Below are positions 1 to 64,000 of a DNA stretch of 64,000 nucleotides, piece after piece. Positions within the stretch are counted from its first letter, which is position 1, and each line of letters opens with the position of its first letter. The stretch comes from Rhodocyclaceae bacterium (GTDB taxonomy: Bacteria; Pseudomonadota; Gammaproteobacteria; Burkholderiales; Rhodocyclaceae): NCBI GenBank assembly GCA_016791145.1, contig JAEUNJ010000069.1, positions 1-64,000 on the forward strand. The letters run 5' to 3'. The notes beneath the pieces were generated by a model, which was given only the letters and a program-made list of their open reading frames with translations, did not search any database and had not been told where the DNA came from. The position numbers were made by a program, and so were the translations under genes.

Positions 1-404
1 GGCGTGACGGCGTGGGTGCGGCGCTCGTCCACCTCGATGCGGCCCGCGGCGCGGACTGCCCGGTCCAGGGCCCGGGTTGCCGCGACCTCGGTGCGCAGGC
101 CCGTCTTCTGCACCTTGTCCGTGGCGATCTTCAGGCCGCCGCCGGCGGCGGGGGCATCGTCCTCGCCCTCGTAGACGGGGATGTAGTCCATGCCCATGGA
201 ATCCTTCTTGGGAACCGGCGAGGTGTCCGGCAGGCCCATGGGATTGCGGTAGTGGAGCAGCTTCCTGCCCGCCTGCTTGGCGGGTTCGCCGGCCACCTGG
301 GCGGGCGGGCCGGCGCCCTGGCCGCGGCCGAACCAGTAGCCGCCCCCGGCGGCGAGGACGGCGACGACGACGATCGCGACGGCCGGGATTGATCTAGCGC
401 TCAT
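1..404 (-). CDS. CusB-like efflux RND periplasmic adaptor (N-terminal part only)
   Basis: This is the N-terminal 134 residues of a membrane-fusion protein that would link an inner-membrane RND metal pump to the outer-membrane channel encoded next to it. After the start at 404 there is one hydrophobic segment (about residues 5-20, AVAIVVVAVLAAGG) that serves as signal or anchor. It is followed by the heavy-metal-binding segment typical of CusB/SilB-type adaptors (YRNPMGLPDTSPVPKKDSMG and then MDYIPVY, with the Met-rich M-G-M core) and the first beta strands of the adaptor core. The gene runs off the left edge, so the lipoyl and barrel domains are not visible. It lies downstream of the CusC-like and CusF-like genes on the same strand, which supports copper or silver export. 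Confidence 0.85.
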   Translation of the reverse strand, partial: MSARSIPAVAIVVVAVLAAGGGYWFGRGQGAGPPAQVAGEPAKQAGRKLLHYRNPMGLPDTSPVPKKDSMGMDYIPVYEGEDDAPAAGGGLKIATDKVQKTGLRTEVAATRALDRAVRAAGRIEVDERRTHAVT

Positions 405-435
405 CGGAATTCCCTTGCACGGAAAGGCTGGGTTG

Positions 436-565
436 CACCACAGAGGACGCAGAGGTCGCAGAGAAGGACAACCCCATTCGGAAATTCGAACGCGCCCACG
501 GTGACGATGCATGGATCATCTTTCCGCCTCGTCTTTCCTCCGTGTCCCCTGCGTCCTCTGTGGTG
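436..565. repeat. Inverted pair of an 'accacagaggacgcagag'-type intergenic repeat
   Basis: The 184-bp gap between the channel and adaptor genes contains the unit CACCACAGAGGACGCAGAGG (from 436) and an inverted copy ending at 565 (GCGTCCTCTGTGGTG, 551-565). The two arms would form an imperfect long hairpin in the transcript. A close relative of the same element occurs at 6134-6323 inside the pad operon. No coding capacity is evident. Confidence 0.7.
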
Positions 566-588
566 AAAAGTCCTTTTCCTGGCTTTCA

Positions 589-1869
589 TCACAAGTCCTC
601 TCCCACCAGGCGCTCGATTTCGGCCAGCCGGATGCGCTGTTCCGACCGGGCCTTGACCAGGTCCTGGCGGGCCTTGCGGATCTGCCGCTGGGCGTCCAGC
701 AGGGTCGCGAAATCGACGCGGCCGTTCTCGTAGGCGGCCAGGGCGGCCCGGAAGCCCAGGTCCGCCTGGGGCAGCATCCGGGTTTCGGTGAGCTGCTCCA
801 GGCGGCGGGCCGCCTCCAGGCCGGCCAGGCTTTCGCCCAGGTCGGACAGGGCCTGGTTCAGCGAGGCTTCGCGACGCATGCGGGCGGCATCGAGCATGCG
901 CTCGGCCTCCCGTTCCTGGCTGCGCCTGCTTTCCTGCTGAAGGGGAATGTTCAGCTCCAGCATCACCTCCCACTCGTTCACCCGGTTGCGGGTCTGGATG
1001 GGGGAGACGCCGAGGCTCAGGTCGGGATAGCGGTTCCGGTAGGTGAGTTCCCGGTTGCTTTCCGCCGAGCGGATGCGCGCCTCGTCGGCCTGCAGCCAGG
1101 GATTCGCGGCGCGCAGCCGTGCCTCCAGGGCGGCGAACTCGAGCGCCGCCGCCGCGGGCATGGGCCGCAGCACGTCCGGCGGTCGGAGCCGCACGTCGGG
1201 AGGGCGGCCGAGCAGGGCGCGCATGCGGGCGCTGGCCTGGGCGCTGTCGCCTTCCATGGCGGCCAGGTCGGCGCGCATGGCGGTCTGCTCCGTCTGGGCG
1301 CGCACCACGTCCTGCTGGGGCACCAGGCCGGCCGCGTAGCGCGTGCGGGCGATGTCCTCCACGCGGGCCATCAGGTCCAGGCTCTCCTGGTTCAGGCGGA
1401 TCGCCGCCTGGTGGTAGTGGTGCACCGCGTAGTTCTGCTTGATGCGCAGGGCCAGGTCGGCCCAGGTGCCGCGGGCCCGCCCTTCCGCCTCCTCGGCGCC
1501 CGCCGCGGCGGCCGCCTCCTTCAGGTCGCGCTTGCCGAACCAGGGCAGCGGCTGGATGACCGTGTACCGGGTGCTGCCGATCCGCGCGGGCAGCACGTTG
1601 GGCGCCGCATCGGTGCCCCGGTTGGTCAGGTCGCGCAGTTCCAGCCGGAAGACCGGGTCCGGCAGCGCGCCGGCCGGCTGGACGCGCGCCTGGGCGGCCT
1701 CGGCCTCCAGGCGCATGGCGGCGAATTCCGGATGCCTTTCCCGGGCGAACTCGAGCAGGCTCTGGACGGTGCCGCCGATGACGGTCTCCGCCCGGCCGGG
1801 GCCGGCCGGAAGCAGTCCCGCGGCAAGCAGGATGGCGGCCGCGGGCCGCCATCCCTTCCCGCCGGCCAT
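589..1869 (-). CDS. TolC-family outer-membrane channel, CusC-like
   Basis: A protein of 426 residues that would form the outer-membrane duct of a metal efflux pump. The start at 1869 (MAGGKGWRPA) gives a clean signal peptide, about residues 1-30 ending near PGRAE. The body shows the long heptad-like Ala/Glu/Arg-rich helices of the outer-membrane-factor family in two halves (FARERHPEFAAMRLEAEAAQ near the N terminus, LTYRNRYPDLSLGVSP in the second half) and the usual ending of amphipathic helices. It starts 2 bp after the CusF-like gene stops and is followed by the CusB-like adaptor, so the order is chaperone, channel, adaptor. Longer upstream starts in this frame run through the CusF-like gene and were not used. 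Confidence 0.85.
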   Translation of the reverse strand: MAGGKGWRPAAAILLAAGLLPAGPGRAETVIGGTVQSLLEFARERHPEFAAMRLEAEAAQARVQPAGALPDPVFRLELRDLTNRGTDAAPNVLPARIGSTRYTVIQPLPWFGKRDLKEAAAAAGAEEAEGRARGTWADLALRIKQNYAVHHYHQAAIRLNQESLDLMARVEDIARTRYAAGLVPQQDVVRAQTEQTAMRADLAAMEGDSAQASARMRALLGRPPDVRLRPPDVLRPMPAAAALEFAALEARLRAANPWLQADEARIRSAESNRELTYRNRYPDLSLGVSPIQTRNRVNEWEVMLELNIPLQQESRRSQEREAERMLDAARMRREASLNQALSDLGESLAGLEAARRLEQLTETRMLPQADLGFRAALAAYENGRVDFATLLDAQRQIRKARQDLVKARSEQRIRLAEIERLVGEDL

Positions 1870-1871
1870 GC

Positions 1872-2228
1872 TCAGGGCCTCTTTTCGAAGCTGGTGATGA
1901 CCACGTCCCCGCCGGCCATCATGGCCTGGAAGCTCACCTTGTCGCCGGGCTTCAGCCCGTCGAGCCACTTGGCCTGCTTCACCTTGAACTGCATGGTCAT
2001 GGCCGGCATGCCCAGGTTCTCGATGGGCCCGTGGGCCAGGGTCACGGTCTTGCCGGCCTTGTCCACCTTCTTCACCTCGCCCTGGGCGGGGGCCGGTGCG
2101 GCGGCGGCCGCGGCGGGCTTGCCGTGGTCGTGGGCGTGGTCCGCGGCGAGGGCGGGAAGGGCGGCGGAGGAGAGCAGGGCAGCGAACGAAAGGCCGGCGG
2201 CCGCCGGCAGCATGGATCTGGATGTCAT
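1872..2228 (-). CDS. CusF-like periplasmic copper-binding protein
   Basis: A 118-residue periplasmic protein with a signal peptide (about 1-29, cut after LPALAAD), a His-rich stretch (DHAHDHG) and an Ala/Pro linker. It ends in the small beta-barrel of the CusF family, which hands Cu(I)/Ag(I) to the adaptor. Likely ligands are His66, Met77 and Met79 in the GMPAMTM segment. E. coli CusF has a Trp that caps the metal at the position that is Met74 here, so the site may be all Met/His. The family would act with the channel and adaptor encoded immediately downstream. Confidence 0.9.
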   Translation of the reverse strand: MTSRSMLPAAAGLSFAALLSSAALPALAADHAHDHGKPAAAAAAPAPAQGEVKKVDKAGKTVTLAHGPIENLGMPAMTMQFKVKQAKWLDGLKPGDKVSFQAMMAGGDVVITSFEKRP

Positions 2229-2330
2229 GATGGAACTCCGCGATGGGTCGGTGCATGGACCCCGGGCGGACCCCGGTCGGGGACGCGCGGGAACGGCGGA
2301 ACGCCCGGTCCGCGGGGACCGGGAGCGGGG

Positions 2331-2717
2331 TCAGGCGCTTCGCGGAGGACGCCGGAGGCGTTCCGGCAGGGGATCGGAGTGCAGCGTGGCGGACAGGCCG
2401 GCGAGCACGTGGCCGGCCGGGTGGTCCGGCGCCGCCTTCGCCTCGGAGGGGATCATGCCGGCGCAGGCCAGGTGGCAGAAGCCGCACTGGTCGCAGGCCA
2501 TGCCGTCCTGGACGCCGGCCGGGTCGGCGCCGGCGGCTTCGCCATGGCAGTCGCCCTGGCTCCAGTGGCCGTCGTGGCCGGCCGCGATGCCCGCGGCAGC
2601 ATCACCGCCCCGCGGCCCGTGGGTGCAGAAGGGCATGGCGACGGCCGCCACCGCCGAGAAGGGCAGCCACGCGGCGGCGAGGAAGAGGATCAGCAGGCGG
2701 AGACGACGGAACGGCAT
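2331..2717 (-). CDS. DUF2946-like Cys/His-rich exported protein
   Basis: A 128-residue protein with an N-terminal hydrophobic segment (about 8-28). A Cys/His-rich core follows, with PFCTHG near residue 30, then CDQCGFCHLAC (75-85) and several isolated histidines. The composition and the position just upstream of the metal-efflux genes match the DUF2946 group often found beside copper or Co/Zn/Cd efflux operons. Binding of copper or another soft metal is an inference from the residues. The ATG at 2717 was chosen because it directly precedes the signal-like helix; the reading frame is open further upstream without signal-like sequence. Confidence 0.6.
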   Translation of the reverse strand: MPFRRLRLLILFLAAAWLPFSAVAAVAMPFCTHGPRGGDAAAGIAAGHDGHWSQGDCHGEAAGADPAGVQDGMACDQCGFCHLACAGMIPSEAKAAPDHPAGHVLAGLSATLHSDPLPERLRRPPRSA

Positions 2718-2766
2718 GGCGGCATTGTAAGCCGGGACCCGGGTGCGATTGCAAGCCGGGCGGGAA

Positions 2767-2793
2767 GTTCCCGGCCGCGGGCGGGCCGGGAAC
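2767..2793 (-). terminator. Perfect 10-bp hairpin after the hemerythrin-like gene
   Basis: GTTCCCGGCC and GGCCGGGAAC form a perfect inverted repeat with a 7-nt loop, 8 bp beyond the stop of the hemerythrin-like gene and before the metal-efflux genes. There is no good T-run on the minus strand, so it may be a weak terminator or an RNA-stabilising hairpin marking the end of the pad transcript. Confidence 0.5.
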
Positions 2794-2800
2794 GGGGAGA

Positions 2801-3280
2801 TCAGGCGGCGCGTTCCTGCAGGTGCGGGAACAACTGGGCGACGGCCTTTTCCGGATCGTTGTGGCGCGTCTTGCGGCGCAGGCGGATCGGCGGCCGGGTT
2901 TCCTTCAGGAAATCCACGAAAGGCTGGTCGTGCGTCTGCACGTCCTCCAGCATCTCGTGGCACAGGGCACGCATGCGCCCGGCCACCGTCGGGTCGCCGC
3001 GCATCATGTCCAGGCACAGGGCGGAGAGCTTGCGCCGGAACTTCATGTGGGCCTGCATGCGCGCGGTGAATGAGTCCGGATTCCAGAACTCCCGCATCAG
3101 GCGCTCCTGGAAGCCGAAATATTCCCGCGTGTAGTGGGCCAGCCAGTCCAGCATGTCCTGCATGAGATCGCGCTGGACCTTGTTGTCCGGCAGCATGTCC
3201 AGTCGCCCTGTCGTCCAGGCGAGCAGGCCGAACTGGCGCTCGAATTCCTCTATGCCGGAATTGTCTCGTTCCATGTCCAT
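2801..3280 (-). CDS. Hemerythrin-like four-helix protein
   Basis: A 159-residue, probably cytoplasmic, all-helical protein. Parts resemble the hemerythrin fold, which binds O2 at a di-iron centre: HYTREYFGFQE (H-x3-E), a later H-x2-F-x3-L helix (HMKFRRKL) and MLEDVQTHDQPFVDF. The first histidine motif of canonical bacteriohemerythrins is not obvious (LAWTTGRLDML takes that place), so metal binding is uncertain. The start has a strong ribosome-binding site (GGGAGGAGGGTGCC). It is the last gene of the pad transcription direction, 120 bp after padJ. A role in oxygen sensing or scavenging for the oxygen-labile pad enzymes is inference. Confidence 0.5.
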   Translation of the reverse strand: MDMERDNSGIEEFERQFGLLAWTTGRLDMLPDNKVQRDLMQDMLDWLAHYTREYFGFQERLMREFWNPDSFTARMQAHMKFRRKLSALCLDMMRGDPTVAGRMRALCHEMLEDVQTHDQPFVDFLKETRPPIRLRRKTRHNDPEKAVAQLFPHLQERAA

Positions 3281-3403
3281 GGCACCCTCCTCCCGCCGCG
3301 GTGTCTCGTGGCAATGCCCCCAATCTGCACCACGTCCGGGGAAAAATCCATATGCGGTGCACCATTGCTCGGGTATTCCACCGGGCTTCCTGTCGGGGAA
3401 CCC

Positions 3404-4708
3404 CTACTTCGGACGGCGATCCACCACGCGCTTCGCCTTGCCCACGATGGTCCGTTCCACGCCGCCGGAATGGAGGACATTCACGTGGGCGGAGACGCCC
3501 ACGTAGGACTTGATCGCGTGGTGCAGCTCGGCCCCGACGCGGCTCTGCTCGGCGGGGCTGGCGTTCAGGTGGGCGGGCCGGAACTCCACGTTCACCGCGA
3601 TGCTGTCGAGGGGCCCGTCCTTGTCCACGACGATCTGGTAGATGGAGTCCAGCTCCGGCTGGCGCATGACCAGTTCCTCGATCTGCGAGGGGAAGACGTT
3701 CACGCCGCGGATGATCAGCATGTCGTCGGAACGCCCCGTGATCTTCGCCATGCGGCGCATGGAGCGGGCGGTGCCCGGCAGCAGCCGCGTCAGGTCCCGG
3801 GTCCGGTAGCGGATCACCGGCATGGCCTCCTTGGAAAGGGAGGTGAAGACCAGTTCGCCCAGCTCCCCGTCGGGCAGCAGCTCGCCGGTGTCCGGGTCGA
3901 TGATCTCCGGATAGAAGTGGTCCTCCCAGACGGTGAGCCCGTCCTTGGTCTCGACGCATTCCTGGGCGACGCCGGGCCCCATCACCTCCGACAGGCCATA
4001 GATGTCAATGGCATCACAGTGCCAGCGCTTCTCGATGGCGCTCCGGATCTCGTTGGTCCAGGGTTCCGCGCCGTGGATGCCCAGGCGCACGCTGCTCTGC
4101 CGGGGGTCGAAGCCCTGCCGCTCCATTTCCTCGGCGATGACCAGCATGTAGGAGGGCGTCACCATGACCACGGTCGGCTTGAAGTCGTTGATGAGCTGCA
4201 CCTGCTTTTCCGTCTGGCCGCCGCCCATGGGGATCACCGCGCAGCCGAGCCGCTCGGCCCCGTAGTGGGCGCCGAGGCCGCCGGTGAAGAGCCCGTAGCC
4301 GTAGGAGACCATCAGGATGTCGTCGGGCCCGCCGCCGGCGGCATTGATCGAGCGGGCCATGATCGTCGCCCAGGTGTCCACGTCCTTCTGCGTGTAGCCC
4401 ACCACCGTCGGCTTGCCCGTGGTCCCGGAGGACGCATGCACGCGGACGATCTGCCGCATCGGCGTGGCGAAGAGCCCGTAGGGGTAGTTGTCCCGCAGGT
4501 CGGCCTTGGTGGTGAAGGGGAATCTGGCCAGGTCCTTCAGGTCCTGGAGGTCGGAGGGATGGACGCCGCGGTCGTCGAACTTCTTCCTGTAGTGGGGCAC
4601 GTTGTCGTAGGCGTGCTGCAGGGACCACCTCAGACGCTGCAACTGAAGCGCCGAAATCTCGTCCCGGCTCGCCACCTCGATGGGCTCGAATGCCCGCTTT
4701 TCTGCCAT
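3404..4708 (-). CDS. padJ: Phenylacetate-CoA ligase
   Basis: A 434-residue AMP-forming acyl-CoA synthetase that activates phenylacetate with ATP and CoA to phenylacetyl-CoA, the first step of the pathway. Visible motifs are the phosphate-binding loop ASSGTTGKPTVVGYT (about 92-106), YGLSEVMGPGVAQEC, the YRTRDL adenylation motif and the IRGVNVFPSQIEE hinge. Length and motifs match the PaaK/PadJ group. The ribosome-binding site GGAGGAGCACC supports the ATG at 4708. The gene follows padI by 57 bp, as in pad clusters of Aromatoleum/Azoarcus, which favours the anaerobic padJ assignment over an aerobic paaK. Confidence 0.93.
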   Translation of the reverse strand: MAEKRAFEPIEVASRDEISALQLQRLRWSLQHAYDNVPHYRKKFDDRGVHPSDLQDLKDLARFPFTTKADLRDNYPYGLFATPMRQIVRVHASSGTTGKPTVVGYTQKDVDTWATIMARSINAAGGGPDDILMVSYGYGLFTGGLGAHYGAERLGCAVIPMGGGQTEKQVQLINDFKPTVVMVTPSYMLVIAEEMERQGFDPRQSSVRLGIHGAEPWTNEIRSAIEKRWHCDAIDIYGLSEVMGPGVAQECVETKDGLTVWEDHFYPEIIDPDTGELLPDGELGELVFTSLSKEAMPVIRYRTRDLTRLLPGTARSMRRMAKITGRSDDMLIIRGVNVFPSQIEELVMRQPELDSIYQIVVDKDGPLDSIAVNVEFRPAHLNASPAEQSRVGAELHHAIKSYVGVSAHVNVLHSGGVERTIVGKAKRVVDRRPK

Positions 4709-4765
4709 GGTGCTCCTCCTCCGTGCGTGGATGACATGGCCGGCTCTGCGTCCGGCTCGGAATCT

Positions 4766-6097
4766 TCAGGCGGCGGCCGGTTCGCGGGCCAGGCCGCGCA
4801 GCCGCTTCACGTTCTCGGCCAGGTGGCGCTCCAGGTGGCCGACCTGGTCTGCGCCCAGGTGGCGGAACTTGCCCAGGGCGGAAAGGTAGTCGGCCAGGGG
4901 CCGCGGCCGGTCCGGGTCGCGGGTGAAGCGCAGGCCCGCCTCCGGCGTGAATTCCCACAGGGTGACGAAGTTGCATTCGACGGCGCGGCGGGCCACCTCG
5001 ATGTTCTTCTCGGCCGGGAAGCGCCAGCCCGTGGTGCAGGGCGAATAGACGTGGAGGTAGGCGAAGCCGTGGCGGGCGGCCGCGATGGCCCGGTCCAGCT
5101 TGGCGTAGAAATCCTCCATGAAGGCGGTGGAGGCGGTGGCCACGTAGTCGCACTCGTGCATCACCATGATCAGCGGCAGGTTCTTGGCGTCCTGGGTCTT
5201 GCCGCGGCCCCGTTCGCCCACCGGCGTGGTGCTGGTCCAGGCGCCGAAGGGCGTGCAGCTGGAGCGCTGCATGCCGGTGTTCATGTAGCCCTCGTTGTCG
5301 ATGACGATGAAGAGGATCTCCTCGCCGCGCTCCGCCGCGCCGGAGAGGGACTGGAAGCCCACGTCGGAGGCGCCGCCGTCCCCGGCCAGGGCCACGGCAA
5401 GCACGTCGCGGCCCTGGCGCTTGTGGGCCCGGCGCACGCCGGCCAGCATGGAAGCCGCATTGGTGAGCAGCGGGTGGAAGACCGGCACCTTGGTGCCCGT
5501 CATGCCGTTGTAGCCCACCGAACCCATGCCGGGCACGCAGCCCGGCGGCGTCGCCAGCACGCAGTCGGGGCCGATGCGGCGCATGGCGTGGCGCATGACG
5601 ATCTCGGTATTGCAGCCCTGGCAGCCGGCCAGGCCCGGCACGAAAAGGTCCTCGTCCTGCCCCACCTCGTTGTAGATGCGGGCCGTGGTCATCCATTCCA
5701 GGGCGCCTTCGCCGCAGGCCGCGGCGCAGGCGGGGTTGCCGCCGCAGTGGTCGCATTTGGCCACGTGCCCCGCGGCGGCGTCGAAGGCGATGCCGGCGTA
5801 GGCGCAGCCGACCGTGCACAGCAGGCAGTTCACGCACTTCGCGCCGTCCCACTCGACGGTGCCGGTCTCCGGGTCCTTGGCCAGCGCCGCGGCGGGGCAG
5901 AAGGACACGCAGCGCGGATCGCCGCATTGCCGGCAGACGGCAGCCTCCCAGGTGCCCGGGGTGTTGCCGGGGAGCACGCGCAGCCGGGACCGGCCCGGAT
6001 CGTCCGACCCGGTCTTGGCCACGGCGCAGGCCGTCATGCAGTCGCCGCAGCCGGTGCACCGGGCGGCGTCGAAGCGCAGGGTCGAATAGGCGGTCAT
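4766..6097 (-). CDS. padI: Phenylglyoxylate dehydrogenase, ferredoxin plus TPP-binding (beta) subunit
   Basis: A 443-residue fusion. The first about 130 residues are a four-cluster ferredoxin module: CTGCGDCMTAC at 14-24, CRQCGDPRCVSFC, CVNCLLCTVGC and CDHCGGNPACAAAC. The rest is the thiamine-diphosphate-binding beta unit of 2-oxoacid:acceptor oxidoreductases, with GDGGASDVGFQSL and DNEGYMNTGMQ as the Mg-TPP motif. With padE, F, G and H it oxidatively decarboxylates phenylglyoxylate with CoA to benzoyl-CoA and CO2. The ferredoxin fused to the beta subunit agrees with PadI of the Aromatoleum evansii enzyme. It is separated from padH by a 251-bp gap carrying an inverted repeat. Confidence 0.93.
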   Translation of the reverse strand: MTAYSTLRFDAARCTGCGDCMTACAVAKTGSDDPGRSRLRVLPGNTPGTWEAAVCRQCGDPRCVSFCPAAALAKDPETGTVEWDGAKCVNCLLCTVGCAYAGIAFDAAAGHVAKCDHCGGNPACAAACGEGALEWMTTARIYNEVGQDEDLFVPGLAGCQGCNTEIVMRHAMRRIGPDCVLATPPGCVPGMGSVGYNGMTGTKVPVFHPLLTNAASMLAGVRRAHKRQGRDVLAVALAGDGGASDVGFQSLSGAAERGEEILFIVIDNEGYMNTGMQRSSCTPFGAWTSTTPVGERGRGKTQDAKNLPLIMVMHECDYVATASTAFMEDFYAKLDRAIAAARHGFAYLHVYSPCTTGWRFPAEKNIEVARRAVECNFVTLWEFTPEAGLRFTRDPDRPRPLADYLSALGKFRHLGADQVGHLERHLAENVKRLRGLAREPAAA

Positions 6098-6133
6098 GGA
6101 TGGCTCTTCGGGTCAGGAAAAACGAAAGGCGTT

Positions 6134-6323
6134 CACCACGGAGGACGCAGAGGACGCAGAGAAGAACATTGAGAGTCGAGGGTCCGGCATGTGCTGGCAG
6201 GCGCGGCGGTCGGGACAACGCCTGCGTCGTCGTGCCGGGATGGCATGCATGGCGAACGGCAGCACTTCCCGGGCTGCTTTCCCGATCACGCTTTCCTCCG
6301 AGTCCTCTGCGTCCTCTGTGGTG
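6134..6323. repeat. Inverted 'accacggaggacgcagag' repeat pair between padH and padI
   Basis: The left arm starts at 6134 (CACCACGGAGGACGCAGAGG) and the inverted right arm ends at 6323 (CGTCCTCTGTGGTG). The arms share about 30 positions, enclose about 125 bp of spacer, and belong to the same family as the pair at 436-565. In the leftward pad transcript they would form a large hairpin between padH and padI. Confidence 0.75.
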
Positions 6324-6348
6324 AGGCGACCCGCGCCTTTCCCCATGC

Positions 6349-7602
6349 TCATCTCCACAGCTTCGACATCAGTGTCCGGGCGGTGTCCTGCGGGTCGGCC
6401 AGGAAGCGGTCCATCACGGGGGCCAGGTCCACCCGGCGCAGGATCAGCTCCCACATGACGCCGCCGTCGAAGGGCCAGTCGATGCCGAAAATTCCGGCCA
6501 GGCGCCCGTCCCTCGTGACGACCTTCAGGTCCCGGCCGGCGGCGGGATCGCCGCAGCGGTGGGTCTCGGCGCCGGGCAGGTCCTGGACGCCCACCGACAC
6601 GGCCTGGTGGCCGAAGAAGGTGTAGGTGTTGAGCGGAATGGCACCGGCATAGGGCTTGCGGCCCGGGTCGCCGGCCATGGCCTGCCCGGCCACCCGTCCC
6701 TGCTGGACGGCGTCGGGCAGGATGCCGCCCACCACCGGCGGCCCTCCGTAGAAGCTCGCCACCCGGGCGCAGTCGCCGGCGGCCCAGATGCCCTCGGCGG
6801 CGGCCATGTCGTCGTCCACCGGGATGCCGCGGTTTCCGTCCATCCGGGTCCCGGCGAGGAAATCCGTCGCCGGCACGACGCCGGCCCCCACCACCAGCAG
6901 GTCCGCCTCCAGGGCCTCCCAGCCGGCGCCGTTCTCCACGCCCAGGCGGCAGCCCTCGGCGGCCCGCTCGGCGGTGCGGACGGTCGCGCCGGTCAGGACC
7001 CGCACGCCGTGCTCGGCGAAGCGGCGCTCGATGATCGCGGCGGCCCGGGCGTCGAAATAGGCCGGCAGCATGCGCGGCTCCCGCTCGACGACGGTCACCT
7101 CCAGCCCGGCCTTGGCCAGGTTCTCGGCCGCGTGGGAGCCGATCAGCCCGGCGCCCAGAACGAGGGCCCGCCGGGCGCCCCGGGCGGCTTCCCGCAGGGC
7201 CAGGGCATCGTCCAGGGTGCGCAGCACGTGGAAGGGCAGCGCGGAGAGGCCGGGCACCGGCGGCACGAAGGGGCGGGCACCCGTGGCCACCAGCAGCTTG
7301 TCGTAGAAGAGTTCCCGGCCGTCGGCGAGGCGGACGCGGCGCAGCACCGGATCGACGCCCGCCACGCCTGTACCGCGCAGCACGTCGACCTTCCGTTCGC
7401 CGAACCAGGCCTCGTCGGCCAGCGCGATGCGGGCCGGGTCCGAGCGGCCCGAGACCACGTAGGGCAGCACCGTCGGCGAATAGGGCAGGTGGGGCTCCTT
7501 CGCCACCACGGTCAGGGCGTTGTCCGTGTCCGCCATGCGGATCGCCGCCACCGCCGAGAGGGCGGCGTGGCTCGCGCCGAGGATCAGGTAGTGGCTGTGC
7601 AT
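6349..7602 (-). CDS. padH: Phenylglyoxylate dehydrogenase, FAD/NAD(H)-binding subunit
   Basis: A 417-residue flavoprotein of the pyridine-nucleotide-disulfide oxidoreductase type. The N-terminal Rossmann segment is MHSHYLILGASHAALSAVAA. A second nucleotide-binding fold, ALVLGAGLIGSHAAENLAKAG, has the GxGxxG pattern for NAD, and the FAD motif is GIWAAGDCA. In the family this subunit passes electrons from the ferredoxin subunits to NAD+. The stop is followed by the 6134-6323 repeat element. It lies 217 bp downstream of padG, an unusually wide gap for an operon. Confidence 0.9.
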   Translation of the reverse strand: MHSHYLILGASHAALSAVAAIRMADTDNALTVVAKEPHLPYSPTVLPYVVSGRSDPARIALADEAWFGERKVDVLRGTGVAGVDPVLRRVRLADGRELFYDKLLVATGARPFVPPVPGLSALPFHVLRTLDDALALREAARGARRALVLGAGLIGSHAAENLAKAGLEVTVVEREPRMLPAYFDARAAAIIERRFAEHGVRVLTGATVRTAERAAEGCRLGVENGAGWEALEADLLVVGAGVVPATDFLAGTRMDGNRGIPVDDDMAAAEGIWAAGDCARVASFYGGPPVVGGILPDAVQQGRVAGQAMAGDPGRKPYAGAIPLNTYTFFGHQAVSVGVQDLPGAETHRCGDPAAGRDLKVVTRDGRLAGIFGIDWPFDGGVMWELILRRVDLAPVMDRFLADPQDTARTLMSKLWR

Positions 7603-7819
7603 GACGGACCTTTCGGCGTTGCGAAGTCCCTCGCCCGAAAGGCAAAGGGCACGGGGCGTGGGGCGGGCAGGCTGTCGTGCAGGCGGCAGCCCCCCGGCGA
7701 TGGGGCCGGATACGCTGCTGTTGCGCCCGGAATCGCGCTCCCCCGGGGGAACGCTGGAGGGTTGTCGCGGGAGCGGCGTCCCCGCCGCGATGGATTTCCG
7801 CCGCGCGCCGCCTTCATCC

Positions 7820-9046
7820 TCAATCCCTCTCGTTCAGCCATGCGGTGGGGCCGGGAGTGCCGGAGGCGGCGAGTTCCGCCACCTCGCCGATGACCCGCTG
7901 CACGTGCCCGACGGTGATGTCCGCCCCGGCCAGGCCGCCGATGAAGGAGCGGGCGGGAATGCGCCGCGGCAGTCCGGCCAGGGCGCCGAGCACGTCCTTG
8001 TAGAGTGGTCCGCAGTCGAAGCCGAAATCCACGGAGCGGTCGATGACGCCCACCGCCTCCACGGGGGCCAGGGCCGCGGCGATGGCCTTCAGGGGGAAGG
8101 GGCGGTAGGTCTTCACCTTGACGAGGCCCACGGAAACGCCCGCCCCCCGGGCCTCGTCCACCGCATCCTTGGCGGCGCCGGTCATGGAGCCCAGGGTGAC
8201 CAGCGCGAATCGGGCATCCTCCATCCGGTAGGGCTCGATCAGCGGCGCGTGCCAGCGGCCCACGTGCCGGTTCCATTCGGCATGGGCCTCCTCGATGACG
8301 GCCAGCGCGTTCTGCATGCCGCGGCACTGGCCCTTGCGGTACTTGACGAACATGCGCGGGCCGGGACCGCCGGCACCGCCGGTCAGCGGGTCCACCCCCA
8401 TGGGCCGCGTGGGGTCCAGGGCCACGTGCCAATTCACGTCCTTCGCCCCCAGGAAGGCATCCACGTCCGCCTGCTCCGGCAGTTCCACGCGGGAGGCGCC
8501 GTAGGACAGGTAGTTGCCGTCGTGGCAGACGTTCACCGGCAGCATCACGTCGTGGTGCTCGGCGATGCGGTAGGCCATGACCACCGTGTCCAGCACCTCC
8601 TGCACCGTCTCGCAGTAGAGCTGGATCCAGCCCGCCTCGCGCACGCTCATGGCGTCCTGGTGGCCGCCCCAGACGCTCTGGGGCGACAGGGTGTCGCGGG
8701 TGACGATGGACATGACCATGGGCATGCGCAGCCCGGGGGTGCGCAGGTAGGGCTCGAACATGAAGGCGAGGCCCGGCCCGCAGGTGGCCGTGTAGGTGCG
8801 CGCCCCGGCCAGCATGCCGCCCTGGAGGACGGAAAGCACGGAATGCTCGCCCTCCACGTCCACGATGTCGGCTTTCAGCCGCCCGTCGGCGACGAACTTG
8901 GCCACGTATTCGACGAGGGAACTCTGGGGAGTGATGGGATACACCGCCACCATGTCCACGTTGGCCAGGGACACGCCCCAGGCGGCCGCCTCGTTGCCGT
9001 CGCAGACGATGACCTTGGGCTTCTTCTTTTCGAGGACGGCGGCCAT
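7820..9046 (-). CDS. padG: Phenylglyoxylate dehydrogenase, alpha subunit
   Basis: A 408-residue alpha subunit of the 2-oxoacid:ferredoxin oxidoreductase family. The motif YPITPQSSLVEY lies near residue 35, and the sequences EGEHSVLSVLQGGMLAGARTYTATCGPG and SVWGGHQDAM are typical of the pyrimidine-binding part of these enzymes. The start MAAVLEKKKP at 9046 was preferred because family similarity begins there. The frame stays open for another 105 codons through a repeat-rich gap, but that segment is low-complexity and repeat-derived. It works with padI to form the TPP active site. Confidence 0.92.
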   Translation of the reverse strand: MAAVLEKKKPKVIVCDGNEAAAWGVSLANVDMVAVYPITPQSSLVEYVAKFVADGRLKADIVDVEGEHSVLSVLQGGMLAGARTYTATCGPGLAFMFEPYLRTPGLRMPMVMSIVTRDTLSPQSVWGGHQDAMSVREAGWIQLYCETVQEVLDTVVMAYRIAEHHDVMLPVNVCHDGNYLSYGASRVELPEQADVDAFLGAKDVNWHVALDPTRPMGVDPLTGGAGGPGPRMFVKYRKGQCRGMQNALAVIEEAHAEWNRHVGRWHAPLIEPYRMEDARFALVTLGSMTGAAKDAVDEARGAGVSVGLVKVKTYRPFPLKAIAAALAPVEAVGVIDRSVDFGFDCGPLYKDVLGALAGLPRRIPARSFIGGLAGADITVGHVQRVIGEVAELAASGTPGPTAWLNERD

Positions 9047-9403
9047 GTCAGCCTCGCCCGGGCGCAACGAAGGCGTCATGCGCAACAGGCCGCGCTTTTC
9101 CGGATGGCTTGCGGGCACCGTGGGCGACAGGGGGCCGGCGCCACTCATGTCCGCCGGTCCGGGCAGCGCCCGGCCCTCCTCCTTTACTTCGCCGCGCCGG
9201 CCCCCTGCCACCCCTGGCGGTAGTCCCCCGTGTGGCCCGACGCGCGGATGCCTGCGGCGCTTCAGCAATGGGATGGTGGGGTGCTCCGCGCAGCGAAGTA
9301 AAGGCGGAGGCGGCAGCCGAAGGATGCCGCCGGGGGACATGAGCGGAGCGGAGCGCCCCACCGTCCCGTTCGCACCGTGCTCCCGACGACAATGCGGTCT
9401 TCA
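9047..9403. repeat. Gap between padF and padG with nested inverted repeats
   Basis: This 357-bp gap holds no credible gene. An almost perfect hairpin spans 9267-9365, with arms GGATGGTGGGGTGCTCCGC and GCGGAGCGCCCCACCGTCC. An outer inverted pair lies at about 9175-9198 (TCCTTTACTTCGCCGCGC) and 9289-9311 (GCGCAGCGAAGTAAAGGCGG), with further matching CTCATGTCC and GGACATGAG blocks at 9147 and 9337. The arrangement looks like a small palindromic element inserted in the operon. Confidence 0.65.
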
Positions 9404-9697
9404 TCACGCGCCCTCCGGCACCATGGAGATCGCCCGCTGCGGGCACTCCTGGGCGCATATGCCGCAGCCCTTGCAGGTGGCGTAATTGACGTCGAACCAG
9501 GCGGCCCGCTCGACGATGCACTGCACCGGGCAATAGAGCCAGCAGACGGCGCACTTGACGCACTTGTCGCGGGCCACCACCGGCCGCATGCTGCGCCAGT
9601 CGCCGGGCAGCATGGGGCTGGGCCTGACGGCGATGGGGGCCAGGTCGTCGGGGATGCGGCTGGCGTCGAAAAAGGGGACGGCGCGGGTAACGGTCAT
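9404..9697 (-). CDS. padF: Phenylglyoxylate dehydrogenase, delta (ferredoxin) subunit
   Basis: A 97-residue 2[4Fe-4S] ferredoxin with two clusters, CVKCAVCWLYCP and CKGCGICAQECP. It matches the delta subunit of 2-oxoacid:acceptor oxidoreductases and would carry electrons from the TPP centre towards padI and padH. The start MTVTRAVPFF at 9697 follows the ribosome-binding site GGCGGAGGCAGC. That same site sequence is duplicated at the end of padE, on the other side of a 194-bp inserted segment. Confidence 0.92.
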   Translation of the reverse strand: MTVTRAVPFFDASRIPDDLAPIAVRPSPMLPGDWRSMRPVVARDKCVKCAVCWLYCPVQCIVERAAWFDVNYATCKGCGICAQECPQRAISMVPEGA

Positions 9698-9902
9698 GCT
9701 GCCTCCGCCGGGCCGCCCCAAGGAGGCAGCCGGTCATTGAAGTTGAGCGGGCCGCGCCCGCGAACTACCGTCACCCCCCTTCCCCGGGAAGGGGGGCCGG
9801 GGGGGAAGGCTCCCAATTCCCCCGAAGGGGAGCGCTGGCGCTCCCCCCTTCCCCGGGAAGGGGGGCCGGGGGGGAAGGGAGCCGTATTCATGCTGCCTCC
9901 GC
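9694..9902. mobile_element. 194-bp repeat insertion flanked by a 15-bp direct duplication
   Basis: TCATGCTGCCTCCGC occurs at 9694-9708 and again at 9888-9902. On the coding strand this is the padF ribosome-binding site plus start codon at one end and the padE stop region at the other. Between them are two direct copies of a self-complementary unit (CCCCTTCCCCGGGAAGGGGG, within 9774-9809 and 9843-9879). The simplest reading is that an insertion duplicated an original ATGA overlap of padE and padF. No transposase is present. Replication slippage could also produce the pattern. Confidence 0.6.
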
Positions 9903-10460
9903 GTGGGTAAGTTCATGCACCGTTGTGGCCTCGAAGCCCCGCCGCACCGCCTCCAGGTTCTGGGCGAGGCCGGCGTCGCGGAATTCGGCACCGCGCACCG
10001 CCTCTTCGAGCGCCTCGAGCGAGACCAGGCCCGTGGTGCGGGCGAAGGCGCCCAGCATCAGGGTGTTGGTGATCGGGCGGCGGAAGATGCCCATGGCCAG
10101 GGCCACGGCATCGCACAGGCCGACCCGGCCCACGGTGTCCGGCATCTGCAGATCGTCGAGGCCGCGGGCGGTGGTCTGCACCAGCGTGCCGCCGGGCTGC
10201 AGGCCCTCGAAGACGTTGACCGCCCGGCCCACGGTGGGGTCGATGCAGAGCACGCAATGGGGTTCGTAGATGTTGGTCATGCGCCGGATGGGCTTGTCGT
10301 CCACCCGCAGGAAGGCGGCCACCGGCGCCCCCCGGCGCTCGAAGCCGAAGGAGGGCACGGCCACCGCGTGCCGGCCTTCGGCCACCAAGGCCTTGGCCAG
10401 CATGGCGGCGGCGAGGACGGTGCCCTGGCCCCCCCGGCCGTGCATGCGGATCTCGATCAT
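9888..10460 (-). CDS. padE: Phenylglyoxylate dehydrogenase, gamma subunit
   Basis: A 190-residue gamma subunit of the 2-oxoacid:acceptor oxidoreductase family, recognised by the N-terminal GRGGQGTVLAAAMLAKAL motif and the SFGFERRGAPVAAFLRV segment. It contacts CoA and the other subunits in the family. The stop TGA sits inside the 15-bp sequence that recurs at the start of padF. It begins 18 bp downstream of the padD stop. Confidence 0.92.
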   Translation of the reverse strand: MIEIRMHGRGGQGTVLAAAMLAKALVAEGRHAVAVPSFGFERRGAPVAAFLRVDDKPIRRMTNIYEPHCVLCIDPTVGRAVNVFEGLQPGGTLVQTTARGLDDLQMPDTVGRVGLCDAVALAMGIFRRPITNTLMLGAFARTTGLVSLEALEEAVRGAEFRDAGLAQNLEAVRRGFEATTVHELTHAEAA

Positions 10461-10478
10461 CGGGCGTCGCCTCCGGGT

Positions 10479-11366
10479 TCAGTGGGCAGTCCGGGGCTGT
10501 CCCCGGACGGGCAGGTGGGGCAGCGAGAAGCCCTGGGTGAAGGCGGCCCGCCGCACCAGGGTGTACTTGAGCAGCCAGCCGGCGGCCGTCGCGCAGGCGC
10601 CGCCGGCCGCGGCCCAGAGGGTGCCGGCGGGCAGCAGCAGCGCGGCGGGCGCCGATGCCAGGGGAATCCAGAAGCCCAGCGCCAGGAAGCGGCGCTCGAT
10701 GGCGGCCAGCTCCCGGCGGGTGCCGGCCGGCGCGCCGGCGGCCTCCAGGCCGGCCCGGTAGCGCCGCCACACGGCCGCGCGCAGGATTGCCAAGGTTGCC
10801 AATGTTGCCGCCAGCACCGGCACGGGCCAGGCGCCAGCCTCGAACGCGACGAAGGGACTCGCCGCGGCCAGGGCCAGCAGGCCCATGCCTTCGGCCAGCC
10901 CCGTGACGACGAGCAGCGGCATGCAGAGGGGATGGCGCCAGGCGGGGATGCCCTTGTCGGCGGCGAGGATCCGCCCCTGGCTGTAGACGAAGGCGAGGCC
11001 CAGCAGGCCCGCCGCGGCGGTGGCCAGCGGATGGGGCGCGAACAGGCACACCGCGCCGGCGACCATCACCAGCGGCGCCACGGAGGCCTCCCGGGTCATC
11101 CAGGAGGTGGCGAAATGGCGGAAGACATTCAAGGCGCGCCAGGGCTTGCCGATCTCCAGCCAGACGCAGAGCAGGCCGCCGCCGATCAGGCAGAGGCCGA
11201 GCAGGGCCAGGGGCCGGAAGTCGGCGCCGAAGGCCGCCGCCAGGGCGCCCAGGAACAGCAGCCCCCCGCCGGACCCGCCACCGATGAAGTTGCCGGCCGC
11301 CCGCCAGTCCCAGTAGCCCTGGCGGCGTGGTCCCGAACGGGTGGTGGGGTCGATGGGAGATTTCAT
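10479..11366 (-). CDS. padD: Phenylacetyl-CoA:acceptor oxidoreductase, membrane anchor (NrfD/DmsC type)
   Basis: A 295-residue membrane protein with about eight hydrophobic helices in the NrfD/PsrC/DmsC pattern, including LLFLGALAAAFG, LALLGLCLIGGGLLCVW and TLWAAAGGACATAAGWLL. It should anchor the PadBC catalytic pair and pass electrons to quinone. The start MKSPIDPTTR at 11366 is preferred to an alternative 9 codons upstream. It follows padC by 147 bp, a gap that holds an inverted repeat. Confidence 0.85.
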   Translation of the reverse strand: MKSPIDPTTRSGPRRQGYWDWRAAGNFIGGGSGGGLLFLGALAAAFGADFRPLALLGLCLIGGGLLCVWLEIGKPWRALNVFRHFATSWMTREASVAPLVMVAGAVCLFAPHPLATAAAGLLGLAFVYSQGRILAADKGIPAWRHPLCMPLLVVTGLAEGMGLLALAAASPFVAFEAGAWPVPVLAATLATLAILRAAVWRRYRAGLEAAGAPAGTRRELAAIERRFLALGFWIPLASAPAALLLPAGTLWAAAGGACATAAGWLLKYTLVRRAAFTQGFSLPHLPVRGQPRTAH

Positions 11367-11389
11367 CGGGTTGCCTGCCGTTGAGAAGA

Positions 11390-11502
11390 CCACCGCAAAG
11401 AAGCAATGGCGCTGAGGGTCGCGAAGGGTCCGGAGACCTGCAGGCAGGCCTTCCCCATCTGCGTTCCTTTGCGAACTTCGCGCCTCGGCGCCTTTGCGGT
11501 GG
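11390..11502. repeat. Inverted 'ccaccgcaaag' repeat pair between padC and padD
   Basis: CCACCGCAAAG at 11390 and its inverse CTTTGCGGTGG ending at 11502 bound the gap. The intervening arms (GGTCGCGAAGG and TTCGCGCC blocks) partly match in inverted orientation. It resembles the other pad-operon repeat pairs in size and layout but has a different core sequence. Confidence 0.55.
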
Positions 11503-11513
11503 AGCCGTTCATC

Positions 11514-12167
11514 TCACCTCCCCTTTCCGTCCCAGACGTAATGGACCCGCGGCTGGGTGCCCAGGTCCTCGTGGAGGCGGAAGTGCTCCGTGTCGCGCAG
11601 CAGCCGGGCCACGTTGCTCTCCGCGTCGTCCAGGTCGCCGAAGCTCATGGCTCCGGAGATGCAGGCATTGACGCAGGCCGGGGTTACCTCCGGGTCCCGG
11701 CCCGGCACCTGGCCCGTCTCCGCGGCGCGGTCGATGCGGTCCTTGCAGAAGCTGCACTTGTTGGCCACCGAGACCCGCGCCGGATCGAAGCGCACGGCCT
11801 CGGAAGGAATCGGCGTGTCGCCATAGGCGAAGCGCGCCTCGTGCACGATGGACCGGGCGTCGAAGGGGCAGGCCATCACGCAGTTGGCGCAGCCGATGCA
11901 TATGTCGTAGTCGATGGTCACCAGGCCGTCGGCGCGTTTCTTCGTCGCCGTGGTGGGGCAGACCTCCTCGCAGGGGGGCGCATCGCAGTGCATGCAGGAC
12001 ACGGGCAGGAAGCTACGGCGCACGTCGGGGAATTCGCCGGTCTCCAGGTCCAGCACCCGGCGCCACTGGACACCCGGCGGCGTCGCGTTGGCGTTCTTGC
12101 AGGCGGCGGTACAGGTCTGGCAGCCGACGCAGCGCCGCAGGTCGATCACCATGGCATAGCGGGTCAT
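11514..12167 (-). CDS. padC: Phenylacetyl-CoA:acceptor oxidoreductase, iron-sulfur subunit
   Basis: A 217-residue electron-transfer subunit of the DmsB/PsrB kind with four cluster motifs: CVGCQTCTAAC (13-23), CMHCDAPPCEEVC, CIGCANCVMAC and CSFCKD with CVNAC. It would wire the molybdenum subunit PadB to the PadD anchor. Its ATG overlaps the PadB stop (ATGA), which shows translational coupling. It lacks a signal peptide, as expected for an enzyme whose CoA-ester substrate is cytoplasmic. Confidence 0.9.
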   Translation of the reverse strand: MTRYAMVIDLRRCVGCQTCTAACKNANATPPGVQWRRVLDLETGEFPDVRRSFLPVSCMHCDAPPCEEVCPTTATKKRADGLVTIDYDICIGCANCVMACPFDARSIVHEARFAYGDTPIPSEAVRFDPARVSVANKCSFCKDRIDRAAETGQVPGRDPEVTPACVNACISGAMSFGDLDDAESNVARLLRDTEHFRLHEDLGTQPRVHYVWDGKGR

Positions 12168-14920
12168 GGCCGGGCTCCCGGTCGTGCGTCGGGCATCCGG
12201 CGCACGGCGACGCGCACGATGTCGGCCCCGGAGCCCGTGGCGTCGGTGAGTTCGATGGACATGGGGGCGACGGTGTTCAGGCTGGGCAGGCCGAGGTCCT
12301 TGGCGAAGGGCATGGCCCAGTGGTCGAACTGCCCCATGATCACCAGCGTGTCGGGGCGCACGCCCTGGGCCAGCACCGCCTTGCCGTAGGTGGCGCCGAT
12401 ATGGGAGCGGATCTCCACCGGGTCGCCGTCGGCGATGCCCAGGCCTTCCGCGGTGCGGGTGTTCATGATGACCCCGGCGTGGCCGCGCACGTTCTGGGCC
12501 ACCTCGCGCATCAGCGCGATGCCGGCGTTGCCGCCCGTGTGGTACTGCATGCTCTTGGTGGCGAGCAGCCACAGGGGGAAGTCCCGCGGGTCGGCGCCGG
12601 CCCGGGCGACGGCCTCCTCCCAGCGCGCCGGGTCGTCGTGCCACTCGGGCAGGGCCGCGTACTCGGACAGCTGCCTGTCCCACCAGTGCATGCCGGTCTC
12701 GTGGAGCCGGTTGCCCAGCTCCCGGCCGATGCGCAGCAGCCGCTCCTGGTAGGGAAGCTCGTAGCGCAGGCCGCGATCCTCCAGGGTCGGGGTCAGGTAC
12801 CAGTCCAGCTTCGACATGGGCACGGTGTAGAAGCCGTTCTCCCGGAACCAGGCCAGGTCGCGGGTCTCCCTGCCGCCGGAAAGCGTCGTCGTCGCGGCCT
12901 TGCAGACGGCATCCCAGACCTCGTCCACCGGATGCGGGACGGCCGGGTCCAGGCTGAAGTCGTAGCCCTCGCCGGACAGGGGGCTCACGCCCGCCGTTCC
13001 CTTGTTCAGGGCCCGGTTGTAGGCCTCCAGCAAGCCGGTGCGCCGGGCGAGCTCGGTGCTGATCCAGGTGAAGTCGCGGGTGTCGCCCTGGGGCGCCACC
13101 GCAGGCTGGCGCAGCACGACGCCCCTGTGCTCCCAGAACTGCTCCATGAACTTGGTGCCGCCGACGCGGATCAGCTGCAGGGACTCCAGGTCGGTGGCCT
13201 CGGGCAGCAGCAGGTCGGCCATCCAGTTGGTCTCGTCCACCGTGTAGGCGAAGGCCACGGTGTACGGGAAGCGGGCGATGGTGTCGGCGAGCTGCCGGGT
13301 ATCCCAGAAGGAAATGGCCGGATTGGAGCGGTAGACGAACCAGACCTCGGGCAGGGACGGCGCCGGCATGGACCAGTCCTCGGGGCGTTCCCGCTGGAAC
13401 ATCCAGGCCAGCTGGGTGGGGCCCAGGGCCTGGGCCCAGGCGGAGTCGCCGACGATGGGCACCAGGGTCTTGTGGATGTTGCGCCCGGTCGGCGTGGCGG
13501 CCCAGTGGGCCTTGTCCGTGGCGTTGAGCTTCTGGGCCATGAAGCCGTCCTCGCCGGCCACGACGCTGGCATGGCGGTTGTCGTGGGGACGGTTCAGGCG
13601 CACGGTGGTGCCGAGGGTGCCGCCCGGGACCTCCAGGGCGCCGACCAGGACGGCCAGCACGGTGCGGGCCCAGCAGCACTCGTAGGCTCCCCAGCCGTTG
13701 TTCACCGACTTGCCCAGGGTCACGGCCACCGGGCGCAGGGGCAGGGTGCGGCCCTCGATCTCGATGGTGGCGCCGATGCGGGCGGCGGCCAGGTATTCGT
13801 TGGCGATGCGGCGGATGGTCTTCGCCGGCACGTCGCAGACCTTCTCGGCCCATTCGGGGGAATAGCGCCGAATGTGCTCGACGAGCTTTCCATGGGCCGG
13901 CGTGCCGACGGTTTCGGCGAATTCGGTGCGCGCGTCGTCCGCGTCGACGCTGACGGCGCCGGCCACCGGGTGGCTGCCCGTCAGGGCCGGCCGTGCGCCG
14001 GGCGTGTCGAAGGGGATGGCGCGGTTCGAGGCCTCGTCCCAGACCAGGGGCTTGCCGGTGGCAGGATCGCGCAGGTAGAGGCCGTCCGGGCCCACCAGGT
14101 AGGGGGCCGAGGTGCGGTCGCGCAGGAAGGGGACATCCAGTTCGTCCAGTCGGTGTTCGCAGACCAGCACGTGGATCAGCGCGAACATGAAGGCGGGATC
14201 GGTCTTCGGCCGGATCGGCACCCATTCGGCCGAGCAGCCGCCGGTCACCGACAGGTGGGGCTCCACCTGCACGCGCTTGTAGCCGCGGACCCGGGCGTCG
14301 GCGTGGCGGGTGACGGCGCAGGGCCCGCCGGTCACCTCCACGTTGGCGCCCATGGCGATGATGTAGTCGGCCAGCGGCGTGTCGGCGGCCACGGTGAAGG
14401 CCCGGTGCCAGAATTCCCCGTAGAGGTGTTCCGAATGGACGCACTTGACGCCCTGGCCGGAGCCGAAGCTGTAGTCGATGGGCCCCCAGGCGGCCAGGAA
14501 GGCCGGGAAGGTGCCCATGTAGTTGGCCGGCGTGCCGCCGTGGCCGAAGGTGGCGGCGACCCGCGGCAGGCCGGCTTCGTCCAGCATGCCCTGCGCGCGC
14601 ACCGCCGCGAGCTTCGCGGCCAGCATGTCCAGGGCCTCGTCCCAGGAGACGGGCACGAAGCCGGGATCCTCGTCGCGGCCCTTCCGGGGGTTGGTGCGCT
14701 TCATGGGCTGCAGCACCCGGTGCGGGTTGTAGGTCTTCTGCACCAGCCCGTAGGCCTTGACGCAGACCCGGCCCCGGGCCGGATGCACGTCGGCGGCGGC
14801 GAAGTTGGGCTCCACCTCCGTGGCCACGCCGTCCACCACCTTCACGGTCATCAGGTCCGGGCCGGACACGCAGTTGTAGCAGTAGGTGGGGACCTTCTTC
14901 GCGGACTGGGCGGCGGGCAT
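12164..14920 (-). CDS. padB: Phenylacetyl-CoA:acceptor oxidoreductase, molybdopterin subunit
   Basis: A 918-residue member of the DMSO-reductase family that oxidises phenylacetyl-CoA at the alpha carbon to phenylglyoxylate. The N terminus carries the Fe-S segment YCYNCVSGPDLMTVKV, with Cys14, Cys17 and later Cys53. The usual third cysteine is missing and Asp22 is nearby. The molybdopterin-binding body (FVPVSWDEALDML, TRTAEGLGIADGDPVEI near the C terminus) is complete. No twin-arginine signal is present, which fits a cytoplasmic enzyme. The start MPAAQSAKKV at 14920 was chosen because upstream codons overlap fdhD. Confidence 0.9.
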   Translation of the reverse strand: MPAAQSAKKVPTYCYNCVSGPDLMTVKVVDGVATEVEPNFAAADVHPARGRVCVKAYGLVQKTYNPHRVLQPMKRTNPRKGRDEDPGFVPVSWDEALDMLAAKLAAVRAQGMLDEAGLPRVAATFGHGGTPANYMGTFPAFLAAWGPIDYSFGSGQGVKCVHSEHLYGEFWHRAFTVAADTPLADYIIAMGANVEVTGGPCAVTRHADARVRGYKRVQVEPHLSVTGGCSAEWVPIRPKTDPAFMFALIHVLVCEHRLDELDVPFLRDRTSAPYLVGPDGLYLRDPATGKPLVWDEASNRAIPFDTPGARPALTGSHPVAGAVSVDADDARTEFAETVGTPAHGKLVEHIRRYSPEWAEKVCDVPAKTIRRIANEYLAAARIGATIEIEGRTLPLRPVAVTLGKSVNNGWGAYECCWARTVLAVLVGALEVPGGTLGTTVRLNRPHDNRHASVVAGEDGFMAQKLNATDKAHWAATPTGRNIHKTLVPIVGDSAWAQALGPTQLAWMFQRERPEDWSMPAPSLPEVWFVYRSNPAISFWDTRQLADTIARFPYTVAFAYTVDETNWMADLLLPEATDLESLQLIRVGGTKFMEQFWEHRGVVLRQPAVAPQGDTRDFTWISTELARRTGLLEAYNRALNKGTAGVSPLSGEGYDFSLDPAVPHPVDEVWDAVCKAATTTLSGGRETRDLAWFRENGFYTVPMSKLDWYLTPTLEDRGLRYELPYQERLLRIGRELGNRLHETGMHWWDRQLSEYAALPEWHDDPARWEEAVARAGADPRDFPLWLLATKSMQYHTGGNAGIALMREVAQNVRGHAGVIMNTRTAEGLGIADGDPVEIRSHIGATYGKAVLAQGVRPDTLVIMGQFDHWAMPFAKDLGLPSLNTVAPMSIELTDATGSGADIVRVAVRRMPDARPGARP

Positions 14921-14934
14921 GGCGGTCTCCCGGA

Positions 14935-15750
14935 TCAGCGGATCCGCTCGGGGTGGGAATAGACGCAGTGGCGGTCGCCGCGCAGGAAGCCGACCAGCGC
15001 GATGCCGGCCTCCCGGGCGACGCGGACCGCCAGGCCGGTGGGCGCCGAAACGCAGGCGAGCAGCGGAATGCCCACGGCGGCGGCCTTCTGCACGATCTCG
15101 ACGCTGGCCCGGCTGGTCATCAGCGCGAAGCCGTCGCCGAAGCCGCGGCGCCCGTTGGCCAGGGCGCCGATCATCTTGTCCAGCGCGTTGTGGCGGCCCA
15201 CATCCTCGCGCAACAGGCGCACTTCCCCATCCGCACCGCACCAGGCGGCGGCGTGCGCGGCGCCGGTGCGGCGATGCAGGTCCTGCAGGTCGGCCGCCTC
15301 GGCCTGCGCCCGGACCAGGGCCTCGGCGGCGATGCCGAAGTCATGGTCGCGCGATGCCGGCCGCGGCGCCATCTGTTCCAGGCTCTCGATGCCGCAGAGC
15401 CCGCAGCCCGTGCGCCCGGCCAGGGTGCGCCGCCGCTGCCGCAGGGCCGCGTCGCGCAGGCCGATGATCTGCATCCTCACCTCGATGCCCAGGGGGCCGT
15501 GCAGGATGTCCAGGTCGGTGATCTCCGCGGCCGCGCCGACGATGCATTCGCTGAGGCTGAAGCCGATGGCGAAGTCCTCCAGGTGTTCCGGGCTGGCCAG
15601 CATGACGGCATGGGAGACGCCGTTGAAGACCAGGGCCACCGGCACCTCTTCGGCCAGTTCGTCCTCCATCGCGTGGCGCGCGCCCGGTTGGCGACGCTCG
15701 ATGGCGTAGCGCCCGTGGGCCGTGGCCGGGGGGAAGGACAGATCGCTCAT
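14935..15750 (-). CDS. fdhD: FdhD-type sulfur carrier for molybdenum cofactor
   Basis: A 271-residue FdhD family protein. In known members it transfers sulfur from IscS to the molybdenum cofactor of formate dehydrogenase through a C-x-x-C loop, seen here in GCGLCGIESLEQ. Other family marks are LREDVGRHNALDKMIG and the SRASVEIVQKAAAVG segment. Because it sits 14 bp upstream of padB and no formate dehydrogenase is near, it probably matures PadB. The start at 15750 (MSDLSFPPAT) is preferred; a start six codons earlier is also possible. Confidence 0.88.
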   Translation of the reverse strand: MSDLSFPPATAHGRYAIERRQPGARHAMEDELAEEVPVALVFNGVSHAVMLASPEHLEDFAIGFSLSECIVGAAAEITDLDILHGPLGIEVRMQIIGLRDAALRQRRRTLAGRTGCGLCGIESLEQMAPRPASRDHDFGIAAEALVRAQAEAADLQDLHRRTGAAHAAAWCGADGEVRLLREDVGRHNALDKMIGALANGRRGFGDGFALMTSRASVEIVQKAAAVGIPLLACVSAPTGLAVRVAREAGIALVGFLRGDRHCVYSHPERIR

Positions 15751-15786
15751 CCGTCTGCGTCGGATCAATGGGCTGGCACTGGCCGG

Positions 15787-16194
15787 TCAGGCGGACTTCA
15801 GCTTGTCGGCCTTCGCCTGCACCTTGGCGCGCAGCTTCTCCACCTCGACCACGAAGCGGGAATGCTCGCCGCGGGAGATCTCCTCCATCCCGTCCCGGGC
15901 GACGAGGGCGAACTTCACCAGGCGCCCGGCGATCTCCTTCACCTCGATGGAGATCTCCACCTCCATGCCCAGCAGCGTGGCGCCGCCGTGGCTGACCGAG
16001 ATGCCGGTGCCCACCGAGTCCTCGCCCGGATCGCAGTGGTCGAGCAGGAATTCCCGGCAGGCGATCTCGAAATCGCGCACCAGTTCCGGCGTCGCATAGA
16101 CCCGCAGGGCCTCGCCGAGGAAATCGATGGTGCGGGGCTTGTCCACCGCGATGCGGCGACTGGCCTTGAGCCCCGCCACGAGCGTCGTCTTCAT
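15787..16194 (-). CDS. Hotdog-fold thioesterase, FlK-like
   Basis: A 135-residue hotdog protein resembling fluoroacetyl-CoA thioesterase FlK and related small acyl-CoA thioesterases. Recognisable parts are YATPELVRDFE, the glycine-rich turn VSHGGATLLGMEVEISIEV and the ending EISRGEHSRFVV. The ATG at 16194 has a strong ribosome-binding site (CCAGGAGGAGACGAC); a longer frame upstream lacks homology. As the first gene of the pad transcript it may release CoA from stalled phenylacetyl-CoA or related esters, which is inference. Confidence 0.8.
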   Translation of the reverse strand: MKTTLVAGLKASRRIAVDKPRTIDFLGEALRVYATPELVRDFEIACREFLLDHCDPGEDSVGTGISVSHGGATLLGMEVEISIEVKEIAGRLVKFALVARDGMEEISRGEHSRFVVEVEKLRAKVQAKADKLKSA

Positions 16195-16344
16195 GTCGTC
16201 TCCTCCTGGGGCCGGCGGGCACCTGCTGGGATGCCGTCTTCTGCGGACCGTTGAACCGGGCCCGGCCGGTCGGCCGAACCCTGCGAACCACTGCCTTGTC
16301 ACCTGCCGGTCCTGGGGACGACCGGAAAACCACCTTCCATTTAT

Positions 16345-16431
16345 TGATACATAAACAAACTGCTCAAGTATTTTTCTGTATCACGTGGCAAATGATACAT
16401 TCGGTCGCATGGCGCTTGTCAATATGTATCA
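16345..16431. promoter_or_regulatory. Array of four TGATACA operator-like sites upstream of the pad operon
   Basis: Within the AT-rich part of the 360-bp gap 16195-16554 there are four copies of one motif: TGATACAT at 16345, TGTATCA at 16377, TGATACAT at 16393 and ATGTATCA at 16424. They form two inverted pairs with about 31-32 bp between start points. One overlaps the proposed -10 box and another lies just upstream of the -35. This layout suggests repression by a dimeric regulator that is not encoded in the window. The rest of the gap shows nothing recognisable. Confidence 0.6.
16392..16422 (-). promoter_or_regulatory. Candidate sigma-70 promoter of the pad operon
   Basis: On the minus strand TTGACA (16417-16422) is followed after 17 nt by TGTATC, or after 19 nt by TATCAT (16392-16397). 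This is the only strong -35 match in the gap and reads leftward into the thioesterase gene about 200 bp away. It is interleaved with the TGATACA sites. Confidence 0.5.
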
Positions 16432-16554
16432 GTTTTGCGCTGCCGCATGAATCGCTTTGCCGGAGAGCGCCGCTGGCGGGACCGCCATTGCCCTGAGCGT
16501 CCGGGGCGAGGACAATGGGGGAGGGCGCCGACCGGCGCGGAGAAAGGGGAAGCG

Positions 16555-17028
16555 ATGCGCAAGACGATCATCGGGCACGAGACGCCCGCGGCGCCGGAAC
16601 CGCATGACCAATGGCTGGACCTGGATCTGCTCGCGCGCGTGGAGGTGAGCTCGGAGGAGTGGGACCACCCGGTCGAGGCGGCGCTGCTGCCGGGCCGCGA
16701 CGGGGGATGGCGGGCCGCGGAGGCCGGCGAGCAGATACTGCGCATCCTGTTCGACGACCCGCGCTCCGTGCGCCGGGTGCTGCTGGTCTTCGAGGAAAGG
16801 GACCGGGAGCGCACCCAGGAGTTCGTGCTCCGCTGGTCCGGCGACGGCGGGCGCAGCTACCGGGACCTGGTGCGGCAGCAGTTCAACTTCAGCCCCTGGG
16901 GATCGGTGCGGGAGGTGGAGGACTACGGGCTCGACCTGACCGGCGTCACCGGGCTGGAACTTCGCGTCGTTCCGGACATCTCGCGCGGCCACGCCCGAGC
17001 GACGCTGGCGTCGCTGCGCCTGGCATGA
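16555..17028 (+). CDS. Conserved hypothetical protein, possible galactose-binding-like beta sandwich
   Basis: A 157-residue soluble protein that I do not recognise with certainty. The pattern [46 protein letters not shown] and [16 protein letters not shown] resembles discoidin-like (F5/8 type C) jelly-roll domains, in which paired aromatic and Asp residues often bind sugar or ligand. There is no signal peptide. The ATG at 16555 follows AAAGGGGAAGCG; upstream in-frame starts give an Arg-rich extension of no apparent meaning. It is divergent from the pad operon, so the TGATACA region may also affect it. Confidence 0.55.
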
Positions 17029-17122
17029 AGCCCGACCCGCGGGGCGGGTTCCCCGCGCCGCGCCCCCCGGGGACACCCGCCCGGTTGCGGCCCCGGTCCC
17101 ACGGCTGCCATGCCTGGCGCGA

Positions 17123-17293
17123 TTGCTTTCCGTGGCGTTTGGGTGCATAGTACGCGCCGCGTTGTTCAAGCAGTGGTCGTCTGGTTCGGTATTCCCTCGC
17201 TTTTCCGGCATCCCCTCCCTTCATTACCCCGCAGTCTTGATCTTCGCCCACGCGGGCAGAGCCCGTATTTTTCATTTTTCGAGGTTTCAAGAC
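17123..17293 (+). promoter_or_regulatory. Promoter and about 135-nt leader of cold-shock gene 1
   Basis: TTGCTT (17123-17128), a 17-nt spacer and CATAGT (17146-17151) form a promoter matching that of the second cold-shock gene. The leader includes a block beginning GTGGTCGTCTGGTTCGGTAT (from 17173) that is identical for 27 nt in the second copy, and ends with AGGTTTCAAGACATGG. Long conserved leaders of csp genes act as temperature-sensing RNA in enterobacteria. That role here is inferred from conservation and placement. Confidence 0.6.
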
Positions 17294-17500
17294 ATGGCAA
17301 CAGGTACCGTGAAGTGGTTCAACGATTCGAAGGGTTTCGGTTTCATCAGCCCCGAGGCCGGCGGTGATGATCTCTTCGCCCACTTTTCCGCGATTCAGGG
17401 ACAGGGCTTCAAGACGCTGAAGGAAGGCCAGCGGGTGAGCTTCGACGTCACCACCGGCCCGAAGGGCCAGCAGGCGTCCAACATCCGCACCCTGGACTGA
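17294..17500 (+). CDS. Cold-shock protein (CspA family), copy 1
   Basis: A 68-residue single cold-shock domain that binds single-stranded RNA or DNA. RNP1 is KGFGFISP and RNP2 is LFAHFS, preceded by the family start [11 protein letters not shown]. It differs from copy 2 at 19897 in only about nine residues. The frame is open upstream through the leader, but similarity and the ribosome-binding site place the start at 17294. Confidence 0.97.
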
Positions 17501-17508
17501 GCATCACC

Positions 17509-17534
17509 ATGGCATGGCGGTGACGCCGTGCCAT
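17509..17534 (+). terminator. Hairpin after cold-shock gene 1
   Basis: ATGGCATGGCG and CGCCGTGCCAT pair over 11 bp with one G-U type mismatch and a short loop, 8 bp after the stop. A matching hairpin follows copy 2. No T-run follows, so it may stabilise the mRNA 3' end rather than terminate alone. Confidence 0.5.
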
Positions 17535-17678
17535 CCCGGGCGGAACTGCCGGCCTTCGGCCGGCGGGACCGCCTTTCCGGATTGCCCCGGCCGACGCCGG
17601 GCCCGTCCCCACCACCGTCCTCCAGGCGCATCGCAACGGCGATCCGCGCCGGAGGCCCGTTTTTCCGGAGACAGGGCC

Positions 17679-17939
17679 ATGGCCAAGGAAGAACTGCTGG
17701 AAATGCAAGGCGTCGTCGACGAGGTGCTCCCGGACGCCCGGTTTCGCGTCACCCTCGAGAACGGGCACAGCCTGGTCGCCTACACCGCCGGCAAGATGCG
17801 CAAGCACCACATCCGCATACTGGCCGGGGACAAGGTGTCCCTGGAGATATCTCCCTACGATCTCGGCAAGGGCCGGATCACCTTCCGCCATCTGGAGACC
17901 CGCGGGCCACGGCCTGCCGAGCAGCGGCGCCGGCACTGA
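17679..17939 (+). CDS. infA: Translation initiation factor IF-1, longer-tailed paralogue
   Basis: An 86-residue OB-fold protein with the IF-1 signature from [20 protein letters not shown] through [32 protein letters not shown] and [15 protein letters not shown]-1 binds the ribosomal A site during initiation. Canonical IF-1 is about 72 residues; this copy has a basic tail ([14 protein letters not shown]). Its place next to a cold-shock gene, away from ribosomal protein operons, suggests an accessory cold-related paralogue, as seen in many betaproteobacteria. Confidence 0.92.
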
Positions 17940-17942
17940 GGG

Positions 17943-18605
17943 GTGCCCGGCTACCGGGTGAGGTTCCAGAGCGTCCCGGTGGCCGGCGGCGCCGACCTGG
18001 AAATACGCTCCCTGCTGGACCGGAACCAGTATTCCGATCCCGACGGCGCGGCCGACGCCGCCGGCATCTCGCCGGCCTCCTGGCCGCTTTTCGGCCTGGT
18101 CTGGCCGTCGGCGCGCAAACTCGCCGACCTGATGCAGCGCCTGGAACTCGGCTCCCGGCGGATCCTCGAGGTCGGTTGCGGGCTCGGGCTTGCGAGCCTC
18201 GTCCTGCACCGGCGGCGCGGCGACATCACCGCCAGCGACTGCCATCCCCTGGCCGGATCCTTCCTCGATGCCAACCTGCGCCTGAACGGCCTGGGCGGGA
18301 TGCGGTACCGCGACGGCCACTGGAAACGGCGGAACCCGGACCTCGGCGAGTTCGACCTGTTCGTCGGCAGCGATCTCCTCTACGAGCGCGACCACCCCAG
18401 GCAACTGGCCGGATTCCTCCGCCGCCACGCGGCACCCGCGGCCGAGGTCATGCTCGTCGATCCGGACCGGGGCAACCGCGCGCAATTCACAGGCCATATG
18501 CGCGGGATCGGGTTCTCCCTGGAGGAGACGAGGTTAGACGCGCCCCTGTCCAACGGCGACCCCTACCGGGGCCGGCTGCTGCACTACCGCCGCGCCCCGG
18601 CCTGA
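17943..18605 (+). CDS. SAM-dependent methyltransferase, lysine/METTL21-like
   Basis: A 220-residue class I methyltransferase with motif I ILEVGCGLGLASLVLHRR (about 73-90), motif II near DITASDCHPLAG, and FDLFVGSDLLYERDHPRQL as motif IV/post-IV. The SDLLYE pattern resembles the METTL21/nicotinamide N-methyltransferase-like group that methylates proteins or small amines. The substrate is unknown. The likely start is the GTG at 17943, only 3 bp after the IF-1 stop, so the two genes are probably co-translated. Confidence 0.8.
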   Translation: MPGYRVRFQSVPVAGGADLEIRSLLDRNQYSDPDGAADAAGISPASWPLFGLVWPSARKLADLMQRLELGSRRILEVGCGLGLASLVLHRRRGDITASDCHPLAGSFLDANLRLNGLGGMRYRDGHWKRRNPDLGEFDLFVGSDLLYERDHPRQLAGFLRRHAAPAAEVMLVDPDRGNRAQFTGHMRGIGFSLEETRLDAPLSNGDPYRGRLLHYRRAPA

Positions 18606-18647
18606 TCCGGCGGCACCCCCATGCCTGCCTTCCGGGGCGGGTGGTGG

Positions 18648-19538
18648 TCAACCCCGCCCGGGGGAACCGGGGGTTGCGGAAAGCAGCTCGTCGAGGAGGC
18701 GGTCCTTGCTTTCCCACATGCCGCCGATCCATTCCTGGACCGCCGTCCGGAAGCCGGGATCGCGGGCCGTGTCGCCGCCGGCGAGGGCCGGCGGGATGGC
18801 GCGGGTCTCGACCCGTACGACCACCTCCTCCATGCGGCCGCAGAGGAGGTCCCAGAAGGTCGGCGTGCCGCGCGGATAGGCGATGGTCACGTCCAGCAGG
18901 GCATCGAAATCCTCCCCCATGGTGGCCAGGGCCACGGCCATGCCGCCGGCCTTGGGCTTCAGCAGGTGGCGGTAGGGGGATCCCTGGCGGGCGTGCTTCG
19001 CCGCCGTGAAGCGGGTGCCCTCGACGAAGTTCATCACCGACGTCGGGATCGTCTTGAATTTCTCGCAGGCGATGCGCGTCGTCTCCAGGTCGCTGCGCCC
19101 CCCCTTCTTGCCGCGCTTCATGAACGGGAAATCCAGGGCCCACCAGGCCAGGCCGATCACCGGCACCCAGATGAGTTCCGCCTTCAGGAAGAACTTCAGG
19201 AAGGGTATGTGGCCCAGGAACACCTTCTGCAGCACCAGGATGTCGGTCCAGCTCTGGTGGTTCGAACTGACCAGGTACCAGCCGCGCCGGTTCAGGTCGT
19301 CCAGGCCGCGCACGTCCCAGCGGGTGCGGCCCACGGTGGCCATGATCAGGTCGTTGAAGGCGATCCAGCGGGAGGCCAGCGCCATCAGCGCATGGTCGCA
19401 GAAGCGCCGGACCGGGGCGCCCGGCACGACCAGCTTGAGCAGCGCGAACGGCGTCATGGCGGAGAAGACGGCCAGCACGTTCAATCCGATGGCGACGCTG
19501 GCCAGCACGCCCTTGGTCGTTTCCGCGAGTCCCTTCAC
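18648..19538 (-). CDS. 1-acylglycerol-3-phosphate acyltransferase-like (YihG/PlsC family)
   Basis: A 296-residue membrane acyltransferase. An N-terminal hydrophobic helix (about 15-38) precedes the catalytic NHQSWTD (H-x4-D), then FPFMKRG, then VNFVEGTRFT, the EGTR motif that binds the phosphate of the acceptor. The proline block near IAYPRGTPTFWD fits the YihG-like subgroup. The start is likely the GTG at 19538, which has a strong GGAGGGGGAAGG ribosome-binding site and gives family length. The gene converges with the methyltransferase. Confidence 0.85.
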   Translation of the reverse strand: MKGLAETTKGVLASVAIGLNVLAVFSAMTPFALLKLVVPGAPVRRFCDHALMALASRWIAFNDLIMATVGRTRWDVRGLDDLNRRGWYLVSSNHQSWTDILVLQKVFLGHIPFLKFFLKAELIWVPVIGLAWWALDFPFMKRGKKGGRSDLETTRIACEKFKTIPTSVMNFVEGTRFTAAKHARQGSPYRHLLKPKAGGMAVALATMGEDFDALLDVTIAYPRGTPTFWDLLCGRMEEVVVRVETRAIPPALAGGDTARDPGFRTAVQEWIGGMWESKDRLLDELLSATPGSPGRG

Positions 19539-19727
19539 GAAGCCCTTCCCCCTCCGGTGAAAAACGCGATTCTCCCCCAGGACGCGGCGCGGCGCATGGC
19601 TCCCGAAGAACTCGGCGCGATGGGCCCACGGTGCCGGGCGCGCCGAGGGCGGCCGGGACCGCCCGGCGGGGCTTTCCGGCGCGTCGCCATGGCGGCTGCG
19701 CAGCCCTGGGGCCGGCCCCCTCGCGGA

Positions 19728-19896
19728 TTGCAATCCGCCCCGAACATGGGCATAGTGCGCGCTGCGTCGCTCAAGCCGTGGTCGTCTGGTTCGGTATTCC
19801 CTCGTCGTTCCGGCATTCCTTCCCTGCATTTCCGTCTTGATCTGCGCCCGCCGGGGTGCGCCCCCGCCCATTCATTCTTCCGAGAGGTTTCAAGGC
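19728..19896 (+). promoter_or_regulatory. Promoter and about 135-nt leader of cold-shock gene 2
   Basis: TTGCAA (19728-19733), a 17-nt spacer and CATAGT (19751-19756) mirror the promoter of copy 1. The leader has the same block beginning GTGGTCGTCTGGTTCGGTAT (from 19778), TTCCGGCAT and the AGGTTTCAAG-GCATGG start region. The rest of the 358-bp gap 19539-19896 shows no gene. Confidence 0.6.
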
Positions 19897-20103
19897 ATGG
19901 CTAACGGTACCGTCAAGTGGTTCAACGATGCGAAGGGATTCGGATTCATCAGCCCGGACGGCGGCGGTGACGATCTCTTCGCCCATTTCTCCGCCATCCA
20001 GGGCAAGGGCTTCCGTACCCTGAAGGAAGGCCAGAAGGTCGTGTTCGACATCACCACCGGCCCCAAGGGCCAGCAGGCCTCGAACATCCGTCCGCTGGAC
20101 TGA
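19897..20103 (+). CDS. Cold-shock protein (CspA family), copy 2
   Basis: A 68-residue cold-shock domain ([20 protein letters not shown], then LFAHFS). It is a close paralogue of the gene at 17294 and shares promoter, leader and 3' hairpin with it. Both copies keep all aromatic RNA-binding residues. The acyltransferase, methyltransferase and IF-1 genes lie between the copies. Confidence 0.97.
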
Positions 20104-20111
20104 GCATCGCC

Positions 20112-20137
20112 GCGGCATGGCGGACCCGCCATGCCGC
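20112..20137 (+). terminator. Perfect 12-bp hairpin after cold-shock gene 2
   Basis: GCGGCATGGCGG and CCGCCATGCCGC form a perfect stem with a 2-nt gap, 8 bp after the stop codon. It corresponds to the hairpin after copy 1. There is no following T-run. Confidence 0.55.
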
Positions 20138-20287
20138 CTCCCCCCGGCGGGCCATGCCGCGCCGGGGGAAACCGTCGGCACCGGGACCGCCGTGCCGGCG
20201 CGACGCGGGTGCCCGCGGCGGCCACCGGGAGCACCACGCGCGGCGCGGGCCCGCGCGGCCGGGGATCCTTCGCGCATGCCCACGGCC

Positions 20288-20917
20288 TTATTCGAAGAGC
20301 CTGCCGAAGCGCGGGCGCAGGGCGCCGGGCCACCAGTGGCGGCGCGCGAACCGGACGGACATTTCGTTGGCCAGGAACGCCCCTGCCCAGGCGAACGGGA
20401 GGTGGATCAGCACTCCGATGCCGCCCTGGGCACAGGCGGCGCCGCCGCAGGAGAGCTGGATGCGCAGTTCCTGCACCGACACCAGGACGAAGGCCGCGCC
20501 GCCCAGGGCCGGCGACGCGACCAGCCCGGCCAGGATCACGGCGACAATCCTTTCCCGCAACCCCAGGCGCAGGAACGTCGTTCCGAAGATGGAGGCGAAG
20601 CCGGCGACCAGTTGGGCCACCGGCGGCAAGCCCGCGGCGACCAGGACCAGGACGAATCCGGGCGATGCCGCCGGCGATTCGGCGATCGCCTCCACCAGGA
20701 CGATTCCGGCGGCGAGGGACGCCAGGCCCGCCAGCCAGAGCGGGCGCCGGGCGCCGGTGCCGCGGGGCCGCGGGCCGCGCGTCGAATCCCCATCCCCGCC
20801 GGCGGCCGGCGGATCCACCCGCCCCGCGGCGGCGGTTTCCGGTCCTTCCCCCATCCCGGCGGGATTTCCGCTCACGCGGCAAGACCGGCAATCGCGCATC
20901 CGCGATGCCGCGGACAT
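20288..20917 (-). CDS. Four-helix membrane protein of unknown function
   Basis: A 209-residue protein that I do not recognise. After about 58 Gly/Pro/Arg-rich residues there are four hydrophobic segments: LWLAGLASLAAGIVLVEAIA, PGFVLVLVAAGLPPVAQLVA, IVAVILAGLVASPALGGAAF and GIGVLIHLPFAWAGAFLANE. A small Cys pair (SCGGAAC) precedes the last helix. It follows the RND pump gene direction after 54 bp but shows no similarity to pump parts. The true start may be at a later methionine (Met22), since the first residues lack helix or signal character. Confidence 0.5.
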   Translation of the reverse strand: MSAASRMRDCRSCRVSGNPAGMGEGPETAAAGRVDPPAAGGDGDSTRGPRPRGTGARRPLWLAGLASLAAGIVLVEAIAESPAASPGFVLVLVAAGLPPVAQLVAGFASIFGTTFLRLGLRERIVAVILAGLVASPALGGAAFVLVSVQELRIQLSCGGAACAQGGIGVLIHLPFAWAGAFLANEMSVRFARRHWWPGALRPRFGRLFE

Positions 20918-20971
20918 GGGCGCCGCTGGTCCATGCGGAGGGGCTCCCGGCGGGGCGGCACTGGGGGGCGC

Positions 20972-23900
20972 CTAACGCGGCGCCGATTCCCCGGCGACCC
21001 GGGGCGGTTCCGGCGACCCCGCCTGCGATGCCCCGGCCGCCTTGCCGAACAGCCGCCGCGCCAGGGCGGCGATCGCGTCGTCCACGAAGGTGAAGACCAC
21101 CGGGATCACCAGCAGGCTCAGGAAGGTGGAGGTGATGAGCCCGCCGATGACCACGATGGCCATCGGCGCCCGGAAGCTGGGGTCGGTGCCGAAGCCGACG
21201 GCGATGGGCAGCATGCCCGCGCCCATGGCGACGGTGGTCATGACGATGGGGCGGGCCCTCTTCCGGCAGGCGTCGAGCAGGGCGTCCAGCCGGCTGAAGT
21301 CGGATTCGCCGGCATGGTTGCGCCGGGCGATGATGACGTAATCGACCAGCAGGATGGAGTTCTTGGTGGCGATGCCCATCAGCATGATGAGGCCGATCAT
21401 GGAGGGCATGGAGAGGGCCGTGCCCGTCAGGAACAGGGCGAGGAAGGCGCCGGGCACCGAGAGCACCAGGGCGGCGAGGATGGTGGCCGGCTGCACGAAA
21501 TCCCGGAAGAGCAGCACCAGGACCGCATAGATGCAGGCCACGCCGGTCAGCATGGCCAGCGCGAAGCTCTCGAAGAGCTCCGCCATGGCCTCGGCATCGC
21601 CGACGGTGGACTGGATGATGCCCGGCGGCAGGTTCCTCAGGCTGGGCAGGGCCAGGGCCTGGCGCTCCACGTCGCCCAGGGGCTGCTGGTTCAGTTCGAT
21701 GACGAAATTCACGTTGCGCAGCCGGTCGTAGCGGTCGATCTCGGCCGGGCCGCCTTCCAGGGTCAGGGTGGCCACCTGTCCCAGCATCACCGGACCCCGC
21801 TTGCCCGGCACCGGCAGCCGCTCCAGCAGCGACAGGTCCTGGCGCGCCCCGGGGGGCAGCTTGACCACGATGGGCACCTGGCGCTGGGCGAGGTTGAGCT
21901 TCGCCAGTCCCTGGTCGTAGTCGCCGGCCGTCGCGATGCGGAGCACGTCGGCGATGGCCGCGGAGGTGACGCCCAGGTCCGCCGCCCGGGCGAAGTCCGG
22001 CCGCACGACCAGTTCCGGCCGCACCAGGCTCGCGGTGGTGGAGACGTTGCCGATGCCGGGGATGGTGCGCAGTTCCCGCTCCACCTGGCGCGCATGCTCG
22101 GCCAGCAGCGGGCCGTTCTCGCTCGCCAGGACCAGCACGTACTTCTCGCTGGAGCCGCCGAAACCGACTTTCACCTGGATGCCGGGCAGGACGCCCAGGG
22201 CTTCGCGCAGGTCGCTCTCCACGGCCTGCTTCTTGACGCCGCCCCGCTCGGCGCGGGGCGTCAGGTTGATGGTGAGGGTCGCCTTGCGCACTTCCGCCGC
22301 ACCCTGGGGGATGAAGGGGTCGCTGCCGGAGGCGCCGCCGCCGACGGCGGTATAGACCATGCGCACGTGGGGATTCTTCTCCACGATGCCGCGCGCCGCC
22401 TCGGCGGCGGCCAGGGTCTCCTGGAAGGTGCTGCCGGGCGGCAGGGCGAGGTAGACCTGGGTCTGGGAGAGGTCGTCCGGCGGCAGGAAACCGGTGGGCA
22501 GCAGGGGCACCAGGGCGAAGGAGCCGAAGAAGAACAGGGTGGTCGCCGCCAGGGTGGCCAGCCGGTGGCGCAGGCACCAGGCCGCCACGCGCAGGTAGAG
22601 CGTCAGCCAGGCCGGCTGGGCGAAGCCTCCCTTCGGGGGGCGCAGGATGTAGGCCGCCATCATGGGGGTCAGCATGCGCGCCACGGCCAGCGAGAAGAAC
22701 ACCGCGATGGCCGCGGTCCACCCGAACTGGACGAAGAACTTCCCGGCCACGCCGCCCATGAAGGCCGTGGGCAGGAATACGGCGATCAGCGTGAAGGTGG
22801 TGGCGATGACCGCCAGGCCGATCTCGTCGGCCGCCTCCATGGCCGCCTGGAAGGGCGTCTTGCCCAGCGCCAAGTGGCGCATGATGTTCTCGATCTCGAC
22901 GATGGCGTCGTCCACCAGGATGCCGACCACCAGCGACAGGGAGAGCAGGGTCACCACGTTGATGGTGAAGTCCATCATGTGCATGGCCGCGAAGGCGGGA
23001 ATGACGGACAGCGGCAGCGCGGTGGCGGAAACGGCGGTGGCCCGGAAGTCGCGCAGGAAGAGCCAGACCACGATGACGGCCAGGATGGCGCCCTCGATCA
23101 GCAGGGCCATGGAGCCCTCGTAGTTCTCCTGCACCGGATCCACGAAGTTGAAGGCCTCGGTGACCGTGACGTGGGGATGGTCGGCCTTGATCTGCTTCAG
23201 CGCGGCCCCCACGGCGGCGGCCACCTGCACCTCTCCGGCGCCGCGGCTGCGGGTGATCTCGAAGCCCACCACCGGCTGCCCGTTCAGCAGCGCGGCTGAG
23301 CGCTGCTCGGCGACGGTGTCGGTGACGGTGGCGAGCTGGTCCAGCCGGACCCGGCGGCCGTCGGACAGGACGATGTCCATGGCGGCCAGCTCTTCCACGC
23401 TGCGCACCGTCGCCACCGTCCGCACGGACTGTTCGGACCCGCCCACGTCGGCGCGGCCCCCCGATGCCTCCTGCTGGATCTGGCGCAACTGGCGCGAGAT
23501 GTCCGACGCGGTGGCGCGCAGGGCGAGCAGCCGTGCCGGGTCCGGCTCCACCCGCAGCTGCCGGCTGACGCCGCCGACCCGGGCCACGCCGGCGACGCCC
23601 CGCACGCTGAGCAGGGCCTTGGCCACTGTGTTGTCCACGAACCAGGACAGGGCCTCGTCGTCCAGGCGGCTGGAGGCCACCGTGTAGGTCAGGATCGGCG
23701 AGCCGGCCACGTTCATCCGCGCGATGACCGGGTCCAGCAGGTCGCCGGGCAGGTCGGCGCGGATCCGGGAGACGGCGTCGCGCACGTCGTCCACGGCTTC
23801 CTGGGTCGGCTTCTCGATGCGGAACTCGACGGTCACCGTCGCCGTGCCGTCCTGGACCTTCGTGTAGATGTGCTTGATGCCCTGGACCGTGGCGATGGAG

Positions 23901-24109
23901 TTCTCCAGCTTGCGCGCCACCTCGGTTTCCATCTGGGAGGGTGCCGCGCCCGGAAGGCTCGCGGTGACGATCACCGTCGGCAGGTCGATGTCCGGAAACT
24001 GCTGGATCTTCATGGCCCGGAAGGACAGGATGCCGCCCAGGGTCAGCATGGCGAAGATCAGGATGGCCGGGATCGGCGTCCGGATCGACCACGAGGAGAC
24101 GTTGATCAT
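20972..24109 (-). CDS. RND efflux transporter, HAE1/AcrB-like inner-membrane pump
   Basis: A 1045-residue proton-driven pump. It has the usual 12-helix plan: a first helix at about 12-30 followed by a large periplasmic loop (QQFPDIDLPTV, PTQEAVDDVRDAVSRIRADLP), then the 6-helix block with LSLVVGILVDDAIVEIENIMRH. The Asp-Asp relay residues of proton translocation lie in VGILVDDAIVEIEN. The second half ends with GLIMLMGIATKNSILLVDY and GGLITSTFLSLLVIPVVF. The start overlaps the adaptor stop (ATGA). Sequence type suggests organic toxicants rather than heavy metals; no outer-membrane partner is adjacent. Confidence 0.93.
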   Translation of the reverse strand: MINVSSWSIRTPIPAILIFAMLTLGGILSFRAMKIQQFPDIDLPTVIVTASLPGAAPSQMETEVARKLENSIATVQGIKHIYTKVQDGTATVTVEFRIEKPTQEAVDDVRDAVSRIRADLPGDLLDPVIARMNVAGSPILTYTVASSRLDDEALSWFVDNTVAKALLSVRGVAGVARVGGVSRQLRVEPDPARLLALRATASDISRQLRQIQQEASGGRADVGGSEQSVRTVATVRSVEELAAMDIVLSDGRRVRLDQLATVTDTVAEQRSAALLNGQPVVGFEITRSRGAGEVQVAAAVGAALKQIKADHPHVTVTEAFNFVDPVQENYEGSMALLIEGAILAVIVVWLFLRDFRATAVSATALPLSVIPAFAAMHMMDFTINVVTLLSLSLVVGILVDDAIVEIENIMRHLALGKTPFQAAMEAADEIGLAVIATTFTLIAVFLPTAFMGGVAGKFFVQFGWTAAIAVFFSLAVARMLTPMMAAYILRPPKGGFAQPAWLTLYLRVAAWCLRHRLATLAATTLFFFGSFALVPLLPTGFLPPDDLSQTQVYLALPPGSTFQETLAAAEAARGIVEKNPHVRMVYTAVGGGASGSDPFIPQGAAEVRKATLTINLTPRAERGGVKKQAVESDLREALGVLPGIQVKVGFGGSSEKYVLVLASENGPLLAEHARQVERELRTIPGIGNVSTTASLVRPELVVRPDFARAADLGVTSAAIADVLRIATAGDYDQGLAKLNLAQRQVPIVVKLPPGARQDLSLLERLPVPGKRGPVMLGQVATLTLEGGPAEIDRYDRLRNVNFVIELNQQPLGDVERQALALPSLRNLPPGIIQSTVGDAEAMAELFESFALAMLTGVACIYAVLVLLFRDFVQPATILAALVLSVPGAFLALFLTGTALSMPSMIGLIMLMGIATKNSILLVDYVIIARRNHAGESDFSRLDALLDACRKRARPIVMTTVAMGAGMLPIAVGFGTDPSFRAPMAIVVIGGLITSTFLSLLVIPVVFTFVDDAIAALARRLFGKAAGASQAGSPEPPRVAGESAPR

Positions 24110-25266
24110 GGCGCGGCCACCAGGCGGACCAGGTCGCCGTCGGCCAGGAAGCCGGCGCCGGTGGCGACGACCCGCGCCCCGGCCTCGAGTCCCCCGGTGA
24201 CTTCCACGCGCTCGCCGGCGCGGCGGCCGACGGCCACCTTGACCTGGGTCACGCGGACCAGTCCCGCCGGCGCGCCCGTGCCCTCCCCTTCGATCCGGAA
24301 GACATAGGCGAAGCCCTCCCGGAGCACGACGGCGCCCTTGGGCAGGGTCAGGGCCGGCGTCCGGCCCAGTTCGAACTCGCCGCGGGCGAACATGCCGGCC
24401 CGCAGCGTCCCGCCGGCCGCGGCCGGCAGGTCCACGTAGACGATGGCGTTGCGGGTCTGGGCGTCCACGGTGGGGGCCGACGAGCGCACGACACCGCGGA
24501 CGGTGGCGCCGGCCGGGCTGGTGAGCACGGCGGCGGTCCCGGGGCGGATGCGCTCCAGTTCCGCCGCGGTCACCTCCGCGCGCCACTCCAGGCGTCCGCC
24601 CCGGATCAGCCGGAAGAGTTCCTGCCCCGGCACGGTCAGGGATCCGACGGTCGCCGCGCGGGCCGAGATCACGCCGTCATCGGGGGCGACGACGCGGGTG
24701 TAGGAGAGCCGCAGCTCCACCGAGCGCACCCGGGCCCGGGTCGCCTCGACACGGGCCGCCGCCGTCTGCTCGGCCGTCAGGTACTGGCCGGCCTGCTGGG
24801 CACTGTAGAAGCGCTTCGCCACCAGTTCCCGGGCCCGTTCCGCGTTGGCCCTCGCTTCCGCCAGGACCGCCTGGGCCTCGGCGGCGGCGGCCCTGGCCTC
24901 GGCCAGTTCCGCGGCGAGGCCGTCGTCGGCGATGCGCGCGAGCAGGTCCCCGCGGCGCACCGTGTCGCCCACGTTCACCCGGACCTCGGCCAGCCGGTAG
25001 TTGGCGACCTCGGCGCCGACGACCGTCTCCTGCCAGGCCGCCACGTTGCCGGCGGCGGGCAGCAGGCGCGGCCATTCGGCGGATTCGGGCGTCACGGCGC
25101 TGACGGTCAGGGCGGGCTTGGCCGCCTGTTTGGCGGCTTCCGGCGCGCCCGCCGGGGTCTCCTTCGGCTGGCCGCAACCGGACAGCGCGGCGGCCGCCAG
25201 CAGCAGGGCGGGAAAAGGCAGGAAGCGGCCCCGGCGGGGCCCGGTCGATGGGGAGGTTGCGCTCAT
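24106..25266 (-). CDS. RND periplasmic adaptor lipoprotein
   Basis: A 386-residue membrane-fusion protein. The signal peptide ends in the lipobox LSGCG (Cys31), so it is lipid-anchored in the inner-membrane outer leaflet. Next come a beta half-motif, a helical hairpin rich in Ala/Glu/Arg (ELAEARAAAAEAQAVLAEAR, about 135-155), the lipoyl repeat GVISARAATVGSLTVPGQEL and the barrel and proximal domains. It pairs with the overlapping pump gene. Confidence 0.92.
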   Translation of the reverse strand: MSATSPSTGPRRGRFLPFPALLLAAAALSGCGQPKETPAGAPEAAKQAAKPALTVSAVTPESAEWPRLLPAAGNVAAWQETVVGAEVANYRLAEVRVNVGDTVRRGDLLARIADDGLAAELAEARAAAAEAQAVLAEARANAERARELVAKRFYSAQQAGQYLTAEQTAAARVEATRARVRSVELRLSYTRVVAPDDGVISARAATVGSLTVPGQELFRLIRGGRLEWRAEVTAAELERIRPGTAAVLTSPAGATVRGVVRSSAPTVDAQTRNAIVYVDLPAAAGGTLRAGMFARGEFELGRTPALTLPKGAVVLREGFAYVFRIEGEGTGAPAGLVRVTQVKVAVGRRAGERVEVTGGLEAGARVVATGAGFLADGDLVRLVAAP

Positions 25267-25550
25267 GGGGAGGAATGCAGTGGATCCGAAACGCGCGGAA
25301 CGCGGGAAAAGGGGAGGAGGGAAGGCATGGGGGAAGGGGGAGGGACGGCGGGAGCGTGCCGGATCGGGTGCATGTGCACCGATCGTTGCAAGGCTCCGGT
25401 CTTCCGCAGCGTCCTCCTCGTTGCAACCGCGATCCTGGAACGGATCGCCTTCCGGGTCCCGGCGGCGCCGGATATCGGTCGCATGCCAGGGGCAAAGGCC
25501 GCATTATCCACCGCCCGGACGGGGCGCGGACACCGCGCGCCGAGGGTATC

Positions 25551-28121
25551 TCACGGGCGGGGCGGCAGCCAGCGGGCGATGGCCGCGAACAGCTCGTCCC
25601 TGCCCACCGGCTTGACGAGGACGTCGTTCATCCCGGCGGCGAGGCAGCGTCGCCGGTCGCCGTCGAAGGCATTGGCCGTCATGGCCAGGATCGGCAGGTC
25701 CGCCCGGTCCGGGAAGGCGCGGATGGCGAGGGTGGCATCGATCCCGTTCAGGCGCGGCATGTTCAGGTCCATCAGGACGATGTCGTAGTCGCCGGCCCGG
25801 GCCAGGTGAACGGCCTCCTCCCCGTCGGCGGCCACGTCGACGCTGGCGGCAAGTTCGCGCAGCACCTCCAGTGCCAGTTCGCGGTTCAGCGGGTCATCCT
25901 CGGCGAGCAGTACCCGGGCCCCGGCCAGGTCCTCGCGCAACTGGGCCACGACCGCGGGCATCCCCCGGTCCGGGCGCGGGTCGGGCGGCGATTCCGCGGC
26001 GCCGAGGCGGCAGGTGAACCAGAACGTGCTGCCTTCCCCGAACCTGCTCTCCACGCCGATCTCGCCGCCCATGAGGTGCGCCAGGCTCCGGCTGATGGCG
26101 AGGCCCAGGCCGGTGCCGCCGTAGGCCCGCGTCATGGAATCGTCCACCTGGGCGAAGGGCCTGAACAGGCCGCCCAGGTCCTCTTCCCGGATGCCGATGC
26201 CGGTATCCCGCACCTCGCAGCGCAGGAGCACCTCGTCCGCCTCCTCGGCGACCATCGCGAAGGCGATCCGGACCGAGCCCCCGGCGGTGAATTTCACCGC
26301 GTTGCCCGCGAGGTTGACCAGGATCTGGCTGAGCCGCAGCGGATCGCCCCACAACCGGCGCTCCGCCAGGACGGGGTCGACCTCCACCGCCAGGGCCAGA
26401 CCCTTTTCCGCCGCCTTCTGCCCGACGATCGCCTCGACGCCCTCCAGGACTTCCCCCAGGCGCAGGGCCACCCGGTCCAGGGCCAGCCGATCCGCCTCGA
26501 TGCGGGAGATGTCCAGGATGTCGCCGATGATCTCCACCAGGTGCCGGGACGCGTGCTTCACCTTTTCCAGGCGGGCGCGCTGCTTCGGCTCGGTCGTGGC
26601 CCGCAGGACCAGGTCGGCCATGCCCATGATGGCATGCAGCGGGGTCCTCAGCTCGTGGCTCATGTTGGCCAGGAAGGCGGTCTTCGCCCGGTTGGCGGCC
26701 TCGGCCTCCTGGACCCGCTGGGCCAGCGTCCGGTTCAACTCGTCGATGCGCGCCTCCTGGCGCTTGCGTTCCGTGATGTCGCTCGAGACGCCCACGTAAT
26801 GGAGCAGCTTGCCGTCGGGTCGCCGGAAGGCGGTGATCGACAACTGGGCCGTGTAGAGGCTGCCGTCCCTGCGACGGTTCACGATCTCGCCCTGCCAACC
26901 GTCGCGGGCCAGGAGCTCCTGCCACATCTGGTCGTAGAAGCCCTTTCCCTGGAGCCCCGAGGCGAGCATGCGGGGATTCCGCCCGATGGCCTCCTCGGGC
27001 CCATAGCCGCAGATGCGGGTGAAGGCCGGGTTCACGGAGACGATCCTCGCCTCCGGGTCGGTGATCACGATGCTGTCGGTGCTGCTCTCGAACACGGTCG
27101 AGTTCAGCCGCGTGAGCCGCTCGGCCTCGGCCCGTTCGACCAGGAGCTGGGACTGCCGCCGGTAGAAGCCGACGGCGAGCAGCGACACCACGGCGAGCGT
27201 CGGCACGATGACCGCCGCGACGTGGATGGCATCGGCGCGCCAGCGGGCGAGCACCGCGTCCCGGTCCAGGCGGGTGACCACCGCCACGGGGTAGAGCCGC
27301 GACATGCGGAAACTGGTGAGCGCCACCCGCCCGTCCGGCCTTTCCTCCTCGGCACGGCCGAAGGCGGCCTCGCCGCCCTGCATCAGCGTCGCCAGGCGGC
27401 CGTCCGCCGCCCCCGGCCGCGCATTCCGGTCCGTGGACAGCAGCAGCGAGCCGTCGTAGCGCACCACTTCGCCGGTGCCGGCCGTTGCCGCCAGGGCCCT
27501 TTCCAGGTGGTTGATGAAGTAGTCGGGGTTCACGGTCGCCAGCAGCATCACCGGTCCGCCGGAACGGCGATAGGCGCGCAGCAGCGGCACGAAGCTCAGG
27601 CCGTCGGCGGCCACCGGGTCCGCGGCCGTCGCAGGGCGCCCGCCGGCGAAATCCCGCCCCGCCCAGGCGGGCCCCACGCGCAGGATCTCCGCGTCGCCGC
27701 CGGCCGGCGGCAGGAAGCCGTCGGTGGGCACGACCTGTCCCACGTTGGCGGGATTGGAACTGGCGACGATCCGGCCCGTGGCATCGGCCAGGGACAGGGA
27801 GCGCAGGAAGGGTGCGTGGCTGAGGATCTCCGCGAACGGCCGTCCCGCGTCCCCGCCGGTTGTCGCCGGGTCCCATGGCAGGCCCGCCCCCGCGGCCAGT
27901 TCCACGGCCCGCAGGTTCTGGGTCAGGTGGTCCTCCAGGCCGCGGGCGTTCGTGGCCGCGATCTCGAAGGCGGTCGCGATGGCCTCCACCCGCAGGCGCC
28001 AGACGCTGAACGCCGTCGCGGCGAGGACGCCGGCGACGGTCAGCGCCAGGGCGCCGAAGAGGATCGTGCGCAGGTGGCCCTGGCGCAGGCCGGGGACGGG
28101 GGGCAGGCGGCTATCGGGCAA
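25551..28121 (-). CDS. Hybrid sensor histidine kinase (Cache, PAS, HisKA, HATPase, REC)
   Basis: An 856-residue membrane kinase. Helices at about 18-41 and 298-320 enclose a roughly 255-residue periplasmic Cache-like sensor. A PAS domain (340-455), a HisKA domain with the phosphorylated His489 (NMSHELRTPLH), an HATPase domain ([28 protein letters not shown]) and a C-terminal receiver (735-856, LMDLNMPRLNG) follow. The start is a TTG at 28121 overlapping the end of the binding-protein gene by 11 bp. No later good start precedes the first helix. The gene pair suggests that the periplasmic binding protein feeds the sensor. Confidence 0.9.
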   Translation of the reverse strand: MPDSRLPPVPGLRQGHLRTILFGALALTVAGVLAATAFSVWRLRVEAIATAFEIAATNARGLEDHLTQNLRAVELAAGAGLPWDPATTGGDAGRPFAEILSHAPFLRSLSLADATGRIVASSNPANVGQVVPTDGFLPPAGGDAEILRVGPAWAGRDFAGGRPATAADPVAADGLSFVPLLRAYRRSGGPVMLLATVNPDYFINHLERALAATAGTGEVVRYDGSLLLSTDRNARPGAADGRLATLMQGGEAAFGRAEEERPDGRVALTSFRMSRLYPVAVVTRLDRDAVLARWRADAIHVAAVIVPTLAVVSLLAVGFYRRQSQLLVERAEAERLTRLNSTVFESSTDSIVITDPEARIVSVNPAFTRICGYGPEEAIGRNPRMLASGLQGKGFYDQMWQELLARDGWQGEIVNRRRDGSLYTAQLSITAFRRPDGKLLHYVGVSSDITERKRQEARIDELNRTLAQRVQEAEAANRAKTAFLANMSHELRTPLHAIMGMADLVLRATTEPKQRARLEKVKHASRHLVEIIGDILDISRIEADRLALDRVALRLGEVLEGVEAIVGQKAAEKGLALAVEVDPVLAERRLWGDPLRLSQILVNLAGNAVKFTAGGSVRIAFAMVAEEADEVLLRCEVRDTGIGIREEDLGGLFRPFAQVDDSMTRAYGGTGLGLAISRSLAHLMGGEIGVESRFGEGSTFWFTCRLGAAESPPDPRPDRGMPAVVAQLREDLAGARVLLAEDDPLNRELALEVLRELAASVDVAADGEEAVHLARAGDYDIVLMDLNMPRLNGIDATLAIRAFPDRADLPILAMTANAFDGDRRRCLAAGMNDVLVKPVGRDELFAAIARWLPPRP

Positions 28122-28935
28122 CGATGGCTTCCAGCCGGTGGCGCCGCGCCGCCTCCAGCAGGCGGCCGTCGCGCTTGATGTCGCTCATGAAGCGTTCCAC
28201 CCGGGCGTACCAGGTGTCGTCGCCGGGCTTCATGGCATAGGCATACGGCGTCACGTGGTAGGTGGTCGGCGGGACCACCAGGCGCGCCCAGTCGGCGCCG
28301 GCCAGGAATCGCTGGCTGTAGGGGTAGTCCGTCATGAAGACGTCCGCCCGGCCGGATTCCACCTCCTGCTCCCGGGCGAAGGGCGTGTCCAGCACCATCA
28401 GGCGCGCCGACTTGAGCTTCTCCCGCATCACCGGTTCGTGCAGGGTGCCCCTGGCGACCGCCACCACGGTATCCGGCGTGTCGATGTCGGCCCATTCGCG
28501 GATCCGCCGGTTCGACTTCGTGGTGATCGCATAGATGTCGCTGGCCAGGTGGGGGCGGGTGAAGCGCAGCCGCTCCGCCCTGGCGGGCGTGATGCCGATG
28601 GCGAACATGGCCACGTCGCAGCGGTCCTGGGTCAGGTCGTCGATCAGCTTGGCAAAGGAACTGTCGACGAAGGCGACCTCGACGCCCAGGTCGCGCCCGA
28701 GTTCCCGGGCCATGTCGATGTCGATGCCCGAGAGCTGCTGGGTGCGCGGATTGCGGTAGGTGATGCCGTGGTAGTCCGGCCAGATGCAGACCCGCAGCGC
28801 GCCGCTGGCGATGACCTGGCCCAGGCGACCCTCGGCCGGCGGGCGTCCGACCTCCCGGGCGCCGGCGCCGAAGGACGCCGCCGCGCAGGCCGCCAGCAGC
28901 GCGAGCCGGCACAGACGCAGGGCAGATGGGCGCAT
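28111..28935 (-). CDS. Periplasmic solute-binding protein, family 3 (amino-acid type)
   Basis: A 274-residue binding protein with a signal peptide (about 1-26, SFGAGAREV) and the type 2 periplasmic fold: LRVCIWPDYHGITYRN, LSGIDIDMARELGRDLGVEV, VDSSFAKLIDDLTQDRCDVA and YAYAMKPGDDTWYARVERFM. The ligand is not deducible. No ABC permease is nearby, and the gene overlaps a sensor kinase gene, so a sensory rather than transport role is likely. The start at 28935 has the ribosome-binding site GGAAGACCC. Confidence 0.85.
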   Translation of the reverse strand: MRPSALRLCRLALLAACAAASFGAGAREVGRPPAEGRLGQVIASGALRVCIWPDYHGITYRNPRTQQLSGIDIDMARELGRDLGVEVAFVDSSFAKLIDDLTQDRCDVAMFAIGITPARAERLRFTRPHLASDIYAITTKSNRRIREWADIDTPDTVVAVARGTLHEPVMREKLKSARLMVLDTPFAREQEVESGRADVFMTDYPYSQRFLAGADWARLVVPPTTYHVTPYAYAMKPGDDTWYARVERFMSDIKRDGRLLEAARRHRLEAIVAR

Positions 28936-29183
28936 GGGTCTTCCGTTTCCGATCGCGGGCCGGGCGGTTTCCGTGAAGGCGATTCTAACCGCAGGCGGGC
29001 CGGCCGGCCCCCCTGGGAATGCGCCCGCTGCCGCCTCCGCGCGCCATGTCCGGGGCCGCCGCCGGGGAAAGGGCCGGCACCCGTGGCCTGGACGGACCGG
29101 GCGCCGTCGGCGGTCCGCGCCCGACCGGAGGCGGGGCGCCCCGGGCGGCGCGCCGGCGCCCATGCCAAGAGGATGGCCGGAAG

Positions 29184-29210
29184 AAAAAAGGGCCGGCGCA
29201 TGGCCGGCCC
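29184..29210 (-). terminator. Rho-independent terminator of the EF-G-like gene
   Basis: On the minus strand GGGCCGGC, a 5-nt loop and GCCGGCCC are followed directly by TTTTTT (complement of 29184-29189), 20 bp after the stop. It is the clearest intrinsic terminator of the left half. Apart from it the 294-bp gap 28936-29229 shows nothing. Confidence 0.85.
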
Positions 29211-29229
29211 CGGTGTGGCGCGCCGCCGG

Positions 29230-31281
29230 CTATTCCTCTTCCTCGCGCAGCTTGTGCCCGGACATGAGCTTCTGCTGGGTCTGGGGCGGCACCTGGGCAT
29301 GCCGGGAGAACTCGATGGTGTAGGCCCCCTTGCCGCCGGTCATCGATTTCAGGCGGGATGCATAATCGCCGATCTCGGCCAGGGGAACTTCCCCGGCGAT
29401 CGCCACGGTGCCGTGGCCCCGGGGCGTCGTGCCGGTCACGTGGCCGCGCCTGGACGAGAGGTCGCCGGCCAGGTCGCCCATGTTCGCCTCGGGCGCGACG
29501 ATCTCGATGCTGACGATGGGCTCCAGGACGATAGGGTTGGCGGCCTGGATCGCCTCGATCGTGGCCTTGCGGCCCGCCGTCACGAAGGCGACCTCCTTGC
29601 CGTCCACCGGGTGGGTCTTGCCGTCGTAGACGATGACCTTCAGGTCGCTGACCGGGTAGCCGGCGATGACGCCCTCGTCCAGCGCCTGGCGGACGCCCTT
29701 CTCGACGGCCGGCATGAAGACTCCGGGGATCACGCCGCCCTTCACCTGGTCCACGAACTCGAAGCCGGCGCCGCGTTCCATCGGTTCGATCTTCAGGTAG
29801 ACCTCGCCGAACTGGCCGGCGCCGCCGGTCTGCTTCTTGTGCCGGCAATGGCCCTCGGCATTCTTCGTGATCGTCTCCCGGTAGGGGATGCGCGGCGGCT
29901 TGGTGTCCAGCTCCAGCTTGTACTGGTTGGCCAGCTTTTCCAGCTTGTAGCGCAGGTGCATCTCGCCCAGGCCGCGGATCACGGTCTCGTGGGTGGTCGG
30001 GTGCCGCTCCACCTGGAAGCAGGGATCCTCCAGTTCCAGCTTGTGCAGCACCTCGAAGAGCCGCTGCTCGTCCCCCTTCTTCTTCGTCTCCACCGCCAGG
30101 CCCTGCATGGGGTGCGGGAATTCGAGCGGCTTCAGGTGGATGTGGTCCTCGTCGTGGGAGTCGTGCAGCACGGCGTCGAACTCCACCTCCTCCACCTTGG
30201 CCACGGCGCCCAGTTCCCCGGGCACCAGCTCGTCCACCTCCACGTAGTCCTTGCCCTGCAGCTTGTACAGGTGCCCCACCTTGAACGGCCGCTTGCCGTC
30301 GCCCACGAAGAGCTGGGAATCCTTGCGGATCGTGCCCTGATGCACGCGGAATATTCCGACCTTGCCCATGTAGGGATCGGGCACCATCTTGAAGACGTGG
30401 GCCAGCACGTGCTTGGACGGATCGGGCTCGCGGTGGAACTCCTCCGTGTCGCCGCCGGGCTCGCCCTTGTGGAACGGCGGCGGGTTGCCCTCGGCCGGGT
30501 TGGGCGCCAGGGTTTCCAGCACGTGGAGCAGTTCCGGGATGCCGGCGCCGGTGCGCGCCGAGACGAAGAGGATGGGGATCAGGTGGCCGGCCCGCAGCGC
30601 CTTCTCGAAGGGCGCGTGCAGGGCGGTGGCGCTCGGATCCTTGCCGTCCTCCAGGTACTGGGCCAGCAGGTCCTCGTCCTCCTCGATGATCTGGTCGATG
30701 AGTGCCCGGTGGGCCGCGCCGACGGAATCGAAGTCGGAATCGCCGGAATCGTGCTCCAGCACCTCGACCACGTCGTGGCGGTCGTGGGCCGGCAGGTCGA
30801 GGATCAGGCATTCCTTGCCGAAGCGCTCGCGGATGTCGGCCACCAGGCCCGGCAGGTCCACGTTGTCCGCGTCGATCTTGTTGACGACGATCATCCGGCA
30901 CAGGCCCCGGTTGCCGGCAAAGCGCATCATCCGCTCGGTGGAGAGCTCGATGCCGGTCTGGGCGTTGATGACCACCAGCGCGGTATCCACGCCGGCCAGG
31001 GCGGCGATGGCCTGGCCCGAGAAGTCGGGGTAGCCCGGGGTGTCGATCAGGTGGACCTCGGTGCCGTGCCAGTCGAAATGGCAGAGGGCCGCATTGAGGG
31101 AATGGCCCGCCGTCTTTTCCTGCGGGTCGAAGTCGCAGACGGTGCTGCCCTTCTCGACGCTGCCCTTGGCCTGGATGGCGCCGGCGGCGGCGAGCAGGGT
31201 CTCGGCGAGGGTGGTCTTGCCGGCCCCCCCGTGGCCGACCAGGGCAACCGTGCGGATGGCTTCTGCGGAATAGCGCGACAT
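29230..31281 (-). CDS. EF-G-like translational GTPase (FusA2 type)
   Basis: A 683-residue GTPase of the elongation factor G family. G1 is GHGGAGKTTL (16-25), G3 is DTPGYPDF and G4 is NKID. Domains II to V follow, with RHKKQTGGAGQFGEV and SSRRGHVTGTTPRGHG as in EF-G IV/V. The acidic insert HDSGDSDFDS and the divergent domain II place it with the second EF-G-like group of betaproteobacteria rather than the main fusA. Whether it translocates, recycles or is stress-specific is unknown. The start MSRYSAEAIR at 31281 has the ribosome-binding site GGGGAG. Confidence 0.88.
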   Translation of the reverse strand: MSRYSAEAIRTVALVGHGGAGKTTLAETLLAAAGAIQAKGSVEKGSTVCDFDPQEKTAGHSLNAALCHFDWHGTEVHLIDTPGYPDFSGQAIAALAGVDTALVVINAQTGIELSTERMMRFAGNRGLCRMIVVNKIDADNVDLPGLVADIRERFGKECLILDLPAHDRHDVVEVLEHDSGDSDFDSVGAAHRALIDQIIEEDEDLLAQYLEDGKDPSATALHAPFEKALRAGHLIPILFVSARTGAGIPELLHVLETLAPNPAEGNPPPFHKGEPGGDTEEFHREPDPSKHVLAHVFKMVPDPYMGKVGIFRVHQGTIRKDSQLFVGDGKRPFKVGHLYKLQGKDYVEVDELVPGELGAVAKVEEVEFDAVLHDSHDEDHIHLKPLEFPHPMQGLAVETKKKGDEQRLFEVLHKLELEDPCFQVERHPTTHETVIRGLGEMHLRYKLEKLANQYKLELDTKPPRIPYRETITKNAEGHCRHKKQTGGAGQFGEVYLKIEPMERGAGFEFVDQVKGGVIPGVFMPAVEKGVRQALDEGVIAGYPVSDLKVIVYDGKTHPVDGKEVAFVTAGRKATIEAIQAANPIVLEPIVSIEIVAPEANMGDLAGDLSSRRGHVTGTTPRGHGTVAIAGEVPLAEIGDYASRLKSMTGGKGAYTIEFSRHAQVPPQTQQKLMSGHKLREEEE

Positions 31282-31560
31282 GATGCGGAACTCCCCTTTC
31301 TTGTTGGCGTCGCGGGGCATTCTAGCCCCTCCGGAGGCCTGCCGGCGTCCGGACCCGGCGGCCGCGCAGATGGGCGGAACAACGCGGCGCAGGCCCCGCC
31401 ACCGGTCCCCGATCGACCGGGCGCAAGGCTTGCCGGCCTACTCTGGGGAATGCATGATGCCTTCCGGCGAAACCCGCTTGGGCGCTCGGCCGGAGATGGA
31501 ACCGGCGGGACGACCGGCGGTCGGAAGCCATGCAGCCTTGCCCGTACAACGGAGACCGAG

Positions 31561-32094
31561 ATGAAGACGCGATTCGCCGCCCTGTGTTCCATACTCAGTA
31601 TCGTCGCAGCTCCAGCCCTCGCCGACCTGAAGCCGGGCGACAAGGCGCCCGACTTCACGACCCGGGCTTCGCTGAACGGAAAGGAATTCACCTACCGGCT
31701 GGCCGATGCGCTGCGCCAGGGGCCGGTGGTCGTCTATTTCTACCCCCAGGCCTTCACCAAGGGATGCACGGTGGAGGCCCACCTGTTCGCCGAGGCCATC
31801 GACCGCTTCAAGGCCCTGGGGGCGACGGTGATCGGCGTCTCCAACGACCCCATCGACGTGCTGAACCGCTTCTCGGCCAGCGAGTGCGCCGGGCGCTTCC
31901 CGGTGGCTTCCGACGCGGACCGGCGGATCATGAAGGGCTACGACGCCGTCCTGTTCGCCGGCTGGGCCGACCGGGTCTCCTACGTGGTCGCGCCGGACGG
32001 GACCGTCATCTACGCCTATTCCGCCATGAGTCCGGACAGGCACGTGGAGAACACCCTGTCCGCCCTGCGCGAGTGGCGGGCGAGGCAGCCATGA
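31561..32094 (+). CDS. Exported peroxiredoxin, BCP/AhpC-like
   Basis: A 177-residue thiol peroxidase with a signal peptide (about 1-21, APALADL). The active-site region VVVYFYPQAFTKGCTVEAHLF holds the peroxidatic Cys (TKGCT). The nearby resolving Cys of classic BCP is absent; another Cys lies in SASECAGRF. The ATG follows GGAGACCGAG. It is divergent from the EF-G-like gene and convergent with the HDOD protein. It should detoxify H2O2 or organic peroxides in the periplasm. Confidence 0.85.
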   Translation: MKTRFAALCSILSIVAAPALADLKPGDKAPDFTTRASLNGKEFTYRLADALRQGPVVVYFYPQAFTKGCTVEAHLFAEAIDRFKALGATVIGVSNDPIDVLNRFSASECAGRFPVASDADRRIMKGYDAVLFAGWADRVSYVVAPDGTVIYAYSAMSPDRHVENTLSALREWRARQP

Positions 32095-32271
32095 CCGGGA
32101 AGCCGCGGCCGGGTCGCGGGGACGGCGGGGTCATCGGAAGGATCGGTGCCGCCCGCGGCCGACGTGCCCGCCCGATGGCGGGCCGACGCGACGCCCGGGG
32201 CGCCTGACGCGCCGGATTCCTCCGCCCCTCCGCGGCGGGGTTCCGCGCCGCCAAGGGCGGGCCTTGCCGGT

Positions 32272-34233
32272 TCAGGCCGTGCCACCCATCATCAGCCTGC
32301 CGGCGGAATGCAGGCAGGTGCGGTCGCGGCCGCCCCGCTTGGCGGCGTACAGGGCCCGGTCGGCGGCGGCCACCAGGCTGTCGGCATCCGCCATCGCCGA
32401 TTCCTTGCCCGCCACGCCGATGCTGACGCTCGCCCGCAGGGTCAGCTCGCCGGCCGGGATGGCCGTGCCGCGGATCCGCTGGCGCAGGCGTTCGGCGGCC
32501 TGGGCGGCCGACTTGAGGTCGGCGTTCTGGCAGATCACCAGGAATTCCTCGCCGCCCACCCGGCTCACGTGGTCGTCGCGGCGGGCCGAGGCGCGGATCA
32601 GCTGGCCCACCTCGGCCAGCACCCGGTCTCCGACCGCATGCCCGTGGGTGTCGTTCACGTCCTTGAAGCGGTCGATGTCCACCATCATCACCGCGAGGCC
32701 CTGGCCGGAGCGGTTCGCGGCGCTCCAGGCCCGGGCCAGCGTGTCCATGCCGGCGCGCCGGTTGGGCAGGCCGGTGAGCAGGTCGGTCAGCGCGGAATGC
32801 TCCAGCCGGCGATTGCTGACCGCCAGTTCCGCCGCCAGTTGCTTCAGTTGCGACCGGTCCCGTTCCCAGGCCTCGAGGAGCTGGACGTAGTGCAGCGCGG
32901 CCCGCATGCGGGCGCTCATGGCGCGCAGGTTCACCGGCTTGGTCACGTAGTCGTCCACGCCGGCCTCGAAGGCGCGGACGATGTCGCTCTCGTCCTCCAC
33001 GGCGGTCAGCATGATCACGTACATGGACCGGCCCCATTCGGTCGCCCGCAGGGCGCGGCAGAATTCGATGCCGTCCATCACCGGCATCAGCCAGTCGGTG
33101 ACGACCACCTGCGGCATCACCTCCAGGGCACGCGCCAGGCCTTCCTTGCCGTCGGCCGCCGTATGGACCTCCCGGCCGGTGATGCCCGCCAGCACCGCCT
33201 TCATCTGGATGCGCGTGGTCGGCTCGTCCTCCACGAGCAGCACGCTCAGCGGCGGGCAGGGCGCCTGTCCCTCCTCGGCCTTCGGGGCGGGCGCGTCCAC
33301 CATCGCCGCGAAGGGCGGCAGGGGTACCGAGGCCACCTTCAGCAGCTCGCCCCATTCGCGCCACTGGCCGATGATCCTGTCCGTGAGTTCGTTGAGTTCC
33401 CGGTCGGCGAGCCCGAGCCGGCCGCCCAGGCGGATCAGCTCGGAGACGATGCCGCCCCGGTCCGCCTCGGCCGCCACCCCCAGGTCCGCAATCCGTTTGG
33501 CATGGTAGAGCAGGTGGGTGAGCTGGTGGGGGCGCGATCCCTCGGCGAAACCGGCCGCATCCGGCGCCTCGTGGTGGAAGACCGGCTCGGCGAGGGCCTT
33601 CGGGATGCCCGAATCGGCCAGGATGGCGGCCGTCACGTCGTTGTGGTCGATCTCCAGGAGCTCCCGCTCCCGGGCCGCCAGATCGTCCTCCGGGGCGCCC
33701 GATTCCAGGATGTTCGCGTACTCCGCGGGGTATATCGTCGCCAGCGCCAGGCAGCCGATCCGGGCCAAGAGGCCGCAGGCGAACATCTCGTCGGCCGGCG
33801 CGACGCGGGTCAGCGCGGCCAGTTCCTGCATGGCCGCGCCCATCAGCAGCGAATGGGACCAGAAGCGGCCGTAGTCGAAGGCCCGGCAGGGGCCCGTGGC
33901 GTACTGGTCCACCAGGGAGAAGCCCAAGGCCGCCTGGCGCACCGCCTTGAGGCCGATGCGCGCGACGGCCTCGGCCACGGACGCCGCCGGTCGGGCATGC
34001 GGGCGCGCCGCCGAATTCGCCAGGCGAAGCAGGCGGCTCGCCAGGGCGGGGTCCGTCTGGGCGATGCGGGCGATGTCGTCGATGCCCGCGTCGTCGCGCC
34101 GGCAGACCTCGATGATCGCCAGGGCAACGCCCTTCGGGCTCGGCAGCCGGTGGGCCTGCCGCAACTGATCCAGCTTCCTCCCCTGTCCCGGGGGCTCCAG
34201 GCGGCCCGGCGCTGCCTCGGGTGCATCGCTCAT
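32272..34233 (-). CDS. HDOD-REC-GGDEF diguanylate cyclase
   Basis: A 653-residue cytoplasmic signalling protein. An HDOD domain (about 24-230, DPALASRLLRLANSAA) is followed by a receiver domain (about 330-450, LSVLLVEDEPTTRIQMK, VVTDWLMPVMDG) and a C-terminal cyclase domain with the intact GGEEF signature (SRVGGEEFLVICQ) that would make c-di-GMP. The start at 34233 overlaps the stop of the upstream gene (ATGA). Phosphorylation by a kinase encoded in the same run probably controls it. Confidence 0.9.
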   Translation of the reverse strand: MSDAPEAAPGRLEPPGQGRKLDQLRQAHRLPSPKGVALAIIEVCRRDDAGIDDIARIAQTDPALASRLLRLANSAARPHARPAASVAEAVARIGLKAVRQAALGFSLVDQYATGPCRAFDYGRFWSHSLLMGAAMQELAALTRVAPADEMFACGLLARIGCLALATIYPAEYANILESGAPEDDLAARERELLEIDHNDVTAAILADSGIPKALAEPVFHHEAPDAAGFAEGSRPHQLTHLLYHAKRIADLGVAAEADRGGIVSELIRLGGRLGLADRELNELTDRIIGQWREWGELLKVASVPLPPFAAMVDAPAPKAEEGQAPCPPLSVLLVEDEPTTRIQMKAVLAGITGREVHTAADGKEGLARALEVMPQVVVTDWLMPVMDGIEFCRALRATEWGRSMYVIMLTAVEDESDIVRAFEAGVDDYVTKPVNLRAMSARMRAALHYVQLLEAWERDRSQLKQLAAELAVSNRRLEHSALTDLLTGLPNRRAGMDTLARAWSAANRSGQGLAVMMVDIDRFKDVNDTHGHAVGDRVLAEVGQLIRASARRDDHVSRVGGEEFLVICQNADLKSAAQAAERLRQRIRGTAIPAGELTLRASVSIGVAGKESAMADADSLVAAADRALYAAKRGGRDRTCLHSAGRLMMGGTA

Positions 34234-36329
34234 GAAAGATCCTCCCGCCGCCATTGTCGCGTCAACGCGGCGGGAAGGTGTTCGGCGGGCATGGGCTTGT
34301 CGATGAAGTAACCCTGCAGGGTCTCGCAGTCCAGGGCTCCGAGCACGCGCGCGTGGTCCGCCGTCTCGACGCCCTCGGCGGTCACGGTGAATCCCAGGTT
34401 CTTCGCCAGCGAGACGATGGCGCGGACGATGGCGAGGCTTTCCCGGTCGTCCGGCAGCCCGCGCACGAAGCTCTGGTCCACCTTCAGGTTGTTCAGGGGC
34501 AGGCGCTTCAGGTAGCTCAGGGACGAGTAGCCGGTGCCGAAATCGTCGAGGGACAGCTGCAGCCCGACGGCGCGCAGGGCATTGAGGATCGCCAGGGTGG
34601 CGGCGGAATCCTCCATCAGCGCGCCCTCGGTGACCTCCAGTTCCAGGCACTCGGCGGGCAGCCCGGTGTCGGCGAGCACCTCCCGGATGCGGTCCGGGAG
34701 GCCGGGATCGCGGAACTGCACCGCGGAGAGGTTCACCGCCACCCGCAGCGGCGTGCCCGCGGCCCGCCAGCGGGCGGCCTCGGCGCAGGCCGTGCGCAGG
34801 ACCCAATCCCCGATGGGCCCGATCAGGCCGTTCTCCTCGGCGACCGGGATGAACTGGCCCGGCGGCACCAGTCCCTGGTCCGGGTGGCGCCAGCGGATCA
34901 GGGCCTCCACGGAACGTATGCTGCCGCTCGCCAGGTCCAGCTGGGGCTGATAGACGAGGAAGAACTCGCTCCGCTCCAGGGCCAGCCGCAGGTTGCTCTC
35001 CAGGGTCAGGCGGCGCATCGCCTCCTCGGTCAGGGAGGCGCTGTAGAACTGGCAGTTGTCCCGGCCCCGGTCCTTGGCGTGGTACATGGCCGTGTCGGCA
35101 TGCTTGATCAGGGTGGCCGCGTCCTCGCCGTCGTCCGGGTACACGGCCATGCCGATGCTGGTCGTGACCACCAGTTCGCGGCCCTCCAGCGGGAAGGGGC
35201 GGCGCATCGCCTCCCGGATCCGGTGGGCGACGCCCAGGGCGTCCTCCGCGCTGCGCAGCTGCGGGATCAGCACCGTGAATTCGTCTCCGCCCAGCCGGGC
35301 CAGGCCGTAATCCTCCTGGCCGATCTCCGACCGGGCGACCAGATCGGCCGGCCGCACGCTCAGGCGCAGGCGGTCCGCCGTCCAGCGCAGCAGCAGGTCG
35401 CCGGCCCCATGGCCCAGCGTGTCGTTCACGGTCTTGAAACCGTCCAGGTCCAGGAAGAGGACGGCCAGCTTCTCGTTGAGCCGGCGGGCGCGCCGGGTTT
35501 CCCGTTCGAGCCTTTCCGCGAAGGACTGGCGGTTGGGGAGGCCGGTGAGGGTGTCGAAATAGGCCAGCCGATACACCCGGCGTTCCGCTTCCTTGCGTTT
35601 GGTGATGTCGCGCAGGAGGCAGAGGGCCTCCCGGTCACCGATGCCGGCCAGCCGGGCCTCGTAGTGGCGCTCCTGGCCGTCCGGTCCCGCCAGATCGTAG
35701 GTCACCGACACGGGAGCGCCCGCCGCGCAGGCCTGGCCCACGGCCGCCAGCAGCCGGTCCGCCACGGCCTGCGGCAGGCTCTCGCCGAGCAGGTTCCCGG
35801 GAACGGGCAGGAAGGCGCGGCGGTCCTGGTCGCCCGCCGCAAGGCGTGCATCGAGGACCCGTCCGTCCGGCGCCAGGCGCAGCAGGGAATCGGGTATGGC
35901 ATCGAGGATCGCCATGTGCCGCCGGTTGGCCGCGTGCAGGTCCTGGAGCACCTGGCAGCCGCGGAACAGGTAGCGCACCCGGTGGCCGATCAGGGCCCAG
36001 TTGATGGGCTTGGCGATGAAGTCCGTCGCCCCCGCCTCGAAGGCCCGCTCGATGGACGCCATGTCGTCCATGCCGGTGACCATGACGATGGGAAGCTCGT
36101 CGCCGGCCTCGAAGCGCAGGCGGTCGCAGACCTGGTAGCCGTTCAGCCCCGGCATCTCCACGTCCAGCATCACCATGTCCGCGGGCTCGGCCCGGAACGA
36201 CCGGAGGGCTTCCTCGCCGTCGGCGGCGAGGGCCACCTCGTAGCCGGCCTTCTCCAGGGCGGCCTTGAGGAGCAGGCGGGCCGTGGCCTCGTCGTCGGCC
36301 ACGAGGATGCGCGACTGGCGGCGGCTCAA
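34230..36329 (-). CDS. REC-PAS-GGDEF-EAL c-di-GMP turnover protein
   Basis: A 699-residue protein: receiver (5-125, [27 protein letters not shown]), a PAS-like segment (about 140-255), cyclase domain with [12 protein letters not shown], and phosphodiesterase domain with [10 protein letters not shown] and [14 protein letters not shown]. Both catalytic signatures look intact, so it may make and break c-di-GMP. I place the start at a TTG at 36329 that overlaps the kinase stop (TTGA) and puts the receiver at the correct distance. A GTG at 36365 would give 12 more residues with a 40-bp overlap. Confidence 0.85.
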
Positions 36330-39079
36330 GGCGCCGCCCCCAGCCGTTCGCGGATGGCCGCGCACAGCCGTTCGTACTCGCGCCGGGCCTCGGCGAGCAC
36401 CGGGCCGGCCTCGCCCGGGCGCGACTCCCTGCCCAGGCGCTCCAGTTCACGGAACAGGGCGGAGAGGGCACCGCCTCCCACGTTGGCGCTGCTCGACTTG
36501 AGGGAATGGGCGGTGCGGCGCAGGGCGTCCCCGTCGCCGGATTCGACGGATTGCCCGACCTCGGCCATCAGCGGCGCCGAACTGGCCAGGTACACTTGCA
36601 TGATCTCGCGGGCCAGGGCGCCGGAGGGGTCCAGTTCGTTCAACTGGTCCAGCACCTTCGGGTCCAGCGGCTCCTGCGCGGCGGCAGGTTCTGGCGGCGG
36701 CCCGGCGGCCTCCGGGGACTTCAGCCAGCGCCTCAGGACCTGCTCCAACTGCGCCATCGTGTAGGGCTTCGCCAGGTAGTCGTCCATGCCGGCGGCCAGG
36801 CAACGGTCCCGGTCGCCTTCCATGGCGTTGGCCGTGAGGGCGACCACCGGCAGGTGTCCGCCGCGGCCGGCTTCCAGCCGGCGCAGGCTCGCCGTCGCCG
36901 CGAACCCGTCCATGACGGGCATGTGGCAGTCCATCAGCACCAGGTCGAATTCCTCCCGGCTCGCCAGGGCCAGCGCCTCCTCGCCGTGGTTCGCCAATTC
37001 CACGGCCAGGCCGAGCTGTCCCAGCATGGCCCGGGCGACCCGCTGGTTCACCGGGTTGTCCTCGGCCAGCAGCACCCGGCCGGCGAGCCGGCCGTGCTCG
37101 GAGGCAGGAACCGCTTCCGCCACGGGGCGCACCGGGGTCGCCCCCTGGCCCGACATCAGGGCCCAGGTGACCACCTCGTGCAGTTCCGACTGGCGCACCG
37201 GCTTGTTGATGCAGCGGAGGATTCCGGCCGCTTCCCGCTCGCGGGCGTTGCCCGCCGTGTGGGTCGAGGTCAGCATGACGAGCGGTGTCGCGGCGACGGC
37301 CGGGTCGGCCTTGATGGCGCGCGCCAGTCCCAGGCCGTCCATGCGCGGCATGTGCATGTCGAGGATGGCCAGGGCGTAGGGCGCCCGGCCGGCGGCCGCT
37401 TCGGCCAGGGCGGCCAGCGCCGCCTCGCCGCCCTCGACGCAGCCCACGTCCATGCGCCAGCTTCCCAACTGCTGGCGCAGGATGTCCAGGTTCGTCCGGT
37501 TGTCGTCCACCACCAGCACCCGGACGCCGTCCAGCCGCGGCGCCTCGAAGGGCTCGACCGCCACCTCGCCCGCCCGCGGCAGGGTCAGGTCGACGCGGAA
37601 GGTGGTCCCCCGGCCCACCTGGCTCTCCAGGCCGATGGTGCCGCCCATGAGTTCCACGAGGCGCCGGCAGATCGCCAGTCCGAGTCCGGTGCCGCCGAAT
37701 TCCCGGGTGGTGGAACCGTCCGCCTGGGCGAAATGCTCGAACACGCGGTCCTGGGCCTCGGGCGGGATGCCGATGCCCGTGTCCTCGACGCTCAGGCGGA
37801 TCGCGATGCCGTCCGCGTCGGCGGCAAGGGCCCGGGCTCGGACCACGACCTCGCCGCGCTGGGTGAACTTGATCGCGTTGCCGATCAGGTTGGCCAGGAC
37901 CTGGCGCAGCCGCAGCGGGTCGCCGCGCACCGCCATGGGAAGGTTCGGCGGCGTGAGCTGGACGGCCAGTTCGAGCCCCTTCTCCGCCGCCGGCTGCGCG
38001 AACATGGCCACCGTGTCCTCCACCAGCTCGCCCAGGTTGAAGGGCAGGCGCTCCAGCTCCATGTGGCCGGACTCGATCTTGGAGAAATCCAGGATGTCGT
38101 TGATGATGCCGAGCAGGTGGCGGCCCGACCGCATGGAGGACTCGGCATAGCTCTTCTGGGTCTCGTCGAGCCGGGTGCCGAGGAGGAGTTCCGTCATGCC
38201 GAGCACGCCGTTCATGGGGGTGCGGATCTCGTGGCTCATGGTGGCCAGGAACTCGCTCTTCGCCTGGCTCGCGGCCTCCGCCTGCTCCTTGGCGGCACGC
38301 AGCTCCGCCGTGCGGCCCTCCACCAGTTCCTCCAGGTGGTCCCGGTGCTGGCGCAGGCCCTCGTCGCGGGCGTGGATCTCCCCGAGCATCGCGTTGAAGC
38401 TGTCCACCAGGTCGCCGATCTCGTCGTCGCTGGTCCTCGTGATGCGCAGGTCGTAGCGCTTGGTCTCGGCGACGCGCCGGGCCGTCTCGCCCAGGCGCAG
38501 GATCGGCTCGCTGATCCGCCGCTGCAGGCGGATGGCGACCGCCACCGCCAGGAGGAACAGGGCGAGGCCCATGCCGGCCGTGGCGAGGATGTCGATGCGG
38601 ATCTGCGCCCACATGTCCTCCAGGTCGATGACCATCGACAGGGTGCCCAGCACTTCCGGCTCGGCGCCGGCGCGCGCCATGGCCACCATCGGGTGGTCCA
38701 GGCGCAGGCGGTTTGCCTTGAAGGGCATGCGCGCATCGAAGGAGCGGGAGGGCAGCCCCGCGAAGGCGGCGTCGGGCGTCCCCGGCGGAAACACGGCCAG
38801 CGGCTGGCCATCGGGCAGGACCACCCGCGCCGCCACGATCTCGCGGCGCTCGCGCAGGCCGGACAGGCTCTGCTCGGCCGCCCGGCCGTCGCCGAAGAGG
38901 ACGGCGGCCTCCGTGTTCGCGGCGACCACGTGGGCGAGGCTGCGCAGTTGCGACATCATGGCCGCCTGGTGGCGCAGGACGCCGGCGATGGTGAAGATGG
39001 CGATGGCCAGCACCAGGACCGCCAGGGCCATGCCGGCCAGCATCGCCAGCAGCCGTCGTTTCAGGGACGTGGCCGCCAT
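36326..39079 (-). CDS. BarA-like hybrid sensor kinase (CHASE8-like, HAMP, HisKA, HATPase, REC, REC, HPt)
   Basis: A 917-residue tripartite kinase. Helices at about 12-34 and 168-184 flank a short periplasmic sensor. HAMP follows, then HisKA with His283 ([10 protein letters not shown]), HATPase ([31 protein letters not shown]), two receivers ([10 protein letters not shown] and [10 protein letters not shown]) and an HPt domain with the His in [13 protein letters not shown]. Phosphate would flow to one or both downstream receiver genes, which overlap it. Confidence 0.92.
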
Positions 39080-39729
39080 CCCTATCCGCTCCTGCGCCCG
39101 GGACGGCGGGCGAGCGGTGGCGGCGATCCCGGAACCGGCGCGGTCCGCCGGACCCCCGGGGACGGATCGCGGCTTCCGGCAGGAGGACCCATCCTGACGC
39201 CGCCCCTCGGTGCCCCCGTGACGGTCACTGCCGGATCGCTCCCGTGCCGCCCTGTGGCGGGGCCCGGGACGTGGACGTGAAGCATCCCCGGAAACGCCGG
39301 GTGCCCGGGGAAAGCGACGCGATTCATGGTTGGATCATACGTTGCGGGCCGGCCCCGCAAGGCGAAAATTTACAATCTTCACACTCTCCCGCAGGCCGGG
39401 AATCGGGGCGTTGCCGCGGCGGCCGTCGCCGGATGCGCGGCGCGCGACCCGGCCGGCCGGGAGTGCCGTGCCGGATCCGATGACAACGGAATCATTCGCC
39501 GGATCGGCGACCGCCGGCCGCAGCCGCCAGCGCATTCGAAAGGGCCGCGCGGAGACCCGCTGCCGCATCGGCCCGCCCCTGGATACGTTGCCGCTGCTGG
39601 TGCCTGCGTCCCGTGGCGCGGCGCCCCCGCCAGCGGATGGCCGGCGAGGCCTGGGGCGGGCATGGCGGTGCGCTCCTCCGGGGCGGCGCCCGTGAGGGAC
39701 GCCATCGGGCGTCAGGATTCCGCAGCCCC
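39080..39729. other. 650-bp non-coding interval between kinase and feoB-like genes
   Basis: No recognisable gene. A GC hairpin lies at 39342-39360 (TTGCGGG, short loop, CCCGCAA), next to AT-rich sequence (GCGAAAATTTACAATCTTC, 39363-39381). A weak minus-strand promoter for the kinase, TATGAT at 39334-39339, lies 15 bp from a TTGCGG box. A 108-codon minus-strand frame (39379-39705) is Ala/Pro/Arg-rich without family likeness and was not called. Confidence 0.5.
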
Positions 39730-41784
39730 TCAAGCTGGCCAAAGGGCTCCGAGGGACAGCAGGAGCCGCACGGCGGCGCTGATGGCCAGGGCCGCGGCGA
39801 CGGAGATGCCGATGGAGATCCAAGCCTGGCGCCGGCCGACCACCTTCAGCATCACGGCGAAGGTGGACACGCAGGGCACGTAGAAGGTCAGGAAGGCCAG
39901 GAAGGTGGCGATCTGCACCGTGTCGAGGACGGTGCCGACCTCCGTGGTGCCCAGGGCCTGGGCGACCATCAGCAGCGACAGTTCCTTGCGCAGGACGCCG
40001 AACAGGATCGGAACGCCGAGGGCCACGGGCAGGCCCAGCCACCAGGCGGTGACCGGCGTCAGCGCCAGGTTGATGCCGTCGTCGGCGCCCAGGTGGTTCA
40101 GCATCGCCAGGACGACGCTGCCGGCGATCAGCAGCGGGGTGACGATGGTGAGGATGTCGCGGGTCCGTTCCCAGGTGGCGGCCAGGACCGCCCGCGGGGC
40201 GGGCAGCGCATAGGGAGGGATGTCCTGGATCACGCCGGGCACGATGGCCGAATAGCGGCGGCCAAGCATCCGCCCCGCGACCCCGATGACCACCAGGATC
40301 AGCAGGAAGATCCCGACCACGCCGGCCGGTCCCAGGTACTTGCCGCCGAGGGCCAGGATGATGGCGGAGCGGGCGGAGCAGGGGACGAAGGTGATGAGCA
40401 CGGACGCGACGATGCGGTCCCGGCCCGTGGCGACGCCGCCGGCCGCCGAGATGGCCGGCACGTTGCAGCCCAGGCCCATCAGGAAGGGCAGGGCGATGCC
40501 CCCGTGCAGCCCGATCCGGTGGAAGCCCCGGTCCACGACGAAGGCCACCCGGTGCATGATCCCGGACTCCTCGAGCAGGACGAGCAGCAACACCAGCGGC
40601 AGCATGTAGGGGACGACGATGCCGACGAGTCCCACCAGGGCGTCGGCCACGGCCCGGCCCGCGACGCCGGCCGCCGAGTCCGGCGTCCATCCGCCGACCC
40701 AGGCGGCCAGGCGCGCCGAGGTCGCGGCGTCCAGGCCGGTGGCCACCTCGAAGACCAGGAAGAGCACCAGGGCGAAGACGGCCGTGCTGCCCAGGAGACC
40801 CCAGCGGGGATGCAGGAACACCTCGTCGAGCCAGAACTGCCAGCCGGGCGTGCCGGCCCGCGGCGCGGGCCGGCTCACCCGCTCGAACAGCAGGGCGCAG
40901 CGGTGGTGCCGGTCGGCGTGCAGCTCCTCGTGCAGCGGGCGCGGCAGGTTTGTCCCGGCGGCCCGCCGGGCCTCGTCCAGGGCCGGCACGAGGGCGGGGA
41001 AATGGGCCGCCAGCTCGGGCACGAAGTAGTCGTCGTTCTCGGCCAGTTGCGCCACCAGCAGCGCCCGCGGCACGCGGAAGGCCTCCTGGACCTCCGCGGC
41101 CCCCACCAGGCCGCCCAGCCCCTCCAGGGCCCCGGCCACGTGGGGGCTCGGCGGCTGCGGCAGGGGACAGACCTTCTCGCGGGCGGCGCGCACCACTTCC
41201 GTGAAGAGTTCCCGCAGGCCCTTGCCCATGTGGGCCACGGTGGGAACCACGGGAACCCCGAGGGCTTCGGACAGGCCGCGCACGTGGAGGTACAGCCCCT
41301 TGTCCCGGGCCTCGTCCATGCGGTTCAGAGCGATCACCACGGGGCGGCCCAGCAGGGAGAGTTCGAGCACCAGTTCCAGGTCCCGCTGCAAGGCCGTGGC
41401 GTCGACCACCAGCACCAGGACGTCCGGCGCCTGGAATGCCGCCGCCGGCTGCCGGGACTCGTGGCGCGCGATGGCCGGCCAGCGGTCGCCCCAGAGCAGG
41501 TACTTGAGCACCACGCGGCCCGCGTCGTCCAGGCCATGCAGTGATTCCAGCGGCGGCAGGTCCACCAGGGAGATCTGGTCGAGCCCCACGTCCACCACGC
41601 ATTCCTCATAGGCGGGGCCTTCGCCGGCCAGCCGCTCGTGCTGCACGATGGCGCTGGCGGCGCCCTGGAACACGGTGCTTCGCCCGACGCCCAGACGGCC
41701 CACCAGGGCGGCCCGCGGCCGGCGCTCGCCGCGCAGCAGCGGCTCCTGCAGGCCGACGGCGCAGACCTGGGGTTGCGGATTCAT
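39730..41784 (-). CDS. FeoB-like Fe(II) transporter with altered G domain
   Basis: A 684-residue protein with the FeoB layout of an N-terminal GTPase-like domain, a helical spacer and a polytopic core (EESGIMHRVAFVVDRGFHRIGLHGG, LPFLMGLGCNVPA, VPCSARSAIILALGGK). The core keeps the family Cys motifs GCNVPA and PCSAR. The G domain is unusual: the P loop is GRLGVGRSTVF (29-39), with Arg35 where Lys is expected, and the DxxG switch is DLPPLESL (75-82), while NRMD remains. No feoA is adjacent. It may transport iron or another metal with weak or no GTP hydrolysis. The start MNPQPQVCAV at 41784 was chosen over 19 upstream residues without similarity. Confidence 0.85.
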   Translation of the reverse strand: MNPQPQVCAVGLQEPLLRGERRPRAALVGRLGVGRSTVFQGAASAIVQHERLAGEGPAYEECVVDVGLDQISLVDLPPLESLHGLDDAGRVVLKYLLWGDRWPAIARHESRQPAAAFQAPDVLVLVVDATALQRDLELVLELSLLGRPVVIALNRMDEARDKGLYLHVRGLSEALGVPVVPTVAHMGKGLRELFTEVVRAAREKVCPLPQPPSPHVAGALEGLGGLVGAAEVQEAFRVPRALLVAQLAENDDYFVPELAAHFPALVPALDEARRAAGTNLPRPLHEELHADRHHRCALLFERVSRPAPRAGTPGWQFWLDEVFLHPRWGLLGSTAVFALVLFLVFEVATGLDAATSARLAAWVGGWTPDSAAGVAGRAVADALVGLVGIVVPYMLPLVLLLVLLEESGIMHRVAFVVDRGFHRIGLHGGIALPFLMGLGCNVPAISAAGGVATGRDRIVASVLITFVPCSARSAIILALGGKYLGPAGVVGIFLLILVVIGVAGRMLGRRYSAIVPGVIQDIPPYALPAPRAVLAATWERTRDILTIVTPLLIAGSVVLAMLNHLGADDGINLALTPVTAWWLGLPVALGVPILFGVLRKELSLLMVAQALGTTEVGTVLDTVQIATFLAFLTFYVPCVSTFAVMLKVVGRRQAWISIGISVAAALAISAAVRLLLSLGALWPA

Positions 41785-41920
41785 GGGCGCCTCCGCCCGC
41801 CCGGTCCCGTCCCGGTGCGCCGCGCGCGGTGCGGCGCGCACCGGCCCGCATCGTCGACGGGTCGGGCGAGGGATGTCCGGAGATTCGGCCGGCGCCCCGC
41901 AGGACGCCCGAAGGGGGCGG

Positions 41921-42610
41921 TCATGCGCCGGGCATCAGCTCCGCGAAACTGGAAATGGCTGCGTAGGGGCCCGTGTCCCGGGCCGGCTGGCGGGTATCCG
42001 GATTGCGTATCGCCACCAGGTGGCGGATGCCGTACTCCCGGGCGGAATCCAGGACCGGCAGGCTGTCCTCGGCGAGCAGCGTGCGCCCCGGATCGAAGGG
42101 CACGAACTGCTGGAGGCGGCGCCAGAACGCCGGGTCCTCCTTGGGCCGCCCCACCGAATGGGCGCTGACGATGCGCTCGAAATGGGGGCGCAGGCCGGTG
42201 CGCGCCATCTTCAGGGTGACGCTCTTGTGGTGGGCGTTGGTCACCAGGTGGGCCGGCAGACCCCTGGATCGCAGCCACTGGAGGAAGTCCACCACGGCCG
42301 GATGCACGGCGATCAGGTGGGCCACCTCCTCCTTCAGGCGCATGATGTCCAGTTCCAGCTCCGTCTGCCAGTAATCCACCGAGTACCAGTCCAGGGTGCC
42401 GGCCCGGGCGTGGTAGCGGGCCATCAGCTCCTCGCGGGCCGCCTCGGGGCTCAGGCCGCGGGCCTGCGCGTAGCGCAGCGGCACGTGCGCCTGCCAGAAG
42501 TGGTTGTCGAAATGCAGGTCCAGCAGCGTGCCGTCCATGTCGAGCAGGACGGTGTCGATGGCCGACCAGTCGGGGCAGGGGCCCGGCCCCTGCGTGGAGG
42601 GCGCCCTCAC
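41921..42610 (-). CDS. HAD-family phosphatase, GMP/IMP nucleotidase-like (YrfG type)
   Basis: A 229-residue haloacid dehalogenase-type hydrolase. Motif I is LLDMDGTLLDL near residue 20, motif II LVTNAHHKSV, motif III around VGRPKEDPAFW and motif IV LLAEDSLPVLD. The cap region and the spacing follow the YrfG nucleotidase group. The start is a GTG at 42610 that overlaps the stop of the DsrE-like gene (GTGA). Confidence 0.8.
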   Translation of the reverse strand: MRAPSTQGPGPCPDWSAIDTVLLDMDGTLLDLHFDNHFWQAHVPLRYAQARGLSPEAAREELMARYHARAGTLDWYSVDYWQTELELDIMRLKEEVAHLIAVHPAVVDFLQWLRSRGLPAHLVTNAHHKSVTLKMARTGLRPHFERIVSAHSVGRPKEDPAFWRRLQQFVPFDPGRTLLAEDSLPVLDSAREYGIRHLVAIRNPDTRQPARDTGPYAAISSFAELMPGA

Positions 42611-43029
42611 GGCCGGATGTAGGCCCAGCCGGCCTGCTGCCGGCGCATGATCGCCACCACGCCCGCCTTGACGTAGCCGATGCCCGCGATCATGTCGTCC
42701 TTCGCGATCTTCTGGTTCGTCATGGTGTTCTCGCAGGCCACCACCCGGATGCCGCCGGCCATCGCGTCCAGCACCCGGTTGGCGACCAGGGCGTCGGCCT
42801 TCAGCATGCCGATGCCGGGTCCGTAGGCGACGATCTCGACCTCCACCTTGCCGCCCAGGTCGACCTGGATGTTGCGGGCATTGTTCAGGGCCAGGGCCCA
42901 TTTCTTCGGGTCCTCGTCGCTCACCTGCAGGACGACCCGGTCGGCGGGCGGGGGCGCCTGCTGGGCCCGGGAGGCCGGGCTCGCGGCGAGGAAGAGGCAA
43001 AGGGCGGCGATGCGCAGGGTTGGGGTCAT
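42607..43029 (-). CDS. Exported DsrE/DsrF-like protein
   Basis: A 140-residue protein with a signal peptide (about 1-22, SPASRAQQ) and a DsrE/F fold: VVLQVSDEDPKKWALALNNARN, VEVEIVAYGPGIGMLKAD, IRVVACENTM. The family conserves a Cys in sulfur carriers. Here a Cys is seen in VACENT, but most periplasmic members have unknown roles. The start at 43029 has the ribosome-binding site GGAGGACGTGTC. It is translationally coupled to the HAD gene. Confidence 0.8.
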   Translation of the reverse strand: MTPTLRIAALCLFLAASPASRAQQAPPPADRVVLQVSDEDPKKWALALNNARNIQVDLGGKVEVEIVAYGPGIGMLKADALVANRVLDAMAGGIRVVACENTMTNQKIAKDDMIAGIGYVKAGVVAIMRRQQAGWAYIRP

Positions 43030-43225
43030 GACACGTCCTCCTGGAACAGGGTTGCCGGGTCTTCGCGCCCGGTCCGCGAAGCATAGCCGATTCGGCCGGC
43101 GGCCCCGGCCGAACCGCCGCACCCGGAGCGGCTTGGGGTACAGACGACGGGGGCCGTCCTCGCCCGCCGTTCCGGCCGCCCAAGGACGGAGCGACGATGC
43201 CGCCGCGCGGACCGGAGCCCGCCCT

Positions 43226-44443
43226 TCATGCCCCAGGCCGCGGCTTTCGCGGCGCCAGGGCGAAGACCGCGGCCCCGAGGAGCAGCGAGCCCGCCATGCC
43301 GCCGGCCAGCGCCAGCGTGCTGTCCCACAGCAGGGGGGCCAGCACGGCCGCCGTCAACACGTTGGCCCCGGTGTGGATGACGCTCTGGCAACTCGACGCC
43401 AGGCCCCGGCGTTCCGGGAAATGGTCCAGGGCCATCAACTGCATGGACGGCATGGTCATGGCGAGCCCGAGGGCATACAGCGGAAGCGGCAGCAGGGGCC
43501 AGGGAAAGGCGGGCGTGGCCAACGCGTTCAGGATGCCGTTGGCGGCGGCCGCGACGGCCATCAGCCCCATTCCGAGGCCGACCGTCCGGCGTGGCGAAAC
43601 CCGGCCCGCCAGGCGTCCGGAAATCCAGGAACCGGTCATGAGGCCCAGCACCGCGGGGCCGAACATCCAGCCGAAGGCCTGGGCGGAGAGCCCCAGGTGG
43701 CGCATCAGGAAGACCGGGGCCGAGAGCACGTAGAGGAACATGCCGTTGAAGCAGAAGGCCAGTGCGAAGGACAGGCGGAGGAAATCCCCATGGGAGAAGA
43801 CCTGCCCGTAAGCCCGCGACAGCAGCACGGGGTGCAGCGACTGGCGGTGCGCCGGCGGCAGGGTTTCGGGGAGCCGGAACCAGGCGAGCAGGAAGATGGC
43901 CGTTCCGAACACGGCCAGGAAGACGAAGATGCCGTGCCAATCGAACCAGGCGTGGATCCAGCCGCCGATCACCGGCGCGACCGCCGGCGCGATGCCGAAC
44001 AGGATGGCGATGTGCGACATGAGCTTCTGGGCCGCGGCGCCGTCGAAGAGGTCGCGCACCACGGCCCGGGACACCACCATCCCCGTGCCGGCGCACAGGC
44101 CCTGCAGGGCGCGTCCGATCCACAGCATCTCGATGCGTTGCGCGAAGACGCAGACCAGGGTGGCGAGCACGTAGAGGACGAGCCCGCCGAGGATGACCCG
44201 CCGCCGGCCGAGGGCGTCGGACAGGGCGCCGTGCCACAGCATCATGAAGGCGAAGGGCAGCATGTAGGCCGTCAGGGTCTGCTGGACCTGCAGTTCCGTC
44301 GCGCCCAGCGCGCCGGCCATGGCCGGGAAGGCCGGCAGGTAGGTGTCGATGGAGAACGGGCCGATGGTGGACAGGGCGGCGAGCAGCACCACCAGGCCCG
44401 GTGGCGCCCGGCCGTGGCGGTCGGGAGGCGCCGGTTCAGCCAC
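43226..44443 (-). CDS. Bcr/CflA-type MFS multidrug exporter
   Basis: A 405-residue transporter with about 12 hydrophobic helices. The segment FSIDTYLPAFPAMAGALGA and motif A variant GALSDALGRRRVILGG are typical of the Bcr/CflA drug:H+ antiporters. The GTG start at 44443 overlaps the end of comM by 8 bp, so the genes are probably co-transcribed. The substrate is unknown. Confidence 0.88.
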   Translation of the reverse strand: MAEPAPPDRHGRAPPGLVVLLAALSTIGPFSIDTYLPAFPAMAGALGATELQVQQTLTAYMLPFAFMMLWHGALSDALGRRRVILGGLVLYVLATLVCVFAQRIEMLWIGRALQGLCAGTGMVVSRAVVRDLFDGAAAQKLMSHIAILFGIAPAVAPVIGGWIHAWFDWHGIFVFLAVFGTAIFLLAWFRLPETLPPAHRQSLHPVLLSRAYGQVFSHGDFLRLSFALAFCFNGMFLYVLSAPVFLMRHLGLSAQAFGWMFGPAVLGLMTGSWISGRLAGRVSPRRTVGLGMGLMAVAAAANGILNALATPAFPWPLLPLPLYALGLAMTMPSMQLMALDHFPERRGLASSCQSVIHTGANVLTAAVLAPLLWDSTLALAGGMAGSLLLGAAVFALAPRKPRPGA

Positions 44444-45929
44444 CGAGGCCCCGGCGGTACTGGATGGCCTCGGCGACGTGGGGGCCGCCCACCCGGTCGC
44501 TGGCGGCCAGGTCGGCGATGGTGCGCGCCACCTTGAGGATGCGGTGATAGGCGCGGGCGGAGAGATCGAGGCGGAGCATCGCCTGCTTCAGCAGCAGGGC
44601 GCCGGCCTCATCGGGCAGGCAGTGGGTATCCACCTCGTCGGGGGTCAGGCGGGCGTTGGGCTTGCCCTGGCGGGCGGACTGGCGCTCCCGGGCGGACTGC
44701 GCCCGTTCCCGGACGGCGGCGGAGGATTCGCCGGTCCCCCGCGCCGCCAGTTCCCGCTCCGGCACCGCCGGCACCTCGACCATCAGGTCGATGCGGTCCA
44801 TGAAGGGCCCGGAGAGCTTGCCGCGGTAGCGCGCCACCTGGTCCGGCGTGCACCGGCATTTGCCGTTGGCATGGCCCAGCCAGCCGCAGGGACAGGGATT
44901 CATCGCCGCGACCAGTTGGAAGGCGGCCGGGAAGTCGGCCCGCCGGGCGGCCCGGGAGACGCAGATGCGGCCCGTTTCCAGGGGTTCGCGCAGCGCCTCG
45001 AGGACGCGGCGGTCGAATTCGGGGAGTTCGTCGAGGAACAGCACGCCATGGTGGGCCAGCGATATCTCCCCCGGCCGCGGCACGCCGCCGCCGCCCACCA
45101 GGGCCGGCGCCGAGGCGGAGTGGTGCGGCGAACGGCAGGGCCGCCGGCCCCAGGCGGCGGGCTCGAAGAGCCCGGCCAGGGAAAGCACGGCCGCGCTCTC
45201 CAGGGCTTCCCGCTCGCTCATCGGGGGCAGCAGCCCGGGCAGCCGCTGGGCGAGCATGGACTTGCCGGTTCCCGGCGGGCCGCTCATCAGCAGGCTGTGG
45301 CCGCCGGCGGCGGCCACCTCCAGGGCCCGCTTGGCCTGGGCCTGGCCCTTCACCTCGGCCAGGTCCGCCATGGGGTGCGCCGCCGCCGGGGCTGCGCCGG
45401 CAAAGGGCGCCAGGGGCGCGGACCCGTCCAGGTGGGCGCAGACCTCGAGCAGGCTGGATGCCGGCAGGATGCGCGCGTGGCGCACCAGGGCGGCCTCGGC
45501 GGCGCAGTCGCGCGGCAGCACGAAGGCGCATCCGCCGCCCGAGGCGGCGAGGCACATGGCGAGCGTGCCGCGCACCGCCCGCAGCCCGCCGGACAGGGAC
45601 AGTTCGCCGACGAACTCCAGGTCCGCGGGCGCCCCGGCGCGCAGTTGTCCCGATGCCAGCAGGATCCCCAGCGCGATGGGCAGGTCGAAGCGGCCGGATT
45701 CCTTGGGCAGGTCGGCGGGCGCCAGGTTCACGGTGATCCGGCGGGCGGGGAACTCGAAGCCGCAGTTCTGGATCGCCGCCCGGACCCGGTCCCGCGACTC
45801 CTTTACCTCGGTCTCCGGCAGTCCGACGAGGGTGAAGGCCGGGAGCCCCGGCGCCAGATGCACCTCCACCGTCACTTCCGGCGCGGCGAGGCCGTCGAGG
45901 GCGCGGCTTTTCAGGATGGCGAGGGACAT
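44436..45929 (-). CDS. comM: ComM/YifB-type Mg-chelatase-like AAA+ ATPase
   Basis: A 497-residue AAA+ protein. The N-terminal Lon-like domain (LPAFTLVGLPETEVKESRDR) is followed by Walker A GPPGTGKSMLAQRLPG and Walker B GVLFLDELPEFDRRVLEALR. The zinc-binding PCPCGWLG region and the C-terminal helicase-associated domain (LSARAYHRILKVARTIADL) complete the family. ComM promotes branch migration during natural transformation in studied species. Confidence 0.9.
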   Translation of the reverse strand: MSLAILKSRALDGLAAPEVTVEVHLAPGLPAFTLVGLPETEVKESRDRVRAAIQNCGFEFPARRITVNLAPADLPKESGRFDLPIALGILLASGQLRAGAPADLEFVGELSLSGGLRAVRGTLAMCLAASGGGCAFVLPRDCAAEAALVRHARILPASSLLEVCAHLDGSAPLAPFAGAAPAAAHPMADLAEVKGQAQAKRALEVAAAGGHSLLMSGPPGTGKSMLAQRLPGLLPPMSEREALESAAVLSLAGLFEPAAWGRRPCRSPHHSASAPALVGGGGVPRPGEISLAHHGVLFLDELPEFDRRVLEALREPLETGRICVSRAARRADFPAAFQLVAAMNPCPCGWLGHANGKCRCTPDQVARYRGKLSGPFMDRIDLMVEVPAVPERELAARGTGESSAAVRERAQSARERQSARQGKPNARLTPDEVDTHCLPDEAGALLLKQAMLRLDLSARAYHRILKVARTIADLAASDRVGGPHVAEAIQYRRGLGG

Positions 45930-46030
45930 GATGAACGGGAGGCGGGCCTGGGCCCGAGTCTACCGGAGATGCGGCGCGCCCTTCGCCGCGCCGGGTCGCG
46001 CGACGGCCGCGGGGGCGTACCCGCGCGGGA

Positions 46031-46261
46031 TCAGCGCCGCTCGAATTCGGCCACCCGCGCCTCCAGGGCGGCCAGGCGCTCCCGGGCCTTTTCCAGCAGG
46101 GCCACCTGCACCTCGTACTCCTCCCGGGTCACCAGGTCGAGGCGCGAGAAAAGGCCGCCCAGCAGGGCGCGCAGGTTCTTCTCCAGGTCGGCGGCCGGCG
46201 AGGCGGCGGCCAGCTTGGAAATCCGGGCGCTGAAATCGTCGATGGTGTCGGGCTTGAGCAT
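46031..46261 (-). CDS. ubiK: Ubiquinone biosynthesis accessory factor UbiK
   Basis: A 76-residue helical protein ending in a coiled coil (EYEVQVALLEKARERLAALE), matching the UbiK/BMFP family that assists aerobic ubiquinone synthesis with UbiJ. The ATG at 46261 is preferred. It lies divergent from the nitrogen-regulated porin unit and upstream of comM on the same strand. Confidence 0.88.
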   Translation of the reverse strand: MLKPDTIDDFSARISKLAAASPAADLEKNLRALLGGLFSRLDLVTREEYEVQVALLEKARERLAALEARVAEFERR

Positions 46262-46340
46262 GGGGAGGGGCCTCTCGGGCGGGGGCGGCAACTCCCCCGG
46301 GGAAGGTCCGGCGAGTCTAGCACGGGGGTCCCGGAGGCCG

Positions 46341-46386
46341 TGCACTCCTTTGGTGCGCCGGCGGGACCATGCACCATGCTGGTGTG
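46341..46386 (+). promoter_or_regulatory. Two NtrC-type enhancer sites
   Basis: TGCACTCCTTTGGTGCG (46341-46357) and TGCACCATGCTGGTGTG (46370-46386) match the NtrC consensus TGCACY-N5-GGTGCA with one mismatch in the first and two in the second. They lie about 65-110 bp upstream of a sigma-54 promoter, as expected for enhancers. They also sit just upstream of ubiK on the other strand. Confidence 0.8.
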
Positions 46387-46450
46387 CCGGCCGGTCCCCG
46401 ATTTTGGGCCTCGGGCCGGTGAACCTCTGTTTTCATTGGGGAAACCTGGC

Positions 46451-46466
46451 TGGCACGGGCCGTGCT
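46451..46466 (+). promoter_or_regulatory. Sigma-54 promoter of the porin-glnK-amtB unit
   Basis: TGGCACGGGCCGTGCT carries the GG (-24) and GC (-12) pairs with exactly 10 bp between, close to the consensus TGGCAC-N5-TTGCT. Transcription should begin near 46476, giving a leader of about 33 nt before the porin gene. Confidence 0.88.
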
Positions 46467-46508
46467 AAGAGTGGGTCGCAGTCTGCATTCTTCTTCGGAG
46501 ATAACACT

Positions 46509-47345
46509 ATGCGCAAACTTCTCGTTGCATCCGCCGTGGCGAGCCTCTTCGCGGGCTCCTCCTCCGTCTTCGCCCAGGCCGCCGCGCCGGCATCGCCCCA
46601 CACCTTCACGGGCAACGTGGCGCTGGTCAGCGACTACCGGTTCCGTGGCGTGTCCCAGACCTACAAGCTGCCCGCCGTCCAGGGCGGCTTCGATTACTCC
46701 CACGCCAGCGGCTTCTACGTCGGCACCTGGGCGTCCAACGTGAGCGGCAACCTGTATCCGAACGGCGCCGGCCTCGAGTGGGACTTCTACGGCGGCTACA
46801 AGTTCGAGCCCATCCAGGACCTGGGGATCGACGTGGGCGTCCTGTACTACTGGTACCCGGGCGCCTACTACAACGTGGCGACCCGCGACAAGTTCAACAA
46901 CACGGAGATCTACCTGGGCCTGACCTACAAGTGGTTCTCGGCCAAGTACTCCCACGCCGTCAGCGATTATTTCGGCATCAAGGGCAACACCTACTCGGGC
47001 TATGCCGGCATCAATGCCGACGGCACCCCGACCGGCAATACCATGCCCGTGACGACGGCGAATTCGCGGGGCTCCGGCTACCTGGACCTGAACGCCAACT
47101 TCGAGATCATGGACAAGACGACGCTGGGCCTGCACGTCGGCCACACCTCGGTGCGCCATTTCGGCGACCTGAGCTACACCGACTACAAGATCGGCCTGAC
47201 GCGGGATTTCGGGTGGGCGACCCTGGGTGCCGCGGTGGTCGGCACCAATGCCAAGACCCAGTACTACCGCTACTGCAACACGTCGCCGAACTGCAAGGAC
47301 CCGCGCGACACCACGCTGGTGCTCTCCATCAGCAAGACGTTCTGA
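46509..47345 (+). CDS. TorF-family putative outer-membrane porin
   Basis: A 278-residue beta-barrel protein with a signal peptide (about 1-22, SSVFAQ). Alternating aromatic and polar strands (NVALVSDYRFRGVSQTYKLP, GLEWDFYGGYKFEP, LGLTYKWFSAKYSHAVSDYF) end in a C-terminal Phe, as outer-membrane proteins do. Family members are uncharacterised porins. The sigma-54/NtrC control and the glnK-amtB genes downstream imply a role in uptake of a nitrogen source, an inference from context. A disulfide may form between the two Cys in the last loop (YCNTSPNC). Confidence 0.8.
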   Translation: MRKLLVASAVASLFAGSSSVFAQAAAPASPHTFTGNVALVSDYRFRGVSQTYKLPAVQGGFDYSHASGFYVGTWASNVSGNLYPNGAGLEWDFYGGYKFEPIQDLGIDVGVLYYWYPGAYYNVATRDKFNNTEIYLGLTYKWFSAKYSHAVSDYFGIKGNTYSGYAGINADGTPTGNTMPVTTANSRGSGYLDLNANFEIMDKTTLGLHVGHTSVRHFGDLSYTDYKIGLTRDFGWATLGAAVVGTNAKTQYYRYCNTSPNCKDPRDTTLVLSISKTF

Positions 47346-47356
47346 ACGAAGCATGA

Positions 47357-47764
<408 letters not shown>

Positions 47765-47779
47765 AGGGGAGTGCCAGTC

Positions 47780-49258
<1,479 letters not shown>

Positions 49259-49265
49259 TCCCCGG

Positions 49266-49347
49266 ACGGTCCGGCGCGCCGCGCCGGACCGCGGGATCCT
49301 CCGTCTCCACTGCGGTTCGGGCGTCCCAAGGGGCGCCTGTTTTTTTT
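49266..49347 (+). terminator. Terminator region after amtB
   Basis: A perfect hairpin GGTCCGGCGC with GCGCCGGACC lies at 49268-49290. About 30 bp later GGCGTCCC, AA and GGGGCGCC (49320-49337) are followed by TGTTTTTTTT, a good rho-independent terminator. The rest of the gap up to 49543 shows no gene. Confidence 0.85.
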
Positions 49348-49543
49348 GGCGCCGCCTTGCCGGCAAGGTCGCTCCCCGGGAAGCACGTTCGTGTCCCGGG
49401 GGGTGCGTTCCGGTTGCGCCGGGCACCTCATGTTCCTACAATCGGAATATCCATCAACAGAGTCCTGCGCCCCCGCGCCGCCGGTGCCGAAAGCCGGTTG
49501 GCGGCCGAAGGGTAGAGGGCCATAAAATCAAAGAGTTGCATTC

Positions 49544-50884
49544 ATGCCCCGACGCCATCCCCAGCCAGTTTGCGCAATCCTGTTCGCGGCGGGGATGGCG
49601 GTTTCCGGAACGGTCGGTGCGGAAACCCTGATGGAGGCCTACCGGCAGGCCGTCGCCAACGATCCCAGGCTCGCCTCGGCGCGGCTGGATCACCAGGCCA
49701 GCGAAGAGGTGGTCCGGCAGGCGCGTGCCGGCCTCCTGCCCTCCGTGATCCTGGACCTGGAGAAGACCCAGGAACGCCAGAACATCCTGAGCAGCCAGAA
49801 CACGGTCATCGGTGCCGGCACCAGCACCTTCCCGATCCGGCAGCACACGCTGACGATCACCCAGCCCATCTTCAAGAAGGCGGTATGGGACCGGCTGGCG
49901 CAGACCGAGGCGGGGGTCCGCCAGGCCTATGCCAATCGCCTGGCCGCCGAGCAGGGCCTGATGGTCCGCGTGGCGACCGCCTACCTGGGCGTGCTGGCGG
50001 CCCGGGACAGCCAGGGATTCGCCGCGGCCGAGCGCCAGGCCGTGGTGAAGCAGTTGCAGCTGGTCGAGGAAAGGGTGGCGCGGGGCCTGGCGGCCGCCGG
50101 CGCCCTGCACGAGGCGAGGGCCCGCCACGCCCAGGTCAGCGCCCGGGAACTGGAGGCCGCGAACGTCCTGGCGGATGCCCAGCAGGGCCTGCGGGAGATG
50201 ACCGGGCAGCTCATCACCCAGTACCGCGGCATACGGGAGGACATCCCGCTGCAGTTGCCGGAGCCGGCCATCGCCGACCGGTGGGTCGACACCGCCCTGG
50301 CGCAGAATCTGGCCGTCGAGGCGAAACGCCAGGCCGTGGAGGCGGCCCAGAAGGAGGTGGACCGGCAACGGGCCGGCTACCTGCCGACCCTGAACCTGGT
50401 CGGCACCTACAACAACCGGAAGCAGGGCGGCACCCTGTTCGGCGGCGGCAGCCACGTGGAAACCGGCGACCTGTCGCTGAAGCTCTCCATGCCGATCTTC
50501 GAGGGGGGGCTCACCACCGCCCTGACCGACGAGGCCGCGGTCCGCTACCAGAAGTCGCTGCAGGACCTGGAGCAGGAGCGGCGCGTCGCCGAGCGGCAGG
50601 CCCGGGCCGCCTTCCAGGGTGTCGTGTCGAGCATCGCCCAGGTCCAGGCCCTGCGCCAGGGGGTCGTCTCCCAGACCAGCGCCCTGGACCTCAAGCAGGA
50701 AGGCTACAAGGCCGGCGTGGCCACCGTCCTGGCGGTGCTGGATTCCCAGCGCGACCTGTACATGGCCAAGCGGGACTACGCGAAGGCCCGCTACGACTAC
50801 CTTCTCTATCGCCTGCGCCTGAAACAGGCCGCCGGCAGCCTGTCCGAGGAGGATCTCGAAGGGGTGGGCCGCCTCGCCGACTGA
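49544..50884 (+). CDS. TolC-family outer-membrane protein of a type I-like export system
   Basis: A 446-residue TolC-type protein with a signal peptide (about 1-26, GTVGAE). The type I secretion pattern is seen in LMEAYRQAVANDPRLASARLDH, ITQPIFKKAVWDRLAQTEAG, the repeat half SLKLSMPIFEGGLTTALTDEAAVRY and the ending GVATVLAVLDSQRDLYMAKR. The gene is 34 bp upstream of the giant protein gene, so it is the likely exit duct for it. Confidence 0.9.
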   Translation: MPRRHPQPVCAILFAAGMAVSGTVGAETLMEAYRQAVANDPRLASARLDHQASEEVVRQARAGLLPSVILDLEKTQERQNILSSQNTVIGAGTSTFPIRQHTLTITQPIFKKAVWDRLAQTEAGVRQAYANRLAAEQGLMVRVATAYLGVLAARDSQGFAAAERQAVVKQLQLVEERVARGLAAAGALHEARARHAQVSARELEAANVLADAQQGLREMTGQLITQYRGIREDIPLQLPEPAIADRWVDTALAQNLAVEAKRQAVEAAQKEVDRQRAGYLPTLNLVGTYNNRKQGGTLFGGGSHVETGDLSLKLSMPIFEGGLTTALTDEAAVRYQKSLQDLEQERRVAERQARAAFQGVVSSIAQVQALRQGVVSQTSALDLKQEGYKAGVATVLAVLDSQRDLYMAKRDYAKARYDYLLYRLRLKQAAGSLSEEDLEGVGRLAD

Positions 50885-50918
50885 TGCCGGCGGCGGATCC
50901 GCGAGCAAGGAGAAGCTG

Positions 50919-53900
50919 ATGGTCGTGCAGATCGCCCAGCGCACCGCCCGCCGCCTGACCAAGGGCTTCCGGGCCGCCCTTTCCGCGGCACCGGCCCCCC
51001 GCGCCCCCGCGCTCCCGCCTTTCCGCCGCCGGGTCATCTTCGAGGCCCTGGAGCCCCGCCTGCTCCTTTCGGCCGACCTGCCCGTCCTGCCGCCCCAGCC
51101 GGACGCCCAACTGCCGGCGCAGGCGCAGCCCGTGGAGGCCGCCGCGCTGATTCACGACCTTCCCGCGCCATTGCCGGTCTTCGATGCGATGGGCGACGGG
51201 ATGGACGCAGGGGTGATCGATCCGGGCGCCCTGGCGGCGGGTCCCGCCGTCGCGGCGCCCGTCGCGGGTTCCGATCCGGCGGGCACCGGCCCGGTGCCGG
51301 AACAGCTGGTGATCGTGGACCCGCGGGTCGCCGGGGCCCTTGACCTGCCCGGTTCCGTGCCGGGCGTGCGTTTCCTGGTCCTGGCCGCGGGCGAGGACGG
51401 CCTGCGCCAGATCACCGACGCCCTGGCCGGCGAAAGCGACCTTGCCGCCATCCACGTGCTCACCCACGGGGCCACGGGTCTCCTGGACATCGCCGGCACC
51501 CTGCTGGACGCGGCGAGCCTGGCGGCCCGGGAGGCCGAGATCGCGGCCTGGGGCAAGGCCCTGGCCGCCGGCGGCGACATCCTGCTCTACGGCTGCGACG
51601 TGGCCCAGGGGGCCCAGGGGCTGCGCTTCCTGGAACGGCTCGCCGCCGCCACCGGCGCCGACGTGGCCGCCTCCACCGATGCCACCGGCGCCGCGGCCCG
51701 CGGCGGCGACTGGCATCTGGAAGCCTCGGTCGGCGCCGTCGAGACGGCACCGCTGGCCTTCCACCTGACCGACGGCGTGCTGGCGGACTTCGTCGGCACC
51801 TCCGGCAACGACAACTTCAGCGGCACCGGCGGCGCCGACAACTTTTCCTTCAGCATTGCCAACCTGGCCGCCACGGACACCGTGGCCGGCGGTGCCGGCG
51901 CCGATGCCCTGATCGTCACCAGCGCGGGCACCATCACCGACGCCGTGTGGGCCAAGGTCACCGGCGTCGAGACGCTGCAACTGGCGGCCGCCGGCAACAC
52001 CGCCGAACTGGGTGCCACCGTCGATGCCGCGGTGGCCACGGCCACGGGCGCTGCCCTGACCGCCACCGGCGGTGCCGGCGCCGACACGCTGGCGATCGGC
52101 GACGGCTGGGCCCACGCCGTCACCTTCGACGGGGCCGGCGGCAGCGACACCCTGGATTTCTCCGGCTATTCGGGCGACCTCGCCTTCACCGTCAAGCTCG
52201 ACGGCAGCATCGTCGTGAAGGCCGGGGCCACCCTCCTCGCGACGGCCACCCACGTGGAGAACCTGATCGGCGGCGGCGGCGACAACGTCTTCACCTTCGA
52301 GGACGGGGCGGTGCTGGCAGGCGCCCTCACCGGCGGCAGCGGCGGCGCGAACACCCTGGACCATTCCGCCAATACCACGGGCATCACCGCGAACCTGGCG
52401 GCCGGCACGGCCACGGGCGTCGGCGGCGCCGTCTCGGGCATCCAGAACGTCACCGGCGGCACGGGCGACGACGAGATCGCCGGCGACGGGGAAGCCAACG
52501 AACTGGCCGGTGGCGGCGGGGCCGACACCCTGGCCGGCGGCGCCGGCGACGACAGCCTGGCCGGCGGATCCGGGGACGACACCTACCTGTTCGCGGAAGG
52601 CTGGGGTGATGACGTTGTCACGGAGACGGGCGGCACCGACAGCGGCGACTTCTCGGCCGTCACCTCCGGCATCGCCTTCGACATCGGCGTCGGCACCCTC
52701 GGCGCCGACGACGGCGCCGACGTCCTCTCCGCCAACGGCATCGAGAACCTCACCGGCGGATCCGGCGACGACGTCTTCGCCTTCGCCAAGTCCGGCAGCG
52801 CCATCCTCGCGGGCGACCTGGCGGGCGGCGGCAGCGTCGATGGGGATGTCCTCGACTATTCCAGCCTGGCCGACAGCCTGGACCTCACCGGGTCCGGCGA
52901 GATCGGCGACGGTGCCGGCGGCGACCGGGCACCCCGGGTGGGCGGCAGCGCCACGGGCATCGGGAAGGTGCAGCATCCGGACACGGCCATCGAGGCCCTG
53001 GACGTGGCCTTCGACAACCTGGAGAACGGCTTCGCCAGCCTGTTCGGCGGCCTTTCCCTGCCCCTGGTGGGCGACATCGGGAGCGGCATCGAGGACTTCC
53101 TGGCCGACCTGCATGCCCGCATGGTCGATCCCTTCGCCACCGCGCTGCTCACCGACGACCTGACGCTGACCACCGACGCCATCATCAAGACGACGCTGGA
53201 GTCCGGCCTGACCTTCGAGCTGGCCGGCGGCGAGGTCAGCGTCACGCTGCCCGGCCTCACGGCCCTGGAAGTCCGGATGGAACTGCACGGGACCATCTGG
53301 GAGAAGGATGTCTCCATCGATTTCGCCGGCGCGGCGCCGGGCCTGGGGCTGACCATCGACGGCGACATCCATCTCGCCTTCACCTACGACTTCACCCTCG
53401 GCATCGGCGTCGATTTCACCAGCGGCGATTTCTACCTGATCACCGCCGGCTTCGAGGACGACCCCCTCACCGCCGAGGACGAATCGGGGCCCGAGGAATT
53501 CCGGATGACGCTGGAGGCCACGCTGCCCGAGGACTTCACGGCCACCGGCGTGCTGGGCTTCCTGCAACTGGACATTGCCGAGTTCACCGACGACGTCAAG
53601 TACTTCGACGACCAGCACGACGACGGGCAGCGCAGCGGCATCACGGCCGAGTTCACCGTGGACGTGAGCGACCCGGACGACGACGGCAGGCTCACGCTGA
53701 CCGAGATCAGCGCCCCGGGCTTCAGCTTCCTGGACCACATCGTCGCCGATTTCCATGCCGGCATCGACGTGGACCTGAAGGGGGAGGTGTCCGTCGCGGG
53801 CAGCGCGGTGATCCCGCGCATCATCACCATCTTCCACTACGAGCAGGACCTGCTGGACGTGCACCTGGCCTTCGGGGCCGGGGGCGTCACGATGACGGGC

Positions 53901-56900
53901 CTCGAGACGCCGACCATCTCCTTCGAAGACGTGACCATCGACCTGGGGTCCTTCATCTCGGACTTCATCGGCCCCATCCTCGAGAAGATCCAGGTCTTCA
54001 CCGAGCCCCTGCAGCCCATCATCGACCTGCTGCGCACCGACATCCCCATCATCTCGGACCTAGACCCCCTGAAGAACGCCCTGAACAAGGACGGCAAGGA
54101 CGGGGTCTCCATGCTCGACTTCGCCGGCACCATCCTCGGCGAGACCAAGTACCGGTCCGTCTACACCGCCGTCACGGTGCTGATCGAGCTGATCGACCTG
54201 ATCAACCACATCCCGACCGGCGACACCGTGCTGATCAATTTCGGCGACTTCACCGTGGCCGGCGGCAGCACCGGCGTCGATGCCACCAAGGCCGACGCCC
54301 TCAAGTCGGCCGACCGGAACGCCGTCTCGGGTGCCAACGACACCTCGGCCTTCGACAACCAGAACGCGTCGGACACCAACTCCGACCGCAAGGGCTTCAT
54401 GCAGAAGCTCAAGGGCTCGGGGGTCGGCAAGGGTTTCGAGATCCCGCTCCTGACCAGCCCGTCCGCCGTCCTCGGCCTGCTGATGGGGCAGAACGTGGAC
54501 CTCTTCAAGTTCAACCTGCCGGACCTGGAGTTCGACTTCAGCTTCCGCAAGTCCACCCCCATCGTATTCCCGCTCAATGCCATCTTCTTCGGCGGCATCA
54601 GCGCCACCGTGCGCCTGGGTTTCGGCTTCGATACCTACGGCATCCAGCAATTCCTGACCAGCAGCGATCCGGCCGACATCTTCGACGGTTTCTACATCGA
54701 CGACCACGGCGACGAGGGAACCGGGGGCGATGCCGCCGAGGTCGAGTTGCACGCGACGATCGGCGCCGGCGCCTCGGTCGGCGTGGCCGGGCTCGTGGAG
54801 GCGGGCGTGGAGGCCGGCATCACGGGGACCGTGGAGTTCGACCTCAACGACGTCGTCATGGGGGCGGCGGGCAGCGAGGTGGGCGACGGCAAGGTCCGCA
54901 TCGAGGATTTCATCGAACTGACGCGCGCCGGACCGCTTTGCTTCCTGGATGTGTCCGGCTCCATCGACTGGTTCCTCAACGCCTTCGTCTGGGTGGGCCT
55001 CGACCTCGGCTTCTTCGGCCGCATCACCCTCTGGGACGAGAACTTCAGCCTGGGCAGCGGCAACATCGCGGAATTCGAGCACCACTGCCCCGTCGTCCTG
55101 CGGCCGAACCTGGCCCACATGAGCGGCGGCGACCTGGTGCTGCACATGGGCACCGACGCCGACCAGCGGGTCACCGAGACCGACGGAGACGCCGCGGAGA
55201 CCTACCTGGTCGAATACCTGGCCGCCGGCGCCTCGCTGGCCGACTACAACATCGCCGGCAGCCCGGCCACGGCGGCGACCAACGTGCTGGTGGTCCAGTA
55301 CAACGGCTACGCGGAGGTCTACAACGCGGCATCCGTCGGCCGGATCGTCGTGAACGACGCGGCGGGCGGGGCGGACAGCCTGACCGTCGGGGCGGGCGTC
55401 GCCGCCAACGTGGAATTCCACGGCGGAGAGGGCGACGACCGGGTCACCAGCCAGTCCTCGGGCACCCACACCCTGTACGGAGACGCCGGCAAGGACCGGC
55501 TGGCGGTGACCAAGGCGGCCGGGCACGCGGCTGGCACCGCGCGCCTCTACGGCGGCGACGGCGACGACACCCTGACCACCTCGGACGGCAACGACAGCGT
55601 CTACGGCGGCGACGGCAACGACAAGATCAAGACCGGGACGGGCAACGACTACGTGGAGGGCGGCGACGAGAGCGTCGCCGTCTCCGGGGCCAAGGCCAAC
55701 GGCGACACCATCGACACGGGGGTGGGCAACGACACCGTCTACGGCGGCACCGGCAGCGATGCGATCAAGGCCGGCGACGGCGACGACCTGGTCTACGGCG
55801 GCGATGAGAGCGGCCTCCTGCCCAGCGGCAAGGCCCTGGGGGATTCCATCGATGCCGGCAAGGGCAACGACACCGTGCACGCCGGTGCCGGCAGCGATGC
55901 CCTCAAGGGCGGCGACGGCGACGACCAGCTCTGGGGCGGCAGCGGCGACGACAGCTTCACCGCCGGCCGGGGCATCGACCAGGTCCGCGGCGAGGCGGGC
56001 GGCGACACGATCTACTGGACCGTCGGCGACGGCGTGGACGGCGTCATCGACGGCGGCGCCGACGGGGACGGCATCATCGTCACCGGCGCGGACGTCGATA
56101 CGGACATCGAGTTGTCCAATTCATCCGGCAACGTGCTGCTCGCCTGGGGTGCCAACGGCCTGCTCACCCAGAACACCGAGAAATTCACGCTGAACGCCGG
56201 CCAGGGACTCGACCGCTTCACGATCCGCGACCTGGCGGGCACCGCCGCGAAGGAGATCTCCATCAGCCTGGGCGGCGAGATCGTCGAATCCACGATCTAC
56301 GATTACGATGGGGACGGCACCTACGACGACGATCCCCCGGCCATGCTGGACGGCGAGGGCGCGGTCATCCGGGACCGCTTCGGCGAGGCGCTGCTGAAGG
56401 ACGTCTACGACGATGGCACGCCGGTGCCCTACAAGGTGGTCCGCGAGTTCGCGGACGACGGCAAGGCGGATTCCGTGGTCATCTACGGCGGCGCCGGCGA
56501 CGACGTGTTCTCGGCCAACACCGCCCGTGACGCCGACGGGCTCTACGTCCTCAACGTGAGCCGCCAGTCGCCGTCCATCCTGTATTCGGTGGACCAGGGG
56601 TCCGTGGCCGATCCCCTGGCCATCGACACCTTCACGCTGCACACCCTGGGCGGCAACGACAACGTGGATTTCAGCAACGTCGGCAAGGACCGGGATGCGG
56701 GCGAGATCCAATTGCTCGCCATGACCCTGGACGGCGCGGCGGGCAACGACCTGATCCTGGGCACCCAGTGGAACGACTCCCTGGACAGCGGCGCCGGGGA
56801 CGACCGGGTGACCGGCAACCGGGGCGTCGATGCCTTCTCCGATGCCTCGGGCAACGACCAGCTCATCGAGACCCGCGACGCGAACTTCGCGATCACCCGC

Positions 56901-59900
56901 GGCGTCCTCACCATCGGCGCCGAGACCGAATCGACCATCGCGCCCTTCGAGACCGTGATCCTCAACGGCGGCGCCGGCCACAACCGCTTCGACGTCTCCG
57001 ACTGGACCGGCACCCTGCGCATGGACGGGGCGGGCGAGGGGGACGTCTACAACATCCACTTCCGCGGCGCCGGCGATTCGGTGATCACCGAGAACGACTC
57101 CGGCGGCACCCTGGGCACCGCCGACGCGATCCACGTCTTCGGCACCTCGGGGCAGGACTTCTTCTTCCTGGATGCCAACAACGGCGATGCCAGCATCCTG
57201 ACCGACGGCTACGTGCAGGTGGCCCACGGCTTCATCGGCGACGACGGCTCCTACCACGCCTACGGCACCAGCGAGACCTTCAACTACACGCGCTCCGAAT
57301 CGATGGACATCCATGCCGGGGCCGGGGACGACTACTTCACCGTGGACGACGTGGCCCTGGGCCTGGACGTCTACGGCGACGAGGGCAGCGACAACTTCGT
57401 GATCGGGCGGGTCCTCGAGGAGGCCCTCGTGGGCGGGATACCCGTGGCCACCAAGATCTCCAACGGCATCAGCGTGGTCTCCCGCTTCTACGGAGACGAC
57501 GGCAGCGACGACACGCCGGTGGGCGGCTACGCCTATGGCGACGACTATTTCGAGGTGAACCACAACGTCGCCGAGATCTGGCTCTACGGGGACGCGGGCG
57601 ACGACACCTTCGTCATCAACGCCCACCTGACCGACGACGATCCGTCCGACGACCCGCTGCGCAACGTGCGCGGCGGCACCGGCAACAACACCATCTCCTA
57701 CGTGCAGAACGCGGCCGTGAACATCGACGGCGGCGCCGGCAACGACACGGTGATCGTCAACGGCACGGCCATCGGCGACACCTTCATCGTCACCACCATC
57801 GAACTGGAAGTCTCCCCCGGCGTCTTCGAACTGCGCCAGCAGGTGGTCGGCGCGGGCCTCCAGATCAAGATGACCGACGTGGAGCGGCTCGAGGTCAATG
57901 GCGCCGGCGGCAACGACCACATCTACGTCTTCGGCACGCTGGACGGGCTGGACGTGACCATCCGCGGCGGTTCGGGCGACGACACCATCGTGATTGGCGG
58001 CGCGGCCGTGACGGTGACGGTGGACCCGCCGGCCTACATCTACCAGCCGCCGACCCAGACCATCGATCCGGCGCCCTACATCGACCACTACGACACCTAC
58101 TCCTTCTCCTGGGGCGACTACTGGTACTGGACGTGGTCCTTCCCCTTCCTCCGCTACCAGCCCCTGGTCACCTACACCTGGTCCGTGCCGGTCTGGGTGG
58201 ATCCGGCGCCCTACACCGTCACCCCCGCCGCCTACGAGATCGATCCGGACCCGATCGACTTCACGGCGGGCCCGAAGTACACGCTGAACGAGTCCGGTCA
58301 TGCGGGCGGCACCGGCGCGGACGCCTTCAGGCCCGGCATCCGGGGCAAGCTCACCGTGGATGGCCAGCTGGACACCGACACCCTGGTCGTCCACAACGAG
58401 GACGGCGATCCGGCCGACACCGCCACCTTCGACACGACCACGGACGACAAGGGCCTCCACTACCACGTGGGCGGGCTCGGCATGGGCCCCGACGGACTGA
58501 CCTACACGCGCGTCGAACAGTTCGACCTGAACATGGGGGCGGGCGACGATCTCGTCACCGTGACGGCCATCGATCCGGTCACCCGCCTGACCCTGAACCT
58601 GGGCAACGGCGACGACGTGGTGGACCTGCGGGCCATGGAGGGCGACCTGACGATCAACGGTGGCGCGGGCGACGACACCGTCAATGCCGGCAGCCTGGCC
58701 CCCGCCGCTACCGGCGGCGACCTGGCCGCCATCGCGGGCGAACTGGCCTTCGCCGGCGGCACCGGGACCGACGTGCTGAACCTGGACGACACGGCCGCCA
58801 CCGTCGACCAGTCCGCCGTCATCACCGGGTCGACGCTCGCCGGCCTCGGGATGGCCGCCGGCATCGTCCACTACGAGGTGGATACCCTGAACCTGCGCCT
58901 GGGCAGCGGCGCCGACACGGTGGAGATCGAGGGCACCACCGCCGCCACCCACCTGTGGGGCAACGACGGCGACGACGCCTTCCTCGTCTCCTCCGACGGG
59001 GCGGCCCTGGCGGGCAGCCTGGACGGCGTGCTCGGCGACCTGGCCATCGACGCCGGCGGGGGCGGCAACACGCTGGCCGTCAGTGACCTGGGCGATGCCG
59101 ATGCCGACCCGTCCGCCGTCATCGCCGCCGATGCGATCACCGGTCTCGCCCCGGCGCGGATCGATTACACCGCCACCGGCGGCCGGTTCACCGGCGGCGT
59201 GAACGTCTGGGCAGGCCGCGGCGACGATGTCATCCGCGTCGCTTCCACGCGCCTGGACGACGTGACCACGATCCACGCCAACGGCGGCGACGACGCCGTG
59301 ACCGTGGACGACCTGGCCGGCGGCACCGACCGGCTGCTGGCCATCCACGGCGACGGGGGCGGGGACACCCTGGACGCCTCCGCCGTCACCAATGCCGAGG
59401 TGACCGTCCTCCTGTTCGGCGACAGCGGCGCCGAGACCTATGCCGGCGCCGACAAGCGCTTCCTGACCCTGACGGGCGCGGCGAGCGTCCTGCCGGGCGA
59501 CGGCGGGGCGGACGCGCTGCTCGCCGGAACGGGCAAGGCCATCCTGTTCGGCGGCGCCGCCGGCGACACCCTGTCCGGCAGCGTGGCCGACGACATCCTG
59601 ATCGGCGATGCCGGCGAGGTGGCCTTTGTCTCCGGCGTCGTGACGCGTTTCGCCAGCCTCGGCACGGCGGGCGGCGATGACGACATCGACGCGCTGGGCG
59701 GCGGCAATTTCGTCATCGGCGGCGCGGGAGCGGACAGCATCGCCGCCGGCGGCGGCGCCGACGTCGCCCTGGGCGACAACGGCGAGGTCACCTATACCGA
59801 CGCCGGCGTCATCACCCGCGCGCGCAGCCTCGATGCCGCGACCGGCGGCGGCGACGTCCTCGACCTGGGCGACGGCGCCAACATCGCGGTCGGCGGGTTC

Positions 59901-61697
59901 GGCGCCGATACCGTCGCCGGGGGCGGCGGCGCCGACACCCTGATCGGCGACAACGGCGAGATCGTCTATGCTCTGGGCATCGTCGCCAGCTTCGCCTCCA
60001 CCGACGGCGTCGCCGCCACCGGCGGCGCCGACGACATCGCCGCCGGCGAAGGCGACAACCTGGTCCTGGGCGGCGTCGGGGCCGATACGGTGGCCGCCGG
60101 CACCGGCGACGACCGGATCATCGGCGACAACGGCGAGATCCTCTATTCGGGCGCCGTCGTCGTCCGCTTCGCCTCCACCGACGCCGGCGCCGCCACCGGC
60201 GCCGGCGACACGATCGCCGCCGGCGATGGCGCCAACCTGGTCCTCGGCGGCCTCGGCGCGGACAGCGTGGCCGCCGGGAACGGCGACGACCTGGTCATCG
60301 GCGACAACGGCGAGGCGCGATGGACGGCGGCCGGGCTGATCTCCCGGGTGGTTTCGGAGGTGTCGTTCCTGGGCGGGGCGGACACGGTGGACGGCGGGGC
60401 CGGCGACAACATCCTGGTCGGCGGATTCGGCGGCGACCGGCTCGACGCCGGATCCGGGGACGACGTCATCCTGGGCGACAACGGAAGCCTGGACTACGAC
60501 GGCGGCCTGCTCTCGGCCGGGACCACGGACGGCGGCCCGGCGACCGGCGGCGACGACCGCATCACGGCCGGCGGCGGGCGCAACGTGGTCCTGGGCGGTG
60601 TCGGCCGCGACCGCATCGTCACCGGGGACGGCGAAGACCTGGTGCTCGGCGACAGCGGCGTGGCCGAGTTCTCCGGCGGCGTCCTGGCCCGGGCCGGGAA
60701 CGACGCGACCATCGACGGCGGCGACGACCAGGTGGACCTGGGCGGCGGCAACGACGTGGCCATCGGCGGCGACGGATCGGATGGCCTTTCCGGCCAGGCT
60801 GGCGACGACATCCTGATGGGCGACGGCGGGCACGTGAGCTACGTGGCCGGCGGACTCTCGGAAATCGAGGGGGATTCCGCGATCGGCGGCGACGACACCC
60901 TGATGGGGGGTGCCGGGGCGGACATCATGCTCGGCGGCAAGGGCGCCGACACCATGGACGGCGACCTGGCCGAGGACCTGATCATCGGCGACAACGCCCG
61001 CATCCGTTTCTCCGGCGGACTGGTGACCAGCATCGAACTGCTGGGCAGCATGGACCTGGTCCTCGAGCAGCTCTTCGCCCTCTATGAGACCCCGGCCGAC
61101 GCCGGCGTCGAGGCGACCCCCGGCGAAGCCGCCGCCGCGTTGGCGGCGGTCCTGGCCGGCGCCCCGGAGTCCGACACCGGGGATGGGGAGGCCGGCGTGC
61201 CGCGGCTGGTGGCGACGGGAAGCGGCCTGGAACTGATCCTGGGCGGCGCCCGGCCCCTGGCGTCGCTGCCCGCCGCCATGAGCAACGCCCTGATCGACCT
61301 GATCCTCGGCCATCCCGAGGCCGTGTCCTCGGGGGGCGCCACCGAGTCCTCGGATGCGCCGCCCGAGGCCCCGCCCGCCGACGGCGCGCCGGCCCCCGCG
61401 GGCAGCGCCGCGGCTGCCGCGGTCACCCCGGTCGCCCAGGCGCCCGCCGCCGACTGGGCCGGCGGCCTCTTCGATCCGGTCGTGCCCGCCCTGGCGGCCG
61501 GCGCGCCGGATGCCCTGTTCGTGACCGTCGCGCCGTCCGCCGACGGCCCCCGCCAGGGGGACGCGCAGCTCTGGCTTGCCGGCCTGCTCGGCGCCGCCGC
61601 GGGGAACGGCCGGACCCGGGTGTTCGATCCGGCCAGCGGCACCTGGCGGATCCCCGGCCCGCCGGCCCGGCAGGCGGCGCTGCGGCGCGCCGCCTGA
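50919..61697 (+). CDS. Giant LEPR-XLL/DUF4347/RTX-repeat protein (3592 residues)
   Basis: Probably an exported surface or matrix protein. A basic N terminus (1-40) precedes the LEPR-XLL motif FEALEPRLLLSAD (41-53), a suspected sorting signal. A DUF4347 domain (about 129-283) has His183 (LTHG) and Cys226 (LLYGC). RTX-like Gly/Asp repeats occur at about 508-561, 1500-1690 and in many later blocks. A non-RTX beta-rich region spans about 684-1404. A Tyr/Trp/Pro-rich patch sits at about 2368-2447. The C terminus has about nine long-period repeats (2890-3367), then an Ala/Pro-rich end. No N-terminal Sec signal is seen. The ribosome-binding site AAGGAG supports the start at 50919. Confidence 0.85.
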   Translation: MVVQIAQRTARRLTKGFRAALSAAPAPRAPALPPFRRRVIFEALEPRLLLSADLPVLPPQPDAQLPAQAQPVEAAALIHDLPAPLPVFDAMGDGMDAGVIDPGALAAGPAVAAPVAGSDPAGTGPVPEQLVIVDPRVAGALDLPGSVPGVRFLVLAAGEDGLRQITDALAGESDLAAIHVLTHGATGLLDIAGTLLDAASLAAREAEIAAWGKALAAGGDILLYGCDVAQGAQGLRFLERLAAATGADVAASTDATGAAARGGDWHLEASVGAVETAPLAFHLTDGVLADFVGTSGNDNFSGTGGADNFSFSIANLAATDTVAGGAGADALIVTSAGTITDAVWAKVTGVETLQLAAAGNTAELGATVDAAVATATGAALTATGGAGADTLAIGDGWAHAVTFDGAGGSDTLDFSGYSGDLAFTVKLDGSIVVKAGATLLATATHVENLIGGGGDNVFTFEDGAVLAGALTGGSGGANTLDHSANTTGITANLAAGTATGVGGAVSGIQNVTGGTGDDEIAGDGEANELAGGGGADTLAGGAGDDSLAGGSGDDTYLFAEGWGDDVVTETGGTDSGDFSAVTSGIAFDIGVGTLGADDGADVLSANGIENLTGGSGDDVFAFAKSGSAILAGDLAGGGSVDGDVLDYSSLADSLDLTGSGEIGDGAGGDRAPRVGGSATGIGKVQHPDTAIEALDVAFDNLENGFASLFGGLSLPLVGDIGSGIEDFLADLHARMVDPFATALLTDDLTLTTDAIIKTTLESGLTFELAGGEVSVTLPGLTALEVRMELHGTIWEKDVSIDFAGAAPGLGLTIDGDIHLAFTYDFTLGIGVDFTSGDFYLITAGFEDDPLTAEDESGPEEFRMTLEATLPEDFTATGVLGFLQLDIAEFTDDVKYFDDQHDDGQRSGITAEFTVDVSDPDDDGRLTLTEISAPGFSFLDHIVADFHAGIDVDLKGEVSVAGSAVIPRIITIFHYEQDLLDVHLAFGAGGVTMTGLETPTISFEDVTIDLGSFISDFIGPILEKIQVFTEPLQPIIDLLRTDIPIISDLDPLKNALNKDGKDGVSMLDFAGTILGETKYRSVYTAVTVLIELIDLINHIPTGDTVLINFGDFTVAGGSTGVDATKADALKSADRNAVSGANDTSAFDNQNASDTNSDRKGFMQKLKGSGVGKGFEIPLLTSPSAVLGLLMGQNVDLFKFNLPDLEFDFSFRKSTPIVFPLNAIFFGGISATVRLGFGFDTYGIQQFLTSSDPADIFDGFYIDDHGDEGTGGDAAEVELHATIGAGASVGVAGLVEAGVEAGITGTVEFDLNDVVMGAAGSEVGDGKVRIEDFIELTRAGPLCFLDVSGSIDWFLNAFVWVGLDLGFFGRITLWDENFSLGSGNIAEFEHHCPVVLRPNLAHMSGGDLVLHMGTDADQRVTETDGDAAETYLVEYLAAGASLADYNIAGSPATAATNVLVVQYNGYAEVYNAASVGRIVVNDAAGGADSLTVGAGVAANVEFHGGEGDDRVTSQSSGTHTLYGDAGKDRLAVTKAAGHAAGTARLYGGDGDDTLTTSDGNDSVYGGDGNDKIKTGTGNDYVEGGDESVAVSGAKANGDTIDTGVGNDTVYGGTGSDAIKAGDGDDLVYGGDESGLLPSGKALGDSIDAGKGNDTVHAGAGSDALKGGDGDDQLWGGSGDDSFTAGRGIDQVRGEAGGDTIYWTVGDGVDGVIDGGADGDGIIVTGADVDTDIELSNSSGNVLLAWGANGLLTQNTEKFTLNAGQGLDRFTIRDLAGTAAKEISISLGGEIVESTIYDYDGDGTYDDDPPAMLDGEGAVIRDRFGEALLKDVYDDGTPVPYKVVREFADDGKADSVVIYGGAGDDVFSANTARDADGLYVLNVSRQSPSILYSVDQGSVADPLAIDTFTLHTLGGNDNVDFSNVGKDRDAGEIQLLAMTLDGAAGNDLILGTQWNDSLDSGAGDDRVTGNRGVDAFSDASGNDQLIETRDANFAITRGVLTIGAETESTIAPFETVILNGGAGHNRFDVSDWTGTLRMDGAGEGDVYNIHFRGAGDSVITENDSGGTLGTADAIHVFGTSGQDFFFLDANNGDASILTDGYVQVAHGFIGDDGSYHAYGTSETFNYTRSESMDIHAGAGDDYFTVDDVALGLDVYGDEGSDNFVIGRVLEEALVGGIPVATKISNGISVVSRFYGDDGSDDTPVGGYAYGDDYFEVNHNVAEIWLYGDAGDDTFVINAHLTDDDPSDDPLRNVRGGTGNNTISYVQNAAVNIDGGAGNDTVIVNGTAIGDTFIVTTIELEVSPGVFELRQQVVGAGLQIKMTDVERLEVNGAGGNDHIYVFGTLDGLDVTIRGGSGDDTIVIGGAAVTVTVDPPAYIYQPPTQTIDPAPYIDHYDTYSFSWGDYWYWTWSFPFLRYQPLVTYTWSVPVWVDPAPYTVTPAAYEIDPDPIDFTAGPKYTLNESGHAGGTGADAFRPGIRGKLTVDGQLDTDTLVVHNEDGDPADTATFDTTTDDKGLHYHVGGLGMGPDGLTYTRVEQFDLNMGAGDDLVTVTAIDPVTRLTLNLGNGDDVVDLRAMEGDLTINGGAGDDTVNAGSLAPAATGGDLAAIAGELAFAGGTGTDVLNLDDTAATVDQSAVITGSTLAGLGMAAGIVHYEVDTLNLRLGSGADTVEIEGTTAATHLWGNDGDDAFLVSSDGAALAGSLDGVLGDLAIDAGGGGNTLAVSDLGDADADPSAVIAADAITGLAPARIDYTATGGRFTGGVNVWAGRGDDVIRVASTRLDDVTTIHANGGDDAVTVDDLAGGTDRLLAIHGDGGGDTLDASAVTNAEVTVLLFGDSGAETYAGADKRFLTLTGAASVLPGDGGADALLAGTGKAILFGGAAGDTLSGSVADDILIGDAGEVAFVSGVVTRFASLGTAGGDDDIDALGGGNFVIGGAGADSIAAGGGADVALGDNGEVTYTDAGVITRARSLDAATGGGDVLDLGDGANIAVGGFGADTVAGGGGADTLIGDNGEIVYALGIVASFASTDGVAATGGADDIAAGEGDNLVLGGVGADTVAAGTGDDRIIGDNGEILYSGAVVVRFASTDAGAATGAGDTIAAGDGANLVLGGLGADSVAAGNGDDLVIGDNGEARWTAAGLISRVVSEVSFLGGADTVDGGAGDNILVGGFGGDRLDAGSGDDVILGDNGSLDYDGGLLSAGTTDGGPATGGDDRITAGGGRNVVLGGVGRDRIVTGDGEDLVLGDSGVAEFSGGVLARAGNDATIDGGDDQVDLGGGNDVAIGGDGSDGLSGQAGDDILMGDGGHVSYVAGGLSEIEGDSAIGGDDTLMGGAGADIMLGGKGADTMDGDLAEDLIIGDNARIRFSGGLVTSIELLGSMDLVLEQLFALYETPADAGVEATPGEAAAALAAVLAGAPESDTGDGEAGVPRLVATGSGLELILGGARPLASLPAAMSNALIDLILGHPEAVSSGGATESSDAPPEAPPADGAPAPAGSAAAAAVTPVAQAPAADWAGGLFDPVVPALAAGAPDALFVTVAPSADGPRQGDAQLWLAGLLGAAAGNGRTRVFDPASGTWRIPGPPARQAALRRAA
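59590..61000 (+). repeat. Tandem long-period coding repeats in the giant protein
   Basis: About nine successive units of roughly 50-65 codons, each with GDNGE, a variable beta pair, a DDDI/DDTI-like segment, G-x-N-LVLGG-x-GAD-x-VAAG and GDD. Units drift in sequence, so the array is old or under diversifying change rather than freshly duplicated. Calcium binding by the Gly/Asp turns is the family expectation. Confidence 0.75.
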
Positions 61698-61761
61698 TCC
61701 CCGCCCGCCCCCGCGACGATCGCGTACCGCACCCGGACCATCCACCATCACGGAGTTTTCC

Positions 61762-62061
61762 ATGGCCAGCAACGAAGGCGACGAGCCCATCATCAGCCAC
61801 CCCCAGGCCCAGCCCAAGGTCGTCTGGGACGATTCAGTCATGAAGACGTCCTACGCGAACGTCTGCAACGTCCTCGGCACGCGGGAGGAGATCACCCTCC
61901 TCTTCGGTGCCCACCAGGCCTGGCGCAGCGACCAGCGGGAGGTCAAGGTGACGCTGAGCGACCGCATCATCCTGAATCCCTACGCCGCCAAGCGCCTCGC
62001 GCGGATGCTCGAGAAGGGCCTCAAGGAATACGAGGCGAAGTTCGGCGAGCTGAAGCTCTGA
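61762..62061 (+). CDS. DUF3467-family protein
   Basis: A 99-residue cytoplasmic protein with a short beta-rich domain: WDDSVMKTSYANVCNVLGTR, EEITLLFGAHQAW, REVKVTLSDRIILNPYAAKR and a C-terminal helix (LARMLEKGLKEYEAKFGEL). It matches DUF3467, small proteins of unknown function. It lies 64 bp after the giant protein gene and 37 bp before the adaptor gene, so it belongs to the export locus. A chaperone or adaptor role for the giant substrate is speculation. Confidence 0.8.
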   Translation: MASNEGDEPIISHPQAQPKVVWDDSVMKTSYANVCNVLGTREEITLLFGAHQAWRSDQREVKVTLSDRIILNPYAAKRLARMLEKGLKEYEAKFGELKL

Positions 62062-62098
62062 TCGCCCCCCGGCGGCGCCGGCCGCCCGGAAATCCACC

Positions 62099-63961
62099 AT
62101 GACCAGCGAAGGATCCGGTCCGGCGGCGGGCGGCGCGCCCGCCCCGGCGGAGCAGGACCACTGGCGGGCCCTGGCCGGCGCCACGTCCCCGGAGGCGAGC
62201 GGGGCCGCCTGGCTCTCCCTGCTCTGCGCCTCCATACCCGGCACCGTTGCCGGCCTGCTGATCCTGGAGAACGCGGAGGGACGGCTGGCGCCGGCCGCCG
62301 TCCTGCCGGCCGACGCCCCGGCCGGCGGCTTCCTGGCCCAGGTGGCGGAAACGTCCCTCGCCGAGGGCCGGCCCGTGGCCATGGGCCGCGCCGACGGCGG
62401 CGGTGCGCCGCGGGCCGGCGTGGCGCATCCCATCCACCTGGGCGGCAGTCTCGCCGGCGTCGTGGTCGTCGAGGTGGTTCCCTGTCCCGAAGCCCGCCAG
62501 TCCGTGGTGGTCCGGCAACTCCAGTGGGGCCTGGGCCGCCTGGAAGCCTTCCTCTGGCAGCGGCGCTGCGCAGGGGAGGCCGCCGCCCGCGACACCCTGC
62601 GCCAGGTCCTGGACGGGGTCGCCGCGGCGCTGGAGGCCGCGGACGGGGCATCCGCCGCCGAGGCCCTGGTCACCGAGCTCGCCACCCGGCTGCGCTGCGA
62701 CCGGGTTTCCATCGGACTGGCCCAGGGGGACGGCGTCCGCCTGCGGGCCCTGTCCCACAGCGCCCAGTTCCGCCGGGACATGGCCCTCGTCGGCGCCATC
62801 GAGGCCGCCATGGACGAGGCCCTCGCCGCGGGCGCCGCCCTGTCCTGGCCCGGGGACGACCGGCCCTGGCGGCTGCACGACCACGAGTCCCTGGCCCGTG
62901 GCCAGGGTGATGCCGCCGTCCTGACCGTCCCCTTCGCCGGCGGCGGCGAGGGCCGCCGCGCCTGGCGGGGCGCGGTCTGCCTGGAACGGTCCGCGGGTCC
63001 GGCCTTCGGCGCGGACGAGGCCGCCTGCGCGGAGGCGGCCGTCGCCGCCGCCGCGCGGGTGCTGGAACTGCGCCGGGCCGCCGAGCGGCACCCGCTGGCG
63101 CGGCTGGGCGACGCGGTCCGGGACGGCCTGCGCGAGCTGGCGGGGCCGCGCCGCTTCGGCGCCAAGCTCGGCCTCCTCGGCGTCGTGCTGGCGGGCCTCT
63201 TCCTCGCCTTCGCCACCGGCGACTACCGGGTCTCCGGCAAGGCGACCCTGGAGGGCCGCCTCAAGCGCATCCTGGCGGCGCCCTTCGACGGCTACGTGGC
63301 GGAGGCCCATGCCCGCGCCGGCGACCTGGTGCGCCAGGGGGGCGTCCTTGCCCGCCTCGACGACCGGGACCTGCGCCTGGAACGCATCCGTCACGCGGCG
63401 CAGCATGCCCAGTATGCCCGCCAGTACCAGGATGCCGTGGCCAAGCACGACCGGGGCCAGGCCAGCGTCATCCAGGCCCAGATGGTCCAGGCCGAGGCGC
63501 AGCTCGCCCTGGCCGAGGAGCAGATCGGGCGCGCCGTGCTCGCCGCACCCTTCGACGGGCTGGTCGTCTCCGGCGACCTTTCCCAGACCGTGGGCGGAGC
63601 CGTCCGCAAGGGGCAGACCCTGTTCGAGGTGGCGCCGCTGGAGGGTTACCGGGTGATCGTCCAGGTCGATGACGCGGACATCGCCGACGTGCGGGCCGGC
63701 CAGAAGGGCAGGGTCGTGCTCGCCGCGCTCCCCGACGAGGGCTTCGCGTTCACCGTGGCCGCCGTCACGCCGGTCACCGAGGCCGTCGAGGGCGGCAACG
63801 TGTTCCGGGTCGAGGCGACGCTGGACGCCGCCCCGCCGCGCCTGCGCCCCGGCATGGAGGGCGTCGCCAAGATCGAGGCCGGCGAGCGCCGGCTGGCCTG
63901 GATCTGGACCCGCCGCTTCGTATCCTGGCTGCGGCTCTTCCTCTGGACCTGGGTCCCGTGA
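62099..63961 (+). CDS. HlyD-type adaptor with N-terminal GAF-like domains
   Basis: A 620-residue fusion. Residues about 20-150 and 165-325 are two GAF-like domains (DRVSIGLAQGDGVRLRALSH, AVLTVPFAGGGEGRRAWRG), presumably cytoplasmic. One helix follows (356-374). The periplasmic part is HlyD-like: lipoyl half GRLKRILAAPFDGYVAEAHA, a coiled coil (430-475), the second half APFDGLVVSGDLSQTVGGAV, and a barrel domain (YRVIVQVDDADIADVRAGQK). It ends in an aromatic tail (WTRRFVSWLRLFLWTWVP). The TGA overlaps a GTG start of the next gene. Confidence 0.85.
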   Translation: MTSEGSGPAAGGAPAPAEQDHWRALAGATSPEASGAAWLSLLCASIPGTVAGLLILENAEGRLAPAAVLPADAPAGGFLAQVAETSLAEGRPVAMGRADGGGAPRAGVAHPIHLGGSLAGVVVVEVVPCPEARQSVVVRQLQWGLGRLEAFLWQRRCAGEAAARDTLRQVLDGVAAALEAADGASAAEALVTELATRLRCDRVSIGLAQGDGVRLRALSHSAQFRRDMALVGAIEAAMDEALAAGAALSWPGDDRPWRLHDHESLARGQGDAAVLTVPFAGGGEGRRAWRGAVCLERSAGPAFGADEAACAEAAVAAAARVLELRRAAERHPLARLGDAVRDGLRELAGPRRFGAKLGLLGVVLAGLFLAFATGDYRVSGKATLEGRLKRILAAPFDGYVAEAHARAGDLVRQGGVLARLDDRDLRLERIRHAAQHAQYARQYQDAVAKHDRGQASVIQAQMVQAEAQLALAEEQIGRAVLAAPFDGLVVSGDLSQTVGGAVRKGQTLFEVAPLEGYRVIVQVDDADIADVRAGQKGRVVLAALPDEGFAFTVAAVTPVTEAVEGGNVFRVEATLDAAPPRLRPGMEGVAKIEAGERRLAWIWTRRFVSWLRLFLWTWVP

Positions 63962-64000
63962 ACGCGCCCCGCGCCGCGGCCGGGTGGCATCGCGTCGCCG
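63958..64000 (+). CDS. Start of next gene, probably M50-type membrane peptidase
   Basis: A GTG at 63958 overlaps the adaptor stop (GTGA) and opens a frame reading MNAPRAAAGWHRVA to the window end. The W-x-R-V-A pattern is reminiscent of the N termini of M50-family membrane proteins that often follow GAF-HlyD adaptors. Fourteen residues are too few to be sure. Confidence 0.4.
   Translation, partial: MNAPRAAAGWHRVA

Follow-up and report, generated by a model that had tools for sequence, protein, structure and literature searches.

A short dispersed repeat has gone into the 4-nt ATGA overlap between padE and padF in the DNA studied here and has duplicated about that overlap. The window is a 64,000-nt stretch (positions 1 to 64,000 of contig JAEUNJ010000069.1) of a Rhodocyclaceae genome that is a draft of 316 contigs. 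The inserted segment, made up of a module A and a shorter module B, is one copy of a hairpin-rich, non-autonomous dispersed repeat that we call R1, and a 65-codon micro-cistron runs across the entire insert. We consider it likely that R1 is a palindromic, non-autonomous element and that the insertions which survive are those that keep translation coupled.

The padE/padF Junction

On the minus strand of the window, padE (9888..10460) encodes the gamma subunit of phenylglyoxylate dehydrogenase and padF (9404..9697) the delta subunit. Both are NCBIfam equivalogs: padE, with its TGA stop at 9888-9890, scores 320 bits against NF045762 (cut-off 300) and padF, with its ATG start at 9695-9697, scores 155.4 bits against NF045763 (cut-off 150). 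The pad genes here belong to an anaerobic phenylacetate/phenylglyoxylate operon, with padG, padH, padI and phenylacetate-CoA ligase downstream. The sequence TCATGCTGCCTCCGC (read on the minus strand as GCGGAGGCAGCATGA) is identical at 9694-9708 and 9888-9902, a spacing of 194 bp; the copy at 9888 encloses the padE stop, the one at 9694 the padF start. Ten first-order Markov simulations of the window yielded no 15-mer direct repeat within 250 nt. Inside the segment a 36-bp sequence occurs twice, at 9774-9809 and 9843-9878, and BLAST finds matches to the insert region at about 50 genomic sites. This confirms two points of the initial annotation, namely that the same 15 bp stand at both ends of a 194-bp segment and that this segment is repeat-bearing.

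A Dispersed Hairpin-Rich Repeat

Module A (9698..9808, plus strand, antisense to the pad genes) contains three hairpins and matches the R1 covariance model with 95.5 bits. Hairpin 1 (9698..9730, inverted repeat I4) has its arms at 9698-9706 and 9722-9730 and the loop GCCGGGCCGCCCCAA; its helix covaries in 27 copies, and the outer arm, which adjoins the padF start, reads GGAGGCAGC. Module B (9809..9887, plus strand) is a shorter unit that repeats the third hairpin, with the second 36-bp copy lying 69 bp (3 x 23) after the first. B modules of a similar kind are present in C281, C73, C153, C200 and C280.

The unit of the repeat is about 110 bp long, and its three hairpins are common to 27 aligned copies. 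In this alignment pairing is kept in 94.5% of cells, and in 18 of the 27 pairs both partners have changed. Covariation scores 0.41, versus 0.11 for shuffles and no more than 0.10 with the partners slid; G-U intermediates are scarce in hairpin 1. With a covariance model derived from these 27 copies, 69 matches were obtained in the window's genome. Of the two origins named in the initial annotation, a non-autonomous element or slippage, this supports the insertion of a dispersed repeat. Within the family, 43 of 121 genomes contain R1, and these belong to 28 genera. Among 200 sampled genomes of the order six contained matches; four belong to the same family as the window, and one of the R1-positive samples is a copy-rich genome of another family. 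A search of Rfam 15 with the repeat returned only sub-threshold matches, none above the gathering score.

The 27 aligned copies have no terminal inverted repeats, since their ends differ: one end is a hairpin arm GC(N)CC... and the other reads GGGGGG(A/T)(A/G)GG. In the copies read here, no autonomous transposon with the same ends came to light. The repeat consensus carries no GTAG at a hairpin base. The Y1 transposase domain PF01797 was not found in G000, G006 and G088, of which G000 and G006 are copy-rich, and four Y1 loci that were fetched (L224-L227) gave no R1 match. A Y1/RAYT transposase was therefore rejected as the mobiliser.

The window holds other repeats as well. The gap between padF and padG (9113-9403) is occupied by a repeat unrelated to R1, with inverted arms CTTTACTTCGC and GCGAAGTAAAG, of which a 74% copy is found at G000:C291:1919-2154 and a partial copy at C81:10567-10665. 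Clusters of direct repeats lie at 59748-60299 (spacing about 174-177 bp) and 55546-55910 (54-219 bp), both outside R1 by position.

The Ancestral Overlap and Empty Sites

Relatives of padE were sought in public genomes and the padE/padF junction was read at each locus. In 59 of 61 loci with a recognisable padF the two genes overlap as RTGA (56 ATGA, 3 GTGA), and most uninterrupted pad relatives have a GGAGG-like sequence upstream of this overlap. The window retains the native ATGA at 9888..9891 (minus strand), where the padE stop now overlaps the start of the micro-cistron, and has a new one at 9694..9697 (minus strand), where the micro-cistron stop overlaps the padF start. That the junction was an ATGA overlap before the insertion, as had been supposed from the single sequence, is well supported by this comparison with pad clusters that lack the segment.

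Other pad loci carry R1 too. L126 has an independent copy in the opposite orientation at padE/padF, with ATGAG on both sides; in Candidatus Desulfobacillus denitrificans (L077) a copy stands directly past padF, and in G006 (L192) copies flank the padE-padF pair on both sides. In L087, a Rhodocyclaceae MAG, a different, unrelated insert splits padE and padF at about 3571-3700, and an R1 match lies at 3974-4085.

The flanks of ten G010 loci were joined and searched in two same-genus genomes. In G088 most of the ten matched continuously at 83-91% identity, so these are true empty sites. In the first pair the empty site reads GAGCAATGAGCAAG and the filled site GAGCAATGAG (element) GAATGAGCAAG; in the second, AAGAAATGAACGAAC stands against AAGAAATGA (element) CAATGAACGAAC, and in the third, TACGAATGAGCCGCC against TACGAATGAGC (element) CCAATGAGCCGCC. 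What is duplicated in these pairs is the overlap itself, about 4 bp and at most 7 bp. The initial annotation had held that the duplication allowed the insertion to spare both genes; this stands insofar as stop and start are duplicated, but the duplication comprises about ATGA only and not 15 bp. At two G136 junctions that are filled in G010 and empty in G088 (L201 and L203) unrelated inverted repeats are found (CGCAAAGACGCAAAG...CTTTGCGTCCTTTGCG, for example), and such junctions thus accept different inserts.

Slippage had been named as an alternative origin. Local slippage or tandem duplication in the absence of any mobile element would account for direct repeats at the ends and for the internal tandem module, but the same sequence turns up across the genome and in 28 genera of the family, and same-genus empty sites occur at unrelated loci. 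We regard this origin as very improbable, and the dispersed copies refute it as the main cause. Slippage may lie behind the module A/B structure and the variation in tandem copy number.

Origin of the 15-bp Match

The identity over 15 bp is best explained by a duplication of about ATGA together with look-alike Shine-Dalgarno-like sequences, one native and one borne by the element. On the padF side, the 11 bp past TCAT are part of the repeat itself. The arm comparison among copies places the Shine-Dalgarno-like GGAGG of padF (9702..9706, minus strand) within the element: 25 of 31 antisense copies have GGAGG in hairpin arm 1 beside the downstream start, versus 0 of 45 sense copies (p 9e-15), and the arm GGAGGC(A/G)GC is conserved beside start codons of unrelated genes. 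On the padE side the 15 bp are native coding sequence, with a GGAGG in the C-terminal codons of padE upstream of the old ATGA (9896..9900, minus strand); the closest uninterrupted relatives (L076, L077, L080) read GGGAGGC(C/G)GCATGA at the padE end. That the ribosome-binding site was copied, as the initial annotation held, is thus not supported, since its padF-side version is an element hairpin arm and its padE-side version native padE sequence.

It is improbable that a target-site duplication of 15 bp took in the ribosome-binding site. Such a duplication would explain the exact identity at padE/padF, and two further loci look alike, with 15 identical bp at both ends in C146 (L013) and 14 of 15 in G010:2353607 (L174). 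Yet within loci the 11 nt that precede the two starts are not significantly more similar (5.38) than between permuted loci (4.89; p 0.085), the per-position comparison across loci limits sharing to the NTGA core, with about ATGA being locus-specific, the arm is conserved at unrelated genes, and the filled/empty pairs show 4-7 bp at most. As a general rule such a duplication is rejected by the permutation and per-position tests, and a longer duplication at padE/padF alone is possible. A second candidate was that hairpin arm 1 had been copied from the target site, as the arms covary and resemble the padE tail; the same permutation result (p 0.085) leaves it unsupported.

A Micro-Cistron across the Insertions

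Read from 9891, the ATG within the old ATGA, the window sequence stays open for 65 codons across the whole insert until the TGA at 9694; this micro-cistron (9694..9891, minus strand) overlaps padE and padF by 4 nt each. This frame, which is absent from the initial annotation, has no NCBIfam match.

For classification by the codon-position GC of their flanks, 111 repeat blocks were taken from the window's genome and six further genomes; gene frames come from this rule and not from a full gene finder, and for the window copy, where the codon signal is weak, the frame was assigned by hand. Neighbouring genes are co-directional around 76 of the 83 classifiable blocks. A left start could be defined in 72 co-directional blocks, and in 61 it overlaps the upstream stop as NTGA. 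The open frame ends in an NTGA over the downstream start, in the right frame, at 52 of the 72 junctions versus 12 of 144 control frames (the two other frames of the same junctions). These 52 junctions are spread over several genera, and each insertion turns one overlap into two.

The old start stands in phase 2 to the downstream frame in 51 of 61 cases, in phase 0, the phase of in-frame fusion, in 5 and in phase 1 in 5; the excess of phase 2 has p 8e-16 against one third, a value to be read with the shared ancestry of the copies in mind, by which the loci are not fully independent and the parental length could give part of the bias. The pattern holds for copies in either orientation. Start-to-start distances are mostly 110, 113, 116, 119, 122 or 125 nt, longer ones being tandem or composite. 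Tandem unit spacings, taken from match coordinates, are mostly multiples of 3 and the exceptions are 2 mod 3. At L164, one of these exceptions, an ATGA stands between the units, giving two micro-cistrons in series, which would account for the 2 mod 3 spacings. Two sense subfamilies (MSAPRGRPEGR... and MSAVRRAVPRT...) use different frames of the repeat and have the same end at the new ATGA.

A few of the 61 carry an early stop, and an open frame of 40 codons is by itself unsurprising as both strands are GC-rich. Copies differ from one another about as often at codon position 1 as at positions 2 and 3, which implies that frame and length are kept and not the peptide. A conserved functional peptide was rejected, given the lack of a codon-position signal and of a family match.

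Some copies are read in other ways. At L209 / L243 (G136:C10:20006-20111) the downstream gene is extended at its N-terminus by an in-frame reading of the element (MSRRPPGRPKDGAVNHMEPRSGE...). At the near-identical L161 and L163 (G000:C157:4477 and C202:44783) the upstream gene extends into the element, where a TAG terminates it, which suggests that the C-terminus of the gene was replaced by the repeat.

Proposed Translational Coupling across the Insert

Overlapping gene pairs in prokaryotes, on average about 15% of gene pairs, are coupled by termination-reinitiation (PMC6728339). Overlaps are enriched among subunits of complexes, and in E. coli and Haloferax hardly any coupling is left when genes are separated by a gap near 20 nt (PMC10666635). 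An untranslated spacer of 194 nt would therefore be expected to break padE-padF coupling, and inserts of 110-200 nt should be costly unless they are translated across.

We infer from the arrangement of the frames that the micro-cistron is translated and that ribosomes reinitiate on padF. The repeat would insert into an ATGA overlap and duplicate about that overlap, so that both genes stay intact. A ribosome that finishes padE would then reinitiate at the old ATG on the 65-codon micro-cistron, translate it and reinitiate on padF at the new ATGA, presumably aided by a Shine-Dalgarno-like sequence at the end of the element. In sense copies this would be the G-rich tail, which lies about 7 nt ahead of the start, and in antisense copies the GGAGG in hairpin arm 1. 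Shuffled G-rich windows also bind the anti-Shine-Dalgarno sequence, and the sense-side signal is therefore weak evidence. The survival of insertions would be filtered by translational coupling. A cistron that bridges the gap in this way accounts for the phase, for the open frame on whichever strand is transcribed and for the Shine-Dalgarno-like sequences at both ends.

Alternatively, R1 could be an ordinary MITE- or REP-like repeat that lands anywhere and survives between genes, with the open frame and the phase as by-products of a fixed length and GC-rich DNA. Many known short repeats are indeed intergenic and structured and contain open frames (PMC2229807), the R1 copies have a common ancestry, and unrelated repeats occupy two of the junctions in G136. 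Against a mere effect of length, phase 2 prevails even though start-to-start distances vary, both subfamilies reach the new ATGA from different frames, and tandem spacings keep to multiples of 3 or to 2 mod 3, with the additional ATGA at L164. We therefore consider this explanation unlikely and prefer survival through preserved coupling.

A stronger version of the coupling explanation is that the element is specialised for stop/start overlaps. Its machinery would recognise RTGA at starts and both of its strands would be shaped as a coupling micro-cistron (open frame, length modulo 3, Shine-Dalgarno-like ends), so that it spreads through operons that remain coupled. In C100, C226 and G010:2181409 copies stand exactly at a start codon with the upstream stop 10-19 nt away, and such copies at starts that have no overlapping stop hint at insertion targeting. 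We put this version forward tentatively. If insertion itself prefers start codons, the element would be moved by an enzyme of such specificity.

Compact operons leave little space for insertions, and, judging from experiments, gaps of about 20 nt may already be enough to break the hand-over of ribosomes. By duplicating the overlap and inserting a bridge that is predicted to be translatable, R1 would provide a way round this restriction. The filled and empty orthologous junctions form a natural, repeated experiment on translational coupling. R1 may also explain odd N-terminal extensions in betaproteobacterial annotations, for which it is a likely source at, for instance, L209 / L243, and could give rise to short new ORFs between genes.

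Comparison with Known Repeats and Coupled Genes

We found no description of the overlap-bridging insertion behaviour in the open-access papers searched. MITE-like repeats with open frames include ERIC, YPAL, the 107-bp form of Correia/NEMIS and the Rickettsia palindromic elements (PMC2229807, PMC10969869). These resemble R1 in being 100-200 bp long and non-autonomous, with structured transcripts and open frames that are sometimes fused in frame. R1 shares with MITEs that it is short, non-autonomous and dispersed (units of about 110 bp, 69 matches) and that it has a target-site duplication of about ATGA (4-7 bp at most). Unlike them, it lacks consensus terminal inverted repeats, stands on stop/start overlaps, and has an ORF that usually ends in a new 4-nt overlap and is not fused.

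REP sequences, GTAG- and CGTC-tagged, are single hairpins of 20-40 bp, and the GTAG types are tied to Y1 transposases (PMC3733652). Like R1 they are dispersed palindromes between proteobacterial genes, sometimes in tandem and some of them coding (PMC3733652), whereas R1 is about 110 bp long with three hairpins, has no GTAG tag and occurs in copy-rich genomes (G000, G006) in which no Y1 transposase was found. BRE (75-91 bp) is likewise a GC-rich betaproteobacterial repeat that is mostly intergenic and often in tandem; in the section of PMC3110155 consulted it is assigned mainly to Bordetella, Polaromonas and Delftia, Azoarcus having a single copy, and no insertion at stop/start overlaps is described there. 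BRE of Bordetella may be related to R1.

R1 junctions share with coupled overlapping gene pairs the 4-nt stop/start overlap and a Shine-Dalgarno-like sequence in the upstream frame (PMC6728339, PMC10666635), and the 4-nt overlap lies in the correct frames in 52 of the 72 insertions and in the window. The difference is that the middle cistron is a mobile repeat and not a gene. We file R1 as a variant of the dispersed palindromic repeats.
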